Below are positions 1 to 64,000 of a stretch of DNA of 64,000 nt, one piece after another. Numbering within the stretch: position 1 is the first letter of the stretch; every line of letters begins with the position of its first letter. Where the stretch lies: assembly GCA_902601545.1 (NCBI GenBank), contig CACKNR010000005.1, positions 1 to 64,000 on the forward strand, read 5' to 3'. The notes below the pieces were generated by a model that saw only the letters and a list, made by a program, of their open reading frames with translations, made no database searches and had not been told where the DNA came from. This DNA is from an uncultured Pelagibacteraceae bacterium. GTDB taxonomy: Bacteria; Pseudomonadota; Alphaproteobacteria; Pelagibacterales; Pelagibacteraceae. Position numbers and translations under genes: made by a program.

Positions 1-795
1 AATAGCGATAAACTTTCTTTCTTCGTCTAAACAATTATACTTTGATGATAATCTTTTAAAAACTAGACTAAGATCTATTATTTTTTGACTTTTTAATAAA
101 CTTAATGTTTCATAAGTGGCAATTGATTGGTACATTTCATCTGAATTTTTTAAATTTTTAAAAACATCATCACATAATATTAAGCCTCCATCTCTAATTA
201 ATTTAATTGCATTTATAATATCTATACAAACCACTGGATAGCCGTGTGCTCCATCAATCCAAATCAGATCATAACTTTTTTTATGATTTAATAATTTGAC
301 TGAATTCATTTCAACAAAATTAATATTACCAGAAGAAGATATTCTTTTATTTCTACTTTCAATAAACTCATTAATTTTTGTTTCACGATTGTAATAATTT
401 CTAAAATTTTTATCTTCCCGACCTAAATCGATTGTATCAATATTTGAGTTTGGAAATAATTTTGATAATAAAAAAGCATTATTCCCATCGTATGTACCAA
501 TCTCTAGAATATTCTTGATTTCTAAACTTTTTTTTAAAGAAATGCTTGAAAACAATACTTCATGCTCCGATGACATTCCGTTGGGAAGAATTTCAAATTT
601 TTCTTTTGTCAAATTTAAATTTTCAACTCCTTTTTTTCGGTCTAATCCAAGTTCTTCAAAAAAAAATTCTTGTTTCTTTTTAAATAATTCTTTTTGATAT
701 GTTTTAAATTTATAAATATATTTTAATTTTTGAAAAATTTTTTTAGGTATTTTATGGGGTTGTAAAAAGTTTTTGAAGATTCTTATTTTAGTCAT
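1..795 (-). CDS. class I SAM-dependent methyltransferase (C-terminus runs off window edge)
   Basis: Reverse-strand ORF from ATG at 795 read by eye (MTKIRIFKNFLQPHKIPKKIF...), motif-I-like NILEIGTYDGNNAFLLSKLFP and DLIWIDGAHGYPVVCIDIINAIKLIRDGGLILCDD; open to position 1. Absent from the ORF track, probably because it is truncated. Confidence 0.8.
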   Translation of the reverse strand, partial: MTKIRIFKNFLQPHKIPKKIFQKLKYIYKFKTYQKELFKKKQEFFFEELGLDRKKGVENLNLTKEKFEILPNGMSSEHEVLFSSISLKKSLEIKNILEIGTYDGNNAFLLSKLFPNSNIDTIDLGREDKNFRNYYNRETKINEFIESRNKRISSSGNINFVEMNSVKLLNHKKSYDLIWIDGAHGYPVVCIDIINAIKLIRDGGLILCDDVFKNLKNSDEMYQSIATYETLSLLKSQKIIDLSLVFKRLSSKYNCLDEERKFIAI

Positions 796-823
796 ATTTA
801 ATCAATTTTTCAGATATTTTTTT

Positions 824-1681
824 TCAAGAAAAATCTACTAGGCAATGCTTAACCTGTCCATCATATTTATGAATGAAAGGATAACGCAAAGATGACCATT
901 TTTGATTCCACGGGCAATTTTCCCAAAAAATTTTCTTTGAATTTGACCAAGGATATTTATCAAAATATATTTCTTCTCCGCCAACAAGTTTTTTATATTC
1001 TCTACTACAACAATAAAGAGTGGATTTGTTGCTTGAAATAATTTTAAAATAATTGTCTATCTCTCCAACAGTCATCTCCTGAAAAGCAGCTATAGTAATA
1101 AAAAAATCTATATTTTTATTCATTAGATAATTCTTAAAATTTGCAGGTATGAAATTTAGTTTTTTTTCCTCTTTGAAGTCAATCTTATCAACTAATCCAA
1201 TAGAATTGTTCAATTCGATATTTAACTCTTTCAAAATTAAATAATCATTAATTAGTGTTTCTGTTAAATTTACGTTGTAAATTTTTGCTTCTGGAAAAGA
1301 TAAATGAGCACCTAAAACTCCATTTAACTTTCCATCACCAATTATACAGATTTTTTTTGGATTAACATATGCTTTAAGTTTTTCAAAAGTAAGAATATGT
1401 CTTATGGTGTCAATATCTATATATCTATGTGTTTGATCAAAAATTGATTTGTATAATTTATAAGTTTTTGAATTAAAGATTTCTTCCCCAAAAATTTTTT
1501 TATTTAAAAAATCATAGAACAAATTTTTAAAACCTTTTTTTGTATAACTGCCAAAACCAAAATGAGACAGTTTGTTAAAGACATTACTATCTTTTGTGAG
1601 CAACTTTTTCCAATGAGACGATTTTAAATTATCAGTATTTTTAATGTTTTTATAAAGTTTTTCTAAAATCAAATCTTGCAT
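824..1681 (-). CDS. putative sugar O-methyltransferase-like protein
   Basis: ORF 285 aa; IIGDGKLNGVLGAHLSFPEAKIYNVNLTETLINDYLIL resembles a SAM-binding core; neighbours are methyltransferases. Confidence 0.55.
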   Translation of the reverse strand: MQDLILEKLYKNIKNTDNLKSSHWKKLLTKDSNVFNKLSHFGFGSYTKKGFKNLFYDFLNKKIFGEEIFNSKTYKLYKSIFDQTHRYIDIDTIRHILTFEKLKAYVNPKKICIIGDGKLNGVLGAHLSFPEAKIYNVNLTETLINDYLILKELNIELNNSIGLVDKIDFKEEKKLNFIPANFKNYLMNKNIDFFITIAAFQEMTVGEIDNYFKIISSNKSTLYCCSREYKKLVGGEEIYFDKYPWSNSKKIFWENCPWNQKWSSLRYPFIHKYDGQVKHCLVDFS

Positions 1682-1686
1682 GTTGT

Positions 1687-2514
1687 TTAATTAAAAAAAT
1701 CTATAAATTTTTTGTTTTTTTTTTGTAAACAAAAAAGTCCATTTTTGCTTTTTAAGTTTTTAAAAATTCGCTTTACAGCAAGAGCTACACCTGGATGATA
1801 ATACTTATTAAAACGTTTGCTATAAATTAAATCAGAATTTTTATTTTTATAGAGTGAGGAAAAAGAGAAATTTTTCGACTCTACTTCATAATCATCTCCT
1901 ATTATAAATCCATTATTATTAAGTATTTTTTTTGATGAAATAATATCTTTGTAAACAAAATTAAATTGGTGGGAGGCATCAATGATAATTAAGTCAAATT
2001 TTTTTGAATTTTTTACAAAAAAGTTTCTCGTTGACATCTTTTTTACAAAAAAACGAATGTTTCCTCTTTCTTTTTTAATTGTTTTTAAGTTGTGTGAAAA
2101 CAAATTATATATGTTTTGATTTCTGAGGTTTTCATTACATTTTTTATATCTAAAATCATTATTTATATCAGAGATCTCATAAGCATTAAATAAATCAACG
2201 CAAAAATGATCTACTTTAACACTAAGATTTTCTCTTGAAATTGATAAAGTATTTTGTCCACAGAAAACACCAAGTTCTAAAATTTTTATTTTTTTTTTTT
2301 TTATTTTTTTTAAAATTAATTTTGTAATTTTCAATCTTTCTCTACCGGCTTCTTGGTCAGAAAATAAGTAACTTCCTACATATGGTTTTTTTGTCATCTT
2401 ACAAAAGATATATATAGGATACCCGCTGTAATAGTAAATTCTTACAACCATTTCCCATAGAATTCTATTTTTTTTCAAAAATTTATCGTAGATATATCTT
2501 AACAAGATTTTCAT
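1687..2514 (-). CDS. class I SAM-dependent methyltransferase
   Basis: ORF 275 aa; KILELGVFCGQNTLSISREN and DLIIIDASHQFNFVYKDIISSKKILNNNGFIIGDDYE. Confidence 0.7.
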   Translation of the reverse strand: MKILLRYIYDKFLKKNRILWEMVVRIYYYSGYPIYIFCKMTKKPYVGSYLFSDQEAGRERLKITKLILKKIKKKKIKILELGVFCGQNTLSISRENLSVKVDHFCVDLFNAYEISDINNDFRYKKCNENLRNQNIYNLFSHNLKTIKKERGNIRFFVKKMSTRNFFVKNSKKFDLIIIDASHQFNFVYKDIISSKKILNNNGFIIGDDYEVESKNFSFSSLYKNKNSDLIYSKRFNKYYHPGVALAVKRIFKNLKSKNGLFCLQKKNKKFIDFFN

Positions 2515-2550
2515 ATTGAAGGAAAATTCCGTTTTAACGTAGTTATTAAA

Positions 2551-2667
2551 TCACCACAACGGATATATGTCTTTATTTGACTTTTTTTTATTTCTTTTAT
2601 TTTGTTTATACATAAAAAAAATTATCAGAACTATTACTAAAAATATTAAAATTATTTCAAAAGACAT
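2551..2667 (-). CDS. small single-pass membrane protein candidate (38 aa)
   Basis: Reverse-strand reading: MSFEIILIFLVIVLIIFFMYKQNKRNKKKSNKDIYPLW*; one hydrophobic helix then a basic tail; below the ORF-track cutoff. Confidence 0.45.
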   Translation of the reverse strand: MSFEIILIFLVIVLIIFFMYKQNKRNKKKSNKDIYPLW

Positions 2668-2699
2668 TTATTAAATATAATACTCTTAAAACACAAAGA

Positions 2700-3677
2700 T
2701 TAAAAGTTATTAAAAATATACTTAGCACAAAGTTGATACCCTAAATCTGTCATATGCACTCTATCCATAAAAAGCCACTCTTTTTTTTCAGAAATTCTAG
2801 ATATCATTTCATTTAAATTGTAGAAGTTGATAGAATTTTTTTTGCAATTATTTTTATACAACTCATAAAATTGATCATATTTTTTGGTCAGTTCATCATA
2901 TATATAGTTGTCTTGAGGATTGTTAATAAGTTTTTTCTCTTCATCAGTAAATGAATTTTCCTTTTTTCCCCAAAATATATAAGGAGATAAATAAAATTCT
3001 ATTTCAACATTCAACGACTTACCTATTAGTCTAATTATTTCAATATTTCTATCTATGACTTCATTTATATTTATTTCCGGAAAATCACTACTAGGCAAAT
3101 TTTTTTCAAACTTAATTTTTCTTAAAATTTGATCTTTTAAACTTCCTTGTAAATTTTTAAGATTATCTTGGAAAAATTGATTATTATACATAGGACCCGG
3201 ATATTTTTTTGAAAAGGATTTAACCGAGTACATAAATAATTCATTAATACCAGATAAAATAATTATTTTTTTTATTTTTTTTAAATTTTTAATCATTAAC
3301 ATGAATTGGATAATCTCTTGAAAGCCATTAAATGCTCGACCACCTAAATTAAAACAAAATTCATCAGACAGCGTTGTTAAATTTGAGGAAATCGTTCCCA
3401 TGTCTTTTGTCGATCCTACGCCAAAAACCTGCGATCCACCTAAAATAACAGTTTGTTCTTTGTTAGATTTATTTTTATTAAATTCCAAACATTCCTCAAA
3501 TATTGTTTTTTTAGAAAATAAGTTATAATCAAAATTGAATCTAAGTCCGAATTGATCTGTATTGCAAACTTTCGATCTAATTCCAGGAGACTGAACAAAC
3601 ATTAGATAGTTTACGTAAGTAAATCTTATTTTATCGTAGATTTTAAATTGCGGGCAAATTTTATATCGATTTTTCAT
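2700..3677 (-). CDS. SGNH/GDSL-like hydrolase family protein
   Basis: ORF 325 aa; VILGGSQVFGVGST near the N-terminal part and C-terminal DRVHMTDLGYQLCAKYI (D..H motif). Confidence 0.6.
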   Translation of the reverse strand: MKNRYKICPQFKIYDKIRFTYVNYLMFVQSPGIRSKVCNTDQFGLRFNFDYNLFSKKTIFEECLEFNKNKSNKEQTVILGGSQVFGVGSTKDMGTISSNLTTLSDEFCFNLGGRAFNGFQEIIQFMLMIKNLKKIKKIIILSGINELFMYSVKSFSKKYPGPMYNNQFFQDNLKNLQGSLKDQILRKIKFEKNLPSSDFPEININEVIDRNIEIIRLIGKSLNVEIEFYLSPYIFWGKKENSFTDEEKKLINNPQDNYIYDELTKKYDQFYELYKNNCKKNSINFYNLNEMISRISEKKEWLFMDRVHMTDLGYQLCAKYIFNNF

Positions 3678-3699
3678 TTTAAATTTTTCTTAATTCTCT

Positions 3700-3965
3700 A
3701 TTAGGGGCGTTCTGTTGCCAGGTGCCCCAAACCCCGTAACTTAATTAACTAAGTTAATTAAGCTGCAAGTGCAAATTTTTGATTTGCATTTATAAATTAG
3801 CCCGTTACGTCGGAACTATCTCGGACGAAAGAACAGCCTTTAGACACCCGTCGATCCTGATTCACCCCCTAAAAGTTTTTTGGTGGAGGTGGTGGGTACT
3901 GCCCCCACGTCCGTGATGTTTATTACGAAATTCGTTTATCGTCGTAGTTGGAAAACCAACGATTT
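3700..3965 (-). ncRNA. ssrA: tmRNA, circularly permuted (two-piece, alphaproteobacterial type)
   Basis: Minus strand: acceptor piece ending ...GUGGGGGCAGUACCCACCACCUCCACCA, spacer, then coding-piece 5' end GGGGGUGAAUCAGGAUCGACGGGUGUCUAAAGG; GGGGGUG pairs with CACCUCC as a 7-bp acceptor stem. Tag frame GCA AAT CAA AAA TTT GCA CTT GCA GCT TAA (ANQKFALAA*). Confidence 0.92.
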
Positions 3966-3971
3966 ATTATA
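3966..3971 (-). promoter_or_regulatory. -10 box (TATAAT) for the tmRNA gene
   Basis: TATAAT on the minus strand just upstream of the acceptor-piece hairpin (CGTTGGTTTTCCAACG). Confidence 0.5.
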
Positions 3972-4013
3972 CTATAAAATTAAATAATAGGTATACTGCA
4001 ATTAAGTTATTCG

Positions 4014-5288
4014 ATGAAAAAAAACCATTTAGTAAATTATTGTTTATTTTTTTTATTATTAACATGTTTTTTTCTGGGTTTTTATTTTAATGAAGATAGC
4101 GCAGGTGGGGGAAGGATTGATTTAATTGAACATGAATGGGGAAATTTAAGTTTATTTAAAAACAAACCTCTGCTTGAAGCTTTAACCAGTCTAAATTATG
4201 AATCTTCCAGAACACCATTATTTTTAATAATTCATAAATATAATTTTTTTATAAATGAAATCCAAGATTTAAGAGTTACAACTTTTGTTTTCGGAATTTT
4301 AATTTTATTTTTTTATTTTTTATGTTTGAAAAAAATTTATAAGAACGAAGAATTCTCATTATTGTTGCTTATTTCATCCTTAATTCTTTTAAGTCCTTAT
4401 CTTAGATCCTCTGTATATTGGGCAAATCAAGAACATTTATCAATTTTGTTTTTAATATTAAGCTTAATTTTTTTACATTCATCACAAAATGAAAACTTAA
4501 AAGATAATATAATAAGTATTTATCTCTTTCCAGTTTTGAGCAGTTTATTTGCGTTTTTAGCTTTCTACTCCGATCAAAAACTTTTTTTTATTTCAGCTAT
4601 TGTATATTTTTTTTTTATTAAAAATAAGCCAGCTTCATTCTTTTTTTGTTATTCTTTAATAAATTTTTTATTCTTTATTCCTGCTTTATATTTGTTTTAT
4701 ATTTGGGGCAATATTGTACCAATTGAGTCTCAATTTAGATTAGGCATTACGCTCTCTAATATAAATATATTTATCTCTAATATTGGTATTTACTTTATCC
4801 CCTTTTTTTTAATGATTTTTTTTCAGAGGAAATATGAAAATCTCAAATTAAACCAGTCTCAAGTTTTTTTTATAATATTATCTACATTAATATTGCTATT
4901 TACTCTTCCCCTCGAACCATCTCAGGAAGGAGGAGGTATAATATTTAGATTTTTAAGTTTAATGTATTTAAAAGGGCTGTTTAAACTTGACTGGGCAATT
5001 TTTAAAATAGTTTATTTAATCATCAATATGATATTCTTATATTTTGTAGCGATTTTTTTAAGATCTAGCTTAAAAAATATTTTTATTTTATCTTCTCTAG
5101 GATTAATTTTTTATCTTACTTATTTCTCTTATCAATCATACGTTGATCCAATTTTTTTGATAATGATTTATACATTACTAGATACAAAAAATACTAATCT
5201 CACTAGTCCAAAATTAGTTTATATAAGTTTTATATTTTATAGTTTGATTCTGGTTAACTCATTGTTATTCAGGTTGTACATAATTTAG
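4014..5288 (+). CDS. polytopic membrane protein, possibly surface-glycan related
   Basis: ORF 424 aa, many hydrophobic segments, N-terminal motif DSAGGGRIDLIEHEWGN. Confidence 0.5.
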   Translation: MKKNHLVNYCLFFLLLTCFFLGFYFNEDSAGGGRIDLIEHEWGNLSLFKNKPLLEALTSLNYESSRTPLFLIIHKYNFFINEIQDLRVTTFVFGILILFFYFLCLKKIYKNEEFSLLLLISSLILLSPYLRSSVYWANQEHLSILFLILSLIFLHSSQNENLKDNIISIYLFPVLSSLFAFLAFYSDQKLFFISAIVYFFFIKNKPASFFFCYSLINFLFFIPALYLFYIWGNIVPIESQFRLGITLSNINIFISNIGIYFIPFFLMIFFQRKYENLKLNQSQVFFIILSTLILLFTLPLEPSQEGGGIIFRFLSLMYLKGLFKLDWAIFKIVYLIINMIFLYFVAIFLRSSLKNIFILSSLGLIFYLTYFSYQSYVDPIFLIMIYTLLDTKNTNLTSPKLVYISFIFYSLILVNSLLFRLYII

Positions 5289-5380
5289 TATTAAAAATTG
5301 GCAATCTTTATCAACAATTTATTTTCATTTTTTGAAAAAAAAATTACAATTAGTATACATATCTATTAATTGTATTCAGA

Positions 5381-6328
5381 ATGAAATTAACTAAAGAACA
5401 AAAACAAGAAATATCAGATCAACAATCTCAGAAAAATTCTACTAAGCGAGTAACCTCACCTGAATTGGAAAAGATTTTATATGAGGCTTTGCCTGTATTA
5501 GATCACGGTTTTATAAGGGTAGTTGATTATATGGGTGATGACAGCTCAATTGTTCAATCGGCAAGAGTTTCATATGGAAAAGGAACAAAAAAAGTTTCAA
5601 CTGATGAAGGTTTAATTAAATATTTAATGAGACATTGGCATTCAACACCTTTTGAGATGTGTGAAATAAAATACCATGTTAAGCTGCCTATATTCATCGC
5701 ACGTCAATGGATTAGACACAGAACAGCTAATGTAAATGAATACTCGGCGAGATACTCTATTCTAGATAAAGAATTTTATATTCCAACAAAAGATCAGTTA
5801 TCAGCTCAATCAACTTCTAATAGGCAAGGTCGTGGCGACTTAATTACAGGTGAGCAAGCAGATGAAGTTTTAAAAATATTAAAAGATGATGCAACAAGAA
5901 CTTATGATAACTATGAGAAAATGCTTAATGAAAGATACGATGGAACCACTATTAAAGAAGGAAAAGCCGGTTTAGCTAGAGAACTTGCAAGAATGAATTT
6001 AACTTTAAATTCCTATACTCAATGGTATTGGAAAACAGACTTGCTTAATTTATTAAATTTTTTATTTCTAAGAGCCGATAGTCACGCTCAATACGAAATA
6101 AGGGTTTATGCAGAGACGATGCTTGATACTGTAAAAAGATGGGTGCCTATTACTCATTCTGCTTTTTTAGATTATAGAGTAGGAGCAGTCCATGTTTCTG
6201 CTAAAGGCAAAAAAGTTATTCAACAAATGATAAACGGGGAAAAAGTTTCTCATGAAAATTCAGGTCTATCAAAGAGAGAATGGAATGAATTAATGATATC
6301 CTTCGGTTTTACTAAAAAGACTGTTTAA
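5381..6328 (+). CDS. thyX: FAD-dependent thymidylate synthase ThyX
   Basis: [19 protein letters not shown] matches the ThyX RHR..S signature region. Confidence 0.93.
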
Positions 6329-7103
6329 TTCTTTCAGCTATACTTTTAAATAATTTTGAAATCTCATGATCCGGTTGAGAATATACTAAAGGTTTTCCAT
6401 TATCAGCAGAAATTCTTAAATCTTGGCTTAAAGGCAAGTGCCCTAAAAATTCTTTATTAAATTCTTTTGCAGTTTTTTCAACTCCTCCTTCACCAAAAAT
6501 TTTGTATTCTTTACCATTATCATCTTTAAAAAAACTCATATTATCTATAAGACCTAATATTTTTACACCAGTTTTTTCAAACATTTGTATTCCTCTTTTT
6601 ACATCTAATAAGGCAAGATCTTGTGGGGTAGAAACTATAATTGCTCCATCTATTTCTACTTCCTGAACAAATGTTAATTGAGTATCACCAGTTCCTGGAG
6701 GCATATCAATTATAATTACATCTCTATCTTTCCACAGGACTTTCTGGATCATCGTTTTAATCGCGCTTATAACCATGGGACCTCTCCACATCATTGGTGT
6801 CTGTTCGTCAATTAATAAACCCATTGACATGCACTGAGCTCCAAATTTTTCTAGAGGTATTATTGATTTATTATCTTCACTTTTAGGTTTTTCATTTAAA
6901 TTAAGAATTTTTGGTAAAGATGGTCCGTAAACATCTGCATCAAGTATTCCAATTTTTAATCCTAAATGTTGCAAAGCGAAAGCAAGATTTACTGCAACTG
7001 TGGATTTACCAACTCCACCTTTTGCACTTGAAACCATTATAGCGGACTTCGTGCCTTTAATTGGCGATTTAACAAATTGTTTTGGGGGAGGTTTTTGGCT
7101 CAT
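6312..7103 (-). CDS. mrp: Mrp/NBP35 family Fe-S carrier P-loop ATPase
   Basis: [17 protein letters not shown] deviant Walker [25 protein letters not shown]. Confidence 0.92.
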
Positions 7104-7186
7104 GTTTCAGTTTTATCAAATGTTTTAGACATTATAGCGCTCCTTCTTAACTTGTTTTTAGGATAAAAGTCACTATATAAAGTGTC

Positions 7187-8302
7187 ATGAGTTTCAAAGA
7201 CAAGATTTTAAATAACCAATCGCCATGGGGAGCACCTCCAGGTGGGGATGGAGGAAGAGGTTCGCCTGGTGGAAATGGATCAGGATCTAGACAAGACCCA
7301 CCTAGTCTAGATGACGTAATTAAAAATTTTCAAAAAACTATTAACAAGTTTTCAGGAGGAAAATCAGGAGGTTCTAGACCAATAATTATAGGTTTAATTA
7401 TTGTAACGCTACTTTACGTTGCAAGTGGTCTCTATAGAGTTTTACCTGATGAGCAAGGAGTAGTTTTAAGATTTGGTAAATACGTAAACACTACTCAACC
7501 AGGATTACATTATCATTTTCCAACACCTTTTGAGAGAGTTTTAACTCCTAAAGTTACAAAAGTTAATCGTGTAGATGTTGGTTTTAGACCAGCGAGTGAT
7601 AGCGGGCGATCATCTGGTGTAGGAAACGTTCCAGAGGAAAGTCTTATGTTAACCGGAGATGAAAATATCGTAGATATAAATTACTCCGTCTTTTGGGTAA
7701 TAAAAGATGCTCAAAAATTTTTATTTAACATTCAAAGTCCAGTTGAAACAGTTAAAGCAGCATCAGAGACTGCAATGAGAGAGGTAATAGCAAAAAATAG
7801 AATTCAAAATATTTTAACTGAGGGTAGATCAAAAATAGAGGTAGAAGTCCAAGAGATAGCTCAATTAATTTTAGATGAATACGGTTCAGGAATACAATTA
7901 ACTCAAGTGCAAACACAACAAGCAGACCCACCTGAGCAAGTTATAGATGCATTTAGGGACGTACAGGCTGCTAGAGCAGATAGAGAGAGATCAAAAAACG
8001 AAGCAGAGGCTTACGCTAATGATGTTATTCCAAGAGCACGAGGGGAAGCAGAGCAAGTTTTACAACAAGCAGAAGCTTACAAAAAAGAAGTAGTGGCAAA
8101 AGCTGAGGGTGAAGCAAGCAGATTTCTAGCGATTTATAATGAGTATAAAAATGCAAAACAAGTTACACAAGAAAGAATGTATCTGGAAACAATGGAAAAA
8201 GTTTTAGCTGATATTGATAAAGTAATTATTGATAAAGAGTCAGGCTCAGGTGTAGTTCCTTACTTACCTTTACCGGAATTAAAAAAAGGGAGTACCAATT
8301 AA
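7187..8302 (+). CDS. hflK: FtsH protease activity modulator HflK
   Basis: Gly-rich N-terminus, PDEQGVVLRFGKYVNTTQPGLHYHFP, SPFH domain, paired with HflC. Confidence 0.92.
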   Translation: MSFKDKILNNQSPWGAPPGGDGGRGSPGGNGSGSRQDPPSLDDVIKNFQKTINKFSGGKSGGSRPIIIGLIIVTLLYVASGLYRVLPDEQGVVLRFGKYVNTTQPGLHYHFPTPFERVLTPKVTKVNRVDVGFRPASDSGRSSGVGNVPEESLMLTGDENIVDINYSVFWVIKDAQKFLFNIQSPVETVKAASETAMREVIAKNRIQNILTEGRSKIEVEVQEIAQLILDEYGSGIQLTQVQTQQADPPEQVIDAFRDVQAARADRERSKNEAEAYANDVIPRARGEAEQVLQQAEAYKKEVVAKAEGEASRFLAIYNEYKNAKQVTQERMYLETMEKVLADIDKVIIDKESGSGVVPYLPLPELKKGSTN

Positions 8303-9177
8303 TGAGAAGCATTAAATTTATAGTTCCAGCAATATTATTGGTTGGAGTAGTAATTTTCCAATCATTATTTATTGTACAAGAAATTAGCCAGGCAATAGTT
8401 CTTCAATTTGGTGATCCAAAAAAAATTGTTACAAAAGCTGGATTAAATTTTAAATTACCTTTCATTCAGAATGTAGTTTACTTAGATAAAAGAATTTTAA
8501 ACTTAGATAACGACCCAGAGGAAGTAATTGCAGCTGACCAAAAAAGATTAATCGTTGACGCTTTTGCAAGATTTAAAATTGTAGATCCATTAAAATTTTA
8601 TATTTCAGTTGGAAACGAGAGAGTCGCAAGATCAAGATTATCTACGATTATTAATTCTAGAATAAGAGGTGTCTTAGGTACACAAGAATTAGCGACTTTA
8701 CTATCAACAGATAGAGCAAGACAGATGCAAATTATACAGTCACAAGTTAATGAAGAGGCAAAGAATTTTGGAATAAACATTGTAGATGTAAGAATTAAAA
8801 GAGCCGACTTACCTCCTGCCAACAGTGAAGCAATTTATAAACGAATGCAAACTGAAAGGGAGAGAGAGGCAAAAGAATTCAGAGCACAAGGAGCAGAGAT
8901 TGCACAAAAAATCAGATCGACAGCAGATAAAGATGTTACTGTAATTTTGGCTCAAGCAAATAAAAAGTCTGAGATAATGAAGGGTGAAGGAGACGGTCAG
9001 AGAAACAAAATATTCGCAGACGCTTTTGGAAGAGACCCACAATTTTTTGCCTTTTATAGAGCTATGCAAGCATATGAGAAAGCTTTAATAGGTGGAGAAA
9101 CTTCACTAGTTTTATCACCAGACAGTGATTTCTTTAAGTTTTTTGGTAAATCAATAAAGCCAAATATTAAAAGATAA
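8302..9177 (+). CDS. hflC: protease modulator HflC
   Basis: VQEISQAIVLQFGDPKKIVTKAGLNFKLPF; SPFH domain; overlaps hflK stop. Confidence 0.92.
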   Translation: MRSIKFIVPAILLVGVVIFQSLFIVQEISQAIVLQFGDPKKIVTKAGLNFKLPFIQNVVYLDKRILNLDNDPEEVIAADQKRLIVDAFARFKIVDPLKFYISVGNERVARSRLSTIINSRIRGVLGTQELATLLSTDRARQMQIIQSQVNEEAKNFGINIVDVRIKRADLPPANSEAIYKRMQTEREREAKEFRAQGAEIAQKIRSTADKDVTVILAQANKKSEIMKGEGDGQRNKIFADAFGRDPQFFAFYRAMQAYEKALIGGETSLVLSPDSDFFKFFGKSIKPNIKR

Positions 9178-9191
9178 TTATAATTAAAATT

Positions 9192-9377
9192 GTGAGCGAG
9201 TTTATTATTGCAATTGGCCTAATTTTTTTTGTGGAGGGTCTGTTTTTGGCCATTTTCCCGTCAAGAATTAAAAGCATATTTGAATTAATTAAGAATACTC
9301 CTGAAAATAAACTTAGGTTTTTAGGTGTAGTATTTTTAATTACCGGTTTTTTAATAATTTGGTATATAAAAAATTAA
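9192..9377 (+). CDS. DUF2065-like small membrane protein
   Basis: 61-aa two-TM ORF (GTG start) between hflC and a degP-like gene, a typical DUF2065 context. Confidence 0.7.
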   Translation: MSEFIIAIGLIFFVEGLFLAIFPSRIKSIFELIKNTPENKLRFLGVVFLITGFLIIWYIKN

Positions 9378-10781
9378 ATGAAATTACTTAATAAAATATT
9401 AATTCTTTTTATTATTTTTAATTTTTCTTTTGCAAACTCAAAGCCTGTGCCAGAGTCTTTTGCAGATTTAGCAGATCAATTAATGCCTTCAGTTGTTAAT
9501 ATTTCAACAACACAAACAGTTAGAACAACTACTAATCAATTTCCTTTTCAGTTTCCTCCTGGATCACCATTTGGTGAAATGTTTAAAGATTTTGAGAGAC
9601 CAACAGAGAGAAAAGCATCATCTTTAGGATCTGGGTTTATAATTGATAGGAAAGGAACAGTTGTTACAAATAATCATGTAATTTCTGGAGCAGATGATAT
9701 TTTAGTAAGAGTTGGAGATAAAGAATACAAAGCTAAAGTGATAGGCGCTGATCCATATATGGACATTGCGGTTTTAAAAATGGAAACTAAAGATCAATTT
9801 AAACCAGTCAGTTTTGGAGACTCTGATAAAGCAAGAGTTGGAGATTGGGCAGTTGCAATTGGAAACCCTTTTGGTCTTGGCGGAACAGTAACAGCAGGAA
9901 TTATTTCAGCAAGAAACAGAGACATTAATCTGACAAGATATGACGACTTCATACAAACAGACGCATCTATAAATCAAGGTAATTCTGGTGGACCTTTATT
10001 TAATCTTAAAGGCGAGGTAATTGGAATTAACACTGCAATTATTGCACCAGGTCAATCAGGTTCTATAGGAATTGGGTTTGCAATTCCAGCTAATGCGGCT
10101 TCGAATGTTATCAATCAATTAATAAAATTTGGAGAAACAAAAAGGGGTTGGTTAGGTGTAAGAATTCAAGAAGTAACAAAAGAAATAGCTGAAGTAGAAA
10201 AATTAAAAAAACCTCAAGGCGCTTTAGTTGCAAGCGTTGGAGAGAATAGTCCAGCCGATAAAGCTGGGATAAAAGCAGGTGACATAATTTTAAATTTTGA
10301 TGGAAAAAAAATTGATACCATGAGAACACTTCCAAAAGTAGTCGCCTCAACTGAAGTTGGAAAAAGCGTAGATTTAAAAATTTGGAGAAATAAAAAATTA
10401 ATTTCAAAAAGGTTAATTTTAGGAAGACTTGAGTCATCTGAAGAGTTTAAAGAAAAAAAAACTAAAGTTGTAAAAAAAGTTGAGGATATTGAGAAATTAA
10501 AAATAGCTGTTAGAGATATTACCAATGAGGATATATCTTCAAGAAATTTGAATAAAAAAACTACAGGGGCAATCATAACAGAGATCTCTAATAGAAGTCC
10601 GCTTACCAATCTATTAAGCGTAAACGATATTATAATCGAAGTCCAAAAGTCTCCCGTAAAGTCATCATCTGATTTAAAAAGATTAGTCGATAATTTTTTT
10701 CAAAAAGGAGAAAAAACATTACTTTTGACTGTAATTAATAAAAATAATCAAAGACGTTACCTTGGCGTTAAAATTAATTAG
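9378..10781 (+). CDS. degP: Do/DegP-family periplasmic serine endoprotease
   Basis: VTNNHVI, DIAVLKM, NQGNSGGPLFN catalytic motifs, two PDZ-like regions. Confidence 0.92.
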   Translation: MKLLNKILILFIIFNFSFANSKPVPESFADLADQLMPSVVNISTTQTVRTTTNQFPFQFPPGSPFGEMFKDFERPTERKASSLGSGFIIDRKGTVVTNNHVISGADDILVRVGDKEYKAKVIGADPYMDIAVLKMETKDQFKPVSFGDSDKARVGDWAVAIGNPFGLGGTVTAGIISARNRDINLTRYDDFIQTDASINQGNSGGPLFNLKGEVIGINTAIIAPGQSGSIGIGFAIPANAASNVINQLIKFGETKRGWLGVRIQEVTKEIAEVEKLKKPQGALVASVGENSPADKAGIKAGDIILNFDGKKIDTMRTLPKVVASTEVGKSVDLKIWRNKKLISKRLILGRLESSEEFKEKKTKVVKKVEDIEKLKIAVRDITNEDISSRNLNKKTTGAIITEISNRSPLTNLLSVNDIIIEVQKSPVKSSSDLKRLVDNFFQKGEKTLLLTVINKNNQRRYLGVKIN

Positions 10782-10783
10782 TC

Positions 10784-11701
10784 TTGTCTAAAAAGTTATT
10801 ACTCTTAGCAGGTCCCACAGCTTCAGGTAAATCAAATTTAGCAATCAAATTAGCAAAAAAATTAAACGGTGAGATTATCAATGCAGACAGTATGCAAGTT
10901 TTTAAAGAATTTAAAATTTTGTCTTCTAGACCAACGCTAAGTCAAACTAAAAAAGTAAAACACCACCTATATGGTATTATTTCTGTAAAAAAATATTTTT
11001 CAGCAGGTGATTGGCTTAAACAAGCAAAAAAAAAAATTGATAGTTGTGTTAAAAGAAAAAAAATTCCAATAGTTGTTGGAGGAACTGGCCTTTACTTTAA
11101 TACAATCATTAAAGGCATGAGTAAAATTCCTGATATCGATTTGAAGACAAGAAATACCGTAAGAAACCTTTACCGAAAACTTGGTTCTAAAGAATTTTAT
11201 AGCCAGCTGCTTAAACTTGATCCTAAAATAAAGGGAAGAATACTTCCGACTGATGCACAAAGATTACAAAGAGCTTATGAAGTAAAACTTAAAACAAATA
11301 AATCATTATTTGATTGGTTTGCAAATACAAAATCTGAATTTAAAGATTTTGAAATAATGAAAATTTTTATTAATACCCCAAGAGAGGTTTTGCTTAAAAA
11401 AATTTCTTTAAGAACTCAGCAAATGTTTAGTAATAGATGTATTAATGAAGTAAAAAAATTCAATAGTCTGAAGGTAAAGAAAAGTTTATCCGCAAATAAA
11501 TTAATCGGCGTCCAAGAAATTAATGATTTTTTAAAGAAATCAATATCACTTGAGCATTGCAAAGAACTTATTAATATAAAGACTAGACAATACGCAAAAA
11601 GACAAAATACATGGGCTAGAGGCCATATGAAGAATTGGAATAAGCTTTATTCCAAAAATTTCTCAAATCTTTTAAAAAAATCATTAAAAGTCGTAAGCTA
11701 A
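10784..11701 (+). CDS. miaA: tRNA dimethylallyltransferase MiaA (TTG start)
   Basis: LAGPTASGKSNLAIKLAKKLNGEIINADSMQVF; VGGTGLYF. Confidence 0.92.
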   Translation: MSKKLLLLAGPTASGKSNLAIKLAKKLNGEIINADSMQVFKEFKILSSRPTLSQTKKVKHHLYGIISVKKYFSAGDWLKQAKKKIDSCVKRKKIPIVVGGTGLYFNTIIKGMSKIPDIDLKTRNTVRNLYRKLGSKEFYSQLLKLDPKIKGRILPTDAQRLQRAYEVKLKTNKSLFDWFANTKSEFKDFEIMKIFINTPREVLLKKISLRTQQMFSNRCINEVKKFNSLKVKKSLSANKLIGVQEINDFLKKSISLEHCKELINIKTRQYAKRQNTWARGHMKNWNKLYSKNFSNLLKKSLKVVS

Positions 11702-11738
11702 AACTTGACGCAATCCATTTCTAGGCTAGATTGTATGT

Positions 11739-13504
11739 ATGCCAAAATTATTGAGCGGAGCAGAGATTGTATTTAAAGCACTAGAGGATCAAAAAGTAGA
11801 ATATATTTTTGGTTATCCTGGAGGCGCAGTATTACCGATTTATGATGAGTTAAAAAATCATAAATCAATTAAACATATTTTGGCTAGACACGAGCAAGGA
11901 GCGGGACATTCAGCCGAGGGTTATGCACGATCAAGCGGGAAGCCAGGAGTTTTATTAGTAACATCTGGACCTGGAGCTACTAATGCAGTAACTGCTCTTA
12001 CAGACGCTTACATGGATTCAATTCCTCTTGTTTGTATCTCAGGACAAGTTCCAACTCATTTGATCGGAACAGACGCCTTTCAAGAATGTGATACAACTGG
12101 AATCACGAGACCATGTACTAAACATAATTGGTTGGTTAAAGATGTAAACGATCTCTCAAGAATTTTACATTTAGCTTTCGAAGTAGCAACTACAGGAAGG
12201 CCAGGACCAGTCTTAGTTGATATTCCAAAAGACATTCAATTTAAAAAAGGGAAATATAAATTTTTTAAAAATACACTTAAAAAAAAACTTAATGGCAAAG
12301 CAACTCACAAAATATCTAATTCAGAATTAGATAAATTTATTGATCTTATTAAAAAATCATCAAAACCTATTTTTTACACAGGTGGAGGAGTGATAAATTC
12401 TGGACCAGAAGCAAGTAAATATTTAAGAGAATTAGTTTCATTAACAGGATTTCCAATAACTTCAACCTTACAAGGACTTGGAGCATATCCAGGAGATGAT
12501 CCACAATTTTTAGGGATGCTAGGCATGCATGGAACTTATGAAGCTAATAATGCTATGCATGATTGTGATTTAATGATTAATATAGGTGCGCGGTTTGACG
12601 ACAGAATCACGGGTAAAGTAGATGAATTTTCACCAGGTTCAAAAAAAATTCACGTTGATATTGACCCATCTTCAATTGGGAAGAATATAAAAGTTGATTT
12701 AGCGATTGTAAGCGATGTGACTACACTTTTGAAATCTTTAATTAAAAGATTTAAAGAAAAAAATAAAAACTTTGTAAATTCTAATAAACAAAAAACATCT
12801 AAATGGTGGGAACAAATTGGAAAATGGAGAGAAAAAAGGTCTCTAAACTTTATCAATAGCGATAAGATTATTAAACCCCAACATGCAGTTCAAAGACTAT
12901 ATGAACTAACAAAAAATCAAGACACGTTTATTACTACTGAGGTGGGCCAGCATCAAATGTGGGCAGCTCAACATTACAAATTTAATAAACCAAATAGATG
13001 GATGACGTCTGGAGGTCTTGGAACAATGGGATATGGACTCCCAGCAGCAATCGGTGTTCAAATTGCAAACCCAGGAAAATTAGTTGTTGATATTGCTGGA
13101 GAAGCATCAGTTTTAATGACAATGCAAGAAATGTCTACAGCGGTACAATATAGATTACCTATAAAAATATTCATATTGAATAATGAATACATGGGAATGG
13201 TAAGACAGTGGCAAGAACTTTTGCACGAAAAAAATTATTCTGAAAGTTACACAGCTGCATTACCAGATTTTGTAAAGTTAGCAGAGTCATATGGCTGTAT
13301 TGGTATAAGAGCTAAAACACCAAATGAGCTAGACGAAAAAATTAATGAAATGATTAGTGTTGATAAACCAGTAATTTTTGACTGTGTTGTAGACAAAGCA
13401 GAAAACTGTTTTCCAATGATACCTTCAGGCAAGCCTCATAATCAAATGATTTTAGGACCTGAGGAAGAAGAAGAAATTTCTGACGAAGGGAAAGTTTTAG
13501 TTTA

Positions 13505-13505
<1 letters not shown>
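11739..13505 (+). CDS. ilvB: acetolactate synthase large subunit
   Basis: YPGGAVLPIYDEL, HEQGAGHSAEGYARSSGKPG, ThDP-enzyme motifs; followed by small subunit and ilvC. Confidence 0.94.
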
Positions 13506-15075
<1,570 letters not shown>

Positions 15076-15177
15076 CCCAATCTGAGTCCAAATTACCAAG
15101 TTGGACCACATAATTATTTGCAAATTCTAGCTTTGATTGTAATATGAAGAGATTTAAATTTTACAAATTATTAAACT

Positions 15178-17785
<2,608 letters not shown>

Positions 17786-17804
17786 TTTATCTTTAAATGA
17801 ATAA

Positions 17805-18650
17805 ATGTCAGTCAGTAGAGATGATTTTAGTATAGCTTTTCGTTCAGCGCTTCTGAAAAGAGGAGGAGCACAAAAATTTTCAGTTCTTTCCTTAATATTT
17901 TTAGCTCTCATTATATTTTTCTTAGATGTTTATGGAGTAAAATTTACAAAACCTGTAAGAGCATTTATTAATGATGTTGTTTATAGAGTAACTTTTTTAG
18001 CTTCAACACCTACTAGATTCGTTCCTCAACTTGGTAAAGATTTTACAAGCTATATCAACGTTAGAAAAGAAAATGAGAATTTAAAAATTGAACTAGAAAA
18101 ATATAAGCTGTTAGAATTAAATGTTGAGTTTCTAGCTGATGAAAATAAAAATCTACAAAAAATATTAGAAACAGAATATTTTAACAAAAATCTTAGTAAT
18201 ATTCTTTTAGCTAAAGTGTTAGTAGATAAAAATAGTCCTTTTCTTAAATCAATTATAATTAATAAGGGAACTAGAGCTGGTGTTTTAAAAGGCATGCCAA
18301 TTACTAAAGATAATTATTTAGTAGGTCGAGTTGTAGAAACCAATTATTTATCTTCAAGAATTTTGTTACTTAATGATTTAAATAGCAGAATTCCTGTCAC
18401 TTTAGACCAAGGCGCGCAAGCAATTTTATCTGGAAGCGGATCTAATAAACCAATTTTAGAATATTTACCTGAAGATTATGAAATACTAGAAAACATAAAT
18501 GTATTTGCATCTGGTAAAGATGGAATATTTGCTTCTGGAACTCCAGTTGGAAAAACAAATGATAAAGGTGAAGTTGAGCTTTTTGTTGACCCTAATCAGC
18601 TTTCATTTGTCACTGTGAATTTAAATACAATTAAAAAAGAGGATTTCTAA
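17805..18650 (+). CDS. mreC: rod shape-determining protein MreC
   Basis: Position after mreB; coiled coil plus KGMPITKDNYLVGRV. Confidence 0.9.
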   Translation: MSVSRDDFSIAFRSALLKRGGAQKFSVLSLIFLALIIFFLDVYGVKFTKPVRAFINDVVYRVTFLASTPTRFVPQLGKDFTSYINVRKENENLKIELEKYKLLELNVEFLADENKNLQKILETEYFNKNLSNILLAKVLVDKNSPFLKSIIINKGTRAGVLKGMPITKDNYLVGRVVETNYLSSRILLLNDLNSRIPVTLDQGAQAILSGSGSNKPILEYLPEDYEILENINVFASGKDGIFASGTPVGKTNDKGEVELFVDPNQLSFVTVNLNTIKKEDF

Positions 18651-19162
18651 TGGCAAAAAATTCAATATTGAATAAGATTTATAATTCTGGCCCTCTCATT
18701 TTACTATACTATTTATGTATTAGCGAAATGGATACCAATCTAGAAAAAACATTTGAAATATTTACATTAAACTTTCAAATAATATTAATTTATTTTTGGG
18801 TGCTGAAAAGGCCGGACTTGATGGCAAACGGCCATATCTTTATAGCTGGGTTGATTAACGATGTTGTAATGGGCTTTCCTCTAGGCATCAGTTCACTATC
18901 TTATTTAATAATAATTTTTGTAGGAACTTATGTAAGAAACAAAAGTGTAAATACTACTATAGCATCAGATTGGTTTACATTTTTAATGGCCATGATTTTC
19001 TCAAATTTATTATTTTTTTCGTTATTAAATAATTTTTCAGATATTTCATTTAGCTATCAAAAAATAGGATACAATATGTTTTTTACTTTATTTATGTTCC
19101 CTATTTTTTGGCTCTTATTTAATGTTTATCAATTAACTTTTATAGGTAACCGAGATGCTTAG
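18650..19162 (+). CDS. mreD: rod shape-determining protein MreD
   Basis: Multi-TM 170-aa ORF between mreC and mrdA. Confidence 0.8.
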   Translation: MAKNSILNKIYNSGPLILLYYLCISEMDTNLEKTFEIFTLNFQIILIYFWVLKRPDLMANGHIFIAGLINDVVMGFPLGISSLSYLIIIFVGTYVRNKSVNTTIASDWFTFLMAMIFSNLLFFSLLNNFSDISFSYQKIGYNMFFTLFMFPIFWLLFNVYQLTFIGNRDA

Positions 19163-21089
19163 TCCCAGTTCAGGAAATACTGTAATTAAGTCAAAATTAA
19201 TTGGAAGAAGAATGTTTTTACTCACTGCAGCTAAAGCGGTAATAATGGTTGGTATTATAGGAAGATTAGTTTCTTTACAAATTAACGAAAGAACAAAATA
19301 TAAAACTTTATCTGATAAAAATAGATTCAGAGAATGGAAATTAGCACCAGAGAGAGGTGTTATAAGAGATTTTTTTGACAAAGAAATAGCATCTAATCAA
19401 CAGGTTTATCAGGTTCATTTAATTCCAGAAAATTCAAAAGATATTGAAAAACTATTTGTCAGATTAAAAACAATTTTAAATATAACAGAGAAAAAATTAT
19501 TTTATCTTAGAAGAGTGATTGCTAAGCAAAAACCATGGGAACCAATCATAGTTTCGGATAATATAACATGGTCAGAATTTTCTAGATTGAATTTATTTTT
19601 ACATGAACTAGAAGGGGTAAAACCTATTGTATCAGTAGCGAGAATGTATCCTGATAATTCGTCCGCTCATATTTTAGGTTATGTATCTCAAGTAAGTGCA
19701 AAAGATTTGCAAACAAAGAAATATTTGAAAGATTTACATGTCCCAGGAATGAGTATTGGTAAAACTGGCCTTGAGAGAAAATTAGATGAGGAAATTATAG
19801 GTAAAATTGGGTTTCAAAGATATGAGGTAAATGCTTATGGAAAAAGAATCAAGCAGATCTTAATTAATGAGGGCCAGGCAGGAAAAAGTTTCAAAACAAC
19901 TCTAGATTTTGAAGTTCAAAAATTTACTAGCGAACTAATTAAAGACAAAGCCGCTGCTGTTTGTGTTATGGATGTATATAATGGAGATATAGTTTCTCTT
20001 GTTTCTTCTCCAACCTTTAAACCTAACGAGTTCGTTCATGGATTGGATAAAACTTATTGGAACAGTTTAATAAAAAATGAAATGAGACCGCTAACAAATA
20101 AAGCTATTGCCGGTCTCTACCCACCTGGATCAACAATAAAAACTCTTGTTGCTTTAAGTGCATTAGAAAATGGAGTTATTAAGCCGCTAGACACTTTTAA
20201 ATGTAGCGGAAAAATTGAACTTTATGGTGAAAAATTTCATTGCTGGGAAAAAGAAGGCCACGGAATTGTTAATTTAAGAAAGGGTATCCAAAGATCTTGC
20301 GACGTATACTTTTATGAGATCGCTAGGAAATTAGGCGTAGATAGATTATCTGAAACAGCTAAAAAATTTGGTCTTGGAAAAAAAGTTCTTAATGGATTTG
20401 TAGAGGAGAGATCAGGAGTAGTACCTAACACTAAATGGAAGAAAAAATTTATAGGACAAAATTGGTATTTGGGCGAGACTTTGCACTCTGGAATTGGCCA
20501 AGGATATTTTCAAAGCACTCCTTTACAACTCTGTTTAATGACTGCCCAAATTGCGAATGGTGGTTTTGAAATAAAACCAAGAATTATTTTTAATAAAAAA
20601 AATAATAGCTTAAGAGAATACATTAAATATAAAAATGAAAATCCTAATGACCCTCTTCCAACAGATTTATTAGTATCAAATTTTGAACTAAAACCTCTTT
20701 TTAAAAATCAAGAGAATATAAATTTAATCAAAGATGCAATGTTTTCTTCCTCAAATGAACCGGGCGGCACTTCCTACAGGCATCGATGGGAGAATAAAAA
20801 ATTTACATTTGCTGGAAAAACAGGATCATCACAAATAAAAAGATTTACTGAGGCTCAACGAGAGGCCGAAGTAAAGCAAGAGAGCTTACCCTACAAAGAT
20901 AGAGATCATGCATTATTTGTGGCATATGCACCTTACAATGATCCTAAATATGCAATAAGTGTTTTAGTAGAGCATGGAGGCTCAGGCGGGAAAGCTGCAG
21001 CTCCTATTGCTAAAAAAGTAATTAAAAAAGTTCTAGAGCGGCATGAGTTAAGGGAGAGAATAGATAGTTTACTAGGAGAGCAAGTATAA
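19155..21089 (+). CDS. mrdA: penicillin-binding protein 2
   Basis: LYPPGSTIK (SxxK active-site region), AGKTGSSQ (KTG); followed by RodA. Confidence 0.93.
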   Translation: MLSPSSGNTVIKSKLIGRRMFLLTAAKAVIMVGIIGRLVSLQINERTKYKTLSDKNRFREWKLAPERGVIRDFFDKEIASNQQVYQVHLIPENSKDIEKLFVRLKTILNITEKKLFYLRRVIAKQKPWEPIIVSDNITWSEFSRLNLFLHELEGVKPIVSVARMYPDNSSAHILGYVSQVSAKDLQTKKYLKDLHVPGMSIGKTGLERKLDEEIIGKIGFQRYEVNAYGKRIKQILINEGQAGKSFKTTLDFEVQKFTSELIKDKAAAVCVMDVYNGDIVSLVSSPTFKPNEFVHGLDKTYWNSLIKNEMRPLTNKAIAGLYPPGSTIKTLVALSALENGVIKPLDTFKCSGKIELYGEKFHCWEKEGHGIVNLRKGIQRSCDVYFYEIARKLGVDRLSETAKKFGLGKKVLNGFVEERSGVVPNTKWKKKFIGQNWYLGETLHSGIGQGYFQSTPLQLCLMTAQIANGGFEIKPRIIFNKKNNSLREYIKYKNENPNDPLPTDLLVSNFELKPLFKNQENINLIKDAMFSSSNEPGGTSYRHRWENKKFTFAGKTGSSQIKRFTEAQREAEVKQESLPYKDRDHALFVAYAPYNDPKYAISVLVEHGGSGGKAAAPIAKKVIKKVLERHELRERIDSLLGEQV

Positions 21090-22213
21090 TGTTTAAAGCA
21101 AGATCTATTCAATCATCGCTGAGCATGAAAGATAAAATTCTTTCAATTGATTATGTTTTAGTATTTTCAATATTTATACTAGGTCTTATTAGTATATTAG
21201 CTATGTACTCTACAGATGGTGGAGAATTAAAATACCATACAAAAAGTCATATACTTCGATTTTTTGTTTTCTTTAGTATGTTTTTAATTTTATCATTTAT
21301 TCAAATAAGATTTTGGCATAGCCAAAGCTATTTAATTTATATTTTATTCTTTATATTATTGCTAGGAGTTAAATATTTTGGATTAACATCATCCGGTTCT
21401 AAAAGATGGTTAGATCTTTACTTTATGAACCTACAGCCTTCTGAATTAATGAAGATAGGTCTTATTTTATTTTTAGCAAAATATTATCACCGTACTTCAA
21501 TTGAAAATTTAAATCGTGTTAGATATTTATTTTTACCGGTTGTTGTTTTAATTGCTCCATTAATATTGGTTGCAACTCAACCAGATTTAGGAACTGCATT
21601 ACTAATTGCTGCTGGTGGCCTTACAGTTGCGTGGCTTGCGGGTGTGAGAGTAAAATTTTTTGCTCTTTCTGGTTTAGCTTTTATGGCTTTGCTTCCAATA
21701 GCGATATCTTTTTTAAAACCATATCAAAAATCCAGAATTTTAACTTTTTTAAATCCTGAAAGAGACCCTTTAGGTGCTGGATATCAAATTATTCAATCCA
21801 AAATAGCTATTGGTTCAGGAGGTCTTTTTGGCAAAGGTTTTTTACAAGGTTCCCAAAGTTATCTAGATTATTTACCAGAAAAACATACAGATTTTATATT
21901 TACATTATTTTCTGAGGAGTTTGGTTTTTTTGGTTCATTATTTATATTATTTTTATATGCGATAATTGTTTGGAGAATAGTTCAAATAGGTAATGTTACA
22001 CGAAGCAACTTTGGAAAGTTATACTGTTATAGTTTTGCAACTGCTTTTTTTATTTATGTTGTAGTGAATATGATGATGGTTTTAGGTTTATTGCCTATTG
22101 TTGGTTCTCCTTTACCAATTATGTCATATGGTGGCTCGTCAATGCTAGCTATCATGTTTGGATTAGGGATCGCTATGTCATGCAAAGTCTATAAAGATAC
22201 ACCTGTAAATTAA
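21089..22213 (+). CDS. rodA: rod shape-determining protein RodA (SEDS)
   Basis: ATQPDLGTALLIA, PEKHTDFIFTLFSEEFGF, PIMSYGGSSM. Confidence 0.94.
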   Translation: MFKARSIQSSLSMKDKILSIDYVLVFSIFILGLISILAMYSTDGGELKYHTKSHILRFFVFFSMFLILSFIQIRFWHSQSYLIYILFFILLLGVKYFGLTSSGSKRWLDLYFMNLQPSELMKIGLILFLAKYYHRTSIENLNRVRYLFLPVVVLIAPLILVATQPDLGTALLIAAGGLTVAWLAGVRVKFFALSGLAFMALLPIAISFLKPYQKSRILTFLNPERDPLGAGYQIIQSKIAIGSGGLFGKGFLQGSQSYLDYLPEKHTDFIFTLFSEEFGFFGSLFILFLYAIIVWRIVQIGNVTRSNFGKLYCYSFATAFFIYVVVNMMMVLGLLPIVGSPLPIMSYGGSSMLAIMFGLGIAMSCKVYKDTPVN

Positions 22214-22277
22214 ACCTATTTTGAACAAATTTGATTTTTTTATCTACTTGTATATTATGCCAATAGGTGGTTAGCTT

Positions 22278-22742
22278 ATGAAAAAATACATGTTTGGAGA
22301 TAAAAAAAATAAACTCACAGATTCAGAAAGATCGCTAATAAGCGAGACTGTTAGCATCGAAGGTACGATTAATAGCTCAGGTGCAATAGATGTTGCTGGT
22401 TTGATAAAAGGTCCAGTATATTCTAAAGAAATCATAATTAGAGAAACGGGTTCAATCACAGGCTCGGTAGAAGGAGATCATATAGAAATCCATGGACATC
22501 TTGATGGTAAAGTTTCAGGTCAAGATGTTGTAATAGGCGGCACTGGCACTGTAAAAGGTGATATTGAATTTGGAAATAATTTAAAGACTGAAAATGGCGC
22601 AGATATAGATGGTTACATTAAAAAAACCAACAAATCTAAATCAACTTTAACTGGAGATTTTTTATTCAAGAAAAAAGAAAAAAAAGAACCAGCAGAGGGC
22701 GAAGAAAGACCAGAAGTAGTCAACAAAGAAGCTTTAGCATAA
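22278..22742 (+). CDS. bactofilin family protein
   Basis: Repeating beta-helix pattern: GTINSSGAIDVAGLIKGPVYSKEIIIRETGSITGSVEGDHIEIHGHLDGKVSG. Confidence 0.88.
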   Translation: MKKYMFGDKKNKLTDSERSLISETVSIEGTINSSGAIDVAGLIKGPVYSKEIIIRETGSITGSVEGDHIEIHGHLDGKVSGQDVVIGGTGTVKGDIEFGNNLKTENGADIDGYIKKTNKSKSTLTGDFLFKKKEKKEPAEGEERPEVVNKEALA

Positions 22743-22787
22743 TCTACCGCACTACAAATTTCTCTAACATTGCAATATAATTTCCTT

Positions 22788-24047
22788 ATGGAAAATCAAA
22801 AGTGTAATTCAGTGGGAATTATTGGATCTGGAATTCAAGGTGTTTGCATAGGTCTTAATCTAATAAAAAAAGGTATACCTGTTACTTTATTTGATAGGAA
22901 TGATCCTTTGTCTAAAGAATTTAAACCTGCCTCATATGGAAATGCGGGGCATTTTTCACCTTATGCTGTTTTACAATTTAATCGTCCTGATATTCTATAC
23001 GATGTTCCAAAAATGCTTCTTAGCTCTTACGGTCCTCTAGCATTAAAATGGAATTACGTTCCAAAGATGTTTCAATGGTTTTATCACTATCTTAAAAACT
23101 GTAACAAAAAATCAATGCTTCACACTGCAAAATATATGCACCAATTATTAAATTTATCCTTAGATGCATATGAAGAAATTTTTAAAGAAATTGATACTAG
23201 TGGTTTAGTTGAAAAGAAAGGTATAATTTATGTTTGGACAAATAAAAATTTAAAAAGTAGAAAATTAGAAATTAAAGTTCGCGATGACTTAGGAGTAAAG
23301 CAAAAACATCTTACGCAGAAAGAAATTCTACAACTTGAACCAAATTTAAATCCCGTTTTCGATGCAGGCGTTCTTTATGATTATGCTATGCACGCGAGAG
23401 ATCCCCACGGCATACTTAAAAAATTATTTAAACTATACATTGATAAAGGAGGAAAATTTATTCAAACAGATATTAAAAGTTTGGAACAAACTTCTATAAA
23501 CGAAACAGTAATAAACTCTGAAAAGGAAAAGTATAAATTTGAAAAAACTGTAGTTGCCTCCGGTGCTTTTTCAAAAAATTTGACTGACAGATTAGGAGAA
23601 AAAATACCTTTAGATACAGAACGTGGATATCATGTTCATTTTAAAGATATGGATCATCTAATTTCGAGACCTGTAATATTTTTAGACAGAGGCTTTGGAA
23701 TGACACCCATGAACCAGGGCTTAAGAGCTGTGGGTACCGTTGAGCTTGGAGGATTAAAAAACCCTCCATCAAAAAAACGTCTGGAATATATCATTAATTG
23801 CTCAAAAGAATTATTACCCCAGCTTGGAAAACATGAAGATGAATGGTTGGGCTTCAGACCGACATTGCCAGATTTTTTACCTATTTTAGGGCCGTCTTTA
23901 AAAAATAAGAACATAATATATGCATTTGGCCATCAACATCTAGGATGGACTTTGGGCGCTATTACTGGCAAAATTATTTCTGGAATAGTTGCTGGAGAAA
24001 AAACTAACTTAGATTTAGCTCCTTACAGCTCAAAAAGATTTAATTAG
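22788..24047 (+). CDS. FAD-dependent D-amino-acid dehydrogenase/DadA-like oxidoreductase
   Basis: VGIIGSGIQGVCIGLNLIKKGIPVTLFDRNDP; C-terminal GFRPTLPDFLPILGP; start moved to internal Met. Confidence 0.8.
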   Translation: MENQKCNSVGIIGSGIQGVCIGLNLIKKGIPVTLFDRNDPLSKEFKPASYGNAGHFSPYAVLQFNRPDILYDVPKMLLSSYGPLALKWNYVPKMFQWFYHYLKNCNKKSMLHTAKYMHQLLNLSLDAYEEIFKEIDTSGLVEKKGIIYVWTNKNLKSRKLEIKVRDDLGVKQKHLTQKEILQLEPNLNPVFDAGVLYDYAMHARDPHGILKKLFKLYIDKGGKFIQTDIKSLEQTSINETVINSEKEKYKFEKTVVASGAFSKNLTDRLGEKIPLDTERGYHVHFKDMDHLISRPVIFLDRGFGMTPMNQGLRAVGTVELGGLKNPPSKKRLEYIINCSKELLPQLGKHEDEWLGFRPTLPDFLPILGPSLKNKNIIYAFGHQHLGWTLGAITGKIISGIVAGEKTNLDLAPYSSKRFN

Positions 24048-24054
24048 GTTTTTT

Positions 24055-24945
24055 TTGTCAAAAAATTATTTAGCTTACACATTTCTTACACTGGCAGCTC
24101 TATTCTGGTCAGGAAATTTTATTGTTGGAAAGTTTGCAACTTTATTTGAAGTTCCACCACTAACTTTAAATTTTTTAAGGTGGGTATTAGTATGGTTCCT
24201 ATTAATACCATTTACAATTAAAGAAATCTTAGTAAAGAAAAACTATATTAAACAAAAATTTTTCATAATTGGTTTAATGGGAATATTATCAATTAGTACC
24301 TTTAACTCAGTTGTTTATTTTGCTTTAAACTTTACACAAGTTATAAACGCAGTTCTAATGTTAGCCGCTATTCCTCCAATGATAATTATTTTTTCATCCA
24401 TTATGAAAATTGAAAAAACTAATATATTTCAATTATCTGGACTACTCTTATCCATCTTTGGAGTTGGAACAATTATTTCAAATGCAGATATCCAAAAAAT
24501 AGTTTCTTTGAGTTTTAATAAGGGTGATATATGGATGCTAATTTGTGTTTTGAGTTGGTCATTATATTCAACTTTACTTAAAAAAAATAAATTTGAATTA
24601 TCTCAATTTTCGTTAATCCAAATTATGGTCACAGTAGGATTAATATTTTTAGTCCCACAGTTTGTATATGAGCAATCAATTGGATTAGAAATTAAAATTA
24701 ATAAAGCTTTTATATTAATATTGCTTTATGTAGTTATTTTTCCTGCGATCGCAGCTTATTATTGTTGGCAAAAAGCTATTGAGCTAATAGGTCCTAACAG
24801 GTCATCAATGTTTATTCAACTGATGCCACTTTTCAGTGCATTAATGGCAATTTTAATATTTAAAGAAAAATTTCAATTATTTCATTTTATTGGAGCTACC
24901 TTTATAATATCTGGTATTTATTTATCAAATAGGAAAACCCAATGA
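24055..24945 (+). CDS. EamA/DMT family transporter (TTG start)
   Basis: Ten-TM-like protein; FWSGNFIVGKFA; GPNRSSMFIQLMPLFSALMAIL. Confidence 0.85.
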   Translation: MSKNYLAYTFLTLAALFWSGNFIVGKFATLFEVPPLTLNFLRWVLVWFLLIPFTIKEILVKKNYIKQKFFIIGLMGILSISTFNSVVYFALNFTQVINAVLMLAAIPPMIIIFSSIMKIEKTNIFQLSGLLLSIFGVGTIISNADIQKIVSLSFNKGDIWMLICVLSWSLYSTLLKKNKFELSQFSLIQIMVTVGLIFLVPQFVYEQSIGLEIKINKAFILILLYVVIFPAIAAYYCWQKAIELIGPNRSSMFIQLMPLFSALMAILIFKEKFQLFHFIGATFIISGIYLSNRKTQ

Positions 24946-25893
24946 TTAAAGTCGCAGTACTAGATGATTATCAAGATGCTTTTAAAGAAATTATTGACAT
25001 TGAAAAATTTAAAAAATAAATACAAATTTAAAATCTTTAATGAAGCATTTAATGACGAAAATGAAGCTATTATAGCCTTAGAGGAATTTGAGGCGTTATT
25101 TTTAATGCGAGAAAGGACCTCCATATCTAAAAGTTTATTAGAAAATTTACCAAATCTTAAGTACATAATGACTTCAGGTATGCGTAATAATTCTATTAAT
25201 TTAGAATTTACAAAAAAAAAAGGAATTTTGGTGTGCGGAACTGAATTAAATTCAAATCCCGCTGCTGAAATTACTTGGACTTTAATCCTTGGTCTTTTAA
25301 GAAATGTTAAACAAGAAATTGATAATATGTTTCAAGGTTACTGGCAGACTACTATTGGATCAGAATTAAAAGGAAAAATGTTAGGTATTATAGGTTTAGG
25401 AAAAATTGGAACACAAGTCGCAAAAGTTGGAAAAGCTTTTGGAATGGAAGTCTGTGCTTGGAGTGAAAATTTAAATCTTTCTCATGCCAATGAATTAGGT
25501 GTTCTTCCTATGAATAAAGAAGATTTACTTAAGAACTCAGATATAATTTCTATTCATGTAGTTTTAGGTGAAAGATATAGAAACTTAATTACAAAGAAAG
25601 AGATAGCAATGATGAAAAAGACAAGTTTTTTAATAAATACATCGAGAGGACCAATTATAAATGAAAATGATTTAGTTGAAGCTTTAAAAAGTGATAAAAT
25701 TGCTGGAGCCGGTTTAGATGTTTATGATAAAGAACCTCTTCCACAAGACCACAAATTAAGATTTCTTCCCAATGCTTTTTTATTGCCTCACATCGGGTAC
25801 GTAACAGTTGAAAATTACTCAAAATTTTATTTGCAAATGATTGAAAATCTTGAAAGTTGTCTAAAAAATAAGCCATTAAGAATAATTAGTTAG
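24942..25893 (+). CDS. D-2-hydroxyacid dehydrogenase, interrupted by an apparent 1-nt frameshift near 25011-25019
   Basis: ATG at 24942 reads MIKVAVLDDYQDAFKEIIDIEKFKK* in one frame; the rest (KYKFKIFNEAF...GKMLGIIGLGKIGTQVAKVGKAFGMEVCAW...INTSRGPIINENDLVEALKSDKIAGAGLDVYDKEP...LPHIGYVT) is in another frame. ORF track start at 24964 is artificial. Confidence 0.82.
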
Positions 25894-26003
25894 AAAAACT
25901 CTTCCATTGTAGGTTGTATTAGATATAAACTCAATTTGAGTGATTCGATTGTTTTATAACAGGTGGATCTCTGCTTTAATTGGGAAAATTATAAAAAGGG
26001 AGT

Positions 26004-26405
26004 ATGAAAAAAATTTTAGGTTTTTTGCTAACATTTATACTACTAACTGGTTGTGCAGAATCTTTAGCTCTTTTAGGACCTACGTCTACCGCGGTAACCG
26101 GCGGAAATATTGCTCAGTCAGCTTTTTCTTCAGCAGTAAATTTCGGAGTAAAAAAACAAACTGGAAAAAGCCCAATGGAACATGCATTGGCATACGCAGA
26201 AGAAATGAATCCAGAGAAAAAGAAGGAGCCTTGTTTATCATTTGCTGAAAAAACTAATTCAGAAATTTGCGCTGTTGTGAAAAAACAATTGAACATGACT
26301 AAAACGAAATTATTAAAGAAATCAAAGGAAAAATCTATAAAAGACCTTACTTCATTACTTCAGCCCAACATAAATAAAAAATCTAAAATTAAGTACTTAG
26401 ACTAA
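26004..26405 (+). CDS. small lipoprotein, paralogue A
   Basis: Lipobox LLTGC; AESLALLGP; shares VKKQTGK-P-EHA-AYAEE-NPE-KKE-C with downstream ORF. Confidence 0.75.
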   Translation: MKKILGFLLTFILLTGCAESLALLGPTSTAVTGGNIAQSAFSSAVNFGVKKQTGKSPMEHALAYAEEMNPEKKKEPCLSFAEKTNSEICAVVKKQLNMTKTKLLKKSKEKSIKDLTSLLQPNINKKSKIKYLD

Positions 26406-26443
26406 CAAATATAAAACAAAACCAGCCTAGTAAATTTAAGATC

Positions 26444-26472
26444 TTGACAACCTTGGGTTGTGTTAATAAAAT
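26444..26472 (+). promoter_or_regulatory. predicted sigma70 promoter of lipoprotein paralogue B, with an operator-like inverted repeat in the spacer
   Basis: TTGACA-17 nt-TAAAAT; spacer contains ACAACC-TTG-GGTTGT. Confidence 0.6.
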
Positions 26473-26541
26473 TAATTCGTTAACAATTAACTTTCAATTA
26501 AAGACGAAGCAGATATGAACCGATTAAAACAAATTTCAAAA

Positions 26542-26949
26542 ATGAAAAAAATTTTAATTTTATTATCAACGATTTTCTTACTTAACGGGTGCGCTGAATC
26601 TCTAGCATTACTCGGTACTGGCACATCTAACGGAAAAATATTACAATCTTCTCTTAATTCAGCAATAAGTTATGGAGTTAAAAAACAAACAGGAAAAACT
26701 CCTTTGGAACACGCTATTGCTTACGCAGAAGAAAAAAATCCAGAAAGAAAAAAAGAAACCTGTATTTCTTCTTTTGAAATAACAAGATCTGAATTTTGCA
26801 CAATTGTAAAAAAACAAATTAAGTCTAATAGTTCTGCTATGATAGAAAAGACCACAGGCTTAGTGAAAGAATTACCAAAAAATAAAATTAAAGAGATATC
26901 TAAGATTGAAAAGATAGCAAAGAAATCAATAATTTATAATAGAAGGTAA
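26542..26949 (+). CDS. small lipoprotein, paralogue B
   Basis: Lipobox LLNGC; CAESLALLGTGTSN; clear paralogue of the preceding lipoprotein; start moved to internal MKKILILL. Confidence 0.75.
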   Translation: MKKILILLSTIFLLNGCAESLALLGTGTSNGKILQSSLNSAISYGVKKQTGKTPLEHAIAYAEEKNPERKKETCISSFEITRSEFCTIVKKQIKSNSSAMIEKTTGLVKELPKNKIKEISKIEKIAKKSIIYNRR

Positions 26950-27004
26950 TTCTAGTTTCTTTTTAAATGATGGCCCCAATAAATTGGGACCACCTAATTA
27001 ATAT

Positions 27005-28297
27005 TTAAGCAGCTAAAGCTTGCTTGATATCTGCAACAATATCGTCTGGATGTTCTATACCAATCGACAATCTTACGTAACCTGGTGTAACACCTGCAGC
27101 TAACATTTCTTTCTCAGTTAATTGACTGTGAGTTGTTGTAGCTGGATGAATTGCTAAACTTCTAGCATCACCAATATTTGCTACGTGGTAAAGCATTTTT
27201 AAGTTGTCAATAAACTTAGCTCCTGCTTCTTTTGTTCCAAGATCCATACCTATTAAAGATCCATAACCACCTTGCATATATTTTTTAGCTCTATCTCTAA
27301 TTTCACCTTGATAATTAGTTGGATAGATTACTTTTTTAACTTTTTTGTGACCATCTAAGAAATTCACAACTTTCTCTGCATTACTACAGTGTTGTTTCAT
27401 TCTTAAAGCTACAGTTTCCAAACCTTGAATGATTTGAAAAGCATTGAATGGACTTAACGGAGCACCTAAGTCTCTCAATAAAACCACTCTAGCTCGGATT
27501 ACGAATGGGATATTAGCACCAGTTAATTGTGGAACTGCATCTGCCCAAACTGCACCATGATAACTTTGATCTGGCTCATTTAATAGAGGTTGTCTTTTTC
27601 TATCTTTAATCCAATCAAAATTTCCTCCATCTACAATTATTCCTCCAATTGAAGTACCATGACCACCAATATATTTCGTCAAAGAGTGCATTACAATTGC
27701 AGCTCCATGAGCTAAAGGTTTACATATTACTGGCGAAGCTGTGTTATCGATAATTAAAGGAATACCTTTTTTTCTACCGATATCAGAAACTTCTTTAATT
27801 GGAAAAACACGAAGATAAGGATTTGGAAGAGTCTCACCATAGTAAGCTCTTGTCTTATCATCAGTCACTTTTTCAAAGTTTTTTGGATCTGCAGGATCTG
27901 CAAATCTAACTTCAATACCTTGTTGTCTTAAAGTATTTTTAAATAAGTTAACTGTACCTCCGTATAAATCAGTCGAAGCAACAATGTTATCTCCAGCTTG
28001 TGCTAAGTTTTGAATACACATTGCTGAAGCTGCTTGTCCTGATCCCACTGCACATGCTGCTACACCGCCTTCAAGCGCTGCAACTCTTTTTTCTAGCACA
28101 TCTACAGTCGGGTTCATTATACGTGTGTAAATATTACCAAACTCTTTGAGACCAAATAAATTTGCAGCATGTTCTGCATTTTTAAATTGATAAGAAGTTG
28201 TTTGATAAATCGGAACTGCTACAGCTGTTGTAGTAGGATCAGCTCTATAATCACTACCATGCAAGCCAATAGTTTCCGGATGTTTAAAATCAGCCAT
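27005..28297 (-). CDS. metY: PLP-dependent O-acetylhomoserine/O-acetylserine sulfhydrylase (MetY-like)
   Basis: ETIGLHGSDYRADPTTTAVAVPIYQTTSYQFKNAEHAANLFGLKEFGNIYTRIMNPT; MHSLTKYIGGHG; preceded by SAM riboswitches. Confidence 0.92.
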   Translation of the reverse strand: MADFKHPETIGLHGSDYRADPTTTAVAVPIYQTTSYQFKNAEHAANLFGLKEFGNIYTRIMNPTVDVLEKRVAALEGGVAACAVGSGQAASAMCIQNLAQAGDNIVASTDLYGGTVNLFKNTLRQQGIEVRFADPADPKNFEKVTDDKTRAYYGETLPNPYLRVFPIKEVSDIGRKKGIPLIIDNTASPVICKPLAHGAAIVMHSLTKYIGGHGTSIGGIIVDGGNFDWIKDRKRQPLLNEPDQSYHGAVWADAVPQLTGANIPFVIRARVVLLRDLGAPLSPFNAFQIIQGLETVALRMKQHCSNAEKVVNFLDGHKKVKKVIYPTNYQGEIRDRAKKYMQGGYGSLIGMDLGTKEAGAKFIDNLKMLYHVANIGDARSLAIHPATTTHSQLTEKEMLAAGVTPGYVRLSIGIEHPDDIVADIKQALAA

Positions 28298-28337
28298 TGA
28301 TTTTCCCCCTTATTGTTTCTCTTGTCGTTTCGTTCAT
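28290..28337 (-). CDS. leader mini-ORF B (15 aa), ends inside the metY start
   Basis: ATG AAC GAA ACG ACA AGA GAA ACA ATA AGG GGG AAA ATC AAT GGC TGA; SD-like GGAG 5-6 nt upstream; stop overlaps metY as ATGGCTGA. Confidence 0.45.
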   Translation of the reverse strand: MNETTRETIRGKING

Positions 28338-28387
28338 TTTTTCTCCGTCTTTCTGGAGAAGAATGAACGAGGTTCAATTCTGTTCAT
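28334..28387 (-). CDS. leader mini-ORF A (17 aa), starts next to the SAM-V-like Shine-Dalgarno
   Basis: AAGGAGAAG-ATG AAC AGA ATT GAA CCT CGT TCA TTC TTC TCC AGA AAG ACG GAG AAA AAA TGA; stop overlaps mini-ORF B start (ATGA). Confidence 0.45.
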   Translation of the reverse strand: MNRIEPRSFFSRKTEKK

Positions 28388-28388
28388 C

Positions 28389-28445
28389 TTCTCCTTTTTA
28401 GTACTTCGGCATATGCCAGGTGTACAATATGGTTCAAATACCTGG
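28389..28445 (-). promoter_or_regulatory. SAM-V-like riboswitch aptamer (translational)
   Basis: CCAGGTATTTGAACCATATTGTACACCTGGCATATGCCGAAGTACTAAAAAGGAG: CCAGGT/ACCTGG P1 stem and CUAAAAAGGAG 3' segment carrying the SD, as recalled for SAM-V. Confidence 0.8.
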
Positions 28446-28461
28446 TTTAATTTTAGATTGG

Positions 28462-28494
28462 TTCCAAAAAAAAACCACCGGCTAAAGCGGTGGT
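28462..28494 (-). terminator. intrinsic terminator/attenuator of the metY leader
   Basis: Minus strand: ACCACCG-CTTTAGC-CGGTGGT followed by a run of T; loop complementary to the upstream aptamer GCTAAAGCG. Confidence 0.88.
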
Positions 28495-28507
28495 CTGAAT
28501 GACTTTT

Positions 28508-28560
28508 GCGCTTTAGCTGGATTTATTAAGCGCCCGCAAGTTGCCTTAACTCAGCGCTAA
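28508..28560 (-). promoter_or_regulatory. SAM-II-like riboswitch aptamer
   Basis: TTAGCGCTGAGTTAAGGCAACTTGCGGGCGCTTAATAAATCCAGCTAAAGCGC; AGCGC/GCGCT stem, AATAAAT and AGCTAAA as in the alphaproteobacterial SAM-II consensus. Confidence 0.9.
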
Positions 28561-28565
28561 TGGAT

Positions 28566-28594
28566 TTATAACAACAAACTCAGGATTTTGTCAA
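28566..28594 (-). promoter_or_regulatory. sigma70-type promoter of the metY leader
   Basis: TTGACA-17 nt-TTATAA on the minus strand, immediately upstream of the SAM-II-like aptamer. Confidence 0.8.
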
Positions 28595-28601
28595 CTGTCA
28601 A

Positions 28602-29519
28602 TTAAATATTATTCCAGAACAATTTTGCAAGGTTTATTCCAGTTAAATTTTTGTATGCAGCCAGCCCAGTAGGGCTAGTAACATTAATATCGCCAATTAA
28701 TTTCCCTTGTACGAAATCTATCCCTGCAAAATATATATTATTTTTTAATAACAATTTTCCAATTGCTTTGCTTGCATTTACTTCTTTACTTGTGAGCTTT
28801 GTTAATTTCGCTTTAGCTCCTTTGCTCATATTGGATAAAATACTGCCTTTTTTAGGCACTCTAGAAATAGCACCTACAATCTTTCCTTTTATGATAAAAA
28901 CCCTCTTATCACCTTTGGAAACACTAGGTAAAAACTTTTGAAAAAATAAATGATTATGATTTTTTAATAATTTTCTAATTTTAACAGCATTATAAGTTTT
29001 AAATAAAATTACATTATTGCCACTAAAACCATTAATAGGTTTAGCCACAACAGCTTTTTGTCTTTTAAAAAAATTTCTTATTTCATTAAGATTTTCACTG
29101 ATAAGAGTAGGAGGCATATACCTCATTAGGTTAATGGAAAATAGCTTTTCAGATATATTTCTAACAGCAAAAGGGTGATTTATTATCTTAACCTTTTTAG
29201 AAATATGGCTTAGTAAGAATGTTGTATATAAATAACGATTATCAAAAGGTGGATCATTTCTGATTAATATTACTTTAGATCTTTCTAAATTAAAATTAAC
29301 AGTTCTTAGAAGTGAGTAAAATTTCTTTTTATTTTCATTGATTTTTATATATTTACAAGAAGCTAAAACTTTTCCATTCAAAAAACTCAAATTTTCTGGT
29401 TCAAAATAATATATTTTGTAGCCTCTTTTTTGTGCCTCAGATGCCAAAAGAATAGTTGTATCAGTTTTGATATTTACTTTTTTAAGATCAGAACCCTGAA
29501 TAGCTAAAATTTTCGTCAT
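28602..29519 (-). CDS. gshB: glutathione synthetase
   Basis: GshB-like ATP-grasp protein (RNDPPFDNRYLYTTFLL, VAKPINGFSGNNVILF, INVTSPTGLAAY); neighbour of gshA. Confidence 0.9.
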   Translation of the reverse strand: MTKILAIQGSDLKKVNIKTDTTILLASEAQKRGYKIYYFEPENLSFLNGKVLASCKYIKINENKKKFYSLLRTVNFNLERSKVILIRNDPPFDNRYLYTTFLLSHISKKVKIINHPFAVRNISEKLFSINLMRYMPPTLISENLNEIRNFFKRQKAVVAKPINGFSGNNVILFKTYNAVKIRKLLKNHNHLFFQKFLPSVSKGDKRVFIIKGKIVGAISRVPKKGSILSNMSKGAKAKLTKLTSKEVNASKAIGKLLLKNNIYFAGIDFVQGKLIGDINVTSPTGLAAYKNLTGINLAKLFWNNI

Positions 29520-30831
29520 GATTAATTAAGAAATCTAATTTTTTTGTTTTATTATATTGTTCAATTAGCATTTCTGCTCTAGTTTTTTTATTCTTAATTA
29601 TTTCCTCTAGATGTTTTAAATAGATTGTCTCATTTTTTCCACTTTTATTAAGCTCATTTCTTTTGTCTAAGCCTTTTTTAGATAAATCTAAAAATATTTT
29701 TGCCCAATCCATTAATTTTTTATTTCTTAGCAGAGTGTTTAATCCTTTTTGGGGTGCGTTTAAATACGCTTCCATTACCTCTTCTTTTTTCCAATTTTTG
29801 ATTATTTCATAAGTCTCATCTAAAGATCCATAAATTAATCCCGTAAAGAATGAAGGACCGTTACAAATACAACCAAAATTACATGTATCTAAAGATCTAA
29901 ACTCTATAACCTGTTTTAATCTTATCTCAGTAAAAATAGTACCTAAGTGATTTTCAAAATCTTCTAAAGTTGGTTTTTCTCCTTTTAAAAAACTTAAGTT
30001 ACCATTTAAAAAATCTCTAAATGTTTGACCATTTGGCGAGTGATATTTTCCATTTTTTTTAAGAAATAAAATTGGGTAATTTATTGCGTGATCAATATAT
30101 TTTTCAAAGTTAACATTTTCAAAAGTAATTGGCATTATTCCACCTCTATTAGTTTCTTGCCAAACCTTTCCTCTATAAGATAAAAAACCTGAAAGCTTGT
30201 TTTCATAAAAAGGAGAGTTTGCAAAAAGAGCAATAGTTAAAGGAGCTAAATAGTTTCCAATTTTAAATTTTTTTTCAAAATCTTCTTCAGAAGTGTAATC
30301 ATAATTAATCTGAATACCGGCAGTTTTGTACATCATATCTAAACTTAATTTGCCACCTTTTGGCATTTCTGATGTCATAATTTTGTAACGCTCTTTAGGA
30401 CTTTTAGGGATTTCAATTAATTTATTAAAAGGATCGTATGCAATAGATGAAGTTGTGATAGAGGCAGAGCTAAAAACTTCTTTCAGTTCATCGAAATGAG
30501 AACTATTTTCTGAACAAACTAAATGTATATTTTTAAAAGGTGCACCTGATAATTCATATTGAAACCCCGGCTCAGTAGTAATCTTTTGATTTTCCCTCTT
30601 TAAACCAATTATTTTATCTTTTTCATATTGAAGCTCCCAACCATTGTTTTTAAGAAGTTCAAATACTTTCTTTATCTTTTCATAATCAATTCTTTTAAGA
30701 TCTTTTTTATTAAAAAGAAATTTTTCATGCTCAACGCCAATTCTAAGTTGATTATTCTCTTTAATCCCGTCGTTGAAATATTTAATTAATTGGCTGTTAT
30801 TTTCTATGAGTGTAGGTGAATTATTAGTCAA
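29488..30831 (-). CDS. gshA: glutamate-cysteine ligase (GCS2/plant-alphaproteobacterial type)
   Basis: RIGVEHEKFLF; TEPGFQYELSGAP; TAGIQINYDYTSEEDF; RSLDTCNFGCICNGPSFFTGLIY. Confidence 0.9.
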   Translation of the reverse strand: MTNNSPTLIENNSQLIKYFNDGIKENNQLRIGVEHEKFLFNKKDLKRIDYEKIKKVFELLKNNGWELQYEKDKIIGLKRENQKITTEPGFQYELSGAPFKNIHLVCSENSSHFDELKEVFSSASITTSSIAYDPFNKLIEIPKSPKERYKIMTSEMPKGGKLSLDMMYKTAGIQINYDYTSEEDFEKKFKIGNYLAPLTIALFANSPFYENKLSGFLSYRGKVWQETNRGGIMPITFENVNFEKYIDHAINYPILFLKKNGKYHSPNGQTFRDFLNGNLSFLKGEKPTLEDFENHLGTIFTEIRLKQVIEFRSLDTCNFGCICNGPSFFTGLIYGSLDETYEIIKNWKKEEVMEAYLNAPQKGLNTLLRNKKLMDWAKIFLDLSKKGLDKRNELNKSGKNETIYLKHLEEIIKNKKTRAEMLIEQYNKTKKLDFLINHDENFSYSGF

Positions 30832-31216
30832 AAGTCTTTAACTCTAATACATTTCCATTTGGATCTTCAATAAAAAATGTATTCTGTTCAAACTCAGTTC
30901 CCTCAAACCTTGTGTAGGGCTTATCAATATAATTTATTTTATTGGCTTCAATATTAGATTTAATTTTATTAAACACTTCTTTTTTTAAATGTACGCCAAA
31001 GTGCGGGACTGGAACTTGGCCCATATCTACATCATGTTTCTCTCTAGGCAGTTTCATAGATGTTTGGTGTAGAGTTAGTTCATTACCCCAAAAATCAATA
31101 TCAACCCATTTGCCATCTTCACGATTACCAGTTTTGCACCCTAAAATATCAGTGTAAAAAGCTTCCGCTTTTTTTAAATCCCCTGCAGGGATCGCTAAAT
31201 GAAATGAATTACTCAT
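30824..31216 (-). CDS. VOC family (glyoxalase/bleomycin-resistance-like) protein
   Basis: [26 protein letters not shown] ... [16 protein letters not shown]. Confidence 0.85.
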
Positions 31217-31271
31217 GTGCAGCTTTATATATTCTTCTTTAAATTTTTCAAGTAGTCATTATATACATCCT

Positions 31272-31847
31272 ATGAACGATTATTTAGAATCTATAAAAAA
31301 AAGAGATCCTGCGGCAAAATCTATACTGAGTATCATTCTCACATATCCAGGTGTTAAGGCAGTTTTCTTTCATCAAGTATCAAATTTTTTTTACAAAGCT
31401 GGATTTGATTTAATAGCCAGAATTATTTCACAAACAATAAGATTTTTTACAGGAATTGAAATTCATCCTGGGGCCAAGATAGGTAAAAATTTATTTATTG
31501 ATCATGGTATGGGTGTAGTGATCGGTGAAACTTCTGAAGTTGGAGACAACGTTACTATATATCACAATGTCACTTTAGGAGGAAGTTCTCCAAGCATAGA
31601 TAGCGAAAGACAACGACATGAAAAAAGACATCCTACGATTGGCCATGATGTTGTAATAGGGTCTGGCGCACAAATAATTGGGCCAATTAAAGTTGGTAAC
31701 AATGCGAGAATAGCAGCTAACGCAGTTGTGGTAAAAGATGTTCCAGAAAACGCAACGATGGTTGGCATCCCCGCAAAGGCAGTCAAGCTAGAAAATAAAG
31801 GGAGCTTCAGACCTTATGGCGTAGATGATAAAGTCAAAGATGAGTAA
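31272..31847 (+). CDS. cysE: serine O-acetyltransferase
   Basis: [44 protein letters not shown] hexapeptide repeats. Confidence 0.93.
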
Positions 31848-32217
31848 AGATTGGGATCCAAATTTAACTCCAGAACAAAATTATGTTTTAAAACAAGAGG
31901 GAACAGAGTCTCCAGGTAGCAGTCCTTTAAATCAAGAAAAAAGAGAGGGCTCTTATCACTGTGTTGGGTGCGGAACAAAATTATTTGAGTCTACAACTAA
32001 ATATGAGAGTGGTTCAGGCTGGCCTTCTTTTTTCGAATCTATTCCAGGGGTATTCGAAGAAAAAAAGGATATGCATATTGGTTATCCAAGAACTGAGTAT
32101 CATTGTAAAAAATGTGGAGGTCATCATGGTCATGTTTTTGATGACGGTCCAAAACCTACTGGAAAACGATATTGTAACAACGGTATCTGTTTAGTCTTTA
32201 AACCAAAAGGCGAGTAG
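31840..32217 (+). CDS. msrB: peptide-methionine (R)-S-oxide reductase MsrB
   Basis: [44 protein letters not shown]. Confidence 0.92.
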
Positions 32218-32332
32218 TTATACACAAACCAATTAAGTGTTTTAATACAACTTATCAAAAAATTATAATCTAACTTGTCATGTCCTCTAGACCAAGGCGG
32301 CACAAGTTTGTAAGATTATCATTTCATCCACC

Positions 32333-32890
32333 ATGAAGAAGCAAATTATTTCCCTACTTACAATTATATTCTCGTTAATTTCATTTTATACTCACGCATC
32401 AGAACTAAATTGGAAACCAGCTCAGGATGGAGATAAAATTATTTTAATTAGACATGCTAAAGCCCCTGGGGGCGGAGACCCAGAAGGATTTAAAATTGAT
32501 GATTGTAAAACTCAAAGAAATCTCGACATGATGGGCATTAATCAAGCAAAAAAAATTGGTAAACTTTTTACAGAAAAAAAAGTTAAAATTGATCAAGTTT
32601 TATCAAGCCAGTGGTGTAGGTGCAAAGATACCGCAAAATATGCTTTTGGTAATTTCAAAGAATTTTCTGCGTTAAATTCTACTTATACTCCACCATACGA
32701 TCAAAATGAAAAACAACAGATTAAGGACTTAAAAAAATATGTAAATAATTGGAATGGTAAAGGGGGAAACCTAGTTTTAGTTACGCATTATATAATTATC
32801 TTGGCAATAACTGGAGAAACAACACGATCTGGTGAACTAGTCATCACTGATAAAAATTTTAAAGTTTTATCAACAATTAATACTTTTTAA
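32333..32890 (+). CDS. histidine phosphatase family protein, secreted
   Basis: Signal-like N-terminus, ILIRHAKAPGGGDPEG, VLSSQWCRCKDTA, LVLVTHYI. Confidence 0.8.
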   Translation: MKKQIISLLTIIFSLISFYTHASELNWKPAQDGDKIILIRHAKAPGGGDPEGFKIDDCKTQRNLDMMGINQAKKIGKLFTEKKVKIDQVLSSQWCRCKDTAKYAFGNFKEFSALNSTYTPPYDQNEKQQIKDLKKYVNNWNGKGGNLVLVTHYIIILAITGETTRSGELVITDKNFKVLSTINTF

Positions 32891-33231
32891 AAAAATATAA
32901 AATATCCAACTGTTATTAAAATTAAATATTCAATAAATGTTTTAATTTTTAAAAGAGTGTTCTTATCCTGAAATTTGTTATTAATGAATAAAGTTAATCG
33001 AGAAAAAGCCAAGTGAACCAAAATAATACTTAAAGCTATACCAAGCAAAGCATGGTAAAAGCTAAAATTTTTAAGTCCATAAAAGCAAGCTGCGATAAAT
33101 GTGAACCAGGATATATTGGTTACAAATAAAGTAATTAAAATACCTGATCCTTTTTTAAAAATACTTTGAGACTTGATGAAAGTATATGACCACAAAAGAG
33201 TGAATAAAAAACCTGCGTATTTAATTATCAT
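32887..33231 (-). CDS. small membrane protein, unknown function
   Basis: ORF 114 aa with several hydrophobic segments. Confidence 0.6.
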   Translation of the reverse strand: MIIKYAGFLFTLLWSYTFIKSQSIFKKGSGILITLFVTNISWFTFIAACFYGLKNFSFYHALLGIALSIILVHLAFSRLTLFINNKFQDKNTLLKIKTFIEYLILITVGYFIFF

Positions 33232-33281
33232 GAGCCAATATTGTAATTGCGGTAAAGTTCAAAGGCAAATATAAACGTTAT

Positions 33282-33998
33282 ATGATCATTAAACTTGTGT
33301 TTGCTTTTGGGGCTGGATTTATAAGTTTTCTCACCCCTTGCGTACTTCCAATTATACCAGGTTATATTTCATATATTACTGGAAAAGATTTAGGGGAAAT
33401 AGACAAAGACAAATCAATAGTTTTGACTAAAACTATTCTTTTTTCACTTGGTTTCTCATTTGTTTTTATAACACTCGGAGCTGCTGCCTCTGCAATAGGA
33501 AATGTGCTTCTTTTCTTTTCAAATGAATTACGAATTGTTGCAGGATTAATAATTATTATTTTTTCATTACAAATGTTAGGTTTTTTAAATTTTTCTTTTT
33601 TAAATACTGAAAAAAGAATTCAAACTAATTCAAATTATAAAGATAATTATGCATTTCCTTTTATAGTTGGTGCGGCTTTTGCATTTGGTTGGACACCTTG
33701 CATTGGTCCGGTTTTAGGATCTATAATTGCTTTGTCTGCTACTGAGGCTACAATTAGTAAAGGAATTTTATTATTATCATTTTATTCTTTAGGTTTAGCT
33801 ATCCCATTTATATTATCCGGATACTACATGAGTAGATTTCTAAATTCTAAAAAAGGTTTTGGAAAATATTATGGAACTATTACAAAATCTGGCGGAGCCA
33901 TTCTTTTAATTACTGGCATCTTGATTACTACAAATTATATTCAAGTTATAAGTTATTATATTTTGACGACCTTTCCAATTCTCGCTAAAGTTGGTTAA
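33282..33998 (+). CDS. ccdA: cytochrome c biogenesis protein CcdA
   Basis: FGAGFISFLTPCVLPIIPGYISYITG; FGWTPCIGPVLGSIIALS. Confidence 0.92.
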   Translation: MIIKLVFAFGAGFISFLTPCVLPIIPGYISYITGKDLGEIDKDKSIVLTKTILFSLGFSFVFITLGAAASAIGNVLLFFSNELRIVAGLIIIIFSLQMLGFLNFSFLNTEKRIQTNSNYKDNYAFPFIVGAAFAFGWTPCIGPVLGSIIALSATEATISKGILLLSFYSLGLAIPFILSGYYMSRFLNSKKGFGKYYGTITKSGGAILLITGILITTNYIQVISYYILTTFPILAKVG

Positions 33999-34900
33999 TG
34001 AGCGAAATAACAGTCTTAGGAATTTTTGTTGCTGACATAAGTTTTTCTGGACCCAAAATTCCATCAATAGGTGAAACTATTTTGGGAAAAAAATATAACG
34101 TAGGTCCAGGAGGAAAAGGTTGCAATCAAGCCATAGCAATTGCGAGACTTGGCGGAAATACAAACTTTATAAGTAAAATTGGTAAAGATGCATACGGAGA
34201 GTTAGCTCTTAAAACTCTTGAAAAAAATAAAATTTCTACAGAAAATATAATTCAAGATGGCAATCAACAAACTGGCGTAGCAGGAATTTTAGTTGATCAA
34301 AATACTGGAAAAAATGCAATCAATGTAATTGTAGGCGCCCCAAGTTCTTTGAGAATAAGTGAAATTGAAAAACAAATTAATTTAATAAAAAGATCAAAAA
34401 TTTTTTTAACTCAATTAGAGGTTCCTAAAGACGTGACCTTACATTGTTTGAAAACTGCTAAAGAAAATGGGTGTATTACTATTTTAAATCCTGCACCAGC
34501 ATCTGAAATTTCAAAAGAGTTTTATAATAATATCGATATTTTTACGCCTAATGAAACCGAGGCCGAATTTTATACTGGAATAAAGATTGTTAGCGAGAAA
34601 GAGGCAAAGCAGGCAGCAGATAAACTTTTAAATTTAGGAATTAAAAAAGTAATAATAACTCTTGGAGAAAAAGGGCTCTTTTATTCTGATGGAAAAGATG
34701 AAACTTACTTAAAAGCCAGTACAGTAAAAGCTATTGATACTACTGGCGCAGGAGATGCTTTTAATGGGGGTTTAGCTTTTGGGTTATCTAAAGAAAAACC
34801 AATAAAAGAGTGTTTAGAATTAGCAAATAAAGTTGCTGGAATTTCCACAACAAAACTCGGCGCAGGCGATGCTATGCCGTTTTTAAAAGATATAAATTAA
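33998..34900 (+). CDS. rbsK: ribokinase / PfkB family carbohydrate kinase
   Basis: GGKGCNQAIAIARLGG; DTTGAGDAFNGGLAFGLS. Confidence 0.85.
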   Translation: MSEITVLGIFVADISFSGPKIPSIGETILGKKYNVGPGGKGCNQAIAIARLGGNTNFISKIGKDAYGELALKTLEKNKISTENIIQDGNQQTGVAGILVDQNTGKNAINVIVGAPSSLRISEIEKQINLIKRSKIFLTQLEVPKDVTLHCLKTAKENGCITILNPAPASEISKEFYNNIDIFTPNETEAEFYTGIKIVSEKEAKQAADKLLNLGIKKVIITLGEKGLFYSDGKDETYLKASTVKAIDTTGAGDAFNGGLAFGLSKEKPIKECLELANKVAGISTTKLGAGDAMPFLKDIN

Positions 34901-35151
34901 GTTAAAAGCTTATCTAATTCTCCGTTTCGATTAGCTTCTTGAAGCTTATCATTACCACCAATGTAATGATCACCGATAAAAATTTGAGGAATGGTTCTTG
35001 CGCCATTTGTTCTTTGTAACATTTCTTTTGCGTTAGCTGGATCTGCCCAAATATCAATTTCTTCAATTTCAACATTTTTTGTTTTTAATAACGCTTTGGC
35101 TGCTGCACAAAATGAGCATGGATTGCCAGTATACATTGTGACTTTTTTCAT
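34897..35151 (-). CDS. grxC: glutaredoxin 3
   Basis: MYTGNPCSFCAAAKALL; RTIPQIFIGDHYIGGNDKL. Confidence 0.9.
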   Translation of the reverse strand: MKKVTMYTGNPCSFCAAAKALLKTKNVEIEEIDIWADPANAKEMLQRTNGARTIPQIFIGDHYIGGNDKLQEANRNGELDKLLT

Positions 35152-35239
35152 AATTAATATATATCAGTTAATTTTATTTTCTTTTAATTTTTTTTCTCAA
35201 GTTTAAGTTTTTAAAGCTAAAAAATATGTATCTTATAAA

Positions 35240-36442
35240 TTAACCCCAGTAACATGAACCAATAATGTTGTAATCGCCACCTGGTATTATGGGATCCTTA
35301 GGTCTTTTAAAATAATATGTTTCAATTATTTCAGGAAAATTTTCGCTGAATACTTGCTTGATAGGATATAGCCATGACATATTTCTATCTCCAGTACTGT
35401 TTTCTGACCACATCCATTTTATATTTTGTTTTTCTTTATATTTTTTAAAATTTTTAGGAAGAGTTGCAAACATTCTATCATACTCAAATTCGTTATATCT
35501 TACCTCTAATAATTTTTCTCTTGCATCTGGTTGATTTAATGAATTTATCAAAATCCAATTAACAGTTTCCTGAACAGTAGCTTTAGATTTACCATGTTTC
35601 TCTGTATAGAAATCAAATTCTGGACTCATTATTGATGCGTAAAGAGCTAGTGGTCCTACTGCTGTCATTCCGTATCTAAGTCTTTCTTTTCTTTCCCAAG
35701 CCTTTTTACACCATCTACATTTCCATGCACCGTTTTCTCCAAATCCAATTAGAGCATTTTTAAAATATTTATAAGATAATTTAAATGCCTCTTCATTATC
35801 AGTCACAATAGACCAAACCCCATATGTATAAGCTTTCATAGCTTGGCGATCATTTGCAGTATCTTTTGAGGATGTATTATCTTTTAGTTTCTTATTTGCT
35901 TCAAAAAGCTTATTCCCGTATTCCACCAATTGATTAATTTTGATCTGATCAATCTTATATTGTCTTGAGACATCTATTAAATAACCTATAGAAGCGAGAT
36001 AAACGTATTGTTGTCTTGATGGTTCGTTTAATTTACAATTACCACCTTTGTAAGAGTAACATTTTCTTTTTATAAAAGCATTGAGTTTTGCTAGTTCAAT
36101 ATACTCGTCCACAAGCCTCTCCAATTTTTTTTTGTATCTTGGAGTTCTACTATCTTTAGGGCCACCTTTACTTAAAATAAATGAAATTCTTTTAGTAGCG
36201 TTTATATAAATTAAATGTGAATTATCAGAGTAATAGCGTTTTGCCTTTTCCTCTTTGGTCAACTTTAAGTTATATAGATCAACTAAATTTCCAATAGGTT
36301 CTGCAGACATACAACCATTTTTTGATACTTTGTTTAAATTGAATAAATTCTTATTTTTAAAATCAGGTTTAGATAATTCTTGAGTATGGGAAGTAGAAAT
36401 AATTAATATATATGAAAGTATAATATAAATTAATTTCATCAA
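35240..36442 (-). CDS. secreted protein of unknown function (possibly alginate-lyase-like helical fold, speculative)
   Basis: Signal peptide-like N-terminus; CRWCKKAWERKERLRYGMTAVGPLALYA; no firm family match by eye. Confidence 0.5.
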   Translation of the reverse strand: MMKLIYIILSYILIISTSHTQELSKPDFKNKNLFNLNKVSKNGCMSAEPIGNLVDLYNLKLTKEEKAKRYYSDNSHLIYINATKRISFILSKGGPKDSRTPRYKKKLERLVDEYIELAKLNAFIKRKCYSYKGGNCKLNEPSRQQYVYLASIGYLIDVSRQYKIDQIKINQLVEYGNKLFEANKKLKDNTSSKDTANDRQAMKAYTYGVWSIVTDNEEAFKLSYKYFKNALIGFGENGAWKCRWCKKAWERKERLRYGMTAVGPLALYASIMSPEFDFYTEKHGKSKATVQETVNWILINSLNQPDAREKLLEVRYNEFEYDRMFATLPKNFKKYKEKQNIKWMWSENSTGDRNMSWLYPIKQVFSENFPEIIETYYFKRPKDPIIPGGDYNIIGSCYWG

Positions 36443-36738
36443 ATTAATATATCAGTTATTTTTATTTTTTCTCTTAGTTTTTTTCTGCCTAATTGAAACT
36501 TTTTTCTATGTTTGATGCTAGTATTATGTACCCTTTTTCTCCATAGTCTAAAAGCACTTGGTTTTAAATTTTTTCTCATTATCTTAATAACTTGTGACTC
36601 ATTTTTTCCAGTTTTTTCTTTTATTTCTTCAAAAGTAATCCTATCTGCCCATGCAGCCCAAATAATCCAATTATCATCCTTTTCTTTTGGCTCAGGGTTT
36701 TTAACTCTTGTTTGAGGGATAAAACTTTTTTTCTTCAT
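36439..36738 (-). CDS. TIGR03643/DUF2805 family protein
   Basis: NWIIWAAWADRITFEEIKEKTGKNESQVIKIMRKNLKPSAFRLWRKRV. Confidence 0.8.
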   Translation of the reverse strand: MKKKSFIPQTRVKNPEPKEKDDNWIIWAAWADRITFEEIKEKTGKNESQVIKIMRKNLKPSAFRLWRKRVHNTSIKHRKKFQLGRKKLREKIKITDILI

Positions 36739-36751
36739 AAATTTATATATA

Positions 36752-37378
36752 GTGACTAATCAAATGTTTCCAACAGACTATATAATATTTTTACAAATCA
36801 TTTTATTTTTATTTATTTCTCCAGGTCCGCCTAGGGTTGTAATAGTTTCACACACATTGAATTATGGATTAAGTAGATCTGTTTGGACTGCTTTGGGAGA
36901 TATATCTGCAAATACTATCCAAGCTATTTTAGTAGTTTTTTTAATTGGTTCTTTTTTAAGTGATAACCCTCAAGTTCTTTATTATTTAAAATGGGCGGGA
37001 ATATTCTATATAGTTTATTTAGCTTATGACACTTTTACTTCTAAAATTAGAAGTTTTAATTCTAAAGATCAACATTTAAAATCACCACTATCGTTTTATA
37101 AAGATGGACTGTTAGTTGCAGGTTTAAGCCCAAAAGCACTTTTATTCTTTGGAACAATTTTTCCAACATTTATTAACTTTGGATCAAATATAATTTCACA
37201 GTTTTTAATATTATTAATTACATATGTTGTTTTAGATTTTTTAACGTTAATGATTTATGGATTGGCAGCTGAAAAAATTTCAGTATGGTTGAGAAGTAAA
37301 CCAAAGCTATTAAATACAATTTCTGCGTGTGTTCTTCTAATTTTAGCAGTTTACATTGCTGCGACACAGAATTTTTAA
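36752..37378 (+). CDS. LysE family translocator
   Basis: FISPGPPRVVIVSHTLNYGLSRSVWTALGDISANT. Confidence 0.82.
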   Translation: MTNQMFPTDYIIFLQIILFLFISPGPPRVVIVSHTLNYGLSRSVWTALGDISANTIQAILVVFLIGSFLSDNPQVLYYLKWAGIFYIVYLAYDTFTSKIRSFNSKDQHLKSPLSFYKDGLLVAGLSPKALLFFGTIFPTFINFGSNIISQFLILLITYVVLDFLTLMIYGLAAEKISVWLRSKPKLLNTISACVLLILAVYIAATQNF

Positions 37379-37456
37379 TCACTTCTTACTGTTGTCAAAA
37401 TCTCTATTTCTTGTTTTAATTAATCATTAATTAATTAATTAACAAGAAGGGAAATA

Positions 37457-38698
37457 ATGAATAAAATAGCAAAACTATTTGTTACATTTATTTCAGCAAT
37501 AACTTTAGCACTTGTTTCTTTTACTTCTTCTTTTGCAAAAGTAGAAGGTGAATACATTGTGTTAGGTTCTGCAATATCTCTTACAGGTAAATACTCTTCA
37601 AATGGCGTTCATACTCAAAATGGTTACAACATGGCCGTTGAAAGAATTAACAAAATGGGTGGAGTAGAAGTACAAGGTAAGAAATATAAGTTTGAGATCA
37701 TTTACTATGATGATGAGTCAAACCCAAAAAGAGCCGCTCAGTTAGCTGAAAGACTAATTAAACAAGATGGCGTTCATTACATGCTTGGACCATACAGTTC
37801 AGGTTTAACGAAAGCCATTGCACCAGTAACCGAGAAATATAAAATTCCTATGGTTGAAGCGAATGGTGCATCTAGATCTTTATTTACTAAAGGATACAAA
37901 TATTTGTTCGCGGTGTTATCACCAGCTAACCAATACCTTGAAGTAGCTATAGATTTAGCGGTAGAAAAAAACGGTGGTAAAGGAGTAAAAATTGCTCAAG
38001 CATTTGAACAAGATGCTTTCTCACAAGACGTGAGACTTGGTATTTTAGATGCAGCGAAAAGAACTGGATCTGAGATCATCATCGATGACAAACTACCAAA
38101 AGAACTTAACGATATGGCAGCTACATTGGCTAAAGTAAAAGCTGTTAAGCCAGATGTACTTGTTGTATCAGGTCACACAAAAGGTGCATTAACTGCAATC
38201 AGACAAATTTCTGAAATGAAAGTTGATGTTCCTATGTTAGCGATGACACACTGTGATGCTGCAAAACTTTCTAAACAACACGGAAAGAAATCAGAATTCG
38301 CATTGTGTGCTTCTCAGTGGCACAAAAATTTATCTTACAAAGATAAATTCTTTGGCTCTGGTAAGAAATACGCTAAAGACTTCCAAAAAGAATTTGGATA
38401 TGACCCGCCATATCAATCAGCAGAGTCTTCTGCAGCATTGTTAGTGTTTAAAGATGCGTTCGAAAGAGCAAATTCTTTTGACAGAGATGCAGTTAGAGAT
38501 GCGCTAGTTGATACAGAAATGCAAACTTTCTATGGAAACATTAAATTTGGACCTGGTGGCCAAAACGTTGCTAAGCCAATGATCTTGTTCCAAGTAAGAT
38601 GTAAAGGCGATGATTGTGAGAATAGAGTAGTAGCTCCAACAAAATGGGCTTCTGATAAGTTCTATCATCCAATCCCGAAATGGTCTGAAAGAAGCTAA
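37457..38698 (+). CDS. branched-chain/other amino-acid ABC transporter substrate-binding protein
   Basis: Signal peptide; AISLTGKYSSNGVHTQNGYNMAVERINKMGG; followed by LivHMGF-type components. Confidence 0.88.
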   Translation: MNKIAKLFVTFISAITLALVSFTSSFAKVEGEYIVLGSAISLTGKYSSNGVHTQNGYNMAVERINKMGGVEVQGKKYKFEIIYYDDESNPKRAAQLAERLIKQDGVHYMLGPYSSGLTKAIAPVTEKYKIPMVEANGASRSLFTKGYKYLFAVLSPANQYLEVAIDLAVEKNGGKGVKIAQAFEQDAFSQDVRLGILDAAKRTGSEIIIDDKLPKELNDMAATLAKVKAVKPDVLVVSGHTKGALTAIRQISEMKVDVPMLAMTHCDAAKLSKQHGKKSEFALCASQWHKNLSYKDKFFGSGKKYAKDFQKEFGYDPPYQSAESSAALLVFKDAFERANSFDRDAVRDALVDTEMQTFYGNIKFGPGGQNVAKPMILFQVRCKGDDCENRVVAPTKWASDKFYHPIPKWSERS

Positions 38699-38718
38699 TA
38701 ACTTCTGAATAATTTGAA

Positions 38719-38753
38719 AAGCCCCTAGTTTTCTAGGGGCTTTTCTTTTATAA
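38719..38753 (+). terminator. hairpin terminator/attenuator between the substrate-binding protein and livH
   Basis: AAAAGCCCCTAG-TTTT-CTAGGGGCTTTTCTTTT. Confidence 0.88.
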
Positions 38754-38766
38754 GTTTTGAAATTTT

Positions 38767-39660
38767 ATGGACTTTCTTATTTTTAAAGCTCCAATGTTAA
38801 TGGTCCAGGCATCACTGGATGGAATTCTTTTAGGTATATTATTTGCTTTGATCGCATACGGTATGGCTCTTCAATGGGGTGTAATGAACATAATCAATAT
38901 TGCACAAGGTGATTTAGTTATTCTTGGGGGCTATATTGCATACACTATTTATCTTTGGGGAATTCATCCTGCTTGGGGAGTTATTATTTCTCCAATTATA
39001 ATGTTTTTTGTTGGATGGGGACTTTATAAACTTGTAATAAATAAAGTTGTAGACCGAGACTTATTTATTTCTATTTTAGCAACTTTTGGAATAGCTATTG
39101 TTTTCCAACAATTAATGAATTTTATTTTCGGTGCAGACGTAGTTGTTGCACAGTCTGAATACGGAACAACAATGTTATTTGATAATTCAGTAACCTTACC
39201 GAATTCAAAAATATTTTCTGCTTTTATCAGCGTATTATACGCAATAGCTCTAGTTATTTACATGAAGAAATCTAAACTTGGACGAGCTATAAGAGCTACA
39301 GCACAAAATGCAAGAGCTGCAAAAATACTAGGTGTAGATACTGAAAAAGTTTATGCTGCAACGTTTGGAATAAACGCTGCGCTATGTGGAATTGCAGGAG
39401 CTTTAATTTCAATAACTCTAACACTTCACCCTTATGTGGGGCTTCCATATACAGTAAGATCTTTTATGATAGTTATTGTTGCAGGCCTTGGAAATTTACC
39501 TGCAGTAGCGGTTTCAGGTATGGGACTAGGTCTTTTTGAGGAATTTGCTGATTATATTTTAGGAACAGAATTTAGAATCGGCGCAGTATTTCTACTACTA
39601 GTCTTAATATTAGTTTACAGAAGATTTAAACTTTCAAGAAAAAGGGAATATTTGAAATAA
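38767..39660 (+). CDS. livH: ABC transporter permease (LivH type)
   Basis: MDFLIFKAPMLMVQASLDGILLGILFALIAYGMALQWGVMNIINIAQGDLVILGG. Confidence 0.88.
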   Translation: MDFLIFKAPMLMVQASLDGILLGILFALIAYGMALQWGVMNIINIAQGDLVILGGYIAYTIYLWGIHPAWGVIISPIIMFFVGWGLYKLVINKVVDRDLFISILATFGIAIVFQQLMNFIFGADVVVAQSEYGTTMLFDNSVTLPNSKIFSAFISVLYAIALVIYMKKSKLGRAIRATAQNARAAKILGVDTEKVYAATFGINAALCGIAGALISITLTLHPYVGLPYTVRSFMIVIVAGLGNLPAVAVSGMGLGLFEEFADYILGTEFRIGAVFLLLVLILVYRRFKLSRKREYLK

Positions 39661-40725
39661 ATGGAAAAAGTAAAACAAAAAGATTTAATCTTATATTCCG
39701 GCTTAATTATATTAGGTTTAGCCGCGCCTTATTTATTTTCTGCTTTTAAAGTTCAGCTTACATATCTTTGTGTATTAATCGTTCTAGCAATGACATGGAA
39801 TTTACAAGGTGGAGAGATGGGCTATAACACTTTTGGAAATATTCTTTTCTATGGTCTTGGAATGTACTTAACCGCCTCAGTTCAGGTTGGCATGTTTTTT
39901 CCATTAGCAGAATGGACCGAAAGTGGTGGAGAAAAAACATTTGTCCATACCACAACGCAATATTTTCAAGGAATAGGTGTCGGATTATTGGTTGCAGCAA
40001 TTATTCCAACTATTATAGCAGGTGCGATAGGTTACGCTATATTAGGTTTGAGAGGTCATTACTTTGCTATTTGTACTTTAGGCCTAGGTATCGCTGCAGG
40101 TGAGATAGCAGGAGGTATAGAAATTATTGGAGCTGGTCAAGGTTTTACTACGCCACCTTTTCCTGCAGAAATAGTTGATGCCGAAGCCAGAGGAAAATTT
40201 TTCTATTTTTTAAGTTTTGCATTATTAATCGGAACATTTGTTTTTGTTAAATACATTTACGGTTCCAGATTTAGATTAATTTTAAATGCTATAAGAGACA
40301 ATGAAGATAAAGCAGAAGCAATGGGTATTCAAACTATGAAATATAAAATTGTTGGTTGGATGTGTTCTGCATTCTTCTGTGGTCTTGCAGGTGGAATTAT
40401 GGGCGGACTAATTGGGTATATAGACTCAACTGATGTTGCTTTTGACGGAAGAGAGATGGGAGTATTCATGGTTCTTATGGCAATTCTTGGTGGAAAAGGA
40501 ACTTTGTGGGGCCCAGTAATTGGTGCAACTTTATTCCATTTCTTCAAAGAAGGACTATGGACGTTAATTCTAGGCTGGCAGTATGTTGCGCTTGGAGTTT
40601 TAATTGTTGTAATAGTAGTTTATTTCCCAGAGGGATTAATGGGTTGGTTGCGAGAAAAATACCCCGAAAGATTTGGTGAAGTGATAGATGAAAAAGATCG
40701 TAAAGCACAGGTAGAATTAAAATGA
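39661..40725 (+). CDS. livM: ABC transporter permease (LivM type)
   Basis: LivM-like TM pattern; LRGHYFAICTLGLG; adjacent to livH. Confidence 0.88.
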   Translation: MEKVKQKDLILYSGLIILGLAAPYLFSAFKVQLTYLCVLIVLAMTWNLQGGEMGYNTFGNILFYGLGMYLTASVQVGMFFPLAEWTESGGEKTFVHTTTQYFQGIGVGLLVAAIIPTIIAGAIGYAILGLRGHYFAICTLGLGIAAGEIAGGIEIIGAGQGFTTPPFPAEIVDAEARGKFFYFLSFALLIGTFVFVKYIYGSRFRLILNAIRDNEDKAEAMGIQTMKYKIVGWMCSAFFCGLAGGIMGGLIGYIDSTDVAFDGREMGVFMVLMAILGGKGTLWGPVIGATLFHFFKEGLWTLILGWQYVALGVLIVVIVVYFPEGLMGWLREKYPERFGEVIDEKDRKAQVELK

Positions 40726-41456
40726 GTATTTTACAAGTTAAAAATGTGAGTAAATCTTTTGGCGGCGTTCAAGCTAACGTCGACATTTCTGTTTCGGTAG
40801 AACAGGGATCTATAGTTGGCTTAATAGGACCTAACGGTTCAGGTAAAACTACTTTATTTAATTCTATTGTTGGAACTCATCCGATTGATAAAGGATCAAT
40901 TGTTTTTGATAATACAGAAGTTTCAGAAATGCCTGTGCCAGCTGTCGCCAAACTTGGTTTGTTAAGAACCTTTCAACAAACAAGAATTTATTCAAAACTT
41001 AATTGTGTAGAAAATATGCTTATAAGTCATAAAGCAAGTGACTCTGGATTTATTTTTGCAAAAGTACCTGTTGAACTTACTGAGAAAGCAGAAAATATTT
41101 TAAACTTTGTAGGTCTTTATCAAAAAAGAAATTTGAGAGCAGGCGATTTATCATTTGGACAGCAAAAATTACTAGAATTAGCAATGGCTTTGATGAATGA
41201 GCCTAAAATGCTTTTATTAGACGAGCCTACAGCTGGAATTAATCCAACTTTAATTAACGGAATTATCGATAGATTAATTAAAATAAATAAAGATTATGGA
41301 ATTACTTTATTAGTCATAGAGCACAATATGAAAGTAATTATGAGTTTAGCACAAAAAATCTTCTGTTTAGCACACGGTAAAATGTTAGCAGAGGGTTCTC
41401 CAGATCAAATTAAGAATGATAAGCGAGTAGTTGATGCTTATTTAGGAGCGCAGTAA
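40722..41456 (+). CDS. livG: ABC transporter ATP-binding protein (LivG type)
   Basis: GLIGPNGSGKTTLFNSI; LSFGQQKLLELAMALMNEPKMLLLDEPTAGINP. Confidence 0.9.
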   Translation: MSILQVKNVSKSFGGVQANVDISVSVEQGSIVGLIGPNGSGKTTLFNSIVGTHPIDKGSIVFDNTEVSEMPVPAVAKLGLLRTFQQTRIYSKLNCVENMLISHKASDSGFIFAKVPVELTEKAENILNFVGLYQKRNLRAGDLSFGQQKLLELAMALMNEPKMLLLDEPTAGINPTLINGIIDRLIKINKDYGITLLVIEHNMKVIMSLAQKIFCLAHGKMLAEGSPDQIKNDKRVVDAYLGAQ

Positions 41457-42241
41457 TGGCAAATCAATATGATGTTTTAGGTAAAGCACCTGGTTTAGAA
41501 GACTTAAATAAATTATCTCCAAGTGATGTTCATCTAACCATAAGAGGCCTAAATGCTGGCTATGGAAAAATGGAGATACTGCATAATTTTGACTTAACAG
41601 TTAGTAAGGCCCAATCCTTATGTTTAATAGGACCTAACGGTGCGGGAAAGTCTACAATACTTCATTCTATTTATGGTTTTACAAATATTTTTGACGGAAA
41701 AATTGAATTAGAAGGAAATGAAATTACGACATTAACTCCTGCAGAGAAGCTTAGTAAAGTGGGCATAGCTTATATCTTACAAGATAACTCAGTATTTCCT
41801 GATATGACTGTTGAGGAAAATCTTTTAATGGGTGGATACATTAAAGATAAACAGGACGAAGCTTACGAGGAAGCTGAGAGAATTTTTCAAAAATATGAGA
41901 GATTAAGAAATAGACGAAATCAACCTGCAAAAGTTTTATCAGGTGGTGAGAGAAGATTATTAGAAATTTCAAGAGCATTAGTTATGAAACCATCAGTTTT
42001 ATTAGTCGATGAACCATCAATTGGTTTGGAACCAAAATATATTAATATGGTTTTTGAAATTTTAGAGGATCTTCAAAAAGCAGAGAAGAAAACAATAATA
42101 CTTGTAGAACAAAACGCAAAAAAAGGTTTAGAGTTTGCAGATATAGGTTACGTTTTAGTGTCTGGCCAAACAGCTATTGCGGGCAAAGGCGATGATCTTT
42201 TAAAAAATCCAGACGTAGGAAGATTATTCCTTGGTGGATGA
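41456..42241 (+). CDS. livF: ABC transporter ATP-binding protein (LivF type)
   Basis: CLIGPNGAGKSTILHSIYG; LSGGERRLLEISRALVMKPSVLLVDEPSIGLEP. Confidence 0.9.
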   Translation: MANQYDVLGKAPGLEDLNKLSPSDVHLTIRGLNAGYGKMEILHNFDLTVSKAQSLCLIGPNGAGKSTILHSIYGFTNIFDGKIELEGNEITTLTPAEKLSKVGIAYILQDNSVFPDMTVEENLLMGGYIKDKQDEAYEEAERIFQKYERLRNRRNQPAKVLSGGERRLLEISRALVMKPSVLLVDEPSIGLEPKYINMVFEILEDLQKAEKKTIILVEQNAKKGLEFADIGYVLVSGQTAIAGKGDDLLKNPDVGRLFLGG

Positions 42242-42942
42242 TTAACTCACAAGCTTTCTTTACAGGTTTAAAATCTTTAAAAGGTGCAAGAAGTCCAGCG
42301 TTACCTTTGGCGGCTTGTTTTGTCGCTTTAGGAGCTTTACTGAAAGATGCTGGCTTTAACATTCAACAGAGTGCAGCCTCAAGTTTTTTTACATACGCAT
42401 TACCTGGACAATTAGTAATGGCAGAGTCATTATTATTAGGCGCATCTATAGTAAATATTTTTTTAGCAGTTTGGTTAGTTAACTTTAGACTTTATCCAAT
42501 GACAGTTTCTTTATTCCCTTTACTTGAGCATAAATCCCAACCTAAGTGGAAATATTATTTATCTTGTCATTTTCTTGCAGTTTCATCGTGGCTAATAGCC
42601 AAAGACGCATATAAAAAGATTAATGCAAAATATCGAATAGATTTTTGGATAGGTATTGGCACGGGAACTTGGTTAACAGCTGTTCTAATGACAGTTATCG
42701 GTTACCTAGCAGCAGATCTTTTAAATAAAGAAATGTTAATTGGATTGGCGATTGTAAATCCAATTTATTTTTTTTGTATGATGATAGGCGCCATGAAAAA
42801 CATAGCCATATCTATTTCGGTAATTTTAGGAACAACCTTAGGACCAGTTATTTATTTATTTTCTACTGAGTGGTCATTATTATTTGCTGGATTGATAGCA
42901 GGCACTATTGCTTATTTATTTGGAGAAAAAGATGGTAAGTAG
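42238..42942 (+). CDS. azlC: AzlC family ABC transporter permease/amino-acid exporter
   Basis: PLAACFVALGALLKDAGFNIQQSAASSFFTYALPGQLVMAESLLLGAS. Confidence 0.82.
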   Translation: MINSQAFFTGLKSLKGARSPALPLAACFVALGALLKDAGFNIQQSAASSFFTYALPGQLVMAESLLLGASIVNIFLAVWLVNFRLYPMTVSLFPLLEHKSQPKWKYYLSCHFLAVSSWLIAKDAYKKINAKYRIDFWIGIGTGTWLTAVLMTVIGYLAADLLNKEMLIGLAIVNPIYFFCMMIGAMKNIAISISVILGTTLGPVIYLFSTEWSLLFAGLIAGTIAYLFGEKDGK

Positions 42943-43258
42943 TCAAATTATAATTTTTGCTATTATAGCAACTTCAATTGCTACATATATATCTAGATTC
43001 ATGGGAGCGCTTACCTCAGAAAAAATAACTGTGAATTCGAAAATTTTTAAATGGTTTAATTGTGTTGCTTATTCAACTTTGGCAGCATTACTTGGAAGAA
43101 TGATAATATTTCCTGCTGGAGTTTTAGCTGAGTCAGAGCTTACAATTAGACTAATAGTATTCCTCACTTGCATTGCAATATTTATAATATCTAAAAAAAA
43201 CTTAGTAATACCTACGGTTACTTCTGCAATTTTACTAAGCTTTTTGACTAACATTTGA
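42908..43258 (+). CDS. azlD: AzlD family protein
   Basis: Small multi-TM ORF overlapping azlC end; TYISRFMGALTSEK, FNCVAYSTLAALLGRMI. Confidence 0.75.
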   Translation: MLIYLEKKMVSSQIIIFAIIATSIATYISRFMGALTSEKITVNSKIFKWFNCVAYSTLAALLGRMIIFPAGVLAESELTIRLIVFLTCIAIFIISKKNLVIPTVTSAILLSFLTNI

Positions 43259-43277
43259 TTTATGGTAAAATTACAAA

Positions 43278-43334
43278 ATGGAACCAATACTAGCAATTTT
43301 TGTTGTTTTGTGGATTATGGGCACTATTGAGTAA
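43278..43334 (+). CDS. 18-aa hydrophobic micropeptide candidate abutting glaH
   Basis: ATG GAA CCA ATA CTA GCA ATT TTT GTT GTT TTG TGG ATT ATG GGC ACT ATT GAG TAA, immediately followed by the ATG of the next gene. Confidence 0.35.
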   Translation: MEPILAIFVVLWIMGTIE

Positions 43335-44231
43335 ATGAGCTTTTCATTATCACATCATAATAATTCGAAGAGAGTTCGAGTAATTAAGTTAAACGAAAGT
43401 GATCTTGATAGGTTGATTTTTCCTTTTAAAAAACATTCAATTTTATCTTTAGAATATAAACCTTTTTCTAGATTCAGTTTGGCAAAAAGCTTAGATGAGG
43501 TATTTCAAAATAAGTTAAGTAAAACTTTAAATGATATTCTTAATGACCGTAATACAGGAACTGCGATTGTTGAACCCGACATAAAAAATAAAAAATTTGA
43601 TAAAGATTTTTTAGTCAAGCTCTCAACAGGTCTTGCCTATTTAATTGGTAACCCTAACTTTGACTCCATGACAGGTAAATACTATGCAAGATTTCATGTA
43701 AAGCATCAAGATAGTAGCGACTCTTATCTTAGAAAAGCTTACACAAATTTAGATCTTCACACCGACGGAACTTACGTTAAAGAGAAAACTGATTGGATTA
43801 TAATGACAAAAATGGAAGAACAGAATGTTGGTGGAGGAGAAAGTGTAATTTTACATTTAGATGATTGGGAACATCTGGAAGATTTAAGTAATGATCCTGT
43901 GGGTCAAGAAGATTTTGTATGGGGATCACCAAAAAGCAAGAATGTTAATTATAAAGTCGAACATCCAGTATTTTCAAAAGATAAAAATGGTAAGCCAGTT
44001 ATTTCATATATTGATCAATTTCCTGAACCAAAAAACATGAAACAAGGTTTATTTTTGCAAAAATTATCAGATGCTTTAGAACAAAGTAAAAATAAAATAA
44101 GCTTTCCATTACCTGTGGGGTCGACAATTTTCTCTAATAACTATTTTTGGTTGCATGGAAGAAAAGCTTTTAAAGAGCATTCTGGGTTATCTAGAGAATT
44201 GCTGAGAATTAGAGGAACTTTTTTCAATTAA
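43335..44231 (+). CDS. glaH: CsiD/GlaH family glutarate 2-hydroxylase (Fe/2-oxoglutarate dioxygenase)
   Basis: LDLHTDGTYVKEKTDWIIMTKMEEQNVGGGESVILHLDDW (HxD); NNYFWLHGRKAFKEHSGLSRELLRIRG. Confidence 0.82.
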   Translation: MSFSLSHHNNSKRVRVIKLNESDLDRLIFPFKKHSILSLEYKPFSRFSLAKSLDEVFQNKLSKTLNDILNDRNTGTAIVEPDIKNKKFDKDFLVKLSTGLAYLIGNPNFDSMTGKYYARFHVKHQDSSDSYLRKAYTNLDLHTDGTYVKEKTDWIIMTKMEEQNVGGGESVILHLDDWEHLEDLSNDPVGQEDFVWGSPKSKNVNYKVEHPVFSKDKNGKPVISYIDQFPEPKNMKQGLFLQKLSDALEQSKNKISFPLPVGSTIFSNNYFWLHGRKAFKEHSGLSRELLRIRGTFFN

Positions 44232-44297
44232 TACATAGTTGACTCTAGATAAGATATTTATTTTAATAAGTATAATTAATAAACACAGGGGGAAATA

Positions 44298-45290
44298 ATG
44301 TTAAATAAGTTCAAAAAACTTATCAGCCTAGTTTTCGCGACTGTTCTTTTAACTTCAGTTTCAAACACTTCTTTCGCAACTGACAAATTACACTTCGTAA
44401 TTGGTGGTGGTGCTGGTGGTGGTTGGGATGGAACTGCTAGAGGAACTGGTGAAGCTTTAACTAAAGCTGGTTTTTTAAATAGTGCATCATTTGAAAATAT
44501 GTCAGGTGGTGGTGGAGGAAAAGCTTTATCATACATGATAAATACTAAACCTTCAGATACGATTTTAGTTCAATCTACTCCATTAGTTCTTAGATCAATA
44601 ACTAGACACTCTGGTTATGTAGATAAAAAGAACGCAGCAAAGGTTACATCTTATAAAGATGTAGTGCCAATAGCTGGTGTAATAGGTGACTACGGCGCAA
44701 TTGTTGCTGCAAAAAATTCACCATACAATTCTTGGAAAGATGTAGTAGCTGCTTACAAAGCAAATCCAAAGTCAGTAAAAATGGCTGGTGGATCTGTTAG
44801 AGGAAGCATGGACCATTTGATTGGCGCATTAGCATTTAAAGAAGCTGGTGCTAATCCAAATGATGTTGTTTACATTCCTTACGATGCAGGTGGTAAAGCA
44901 TTAGCAGGATTATTGTCAGGAGAAACTCAAATTCTTTCAACTGGTTTGGGAGAAGTAATGGGTGCTAGAGATCAAGTTAAAATTCTTGGTATTACAGCTC
45001 CAAAAAGAGTTGCTGATGCTCCAGATGTTCCAACTTTAAAAGAGCAAGGTACTAACGCAATCTTCGTAAATTGGAGAGGTTTCTTTGGCCCTCCAGGTAT
45101 GAGCGATGGTGAGAGAAAGAAAATTGCAAAAATGTTGGGCGATGTTCAAAAAACACCTGAATGGGAAGCAGTCAGAAAAAGAAATGCTTGGGTAAATATT
45201 TACAACCCAGATAAAAAATTCGTTAAATTTTTAGAAAAACAAACAGTCGAGATGACTGGATTGTTAAAGAATTTAGGCGTAATTAAATAA
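44298..45290 (+). CDS. tripartite tricarboxylate transporter substrate-binding protein (TctC family)
   Basis: LHFVIGGGAGGGWDGTARGTGEAL; VRGSMDHLIGALAFKEAG; followed by TctB and TctA. Confidence 0.87.
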   Translation: MLNKFKKLISLVFATVLLTSVSNTSFATDKLHFVIGGGAGGGWDGTARGTGEALTKAGFLNSASFENMSGGGGGKALSYMINTKPSDTILVQSTPLVLRSITRHSGYVDKKNAAKVTSYKDVVPIAGVIGDYGAIVAAKNSPYNSWKDVVAAYKANPKSVKMAGGSVRGSMDHLIGALAFKEAGANPNDVVYIPYDAGGKALAGLLSGETQILSTGLGEVMGARDQVKILGITAPKRVADAPDVPTLKEQGTNAIFVNWRGFFGPPGMSDGERKKIAKMLGDVQKTPEWEAVRKRNAWVNIYNPDKKFVKFLEKQTVEMTGLLKNLGVIK

Positions 45291-45300
45291 ATAGTTAAGG

Positions 45301-45350
45301 AAAGAGCAGTGAAAATAAGTCCTTCAAAGATTATTTCACTGCTCTTTTTT
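45301..45350 (+). terminator. intrinsic terminator-like hairpin overlapping the tctB start codon
   Basis: AAAGAGCAGTGAAAATAA-gtccttcaaaga-TTATTTCACTGCTCTTTTTT; 13 contiguous bp plus ATAA/TTAT with a bulge; U-tract. Confidence 0.8.
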
Positions 45351-45779
45351 ATTTTTTCTGGTTTTTATCTTTATACAGCGCATCAAATTCAAGTTTTTAC
45401 TTTTGATGAGAATGCTGCATTCAACGCAAAAACGTTTCCAATTTACTTAGGCTATGCAGGTTTAATATTTTCAGCGCTTTATATTATTTTACCAGAAACA
45501 AAACCTTCAAATGTAGATTTAACAGTTCTAGATTATAAAAAAACAATCACGTTGGTTATACTTATGATTTTGTATGGACTAACAATTTTAAGAGTAGGAT
45601 ATTTTCTATCAACTTCAATTTTTTTAGTTCTATCTTACATTGTTTTAGGTGAAAGGAAGTGGTTATGGATATTTTTTTTATCATTTCCTTTTGTAGCGAT
45701 ATTTATGTATCTCTTACATGGACTATTAAATATTTATCTTCGTGACCCATTTTTACAATTAATTGGAGTTATGGGATGA
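45309..45779 (+). CDS. tripartite tricarboxylate transporter TctB family protein (GTG start)
   Basis: Four-TM small protein between tctC and tctA. Confidence 0.8.
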   Translation: MKISPSKIISLLFFIFSGFYLYTAHQIQVFTFDENAAFNAKTFPIYLGYAGLIFSALYIILPETKPSNVDLTVLDYKKTITLVILMILYGLTILRVGYFLSTSIFLVLSYIVLGERKWLWIFFLSFPFVAIFMYLLHGLLNIYLRDPFLQLIGVMG

Positions 45780-47278
45780 TCGAAGGAATTCTTATTGGCC
45801 TACAAACTGCTTTATCATTAAAAAACTTAATGATGGTTATGGTAGGTTGTTTTGCAGGAACTATTATTGGAATGTTACCTGGGTTGGGACCAATGACTGC
45901 AATTGCATTGATGATACCAATCACCTATGGATTTGAGCCATCAACTGGATTAATTTTGATGGCCGGTGTTTATTATGGAGCAGTATTTGGTGGATCTACA
46001 TCCTCAATTTTAATTAATGCACCAGGAATACCAGGGACAGTAGCAACTTCATTTGATGGATATCCAATGGCCCAACAAGGAAAAGCTGGCAAGGCATTAG
46101 CAATAGCAGCTTATAGCTCTTTTGCAGGCGGTACAATCGCAGCAATATTTCTTCTGATCGCAGCACCAAGTTTATCAAAAGTTAGTTTAGCTTTTAGGTC
46201 CCCAGATTATTTTGGTTTGATGATTTTAGGTTTAACTGCAGTATCAGCCTTTTCTGCAAAAGGTCATTTTTTAAAAGCTATGATGATGGTAGTCCTAGGG
46301 CTAATGTTAGCCAGTGTAGGTCAAGACACACTCTCAGATATCCCAAGATTTACATTTCAAAATATGAATTTATCAGATGGTATAAGTTTCGTACTTGTTG
46401 TTATGGCAACTTTTGCAATGAGCGAGGCTTTGACCATAATATTTAAGGCTAACGATCCAACTAGAGTAGCAAAACAAATATCTTTATCTCAACTTGGATC
46501 AATAAAATTAGATAAAGAGGAGACAAAAAAAATGGTAACCACTATTCCTCGCTCATCAGTTTTAGGTTTTATCATTGGAGTTTTACCTGGAGCAGGATCA
46601 ACGATAGCCTCTTTTTTAGCTTATGGAATGGAAAGAAATTTTGTTAAAGATGAAGAGAAGCAAAAATTTGGAAAAGGAAGTGTAAATGGATTAGCTGCAC
46701 CTGAAACTGCTAATAATGCAGCTTGCTCTGGTTCATTTGTTCCATTACTTACGTTAGGAATACCAGGTAGCGGAACTACCGCCGTAATGTTAGGGGCTTT
46801 GCTCGGTTTTGGTATTCAACCAGGTCCAAGATTATATCAAACTAATCCAGAAATATTTTGGTCAGTAATTATGTCAATGTATATTGGTATGGTAATTTTA
46901 TTAATTTTAAATCTCCCTTTAATTCCTTATATTGCAAGAGTTTTAGCTACTCCAAGAACCTTTCTAATTCCATTAATTTTATTTTTCTCAGTGACAGGAA
47001 TTTATCTAATGTCTTTTAATAATTTTGATATTTATATGATGATAGGTATTGCTGTGGTTGCTACTATTTTACGTTTATATGATTTTCCAATGCCCCCTTT
47101 AATACTAGCTTTTGTTCTAGGTGGTTTAATGGAAGAAAATTTGAGAAGGTCTTTACTGATTAGCGACGGGTCTTGGAGCTTTATGTATGATCGCCCTCTT
47201 ACATTGATTATAATGTTAACGATTCTAACGATAGTAGCATGGCAGATTTATAGTGGCTTTTTTAAAAAAAAAAGTTAA
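45776..47278 (+). CDS. tripartite tricarboxylate transporter permease TctA
   Basis: GCFAGTIIGMLPGLGPMTAIALMIPITYGFEPSTGLILMAGVYYGAVFGGSTSSILINAPG. Confidence 0.93.
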   Translation: MIEGILIGLQTALSLKNLMMVMVGCFAGTIIGMLPGLGPMTAIALMIPITYGFEPSTGLILMAGVYYGAVFGGSTSSILINAPGIPGTVATSFDGYPMAQQGKAGKALAIAAYSSFAGGTIAAIFLLIAAPSLSKVSLAFRSPDYFGLMILGLTAVSAFSAKGHFLKAMMMVVLGLMLASVGQDTLSDIPRFTFQNMNLSDGISFVLVVMATFAMSEALTIIFKANDPTRVAKQISLSQLGSIKLDKEETKKMVTTIPRSSVLGFIIGVLPGAGSTIASFLAYGMERNFVKDEEKQKFGKGSVNGLAAPETANNAACSGSFVPLLTLGIPGSGTTAVMLGALLGFGIQPGPRLYQTNPEIFWSVIMSMYIGMVILLILNLPLIPYIARVLATPRTFLIPLILFFSVTGIYLMSFNNFDIYMMIGIAVVATILRLYDFPMPPLILAFVLGGLMEENLRRSLLISDGSWSFMYDRPLTLIIMLTILTIVAWQIYSGFFKKKS

Positions 47279-47439
47279 TAGTGTGACATATTTACAATAC
47301 CAAAAGTCAATAAAATAGCCATTTTTAAAACATATATTTAAATCACAAAATTAGATTTTCAGCATATAGACTCGATTTTTAAATCCAATGAAAGTATAAG
47401 AAACCAAGTATTTTTGCAAAAATAACACTAAGGACAAAT

Positions 47440-48096
47440 ATGAAAAAGTTATTAATATTGGTGACAGTCTCATCTATGCTTTTTGTAAGTAACCTGTTTG
47501 CTGCTGAATTTAAATTCGGCGTATCAGCTGCACTTACACAAATCGAAGCTGATGGTTCTGAGACCGAAGGTGGAGAAACAAATAATGGTTCGGCTGATAA
47601 CCTAGTAATTATCCCTTCACTTTTTGTTGAGAGTGCTGGAGATAGATTTAGCTTAGGTCTAGACTACATTCCATTTAAAGCGGATGTAAGTAGCAAGACC
47701 AAAAAGACTACTAAAACTGAAACATCAGTTAGTGGAACAGCTACAACTACTTCAACTAGCAGAACACAGAAAGCACAAGCAGAATTGAAAGATCATACTA
47801 CAATTTATGTTAATACGATGCTTACTGACACATATTATTTAAAACTTGGATATGCAACAGTTGATTTAATCACTAAAGATAGTTTAGACACAGGATCAAA
47901 ATACGGAGATGCAAGTCTTGACGGTTTTGTATTCGGTGTTGGTCAAAACAAAGGTAACTTAAGATATGAAGTTACTTATACTGACTATGAAGATTTAGAA
48001 CTTACTTCAAGTGTAGCGCGTACGGGAGTTACAACTAATAACAAGATCAAGGCTGATCTTGATGCATTAGCTTTTAGAGTTTCTTACGCATTTTAA
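47440..48096 (+). CDS. outer-membrane beta-barrel protein
   Basis: Signal peptide (…NLFAAEFKFG), alternating amphipathic strands, C-terminal aromatic LAFRVSYAF. Confidence 0.7.
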   Translation: MKKLLILVTVSSMLFVSNLFAAEFKFGVSAALTQIEADGSETEGGETNNGSADNLVIIPSLFVESAGDRFSLGLDYIPFKADVSSKTKKTTKTETSVSGTATTTSTSRTQKAQAELKDHTTIYVNTMLTDTYYLKLGYATVDLITKDSLDTGSKYGDASLDGFVFGVGQNKGNLRYEVTYTDYEDLELTSSVARTGVTTNNKIKADLDALAFRVSYAF

Positions 48097-48116
48097 GTTT
48101 AGATAAACAAAATTAA

Positions 48117-48152
48117 AAAAACCCGTGAATTTTATTCGCGGGTTTTTTTTTA
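48117..48152 (+). terminator. intrinsic terminator after the beta-barrel gene
   Basis: AAACCCG-TGAATTTTATTCG-CGGGTTTTTTTTT. Confidence 0.88.
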
Positions 48153-48536
48153 TAGCCTTACATATTTCTTTTCTTTATCTACTGCCCAGTCTTTTGTGCC
48201 ATTTACTACAATAAACAAAAAACCGCCTGCTAAACCGATATTTTTAAGAAATGAAATTAATTGTGACTGATCTGAAAAATCAAAGTGAAAAATAAAAGCA
48301 GTCACTAGACAGAAAATTGCAAGAATGCTTGCAGCAATGCGTGCTTGATAACCCACAATGACTAAGACAGGTAGTATAATTTCAACAGCTATTGCAGGAA
48401 AAATGAAAAAACCTGGCACCCCAAAGCCTTCCATCCAACTCATCGATCCATCTAAATTGAAAATTTTATTAAATGCTGAGATTAAAAATAATGCTGATAT
48501 AAAAATTCTTCCTATTAAATCTAAAAAATTTGCCAT
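48150..48536 (-). CDS. DoxX family membrane protein
   Basis: FLDLIGRIFISALFLISAFNKIFNLDGSMSWMEGFGVPGFFIFPAIAVEIILPVLVIVGYQARIAA. Confidence 0.85.
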   Translation of the reverse strand: MANFLDLIGRIFISALFLISAFNKIFNLDGSMSWMEGFGVPGFFIFPAIAVEIILPVLVIVGYQARIAASILAIFCLVTAFIFHFDFSDQSQLISFLKNIGLAGGFLFIVVNGTKDWAVDKEKKYVRL

Positions 48537-48586
48537 ATAAAAAATTAGTTTGATTAAACATTAATGTCAAAAAAAGATAGTTTAAT

Positions 48587-49660
48587 TCAGGTTTTTTTTA
48601 AAAATCTTAATAAAACTGGTACTATGAACAAAATCATTAATAAACGAATAATATGATGAAAGGAGACAAATTCAGGATCAAGATTAAAGAAAATAGCAAT
48701 TACTGCAACCTCATAAATACCCCCCGGACAGTAGGACAGAAGTAAAGTAAAAAAATTTTTATCAATTATTAAACTGGCAGCAAAAGCTGCTATCAATCCT
48801 AAGAATACTAGTAAAAAAGTTGCAATAAAACTGTGAAAAGCATTTATCGCAATTTCATTAAATGTTTTATCTGCAAACCTACAACCAACTGATGCACCCA
48901 ATATTAAAAGACAGTAATCTACAATTTCAGGAGACATTTGATAAGAGGCGATCTCTGTAATTTGAAGTATACCGCTAGCCATTAAAGTACCAGAAAGTAA
49001 AGCAGCTGGAACTTTAAACCTGTCAAATATAAAAATAAAAACTATTGAAAAAATAATTAAAATCAAAAGATCGTAAATTTTTTGATCTTTCAAAGTTTCT
49101 TGCACAAACTCTCCAAGGTCAGCATCGTAATAGCTATTAACAAAAAAAGGAAAGACAGTTACAATTATAATTAATCGAATTAAATGTGAAGTTGCCACAT
49201 GACTTAAATCAGTTTTTTGATCCTCAGCTAAAATCATTAATGGACCTAAAGCGCCAGGCGCGGCCGAAAAAATAGACGTTTTTTTCTCGTATTTAGAAAA
49301 TTTTTGTAAATAAATTGAAACAACAAAAATACTTACGATAATGTAAGCGAACATAATTAGGGAAGTAAAGACCCATTCATGGATTTGTGAGAAAAGATCT
49401 TTATCAATATAGTTTCCTATATAAAGCCCTAGTAAAATCAATATTGAAGATAATACAATTCTAGGAATTATAATTTTTAAACCCATCAAAGCACCAATTG
49501 AAGTAGCTAACATTGGCCCTAAAAACCAAGCTAGAGGTAGACTGAAATATTCAGCTACAACAGCACTTGGAACTGAAATAGCTATTACCAAAAGAAATTT
49601 CATCGAAAAGATTTGCTTAAAATTTTCTTTATTAAATGGGATAGCTTGGTTATTCTGCAT
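48587..49660 (-). CDS. AbrB family membrane transporter
   Basis: Two-repeat TM protein; SLPLAWFLGPMLATSIGALMG, FSAAPGALGPLMILAEDQ, YCPGGIYEVAVIAI. Confidence 0.8.
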   Translation of the reverse strand: MQNNQAIPFNKENFKQIFSMKFLLVIAISVPSAVVAEYFSLPLAWFLGPMLATSIGALMGLKIIIPRIVLSSILILLGLYIGNYIDKDLFSQIHEWVFTSLIMFAYIIVSIFVVSIYLQKFSKYEKKTSIFSAAPGALGPLMILAEDQKTDLSHVATSHLIRLIIIVTVFPFFVNSYYDADLGEFVQETLKDQKIYDLLILIIFSIVFIFIFDRFKVPAALLSGTLMASGILQITEIASYQMSPEIVDYCLLILGASVGCRFADKTFNEIAINAFHSFIATFLLVFLGLIAAFAASLIIDKNFFTLLLSYCPGGIYEVAVIAIFFNLDPEFVSFHHIIRLLMILFIVPVLLRFLKKT

Positions 49661-49665
49661 AATCT

Positions 49666-50430
49666 ATGATTTTAGGATTCATTGGAACTGGAAAAATTTC
49701 TTCATCTATAATTTATGGTATTTTCAAATCTAAATTAAAAGTTAAAAAGATTTATATATCTTCAAGAAATACAAATATAGCTAAAAAACTAACTAAAAAA
49801 TTTAGGTCAATTAAAGTTTTAAAAGACAACCAGGAAATTATTGATAAATCGGCGGTAATTTTTTTGGGAATTACCCCAAATGTAGGAAAAAAAATTCTTC
49901 CTAAATTAAAGTTCTCAAAAAATAAAAAAGTAATAAGTTTAATTTCTACTATAAACCTCAAGAAGTTAAAAAAGTTCACAAAAGTAAAAGATGTAGTTAG
50001 GGCAACTCCTTTACCGCCTATAGAAATTAAGAGAGGCCCAATAATTATTTGTCCTCCTAATAAGTTTGCAAAAAATATATTTAAACATTTAGGTAAAGTT
50101 TTAGAAATTAGAAATGAAAACCTTAGTTATAAATTTTGGTCAACGGCATCTTTAATGGCTGCATATTATGAAATTCTTAATAGAAGTTCTAATTGGCTGA
50201 CAAAAAAGGGAATTAATAAAAAGTTTGCAGATACTTACATTGCTGAATTATTTTTGGCTTTAAGCCAAGATGCTTTAAATAAATCTTCTCATGGTTTTAA
50301 AAAGCTTGTAGCAGACTCTCAAACGCCAAAAGGTCTAAATATGCAGGTTCTTAATGAATTGAAAAAAGGAAAATTCTTTACTAAGTTCACCAAAGCTCTT
50401 GAAAATGTAAATAAAAGAGTAAGCACTTAA
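49666..50430 (+). CDS. pyrroline-5-carboxylate reductase-like NAD(P)-binding protein
   Basis: MILGFIGTGKISSSIIYGI; VVRATPLPPIEIKRGP. Confidence 0.75.
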   Translation: MILGFIGTGKISSSIIYGIFKSKLKVKKIYISSRNTNIAKKLTKKFRSIKVLKDNQEIIDKSAVIFLGITPNVGKKILPKLKFSKNKKVISLISTINLKKLKKFTKVKDVVRATPLPPIEIKRGPIIICPPNKFAKNIFKHLGKVLEIRNENLSYKFWSTASLMAAYYEILNRSSNWLTKKGINKKFADTYIAELFLALSQDALNKSSHGFKKLVADSQTPKGLNMQVLNELKKGKFFTKFTKALENVNKRVST

Positions 50431-50433
50431 TAA

Positions 50434-51345
50434 ATGGAATATTTTATACAGCAACTTGTTAATGGGATTACTTTAGGATCAATATACGGACTTATCGCTA
50501 TTGGTTACACCATGGTTTATGGAATTATCGGGATGATAAACTTTGCACACGGAGATATTTTTATGATTGGTGCTTTTGTTGCTTTAATTTCATTTATCAT
50601 TTTTAGCTTAACAGGTATAGCGCTGCCAATAATTTTATTGTTAGTTTTATTAATTGCTATGCTTTTCACTGCTTGCTACGGTTGGACAGTAGAAAAACTT
50701 GCCTATAAACCCTTACGAGGTTCTTTTAGATTAGCTCCTTTGATATCAGCTTTAGGAATGTCAATTGTCTTACAAAACTATGTCCAAGTTTCTCAGGGTG
50801 CAAGGGTAAAACCAATGCAACCATTATTTTCGGGAGGACTAGAGTTTTTTAAGAATTCAGATTTTATTGTTACGGTTAGTTATCTCCAAATTTTTATTGT
50901 TGTATTAACAATTATTTTAATGGGAATTTTTACATATTTAATCACAAAAACTGATTTGGGTAGAGCACAAAGAGCATGCGAACAAGATAGAACAATGACC
51001 GCTCTACTTGGAATAAATGTTGATAGAACAATCTCAATTACATTTATAATTGGATCTTCTTTAGCTTCAGTAGCAGGAATGATGTTCGTGCTTTATTATG
51101 GTGTAATTGATTTTTACATAGGATTTTTAGCTGGTATAAAAGCTTTTACAGCTGCAGTATTAGGTGGGATAGGATCGTTGCCTGGAGCAATGTTAGGTGG
51201 CTTATTAATCGGACTTATAGAAACCTTCTGGGCTGGATATGTTTCACTTGAATATAAAGATGTAGCAGCTTTCAGTGTTTTAATTGTAGTTTTAATTTTC
51301 TTTCCAACCGGATTTCTTGGAAAACCTGACATCGAGAAAGTTTAA
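50434..51345 (+). CDS. livH: branched-chain amino-acid ABC transporter permease LivH
   Basis: LVNGITLGSIYGLIAIGYTMVYGIIGMINFAHGDIFMIGAFVAL. Confidence 0.92.
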   Translation: MEYFIQQLVNGITLGSIYGLIAIGYTMVYGIIGMINFAHGDIFMIGAFVALISFIIFSLTGIALPIILLLVLLIAMLFTACYGWTVEKLAYKPLRGSFRLAPLISALGMSIVLQNYVQVSQGARVKPMQPLFSGGLEFFKNSDFIVTVSYLQIFIVVLTIILMGIFTYLITKTDLGRAQRACEQDRTMTALLGINVDRTISITFIIGSSLASVAGMMFVLYYGVIDFYIGFLAGIKAFTAAVLGGIGSLPGAMLGGLLIGLIETFWAGYVSLEYKDVAAFSVLIVVLIFFPTGFLGKPDIEKV

Positions 51346-52613
51346 TGGAAAAGAAAGATATCATTCAGTCATTTAAAGATAGTTTATTTACAGGCTTAAT
51401 TGCTTTAGCTTTGTTTGGTCCAATAGTAGGTTTAAGAACTGTATCAAAAGGTGAAGGACTATTCATAACGCCACAATGGGGGGTAGTTTTTTTACTTGTT
51501 GGATTATGTATTTTAGGAAGATTTTTAATTAATATTAATTCTGCAAGAAGAACAGAATTTAAAATTTTTTCAACACTGTCATCTAAGTTTTCTAGTATTT
51601 CCGAGAATAAAGCTAAACATTTTGCAATTACTGGTATTTTGTTTGCAGTAGTATTTCCATTTCTACCATTTACTGACAGATACTTTATGGATGTAGCAAT
51701 AATGATTTTAACTTATATCATGTTAGGATGGGGTTTAAATATTGTAGTTGGTTTAGCTGGTCTTCTTGATTTAGGTTATGTAGCTTTTTATGCAGTCGGC
51801 GCTTATTCTTACGCACTTATTGCCACAACGTTCGGTTGGTCTTTTTGGATTTGTTTACCTTTAGCTGGAGTATTTGCAGCTTTTTTTGGAATTTTACTTG
51901 GCTTTCCTGTTTTACGATTAAGAGGAGATTACCTTGCAATAGTAACTTTAGGATTTGGAGAAATTATAAGAATTATTTTGATAAATTGGTATGAAGTAAC
52001 TAATGGGCCTGATGGTATCACTGGAATACCAAGACCATCATTTTTTGGATTACCTTTTAAAAGATCTCCAGATGAAGGGGAAATAAGTTTTCATTTATTT
52101 TTCAATCTTGAATATTCAACAATGCACCGAATAATATTTTTATACTATTTAATTTTGGTATTAGCCTTAATTACAAATTACTTTACGCTGAAGATAAGAA
52201 AACTTCCTGTTGGTAGGGCTTGGGAGGCTTTAAGAGAAGATGAAATTGCTTGCAAATCCTTAGGAGTTAATCCTACAAATACAAAACTAACTGCTTTTGC
52301 AATTGGAGCTATGTTTGGTGGTTTCGCTGGTTCTTTTTTTGCGACACGACAAGCATTTATAAGTCCAGAAAGTTTTACATTCATTGAGTCCGCGATCATT
52401 GTTGCTATTGTTGTATTAGGCGGCATGGGCTCACAAACCGGAGTAGTTCTAGCATCAATTTTCTTAATTGGAATAACAGAAATGTTTAGAGACTTAGAGC
52501 AATTTAGAATGATCGCTTTTGGTGGAGCAATGGTTTTAATTATGGTGTTTAAACCAAAAGGAATATTAGCAAATAGGAAGCCAACTATTCTTATGCACGG
52601 AGATAAGAAATGA
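51345..52613 (+). CDS. livM: branched-chain amino-acid ABC transporter permease LivM
   Basis: LGWGLNIVVGLAGLLDLGYVAFYAVGAYSYAL; RLRGDYLAIVTLGFGEIIRI. Confidence 0.92.
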   Translation: MEKKDIIQSFKDSLFTGLIALALFGPIVGLRTVSKGEGLFITPQWGVVFLLVGLCILGRFLININSARRTEFKIFSTLSSKFSSISENKAKHFAITGILFAVVFPFLPFTDRYFMDVAIMILTYIMLGWGLNIVVGLAGLLDLGYVAFYAVGAYSYALIATTFGWSFWICLPLAGVFAAFFGILLGFPVLRLRGDYLAIVTLGFGEIIRIILINWYEVTNGPDGITGIPRPSFFGLPFKRSPDEGEISFHLFFNLEYSTMHRIIFLYYLILVLALITNYFTLKIRKLPVGRAWEALREDEIACKSLGVNPTNTKLTAFAIGAMFGGFAGSFFATRQAFISPESFTFIESAIIVAIVVLGGMGSQTGVVLASIFLIGITEMFRDLEQFRMIAFGGAMVLIMVFKPKGILANRKPTILMHGDKK

Positions 52614-53401
52614 GCAATTTATTATCAGTAGAAAATTTAACAATGAAGTTCGGTGGTTTGACTGCAATAGATGATTTAAGTTTTGATGCAAAAAATAATC
52701 AAATTACCTCTATCATTGGACCTAACGGTGCAGGAAAAACAACTGTATTTAATTGTCTAACAGGATTCTATAAACCTACCAACGGTCAAATGTTTTTACA
52801 CAAAAAAAATAGCAAAATTTCACTAAGAAAATATACAGATTTCAAAATAGCTTATGTTGCTAAAGTAGCTAGAACTTTTCAAAATATTAGATTGTTTCCA
52901 GCAATGTCAGTTCTTGAAAATTTGTTAGTCGCTCAACACAATGAACTAATGGTAGCTTCTGGTTATTCTTTATTTGGTTTACTTAATCTTAAAACTTATA
53001 GAGATAAAGAACAGCTAGCAGTTGATAAAGCGAAATATTGGTTAGATATTATTGGTTTAACTCATAGAGCAGATGATAATGCAGGAGACCTACCATATGG
53101 CGATCAAAGAAAATTAGAAATTGTTCGTGCAATGTGTATTGAACCAAGGTTATTGTGCTTAGATGAGCCAGCTGCAGGATTAAATCCGAAAGAGTCAGCT
53201 GAACTGAATAAACTTTTAAAATTTATTAAAACAGAAAAACAAACAGGAATTTTATTAATTGAACATGATATGAGTGTGGTAATGGGAATTTCCGACCATG
53301 TTGTTGTTTTAAATTATGGTAAAAAAATATTTGAAGGAACAGCCAAACAAACTAAAAATAGCAAAGAGGTTATTGAAGCTTACCTAGGAGTAGATGAATA
53401 A
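52610..53401 (+). CDS. livG: branched-chain amino-acid ABC transporter ATP-binding protein LivG
   Basis: IIGPNGAGKTTVFNCLTGFY; LPYGDQRKLEIVRAMCIEPRLLCLDEPAAGLNP. Confidence 0.92.
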   Translation: MSNLLSVENLTMKFGGLTAIDDLSFDAKNNQITSIIGPNGAGKTTVFNCLTGFYKPTNGQMFLHKKNSKISLRKYTDFKIAYVAKVARTFQNIRLFPAMSVLENLLVAQHNELMVASGYSLFGLLNLKTYRDKEQLAVDKAKYWLDIIGLTHRADDNAGDLPYGDQRKLEIVRAMCIEPRLLCLDEPAAGLNPKESAELNKLLKFIKTEKQTGILLIEHDMSVVMGISDHVVVLNYGKKIFEGTAKQTKNSKEVIEAYLGVDE

Positions 53402-54120
53402 TGCTTAAGATTTCTAATGTTGAAACTTTTTACGGAAAAATTCAAGCACTTAGAGGTGTTGACCTTGATGTAAAGGATGGTGAAATTGTTTCTTTAATTG
53501 GCTCTAATGGAGCAGGTAAATCAACTTTACTTATGACGATTAGTGGAGTGAATAAAGCTAAAAGAGGAAATATAGTTTTCAAAGGTGAAAATATTGAGAA
53601 TAAAGAACCTCACAAAATAGTTGATATGGGTATTTGCCAAGTTCCAGAGGGAAGAAGAATATTTTCAAGATTGACTGTAGAAGAAAATTTAAGATTAGGT
53701 GCCCATGCTAACGAAAAAGGGAAGTACTTTGAGAGCGATATAAAGGAAGTTTATGATTTATTTCCTGTATTAAGTGATAGAAAAACGCAAAGAGGTGGAA
53801 CACTTTCTGGAGGAGAACAGCAAATGCTAGCAATAGGAAGAGCCTTAATGAGTAAACCCAAAGTACTTTTATTAGATGAACCTTCGCTAGGAATAGCACC
53901 TAAATTGGTAAATCAAATTTTTGTTTCAATAAAAAATATCAATAAAGAAAAAAATGTTACTATTTTTTTAGTTGAGCAAAATGCAAAAAAGGCTTTGGAG
54001 CTTGCCGATAGGGCATATGTTTTAGTAAACGGTAAAGTGACCATAAAGGGTCCTGGTCAAGAGTTACTTAAAAACAAAGACATACAAGCGGCTTATCTTG
54101 AGGGTGGGGCAAAAAATTAA
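53401..54120 (+). CDS. livF: branched-chain amino-acid ABC transporter ATP-binding protein LivF
   Basis: LIGSNGAGKSTLLMTISGV; LSGGEQQMLAIGRALMSKPKVLLLDEPSLGIAP. Confidence 0.92.
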   Translation: MLKISNVETFYGKIQALRGVDLDVKDGEIVSLIGSNGAGKSTLLMTISGVNKAKRGNIVFKGENIENKEPHKIVDMGICQVPEGRRIFSRLTVEENLRLGAHANEKGKYFESDIKEVYDLFPVLSDRKTQRGGTLSGGEQQMLAIGRALMSKPKVLLLDEPSLGIAPKLVNQIFVSIKNINKEKNVTIFLVEQNAKKALELADRAYVLVNGKVTIKGPGQELLKNKDIQAAYLEGGAKN

Positions 54121-54198
54121 CTTTTTTTCATATTTACAATATTGGAATTAAGGTGTTCAATATCAACAATTAATTAATTAACAACAAAGGGAAATAAT

Positions 54199-55302
54199 AT
54201 GTTAAGAACGTTCAATAAACTTCTTTCATTAATTGCCGGAACATTAATGCTTGCAACAGTATCAGCTAAAGCTGATGTTGTTGTTGCTTCTGCTGGACCT
54301 ATGTCTGGTCAGTACGCTTCATTTGGTGCTCAGTTAAAAGCTGGTGCTGAAATGTGGTTAAAGCACGTAAATAAAAAAGGTGGAATTAATGGCGAGAAAG
54401 TAAAATTAGAAATCGGAGATGATGCTTGCGATCCTAAACAAGCTGTTGCTGTAGCCAACAAATTTGCTGGTCAAGGTGTAGCTTATGTTGCAGGTCACTT
54501 CTGCTCTGGTTCTTCAATTCCAGCTTCTGCGGTTTACAATGAAGAAGGAATTATTCAAGTTTCACCAGCTTCAACAAATCCAGCGTTAACGGATAAAGGT
54601 GGTAAATATACTTTTAGAGTTTGCGGTCGAGATGATCAGCAAGGTGAAGTTGCTGGTAAATTCTTAGCTGATAATTACAAAGGTAAAAAAGTAGCTATCC
54701 TTCATGACAAAACTGCTTACGGAAAAGGTTTAGCAGACGCTACAAGAAAGAACATGAAGAAAGCTGGCCTTAAAGAAGCTATGTACGAAGCATATACAGC
54801 AGGTGAAAAAGATTACTCTGCTTTAGTTTCAAAACTAAAATCTAATAACATCGATGCGGTTTATCTTGGTGGTTACCACACAGAAGGTGGTTTGATCGTA
54901 AGACAAATGAGAGACCAAGGTATGAAAACTAAATTAATCAGTGGTGATGCTTTAGTAACAGCTGAATATTGGGATATTACAGGTGATGCAGGTGAAGGTA
55001 CGTTAATGACTTTCTCTCCAGATCCAAGAAATAATCCTGCAGCTGCAGATGTTGTAAAAGAATTTAAAGCTGCTGGTATTGAGCCAGAAGGTTATGTTCT
55101 TTACTCATATGCTGCATTACAAGTATTTGAACAAGCTGCTAACCAAGCTGGATCAAACGACCCTGCTAAGGTTCTTAAAGTAATGAGAAAAGGTAAGTTT
55201 GATACTGTAATTGGTTCATTGAGTTTTGATAAAAAAGGTGACGTGAGCTTACCAGGTTATGTATTTTATGAGTGGAGCAAAGGTAATTACAAAGAACTGT
55301 AA
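54199..55302 (+). CDS. livJ: branched-chain amino-acid ABC transporter substrate-binding protein
   Basis: Signal peptide; VASAGPMSGQYASFGAQLKAGAEMWLKHVNKKGGINGEKVKLEIGDDACDPKQAV. Confidence 0.92.
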   Translation: MLRTFNKLLSLIAGTLMLATVSAKADVVVASAGPMSGQYASFGAQLKAGAEMWLKHVNKKGGINGEKVKLEIGDDACDPKQAVAVANKFAGQGVAYVAGHFCSGSSIPASAVYNEEGIIQVSPASTNPALTDKGGKYTFRVCGRDDQQGEVAGKFLADNYKGKKVAILHDKTAYGKGLADATRKNMKKAGLKEAMYEAYTAGEKDYSALVSKLKSNNIDAVYLGGYHTEGGLIVRQMRDQGMKTKLISGDALVTAEYWDITGDAGEGTLMTFSPDPRNNPAAADVVKEFKAAGIEPEGYVLYSYAALQVFEQAANQAGSNDPAKVLKVMRKGKFDTVIGSLSFDKKGDVSLPGYVFYEWSKGNYKEL

Positions 55303-55321
55303 TTCAAATACTTAACTAATT

Positions 55322-55352
55322 TGAAAGGGGGCTTAGGCCCCCTTTTTTATTT
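55322..55352 (+). terminator. intrinsic terminator after livJ
   Basis: AAAGGGGGC-TTAG-GCCCCCTTTTTTATTT. Confidence 0.92.
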
Positions 55353-55366
55353 ATAGAAAGGAATTT

Positions 55367-55702
55367 ATGGAAATAACTTATGATGATTTTAAAAAAGTAA
55401 AAATTAAAGTTGGTACTGTCTTAGAAGTAAAAATAAATGAAAAAGCAAGAAAACCCTCATTAGTAGTTAAGGTAGATTTTGGAAAAGAAATAGGAATAAA
55501 GCAATCCTCAGCTCAGATAACTCACTATTACACCCCGGAAAATTTAGTTGGCAAACAAGTTATTGGTGTTTGTAATTTTCCAACAAAAAATATAGCTGGT
55601 GTCGTATCAGAAGTTTTAGTACTTGGTGCTATTGAAAAAGACGGAAAAGTTGTCCTAGTGCATCCCTCTCAAAAAACTGATAATGGTTTAGATATTGCAT
55701 AA
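55367..55702 (+). CDS. csaA: CsaA/tRNA-binding domain protein
   Basis: YDDFKKVKIKVGTVLEVKINEKARKPSLVVKVDFGKEIGIKQSSAQITHYYTPENLVGKQVIGVCNFPTKNIAGVVSEVLVLGA. Confidence 0.9.
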   Translation: MEITYDDFKKVKIKVGTVLEVKINEKARKPSLVVKVDFGKEIGIKQSSAQITHYYTPENLVGKQVIGVCNFPTKNIAGVVSEVLVLGAIEKDGKVVLVHPSQKTDNGLDIA

Positions 55703-56139
55703 TGAGTTCTGAAACATTTAATTGGAGTTGTAGACATACATGGTCAAGAAGTGCAAAAAATACATTTTGGTGTCTGCTTGGATGTTCTATTGGTGATTTT
55801 GGAACTATTTTATTTTTTCAATTGACTAAAATTCCCTTTCCTGTTTCAGCGATAATGGTTCTAGCGATAATCAACGGAATTATTACAAGTATAATTTTGG
55901 AAACAATTATCTTATTAAGACAAAATTTTTCTTTAAAATTAGCTTTTAAAACAGCTGTCGGAATGAGTTTGATTTCAATGGTAAGCATGGAAATTGCTAT
56001 GAATGCTACTGATTATTTTCTTACAGGAGGAGCTATATTAACTTGGTGGGTTGTGCCGATAATGTTAGCTGTTGGTTTTGTTACACCTTGGCCATATAAT
56101 TATTGGAGACTTAAAAAATTCAATGAAGCTTGCCATTAA
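55702..56139 (+). CDS. DUF4396 family membrane protein
   Basis: NTFWCLLGCSIGDFGTILFFQ; WWVVPIMLAVGFVTPWPYNYWRLKKF. Confidence 0.7.
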   Translation: MSSETFNWSCRHTWSRSAKNTFWCLLGCSIGDFGTILFFQLTKIPFPVSAIMVLAIINGIITSIILETIILLRQNFSLKLAFKTAVGMSLISMVSMEIAMNATDYFLTGGAILTWWVVPIMLAVGFVTPWPYNYWRLKKFNEACH

Positions 56140-56666
56140 GTAATCTTTTTTAAGATTTTATCCTTAAAAACAAAATGATGAACAATTACCGCAAGTATAT
56201 GCAGACTTACAAGTAATAATAATAAGTAATTAGCGTAAATGTGAACTTGGTAATAAGCATCAGCTAAAACAAAATTATCTTTTTCAAATCCATATTTAAA
56301 AAATATAAAATTAAGTGTTTCTCCCATATAAAGTTTCTTAAGAATTCCAGAGATAGTTATAGTAAAAATACTTAAATAAAGTAAGAAATGATTAGCCTTC
56401 CCGATAAAGATTTGGCCTTTAAAAAAACTTCTAGTTTCAGATGGACTTGGGTTAAAAAATTTCCAAATTAGTCTAAACAAAGTAATATAGAAAACGGTTA
56501 TTCCTACTAGGATATGTATATTTTCAAGTTCAATTCTTTCATCAGAAAATTCAAGCCCTACTAAATAAAATCCAAAAGGAACTTGTGCTATTAAGACAAT
56601 AAATGTAATCCAGTGGAACAATTTGGCCAATAGGCCATATTCATTTTGACTGTTAAAAATTTTCAT
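56136..56666 (-). CDS. cytochrome b561 family protein
   Basis: LAKLFHWITFIVLIAQVPFGFYL; HILVGITVFYITLFRLIWKFFNPSP; HIYANYLLLLLVSLHILAVIVHHFVFKD. Confidence 0.9.
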   Translation of the reverse strand: MKIFNSQNEYGLLAKLFHWITFIVLIAQVPFGFYLVGLEFSDERIELENIHILVGITVFYITLFRLIWKFFNPSPSETRSFFKGQIFIGKANHFLLYLSIFTITISGILKKLYMGETLNFIFFKYGFEKDNFVLADAYYQVHIYANYLLLLLVSLHILAVIVHHFVFKDKILKKIT

Positions 56667-56684
56667 TATTTATTATAATTAGAC

Positions 56685-57167
56685 ATGTCATTTAAAAACA
56701 TCACATCTAAATTTATTATTTTTACAGTAGTATTATTCTTTGTTTTTTATATCTTTAATTTTGTCACAGATAAAAAAGACGCTTTAGCCAATATTAATAA
56801 TAAACAAATTGTTGAAGTCTTTAAGACACCCTCATGCGGATGTTGTTATGGGTATGTTTTATTTTTAGAAGAGGAAAAATTCAAAGTAAAACAAACAGAT
56901 ATGAGAAGCCTTCATACAATAAAAAAAAAATATAATATCCCAGTAGAAATGCAGTCTTGTCATACTACAATTATGGGTAAATACTTTATTGAAGGACATG
57001 TCCCGTTTGAAGCAGTTAATAAATTATTAAAAGAGCAACCAGATATTGATGGTATAGCTTTGCCTGGGATGCCGATTGGCACACCAGGAATGCCAGGTGA
57101 TAAAGATGAGCCCTATGTCATTTATCAACTTAAAGATGGGAAATCTTCAATATTCATGAGAATATAA
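56685..57167 (+). CDS. DUF411 family (putative metal/copper-related) protein
   Basis: VEVFKTPSCGCCYGYVLFLEEEKFKV; MQSCHTTIMGKYFIEGHVP; GIALPGMPIGTPGMPG. Confidence 0.88.
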   Translation: MSFKNITSKFIIFTVVLFFVFYIFNFVTDKKDALANINNKQIVEVFKTPSCGCCYGYVLFLEEEKFKVKQTDMRSLHTIKKKYNIPVEMQSCHTTIMGKYFIEGHVPFEAVNKLLKEQPDIDGIALPGMPIGTPGMPGDKDEPYVIYQLKDGKSSIFMRI

Positions 57168-57172
57168 ATTTT

Positions 57173-57622
57173 ATGATACAAAAGATAAAAATAATAAAAA
57201 CACTTATTATTATTTTTTCTTTTACCCTTTCTTTTTCTGCTAATGCCCAAACTGTTGAAGAAATTATTAAAGGCAGAAAAGCAATGTTTAGTGAAAACTA
57301 TCAAAATGCTAAAAAAATATCTATATTACTGAAATCTAAAAGAATTGAGGAAGCTAAACCTTTAATGAAAAAAATTTCAGATAATTATATAAAATTATTA
57401 GATTATTTTCCTGAGAATACAAAAGAGGGATTTAAAACAGGAGCACTACCGAGCATTTGGGAAAATAAAGATGAATTCAATACTTTGATGAAAAAAGCAT
57501 CAGATGATATGATAAAACTTGCCAAAGCTATTGAGACTGCTGAAGATCTAAGAGCAGCGCAGAAAGAATTAATGTGGAGTAATTGTTCAGCTTGTCATAG
57601 TAAGTTTAGAGCGCCTCATTAA
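57173..57622 (+). CDS. class II cytochrome c (cytochrome c'-like)
   Basis: Signal peptide, helical body, C-terminal NCSACHSKFR haem motif. Confidence 0.85.
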   Translation: MIQKIKIIKTLIIIFSFTLSFSANAQTVEEIIKGRKAMFSENYQNAKKISILLKSKRIEEAKPLMKKISDNYIKLLDYFPENTKEGFKTGALPSIWENKDEFNTLMKKASDDMIKLAKAIETAEDLRAAQKELMWSNCSACHSKFRAPH

Positions 57623-57628
57623 ATTAAA

Positions 57629-58216
57629 ATGCAACTTTTTCCATTAATATTATTCGGTATTGCAACCGCGTTTTCTCCTGGTCCAAATAATATTATGACA
57701 TCTTATACGGCTTTTAATTTTGGTTTTAGAAAAGCCATTCCCACTATGCTTGGAGTAGTTATCGGATGGACGCTTTTAATTATTCTTTTGCAACTTACAT
57801 CTGGGGCTATTTTTCAAAGGTATGCATTTATTCAAACTACAATAAAAATATTAGGATCAATCTACTTATTATATATGGCATACAAATTATCTTTTGCAGG
57901 ACAAACAAAAGATAAAAAAATTGATCCAAAGCCAGTAACTTTTTTAAATACTTTTTGGTTTCAATTCGTAAACCCCAAAAGTATTATTGTTGGATTAACT
58001 TCAATTTCTTTATTTATTGATACACAAAATAATTATTTAAGAGACTCGATTGTTTTAACATTTGTATGGTTTTTGATGGCTGTTGGGAGCCAAACAGCCT
58101 GGTGTTTAATGGGTAAATACATGAGAAAATTCGCCACAAGTGATAAATTTATTAAGAATTTTAATTACACAATGTCTTTTTTACTTATCGTTTGTGTGAT
58201 TTTGTTCTATGTATAG
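57629..58216 (+). CDS. LysE family translocator
   Basis: AFSPGPNNIMTSYTAFNFGFRKAIPTMLGVVIGW; VNPKSIIVGLTS. Confidence 0.88.
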   Translation: MQLFPLILFGIATAFSPGPNNIMTSYTAFNFGFRKAIPTMLGVVIGWTLLIILLQLTSGAIFQRYAFIQTTIKILGSIYLLYMAYKLSFAGQTKDKKIDPKPVTFLNTFWFQFVNPKSIIVGLTSISLFIDTQNNYLRDSIVLTFVWFLMAVGSQTAWCLMGKYMRKFATSDKFIKNFNYTMSFLLIVCVILFYV

Positions 58217-58219
58217 CGC

Positions 58220-60892
58220 ATGAAATTTAATAGTAAAAATTCCTTTAAATCATTAGATAATATTTCATCATCAGGTAAAGAATATAAAATTTTCAATTTA
58301 AAAATAGCCGAAAAGAATGGTTTAGACGGAATTTCAAAACTACCAAAATCGCTCAAAGTTTTATTAGAAAATTTACTTAGATATGAAGACGATATAACTG
58401 TAGATAAAAAACAGATTTTAGCAATCAAAGAATGGTTAAAAAATAAAAAATCTAATACTGAAATAGCTTACAGACCAGCTAGAGTTTTAATGCAGGACTA
58501 CACAGGTATCCCAGCAGTGGCGGATTTAGCTGCCATGAGAGATGCTGTAAAAGATAAAAATAAAGATCCAGAAAAAATAAACCCCTTATCAACTGTAGAC
58601 TTAGTAATCGATCATTCAGTAATGGTTGACGAATATGCTTCAGGAAAATCGTTTGATAAAAATGTAGAAAGAGAATTTTCTAGAAACGGAGAACGTTATT
58701 CTTTCTTAAAATGGGGACAACAAGCTTTTGATAATTTTAGAGTGGTACCACCAGGAACAGGTATTTGTCACCAAGTAAACCTAGAATATTTATCTAAAGT
58801 TGTTTGGTCATCTAAAAGTGGGAATGATTTATATGCTTATCCAGATACTTTGGTTGGAACGGACAGCCACACTACAATGGTTAACGGGTTATCCGTATTA
58901 GGTTGGGGAGTTGGTGGCATTGAAGCTGAAGCTGCGATGTTAGGGCAACCAATTTCAATGTTAATTCCAGAAGTGGTTGGCGTTGAAATAAAAGGTAAAC
59001 TTAAAGAGGGTACAACCGCAACTGATTTAGTCTTAACAATAGTGGAAATGTTAAGAAAAAAAGGTGTTGTTGGAAAATTTGTAGAATTTTATGGAGAAGG
59101 ATTAAAAAATTTAACTTTAGCTGATAGAGCAACTATTGCTAACATGGCTCCTGAATATGGAGCGACGTGTGGTTTCTTTCCTGTTGATGATGAGTCACTT
59201 AAATATTTAAAATTATCTGGACGAGATAGTGCAACAATAGCTTTGGTAGAAAAATATTCTAAAGAACAAGGGCTATGGGCAAGTAATAATGTAGAGTTTA
59301 CCGATACAGTATCTCTAGATGTAAGCACAGTTGTAACAAGTATCTCTGGACCTAAAAGACCTCAAGATAAAGTTTTACTAACTGAGGCAGCAAGTTCGTT
59401 CGCTAAAGTTTATAAAGAAAACGCTAAAAGATCTAAAGTTGTAGAGTCTGATGTTGCAGGAGCAGATTTTAAATTAAAAGACGGGGATATTGTTATTGCA
59501 GCAATTACCTCATGTACTAATACATCAAATCCAAGTGTTCTAATCGGAGCTGGACTTCTTGCTAAAAAAGCTTATGAGAAAGGTTTAAAAGTAAAACCGT
59601 GGGTCAAAACTTCTTTAGCGCCAGGATCGCAAGTTGTTACAGACTACCTAGAAAAAGCTGGCTTAAATAAATATTTAGATGAATTAGGTTTTAATCTTGT
59701 AGGATATGGTTGCACAACATGTATTGGAAATTCAGGACCATTAAATAAAAATATATCAGATGCAATTAACGAAAAAGATTTATATGCAGTTTCAGTTTTA
59801 TCTGGGAACAGAAACTTTGAAGGTAGAATAAATCCAGATGTAAAAGCAAACTATCTTGCTTCGCCTCCTCTAGTTGTTGCTTATGCTTTAGCTGGGAATA
59901 TGAATTTTGATTTATATAAATCTTCTCTTGGTAAAGATAAAGCTGGCAAAGATGTTTTCTTAAAAGATATTTGGCCGAGCAACAAAGAAATTGAAGATAT
60001 TATGCTTACCTCTTTAAATGCTGATATGTTTAAAAAAAGATATTCTAATGTTTCAGAAGGACCAAAAGAATGGAGAGAGATCGATACAGTTGACAGTGAT
60101 ATTTATAACTGGGAACAAAACTCAACATATGTAAAAAGACCACCTTTTTTTGATAATCTTCCTGATAAACCTGAAGGTTTTAAGGCAATTAATGATGCTA
60201 GAATACTTTTGTTATTAGGAGACACAGTAACTACAGATCATATTTCACCAGCAGGAAGCATCAAGAAAGATAGTCCAACGGGGGATTATTTTATGGAACA
60301 TCAAATCCAACAAAAAGACTTCAACTCTTATGGTGCTAGAAGAGGAAATCATGAAGTAATGATGAGAGGAACTTTTGGAAATATCAAAATTAGAAATGAA
60401 ATGGCGCCTGGAACAGAAGGTGGATTTACTACTCTACAGCCTGATGGCAAGGTTATGAGCGTTTATGAAGCTGCCATGGAATATAAAAAAAGAAATAATG
60501 ATTTAGTTGTCATTGCTGGTAAAGAATACGGAACAGGATCCTCGAGAGACTGGGCAGCCAAAGGAACAAAGTTATTAGGTATTAAGGCTGTGTTAGCTGA
60601 AAGTTTTGAAAGAATTCACAGATCAAATTTAGTAGGTATGGGCGTTTTGCCACTACAATTCAAAGAGGGATTTAATAGAAAAAAATTAAAAATAACAGGA
60701 GCTGAACTCATTACAATAGTTGACATTGAAAAAGGAATTAAACCAAGAGCAGAGGTAGCCTGTGAAATAAAATATAAAGATGGCACAATTAAAAAGATAC
60801 AAGCTTTGAGTAGAATAGATACTGAAAATGAAATAGAATATTATAAAAACGGAGGAATTCTTCAGTATGTTTTACGTAACATGCTCAATTAA
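58220..60892 (+). CDS. acnA: aconitate hydratase AcnA
   Basis: [77 protein letters not shown]. Confidence 0.95.
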
Positions 60893-62397
60893 TGAGAAAT
60901 ATCACAGTAAAAGTTCATCCATCTAAAGCGAATTTAAAAAAGAAGGACCAACTAGCATGGAAAATTGCAGAAATTTCATCTGACAAAGCAAAATTAAATA
61001 AAGATGCAATTGAGATGGTCATTAATAGAATTATTGACAACGCATCGGTTGCAATAGCGTCTTACAATAGGAAGCCCGTTGTTTCTGCAAGACAAATGGC
61101 TCTAGCACACCCCAGAAAGAATGGAGCAAATGTTTTTGGATTAAATCCTAGAGTAAAAGTTGACTGTGAATGGGCTGCTTGGGCGAATGGTACTGCAGTG
61201 AGAGAACTTGATTATCATGATACTTTTTTAGCAGCAGATTACAGCCACCCTGGAGATAACATACCTGCAATTTTAGCAGTTGCTCAACAAAAAGGATGTA
61301 ATGGATTAGATCTTATTAGAGGAATTTTAACTGGTTATGAAGTTCAAGTTAATTTAGTAAAAGGGATTTGTTTACACGAACATAAAATAGATCATATAGC
61401 TCATTTAGGACCAAGCGTTGCAGCAGGTTTAGGAAGTTTATTAAAATTAAATACAGAAACAATCTATCAGTCAGTTCAACAAGCTCTTCATACAACTATT
61501 TCAACAAGACAATCAAGAAAAGGAGAAATTTCAAGTTGGAAAGCTTTTGCTCCTGCACATGCTGGTAAGTTAGCAGTCGAAGCAGTTGATAGATGTATGA
61601 GAGGTGAGGGAGCTCCTAGTCCGATATATGAGGGTGAGGACAGTGTTATAGCTTATGTTCTTTCAGGCCCTGGAAAAAAATATATTGTTCCTTTACCAAA
61701 GGTTAATGAGCCAAAAAAAGCAATATTAGAAACTTACACTAAAGAGCATTCTGCTGAGTATCAGTCACAGGCATTAATTGATTTAGCAAGAAGTTTAAAT
61801 AAGAAAATTAAAAATTTAAATAACATAAAAAAAATTACAATAGAAACAAGTCATCATACACATTATGTAATTGGAACTGGTGCTAACGATCCTCAAAAAA
61901 TGGATCCTTATGCAAGTAGAGAAACTTTAGATCACTCTATAATGTATATATTTGCTGTAGCTTTAGAGGACGGAGCTTGGCATCATGTTAAATCTTATAC
62001 ACCTCAGAGAGCTAAGCGAAAAAGTACAGTTCAACTATGGCGTAAAATAGTAACTAAAGAGAATAAGAAATGGACAACAAAATATCATAACAAAGACCCT
62101 AAAAAGAAATGTTTTGGTGGAAAAGTTATTGTCAAAATGAAAAACGGTTCAACAATATCAGAAGAGATCAATGTTGCAGATGCTCATCCAGCCGGAAAAC
62201 GACCATTCGGCAGAAAAGAATATATTAATAAATTTAAAATTCTAACAGATAATATCATTTCAAAAAAAGAGTCACATAGATTTTTAAAATGCGTTCAAAA
62301 TTTAAGAAAATTAAAACCTAAAGATTTAAAAGGGCTTAATGTTGAAATTTTACCTAAAATGAGAAAAAGAAATAAAAAAAATAAAAGTATTTTTTAA
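60892..62397 (+). CDS. prpD: MmgE/PrpD family, 2-methylcitrate dehydratase-like
   Basis: [65 protein letters not shown]. Confidence 0.88.
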
Positions 62398-63360
62398 TTA
62401 TTTGATCTTTTTCGCTAAATCATTAGCGCTTAACCAAGCATTCTCAACTTTAGGACCAATAAACCAATCAGCACACAATCCTAACCTTAATTTTTTATTC
62501 CAATAACTCTTTAAAGGTGAACCTTTCAAATTATAAGAATATTTCCATCCATGAGTTTTTTTAAAAATAATGTTATTTTTTTTGTAGCCTGTAAAGTTTA
62601 AAAATTTTGATACTAAAGTATTTTCTGCTTTTTTATTTTTTTTATAATGATTTATGTTTTTTCTTGCCCATCCAATCGATGACTGTAACGTCCAAAGTGA
62701 ATTTGAAGAATTAAATCTATTTTTACTATTTTCAAAAGCCGCCCAAGTTAAAATGTCATCATTAAATTTCATACTACTCACAGGAACAGTTCTTTGATTT
62801 TTAAAAGCTAACATTGTTGTAATATTTGGCTCCATATTTATTTTTAAATTTGATATTCTTTTTTCTAAATATTTCCCTGCAATCTTTTTTGATTGAGGGA
62901 AGGGACAAGTTAATATTATCGACTTAGCTTGAATATATTCACCGTTATCTAGTTTTATTTCCCAGAAGTATTTATTATTAAAGATTGATTTTACTGAAGA
63001 TTGAAAACTTTTTTTTATTTTTTTGGTATAAAATTTAGAAATAAAATTATTACCTTTCATACCAATAAATTTTTCTGAAATTTCTTTTTTTTCAAATGTA
63101 AAGTCTAAATGATTTCCATTCCAGATTTTAGCTTCTTTTTTTTTACAAAGAGTTTTTATAAATTTTAAAAATTCTTTTGATTTTGGAGAAATATATTGAA
63201 CCCCATGATCAAAACTTAAATTTTGTTTAAATCTTTTATTTGATGCACGGCCACCTGGGCCTCTTGCTTTATCAAGAATATGTACTGAATACTTTTTTGA
63301 GAGAAGGTAAGCTATTGTAGAGCCAGATATGCCTGACCCTATAATACAAAAATCTAACAT
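62398..63360 (-). CDS. NAD(P)/FAD-dependent oxidoreductase (renalase-like)
   Basis: FCIIGSGISGSTIAYLLSKKYSVHILDKARGPGGRASNKRF; LGLCADWFIGPKVENAWLSANDLAKKI. Confidence 0.8.
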   Translation of the reverse strand: MLDFCIIGSGISGSTIAYLLSKKYSVHILDKARGPGGRASNKRFKQNLSFDHGVQYISPKSKEFLKFIKTLCKKKEAKIWNGNHLDFTFEKKEISEKFIGMKGNNFISKFYTKKIKKSFQSSVKSIFNNKYFWEIKLDNGEYIQAKSIILTCPFPQSKKIAGKYLEKRISNLKINMEPNITTMLAFKNQRTVPVSSMKFNDDILTWAAFENSKNRFNSSNSLWTLQSSIGWARKNINHYKKNKKAENTLVSKFLNFTGYKKNNIIFKKTHGWKYSYNLKGSPLKSYWNKKLRLGLCADWFIGPKVENAWLSANDLAKKIK

Positions 63361-63977
63361 TATAAGAATAAAAATTTATATTTTTCATTAATTGAAAGAA
63401 CTTCATAACTAACAAGTCCTCCAATTATCAATTGTATTGAAATTACTAAAATTACAAATAAGCCTAAATATCCCAGCCACATATGTTTTTTTATATAATC
63501 AGCAAAATAACTTGCAAGAGTTGCGATTAAAAATACTGATAGCAGCAATCCTATAACCATTAAATGAAAATTACCTTTCGAAGCAGCTACTACCGCGATA
63601 GTGTTATCAAAGCTTAATGTTAGATCAGCAATTAAAACTTGATAAACCCCAACACTAAAGCTTTTAGTTTCAGCTGATTTTACTTGTGGTGTTTTAATTT
63701 TATTTTTACCAAAAAAATCTTGTCTTAAATTATTTATAACCCATAAAAGCAAAACCCCACCTAAGATTTTAATCCAAGCGAATTCAAATAAATAATTAGC
63801 TCCGGATGCAAAAACAATTCTGAACAGGAATGCTGCAGCAACACCCCATGCTATAATTTTTCTTCTATTATCTGTTGCGAATCCTGCAGCAATTAAACCT
63901 ATTATGATCGCGTTATCCGCAGCCATAACAATATCTATGAGGATAATTTGTACTGAAATAATTACTTGCTCTAACAT
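63360..63977 (-). CDS. TerC/YjbE family integral membrane protein
   Basis: QIILIDIVMAADNAIIIGLIAAGFA; LTLSFDNTIAVVAASKGN. Confidence 0.88.
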   Translation of the reverse strand: MLEQVIISVQIILIDIVMAADNAIIIGLIAAGFATDNRRKIIAWGVAAAFLFRIVFASGANYLFEFAWIKILGGVLLLWVINNLRQDFFGKNKIKTPQVKSAETKSFSVGVYQVLIADLTLSFDNTIAVVAASKGNFHLMVIGLLLSVFLIATLASYFADYIKKHMWLGYLGLFVILVISIQLIIGGLVSYEVLSINEKYKFLFL

Positions 63978-64000
63978 TCGAGAATCAATGTATATAAGGT

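Follow-up and report, generated by a model that had tools for sequence, protein, structure and literature searches.

Organisation of the metY leader

The window, the whole 64,000-nucleotide stretch of DNA from an uncultured Pelagibacteraceae bacterium, carries the gene order gshA–gshB–leader–ORF B–metY; the first two genes are presumed to be gshA and gshB from a reading of their protein sequences. The name metY is a putative one, derived from the known pairing of metY with SAM-V and from the close match of the leader and N-terminus to those of other SAR11 metY genes. The features of the leader are collected in Table 1. Two neighbouring, similar small lipoprotein-like genes with a GCAESLALLG motif (26004–26405 and 26515–26949, plus strand) lie downstream of metY, and an alphaproteobacterial (permuted) tmRNA is found at 3700–3993 of the minus strand.

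Table 1. Regulatory elements, reading frames and regulated gene of the metY leader in the window
Feature	Position	Strand	Remarks
SAM-II-like aptamer, divergent	28567–28493, within 28466–28567	−	RF00521, 17.9 bits
Antiterminator strand GCTAAAGCG	28517–28509	−	Read from sequence
Intrinsic terminator	stem 28494–28488 / 28480–28474	−	Read from sequence; followed by U-tract
SAM-V riboswitch aptamer	28388–28452	−	RF01826, 72.7 bits; 3′ end includes the GGAG of S1 (28394–28391)
S1 GGAGAAGATGAAC	28394–28382	−	Switching strand common to the aptamer 3′ end and helix S1:S2
S2 CGTTCATTCTTCTCC	28369–28355	−	Anti-Shine-Dalgarno (anti-SD) strand; partner is S1 or S3
S3 GGAGAAAAAATGAACG	28346–28331	−	Shine-Dalgarno (SD) and start of ORF B; covered by S2 in the predicted OFF state
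Mini-ORF A, 17 aa	28334–28387	−	Frame variable among relatives
ORF B, 15 aa, MNETTRETIRGKING	28290–28337	−	Conserved; final 8 nt overlap the metY start
GGGGG	28305–28309	−	SD-like sequence of metY itself, within ORF B; sequence
metY (O-acetylhomoserine (thiol)-lyase)	27005–28297	−	Regulated gene; 430-aa ORF

The SAM-V score exceeds the gathering score of the Rfam covariance model (41). SAM binding has been demonstrated for the SAM-V riboswitches of HTCC1062 metY and bhmT (PMC6061858), and the window sequence is assigned to this class by its covariance-model match. The coordinates given for S1, S2 and S3 in the earlier note are correct to the base. S1, which doubles as the SD and AUG of mini-ORF A, starts within the SAM-V match (28452–28388), so that the module described there as a third regulatory layer is instead the expression platform of SAM-V itself.

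The match of the upstream element to RF00521 lies under the gathering score of 36 bits. Its kinship with SAM-II is suggested by the order of the elements and by the terminator, both as in the published tandem SAM-II/SAM-V bhmT leader of HTCC1062 (PMC2704228, PMC11508383), and it may be a divergent relative working like SAM-II. Unlike the HTCC1062 tandem, the window leader is without bhmT and drives ORF B–metY. Of the 65 S1/S2/S3 metY leaders listed, 62 have both the terminator and the antiterminator strand, as do all 19 bhmT_g1 leaders. The antiterminator strand, which forms the 3′ side of the SAM-II-like element, is complementary to a terminator arm (28489–28481), an arrangement with the logic of S1/S2/S3 at the transcriptional level.

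Two leader layouts

A search for SAM-V covered 169 genomes from the genus of the window and 397 from its family; further Pelagibacteraceae loci came from a pattern scan of named genomes. Identical leaders were removed before counting, so that the counts refer to distinct leaders; all leader totals are lower bounds.

Two layouts can be distinguished. The direct layout, with a start codon 8–13 nt past the aptamer GGAG, is found in at least 76 distinct metY leaders and also in mmuM leaders. The distal layout comprises an anti-SD (S2) and a second SD (S3); among the leaders listed, the distance from GGAG to the start is mostly 64–79 nt for bhmT, 94–111 nt for metY and 60 nt for metE-like genes. 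S1, S2 and S3 are present in at least 117 distinct leaders, which precede bhmT (at least 50), metY (at least 65) and metE-like genes (at least two). The bhmT version is spread across Pelagibacteraceae; metY with S1/S2/S3 occurs in the clade of the window, most other metY leaders being direct. In the window, the aptamer GGAG lies 97 nt from the metY ATG, beyond the distance of about 13 nt at which the GGAG could serve as the SD of the gene. Both layouts occur in HTCC1062, direct before metY (ATG 1005891) and distal before bhmT (ATG 1127292). The bhmT leader of this strain (L050) contains S1/S2/S3, and its ATG is flush with the published intergenic region 1127293–1127553; the HTCC1062 starts agree with the intergenic boundaries in that paper (PMC2704228).

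In two leaders (L054 and L266), no bhmT or metY could be recognised after SAM-V and the S1:S2 hairpin; these are apparently orphan leaders. The S1–S2 loops of bhmT leaders (for example, L017, L215 and L234) have a recurrent pyrimidine-rich CCCTC/CCTC motif; it may be a further anti-SD or offer the hairpin a different partner (AAGAGG in HTCC1062).

Competing helices and their covariation

In the window, S1:S2 folds into the previously described 13-bp helix with one bulged nucleotide, slightly extended into the loop (−16.9 kcal/mol), and the small internal loop ascribed to S2:S3 appears as a 1×2 loop between two helices (−18.3 kcal/mol). Both helices are predicted to form and, as had been claimed, they are mutually exclusive. 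When S1 and S3 were fixed and the middle was shuffled with dinucleotides preserved, both duplex energies were matched in 0 of 20,000 shuffles; the frequency of a match with a single helix was 0.0002 for S1 and 0 for S3. The whole stretch exceeds its shuffles in stability by a moderate margin (z about −2.1 to −2.2), which is to be expected where a single strand is contested by two helices. With S1 free, the predicted ensemble contains 46% S1:S2 and 53% S2:S3. A predicted pairing of the S1–S2 loop with the metY start was rejected, since the loop bases differ among relatives.

Covariation in SAR11 homologues, named in the earlier note as a check on both helices, is clear for S1:S2 and weaker for S2:S3. 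In a swap test on 11 divergent leaders, all S1 strands were combined with all S2 strands; own partners were far better than foreign ones (−19.0 vs −12.7 kcal/mol, p = 0.00005), and the difference persisted in the distal half of the helix with the SD core left out (−8.8 vs −4.7, p = 0.00005). All 11 leaders fold individually as S1:S2 hairpins, including the unrelated stems of L238, L176 and L017; examples of stems occupying the same place are GGAGATGTTGAACAA/TTGTTCAACTTTCTCC in L238 and GGAGAAAAGAGCTTAA/TTAAGCTCTTTTTCTCC in L176. The swap test for S2:S3 in the same 11 leaders gave p = 0.06. The S2:S3 core, GGAGA with TCTCC, is near-universal and its pairs are mostly invariant SD; two-sided changes are few and fall mainly at positions 6 and 7, which amounts to modest covariation. 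Counts anchored on the 9-bp core are weakly above shuffles (46 of 5000 shuffles reached the observed value for S1:S2 and 328 of 5000 for S2:S3), because the SD core hardly varies and the signal sits in the distal stem. Within metY leaders, S1, S2 and S3 are nearly invariant, the chief variation of S3 being G–U wobble. RNAalifold returned no structure from a MAFFT alignment of 43 bhmT-type leaders, in which variable stems were misaligned; the anchored swap test and per-sequence folds were used instead.

Predicted response to SAM

SAM binding was mimicked by blocking the two first Gs of S1, which belong to P2a of the SAM-bound aptamer in the structural model; the pseudoknot and SAM enter as a constraint only. 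The comparison of folds with and without a SAM-V constraint, proposed in the earlier note, turned out as the switch predicts: in the window, the probability of S2:S3 rises from 0.53 to 0.98 and that of an unpaired SD-B falls from 0.26 to 0.01. SD accessibility falls on blocking in 112 of 117 leaders, namely 64/65 metY, 18/19 bhmT_g1, 28/31 other-genera bhmT and 2/2 metE-like. For bhmT_g1 leaders, S2:S3 is predicted to prevail even with S1 free (median P 0.91). From thermodynamics alone, weak activation would be expected in these leaders, and folding during transcription or the action of ribosomes may be required.

In the calorimetry of Huang and Lilley (PMC6061858), aptamers shortened by 2–3 nt at the 3′ end no longer bound SAM. 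Formation of S1:S2 should, therefore, be incompatible with SAM binding, and S1 is probably unable to serve the aptamer and S1:S2 at once. In Ca. P. ubique, metY and bhmT increase under sulfur limitation (PMC5069961), which is consistent with an OFF switch. The leader has, in sequence and in prediction, the two marks of an alternative-pairing (anti-anti-SD) platform, a strand shared with the aptamer and an exclusive anti-SD helix. In cells, SAM would set the balance between S1:S2 and S2:S3.

ORF B and the proposed mechanism

ORF B is open, with a stop overlapping the metY start by 8 nt, in all 65 metY leaders listed. It also precedes metY where a bhmT or metE-like gene lies upstream, with an overlap of 8 or 1 nt in 14 of 14 distinct operons. 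In the 65 metY leaders, the distance from ATG-B to ATG-metY is only 40 or 37 nt; the distance from S1 to ATG-B varies in single-base steps (54, 55, 56, 57, 58 or 71 nt). Translational coupling of ORF B and metY presumably occurs. Variation among the codon positions of ORF B has no clear coding-type pattern, and ORF B is possibly a coupling device alone. The peptide (28337–28290; also in L182 and L198) is rich in Lys, Arg, Glu and Thr and has almost no internal Met or Cys. The idea that ORF B is a stub of the bhmT N-terminus was rejected, as ORF B sits between intact bhmT and metY in relatives.

The reading preferred here, with a probability of about 0.78, is that S1/S2/S3 is an alternative-pairing (anti-anti-SD) platform of SAM-V, otherwise placed before bhmT, which drives ORF B and the coupled metY. 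The sequence, its conservation, the mutual exclusivity, the S1:S2 coevolution and the ORF B/metY overlap were computed directly. At low SAM, S1, the SAM-V tail with the GGAG, would be free to pair with S2, leaving S3 open; ribosomes would initiate at ORF B, reach its UGA, which overlaps the AUG of metY, and restart there on metY. With SAM in place, aptamer helix P2a would hold the first Gs of S1, and S2 would pair with S3, covering the SD and AUG of ORF B and switching off ORF B and the coupled metY. The bhmT gene, which lies between S3 and ORF B in relatives, is absent in the window clade, where the bhmT-type switch would drive ORF B–metY.

Mini-ORF A and alternative explanations

The earlier note saw an attenuation-like switch triggered by a ribosome on mini-ORF A. 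Control of SD-B by the exclusive S1:S2 and S2:S3 pairings is supported, and its sign fits repression by SAM; the ribosome trigger is not supported. According to the corresponding relay model, S1 is the SD of ORF A, a ribosome crosses S2 in the absence of SAM and opens SD-B, and termination–reinitiation is chained from A to B to metY. A start codon (ATG, in one case GTG) does follow the GGAG of S1 in all 65 metY and all 19 bhmT_g1 leaders listed, ORF A passes S2 in 60 of 65 metY leaders, and it ends at the next start (ATG-B in metY) in 43/65 metY, 18/19 bhmT_g1 and 2/2 metE-like leaders. However, ORF A stops before S2 in 5/65 metY leaders and has other frames or stops in those that neither end there nor at ATG-B, the GGAG–AUG spacing in metY leaders is just 3 nt, and no start codon is present 4–13 nt past the GGAG in 26 of 31 other-genera bhmT leaders with S1/S2/S3. 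Since ATGA contains a stop codon, some of the overlap between ORF A and the start that follows would be expected anyway. The ATG can also be explained by pairing with CAT in S2: both are present in 82 leaders, neither in 25 and one alone in 10. The AUG of ORF A, tracking this CAT, can be read as part of the imitation of S3 by S1. The two strands are alike (SD, spacer, AUGAAC), since S2 has to pair with either of them, and this likeness alone can explain the start codon. The variable frame and length of ORF A among relatives also argue against peptide-leader attenuation. The relay is unlikely; translation of ORF A may nevertheless occur as an addition in this genus.

A broader version is also unlikely. 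In it, SAM-V has two platforms on one aptamer, and S1 in part of SAR11 is a decoy ribosome-binding site (SD and AUG) read by both aptamer and ribosomes; through ribosome loading on mini-ORF A, the state of translation would be passed to the SAM switch ahead of the coupled ORF B–metY relay, so that one leader would combine transcriptional, translational and ribosome inputs.

Direct occlusion alone, in which SAM hides S1 as the operative SD and S2/S3 are incidental, follows the published structural model (PMC6061858) and holds for the direct metY and mmuM leaders. It is very improbable for the distal layout, given the distances of S1 from the metY and bhmT starts, the lack of a start codon near S1 in most other-genera bhmT leaders and the S1:S2 coevolution. 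The view that S1:S2 is an mRNA stability or processing structure and S2:S3 a by-product of the likeness between two SDs draws on S1:S2 being the better supported helix, but is hardly credible for a hairpin without a following U-tract, with two energy-balanced helices in the window and an S2 that in nearly all leaders ends in an anti-SD with a second SD next.

Relation to known systems

The metY platform of SAM-V (RF01826), modelled as direct occlusion in the structural paper (PMC6061858), shares with the window leader the aptamer, the expected ligand class and the translational OFF sign. In the published platform, the aptamer GGAG is the SD of the gene, whereas in the window it belongs to the switching strand, 48 nt upstream of the controlled SD. 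The in vitro studies of the tandem SAM-II/SAM-V leader that were examined likewise treat the aptamer GGAG as the SD. The closest mechanism is that of the M. tuberculosis ppe2 B12 riboswitch (PMC11260477), an OFF switch with a purine strand overlapping the aptamer, an anti-RBS strand and a uORF with overlapping stop and start. It differs in aptamer, ligand and phylum, and coupling was established there by reporters and is inferred for the window leader. Transcription attenuation of the trp type also employs three segments, of which the central one pairs either way; in contrast, S1–S3 have no terminator and no conserved leader peptide at S1, and the sensor is an aptamer.

The principle of a translational OFF switch with anti-SD and anti-anti-SD strands and uORF coupling is, thus, known. 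The distal S2/S3 platform appears to be new for SAM-V: no description was found in the literature examined, which did not include the discovery paper of Poiata et al. 2009 (RNA), and the novelty is provisional, as the bhmT platform may have been described there. If the preferred reading is true, the accepted direct-SD-occlusion model fails for bhmT, with its start 64–79 nt from the aptamer GGAG, and one SAM-V aptamer carries two kinds of platform. An exact test is also offered for the unexplained tandem SAM-II/SAM-V leader.

History of the bhmT cassette

Pelagibacteraceae, which rank with the most numerous cells of the ocean, rely on organic sulfur in reduced form. In same-genus relatives, the gene order is gshA–gshB–leader–bhmT–ORF B–metY. 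A bhmT match was found in just 19 of the 169 genus genomes, and none in the window genome (assembly 71.6% complete). In the metY tree, all distal-layout loci fall into one group (SH-aLRT 94), with direct metY outside it; within this group, the presence of bhmT switches at least 7–9 times. A single bhmT deletion was rejected on these grounds. Exchange of the bhmT cassette by recombination, in either direction, is likelier than one deletion. If the switch works as proposed, methionine-synthesis genes (bhmT, metE-like or none, ahead of metY) have been swapped behind one switch among close relatives. In L198, L152, L153 and L253, the bhmT position, after the SAM-V platform and ahead of ORF B–metY, is taken by a metE-like gene with a PVGSLPR N-terminus.
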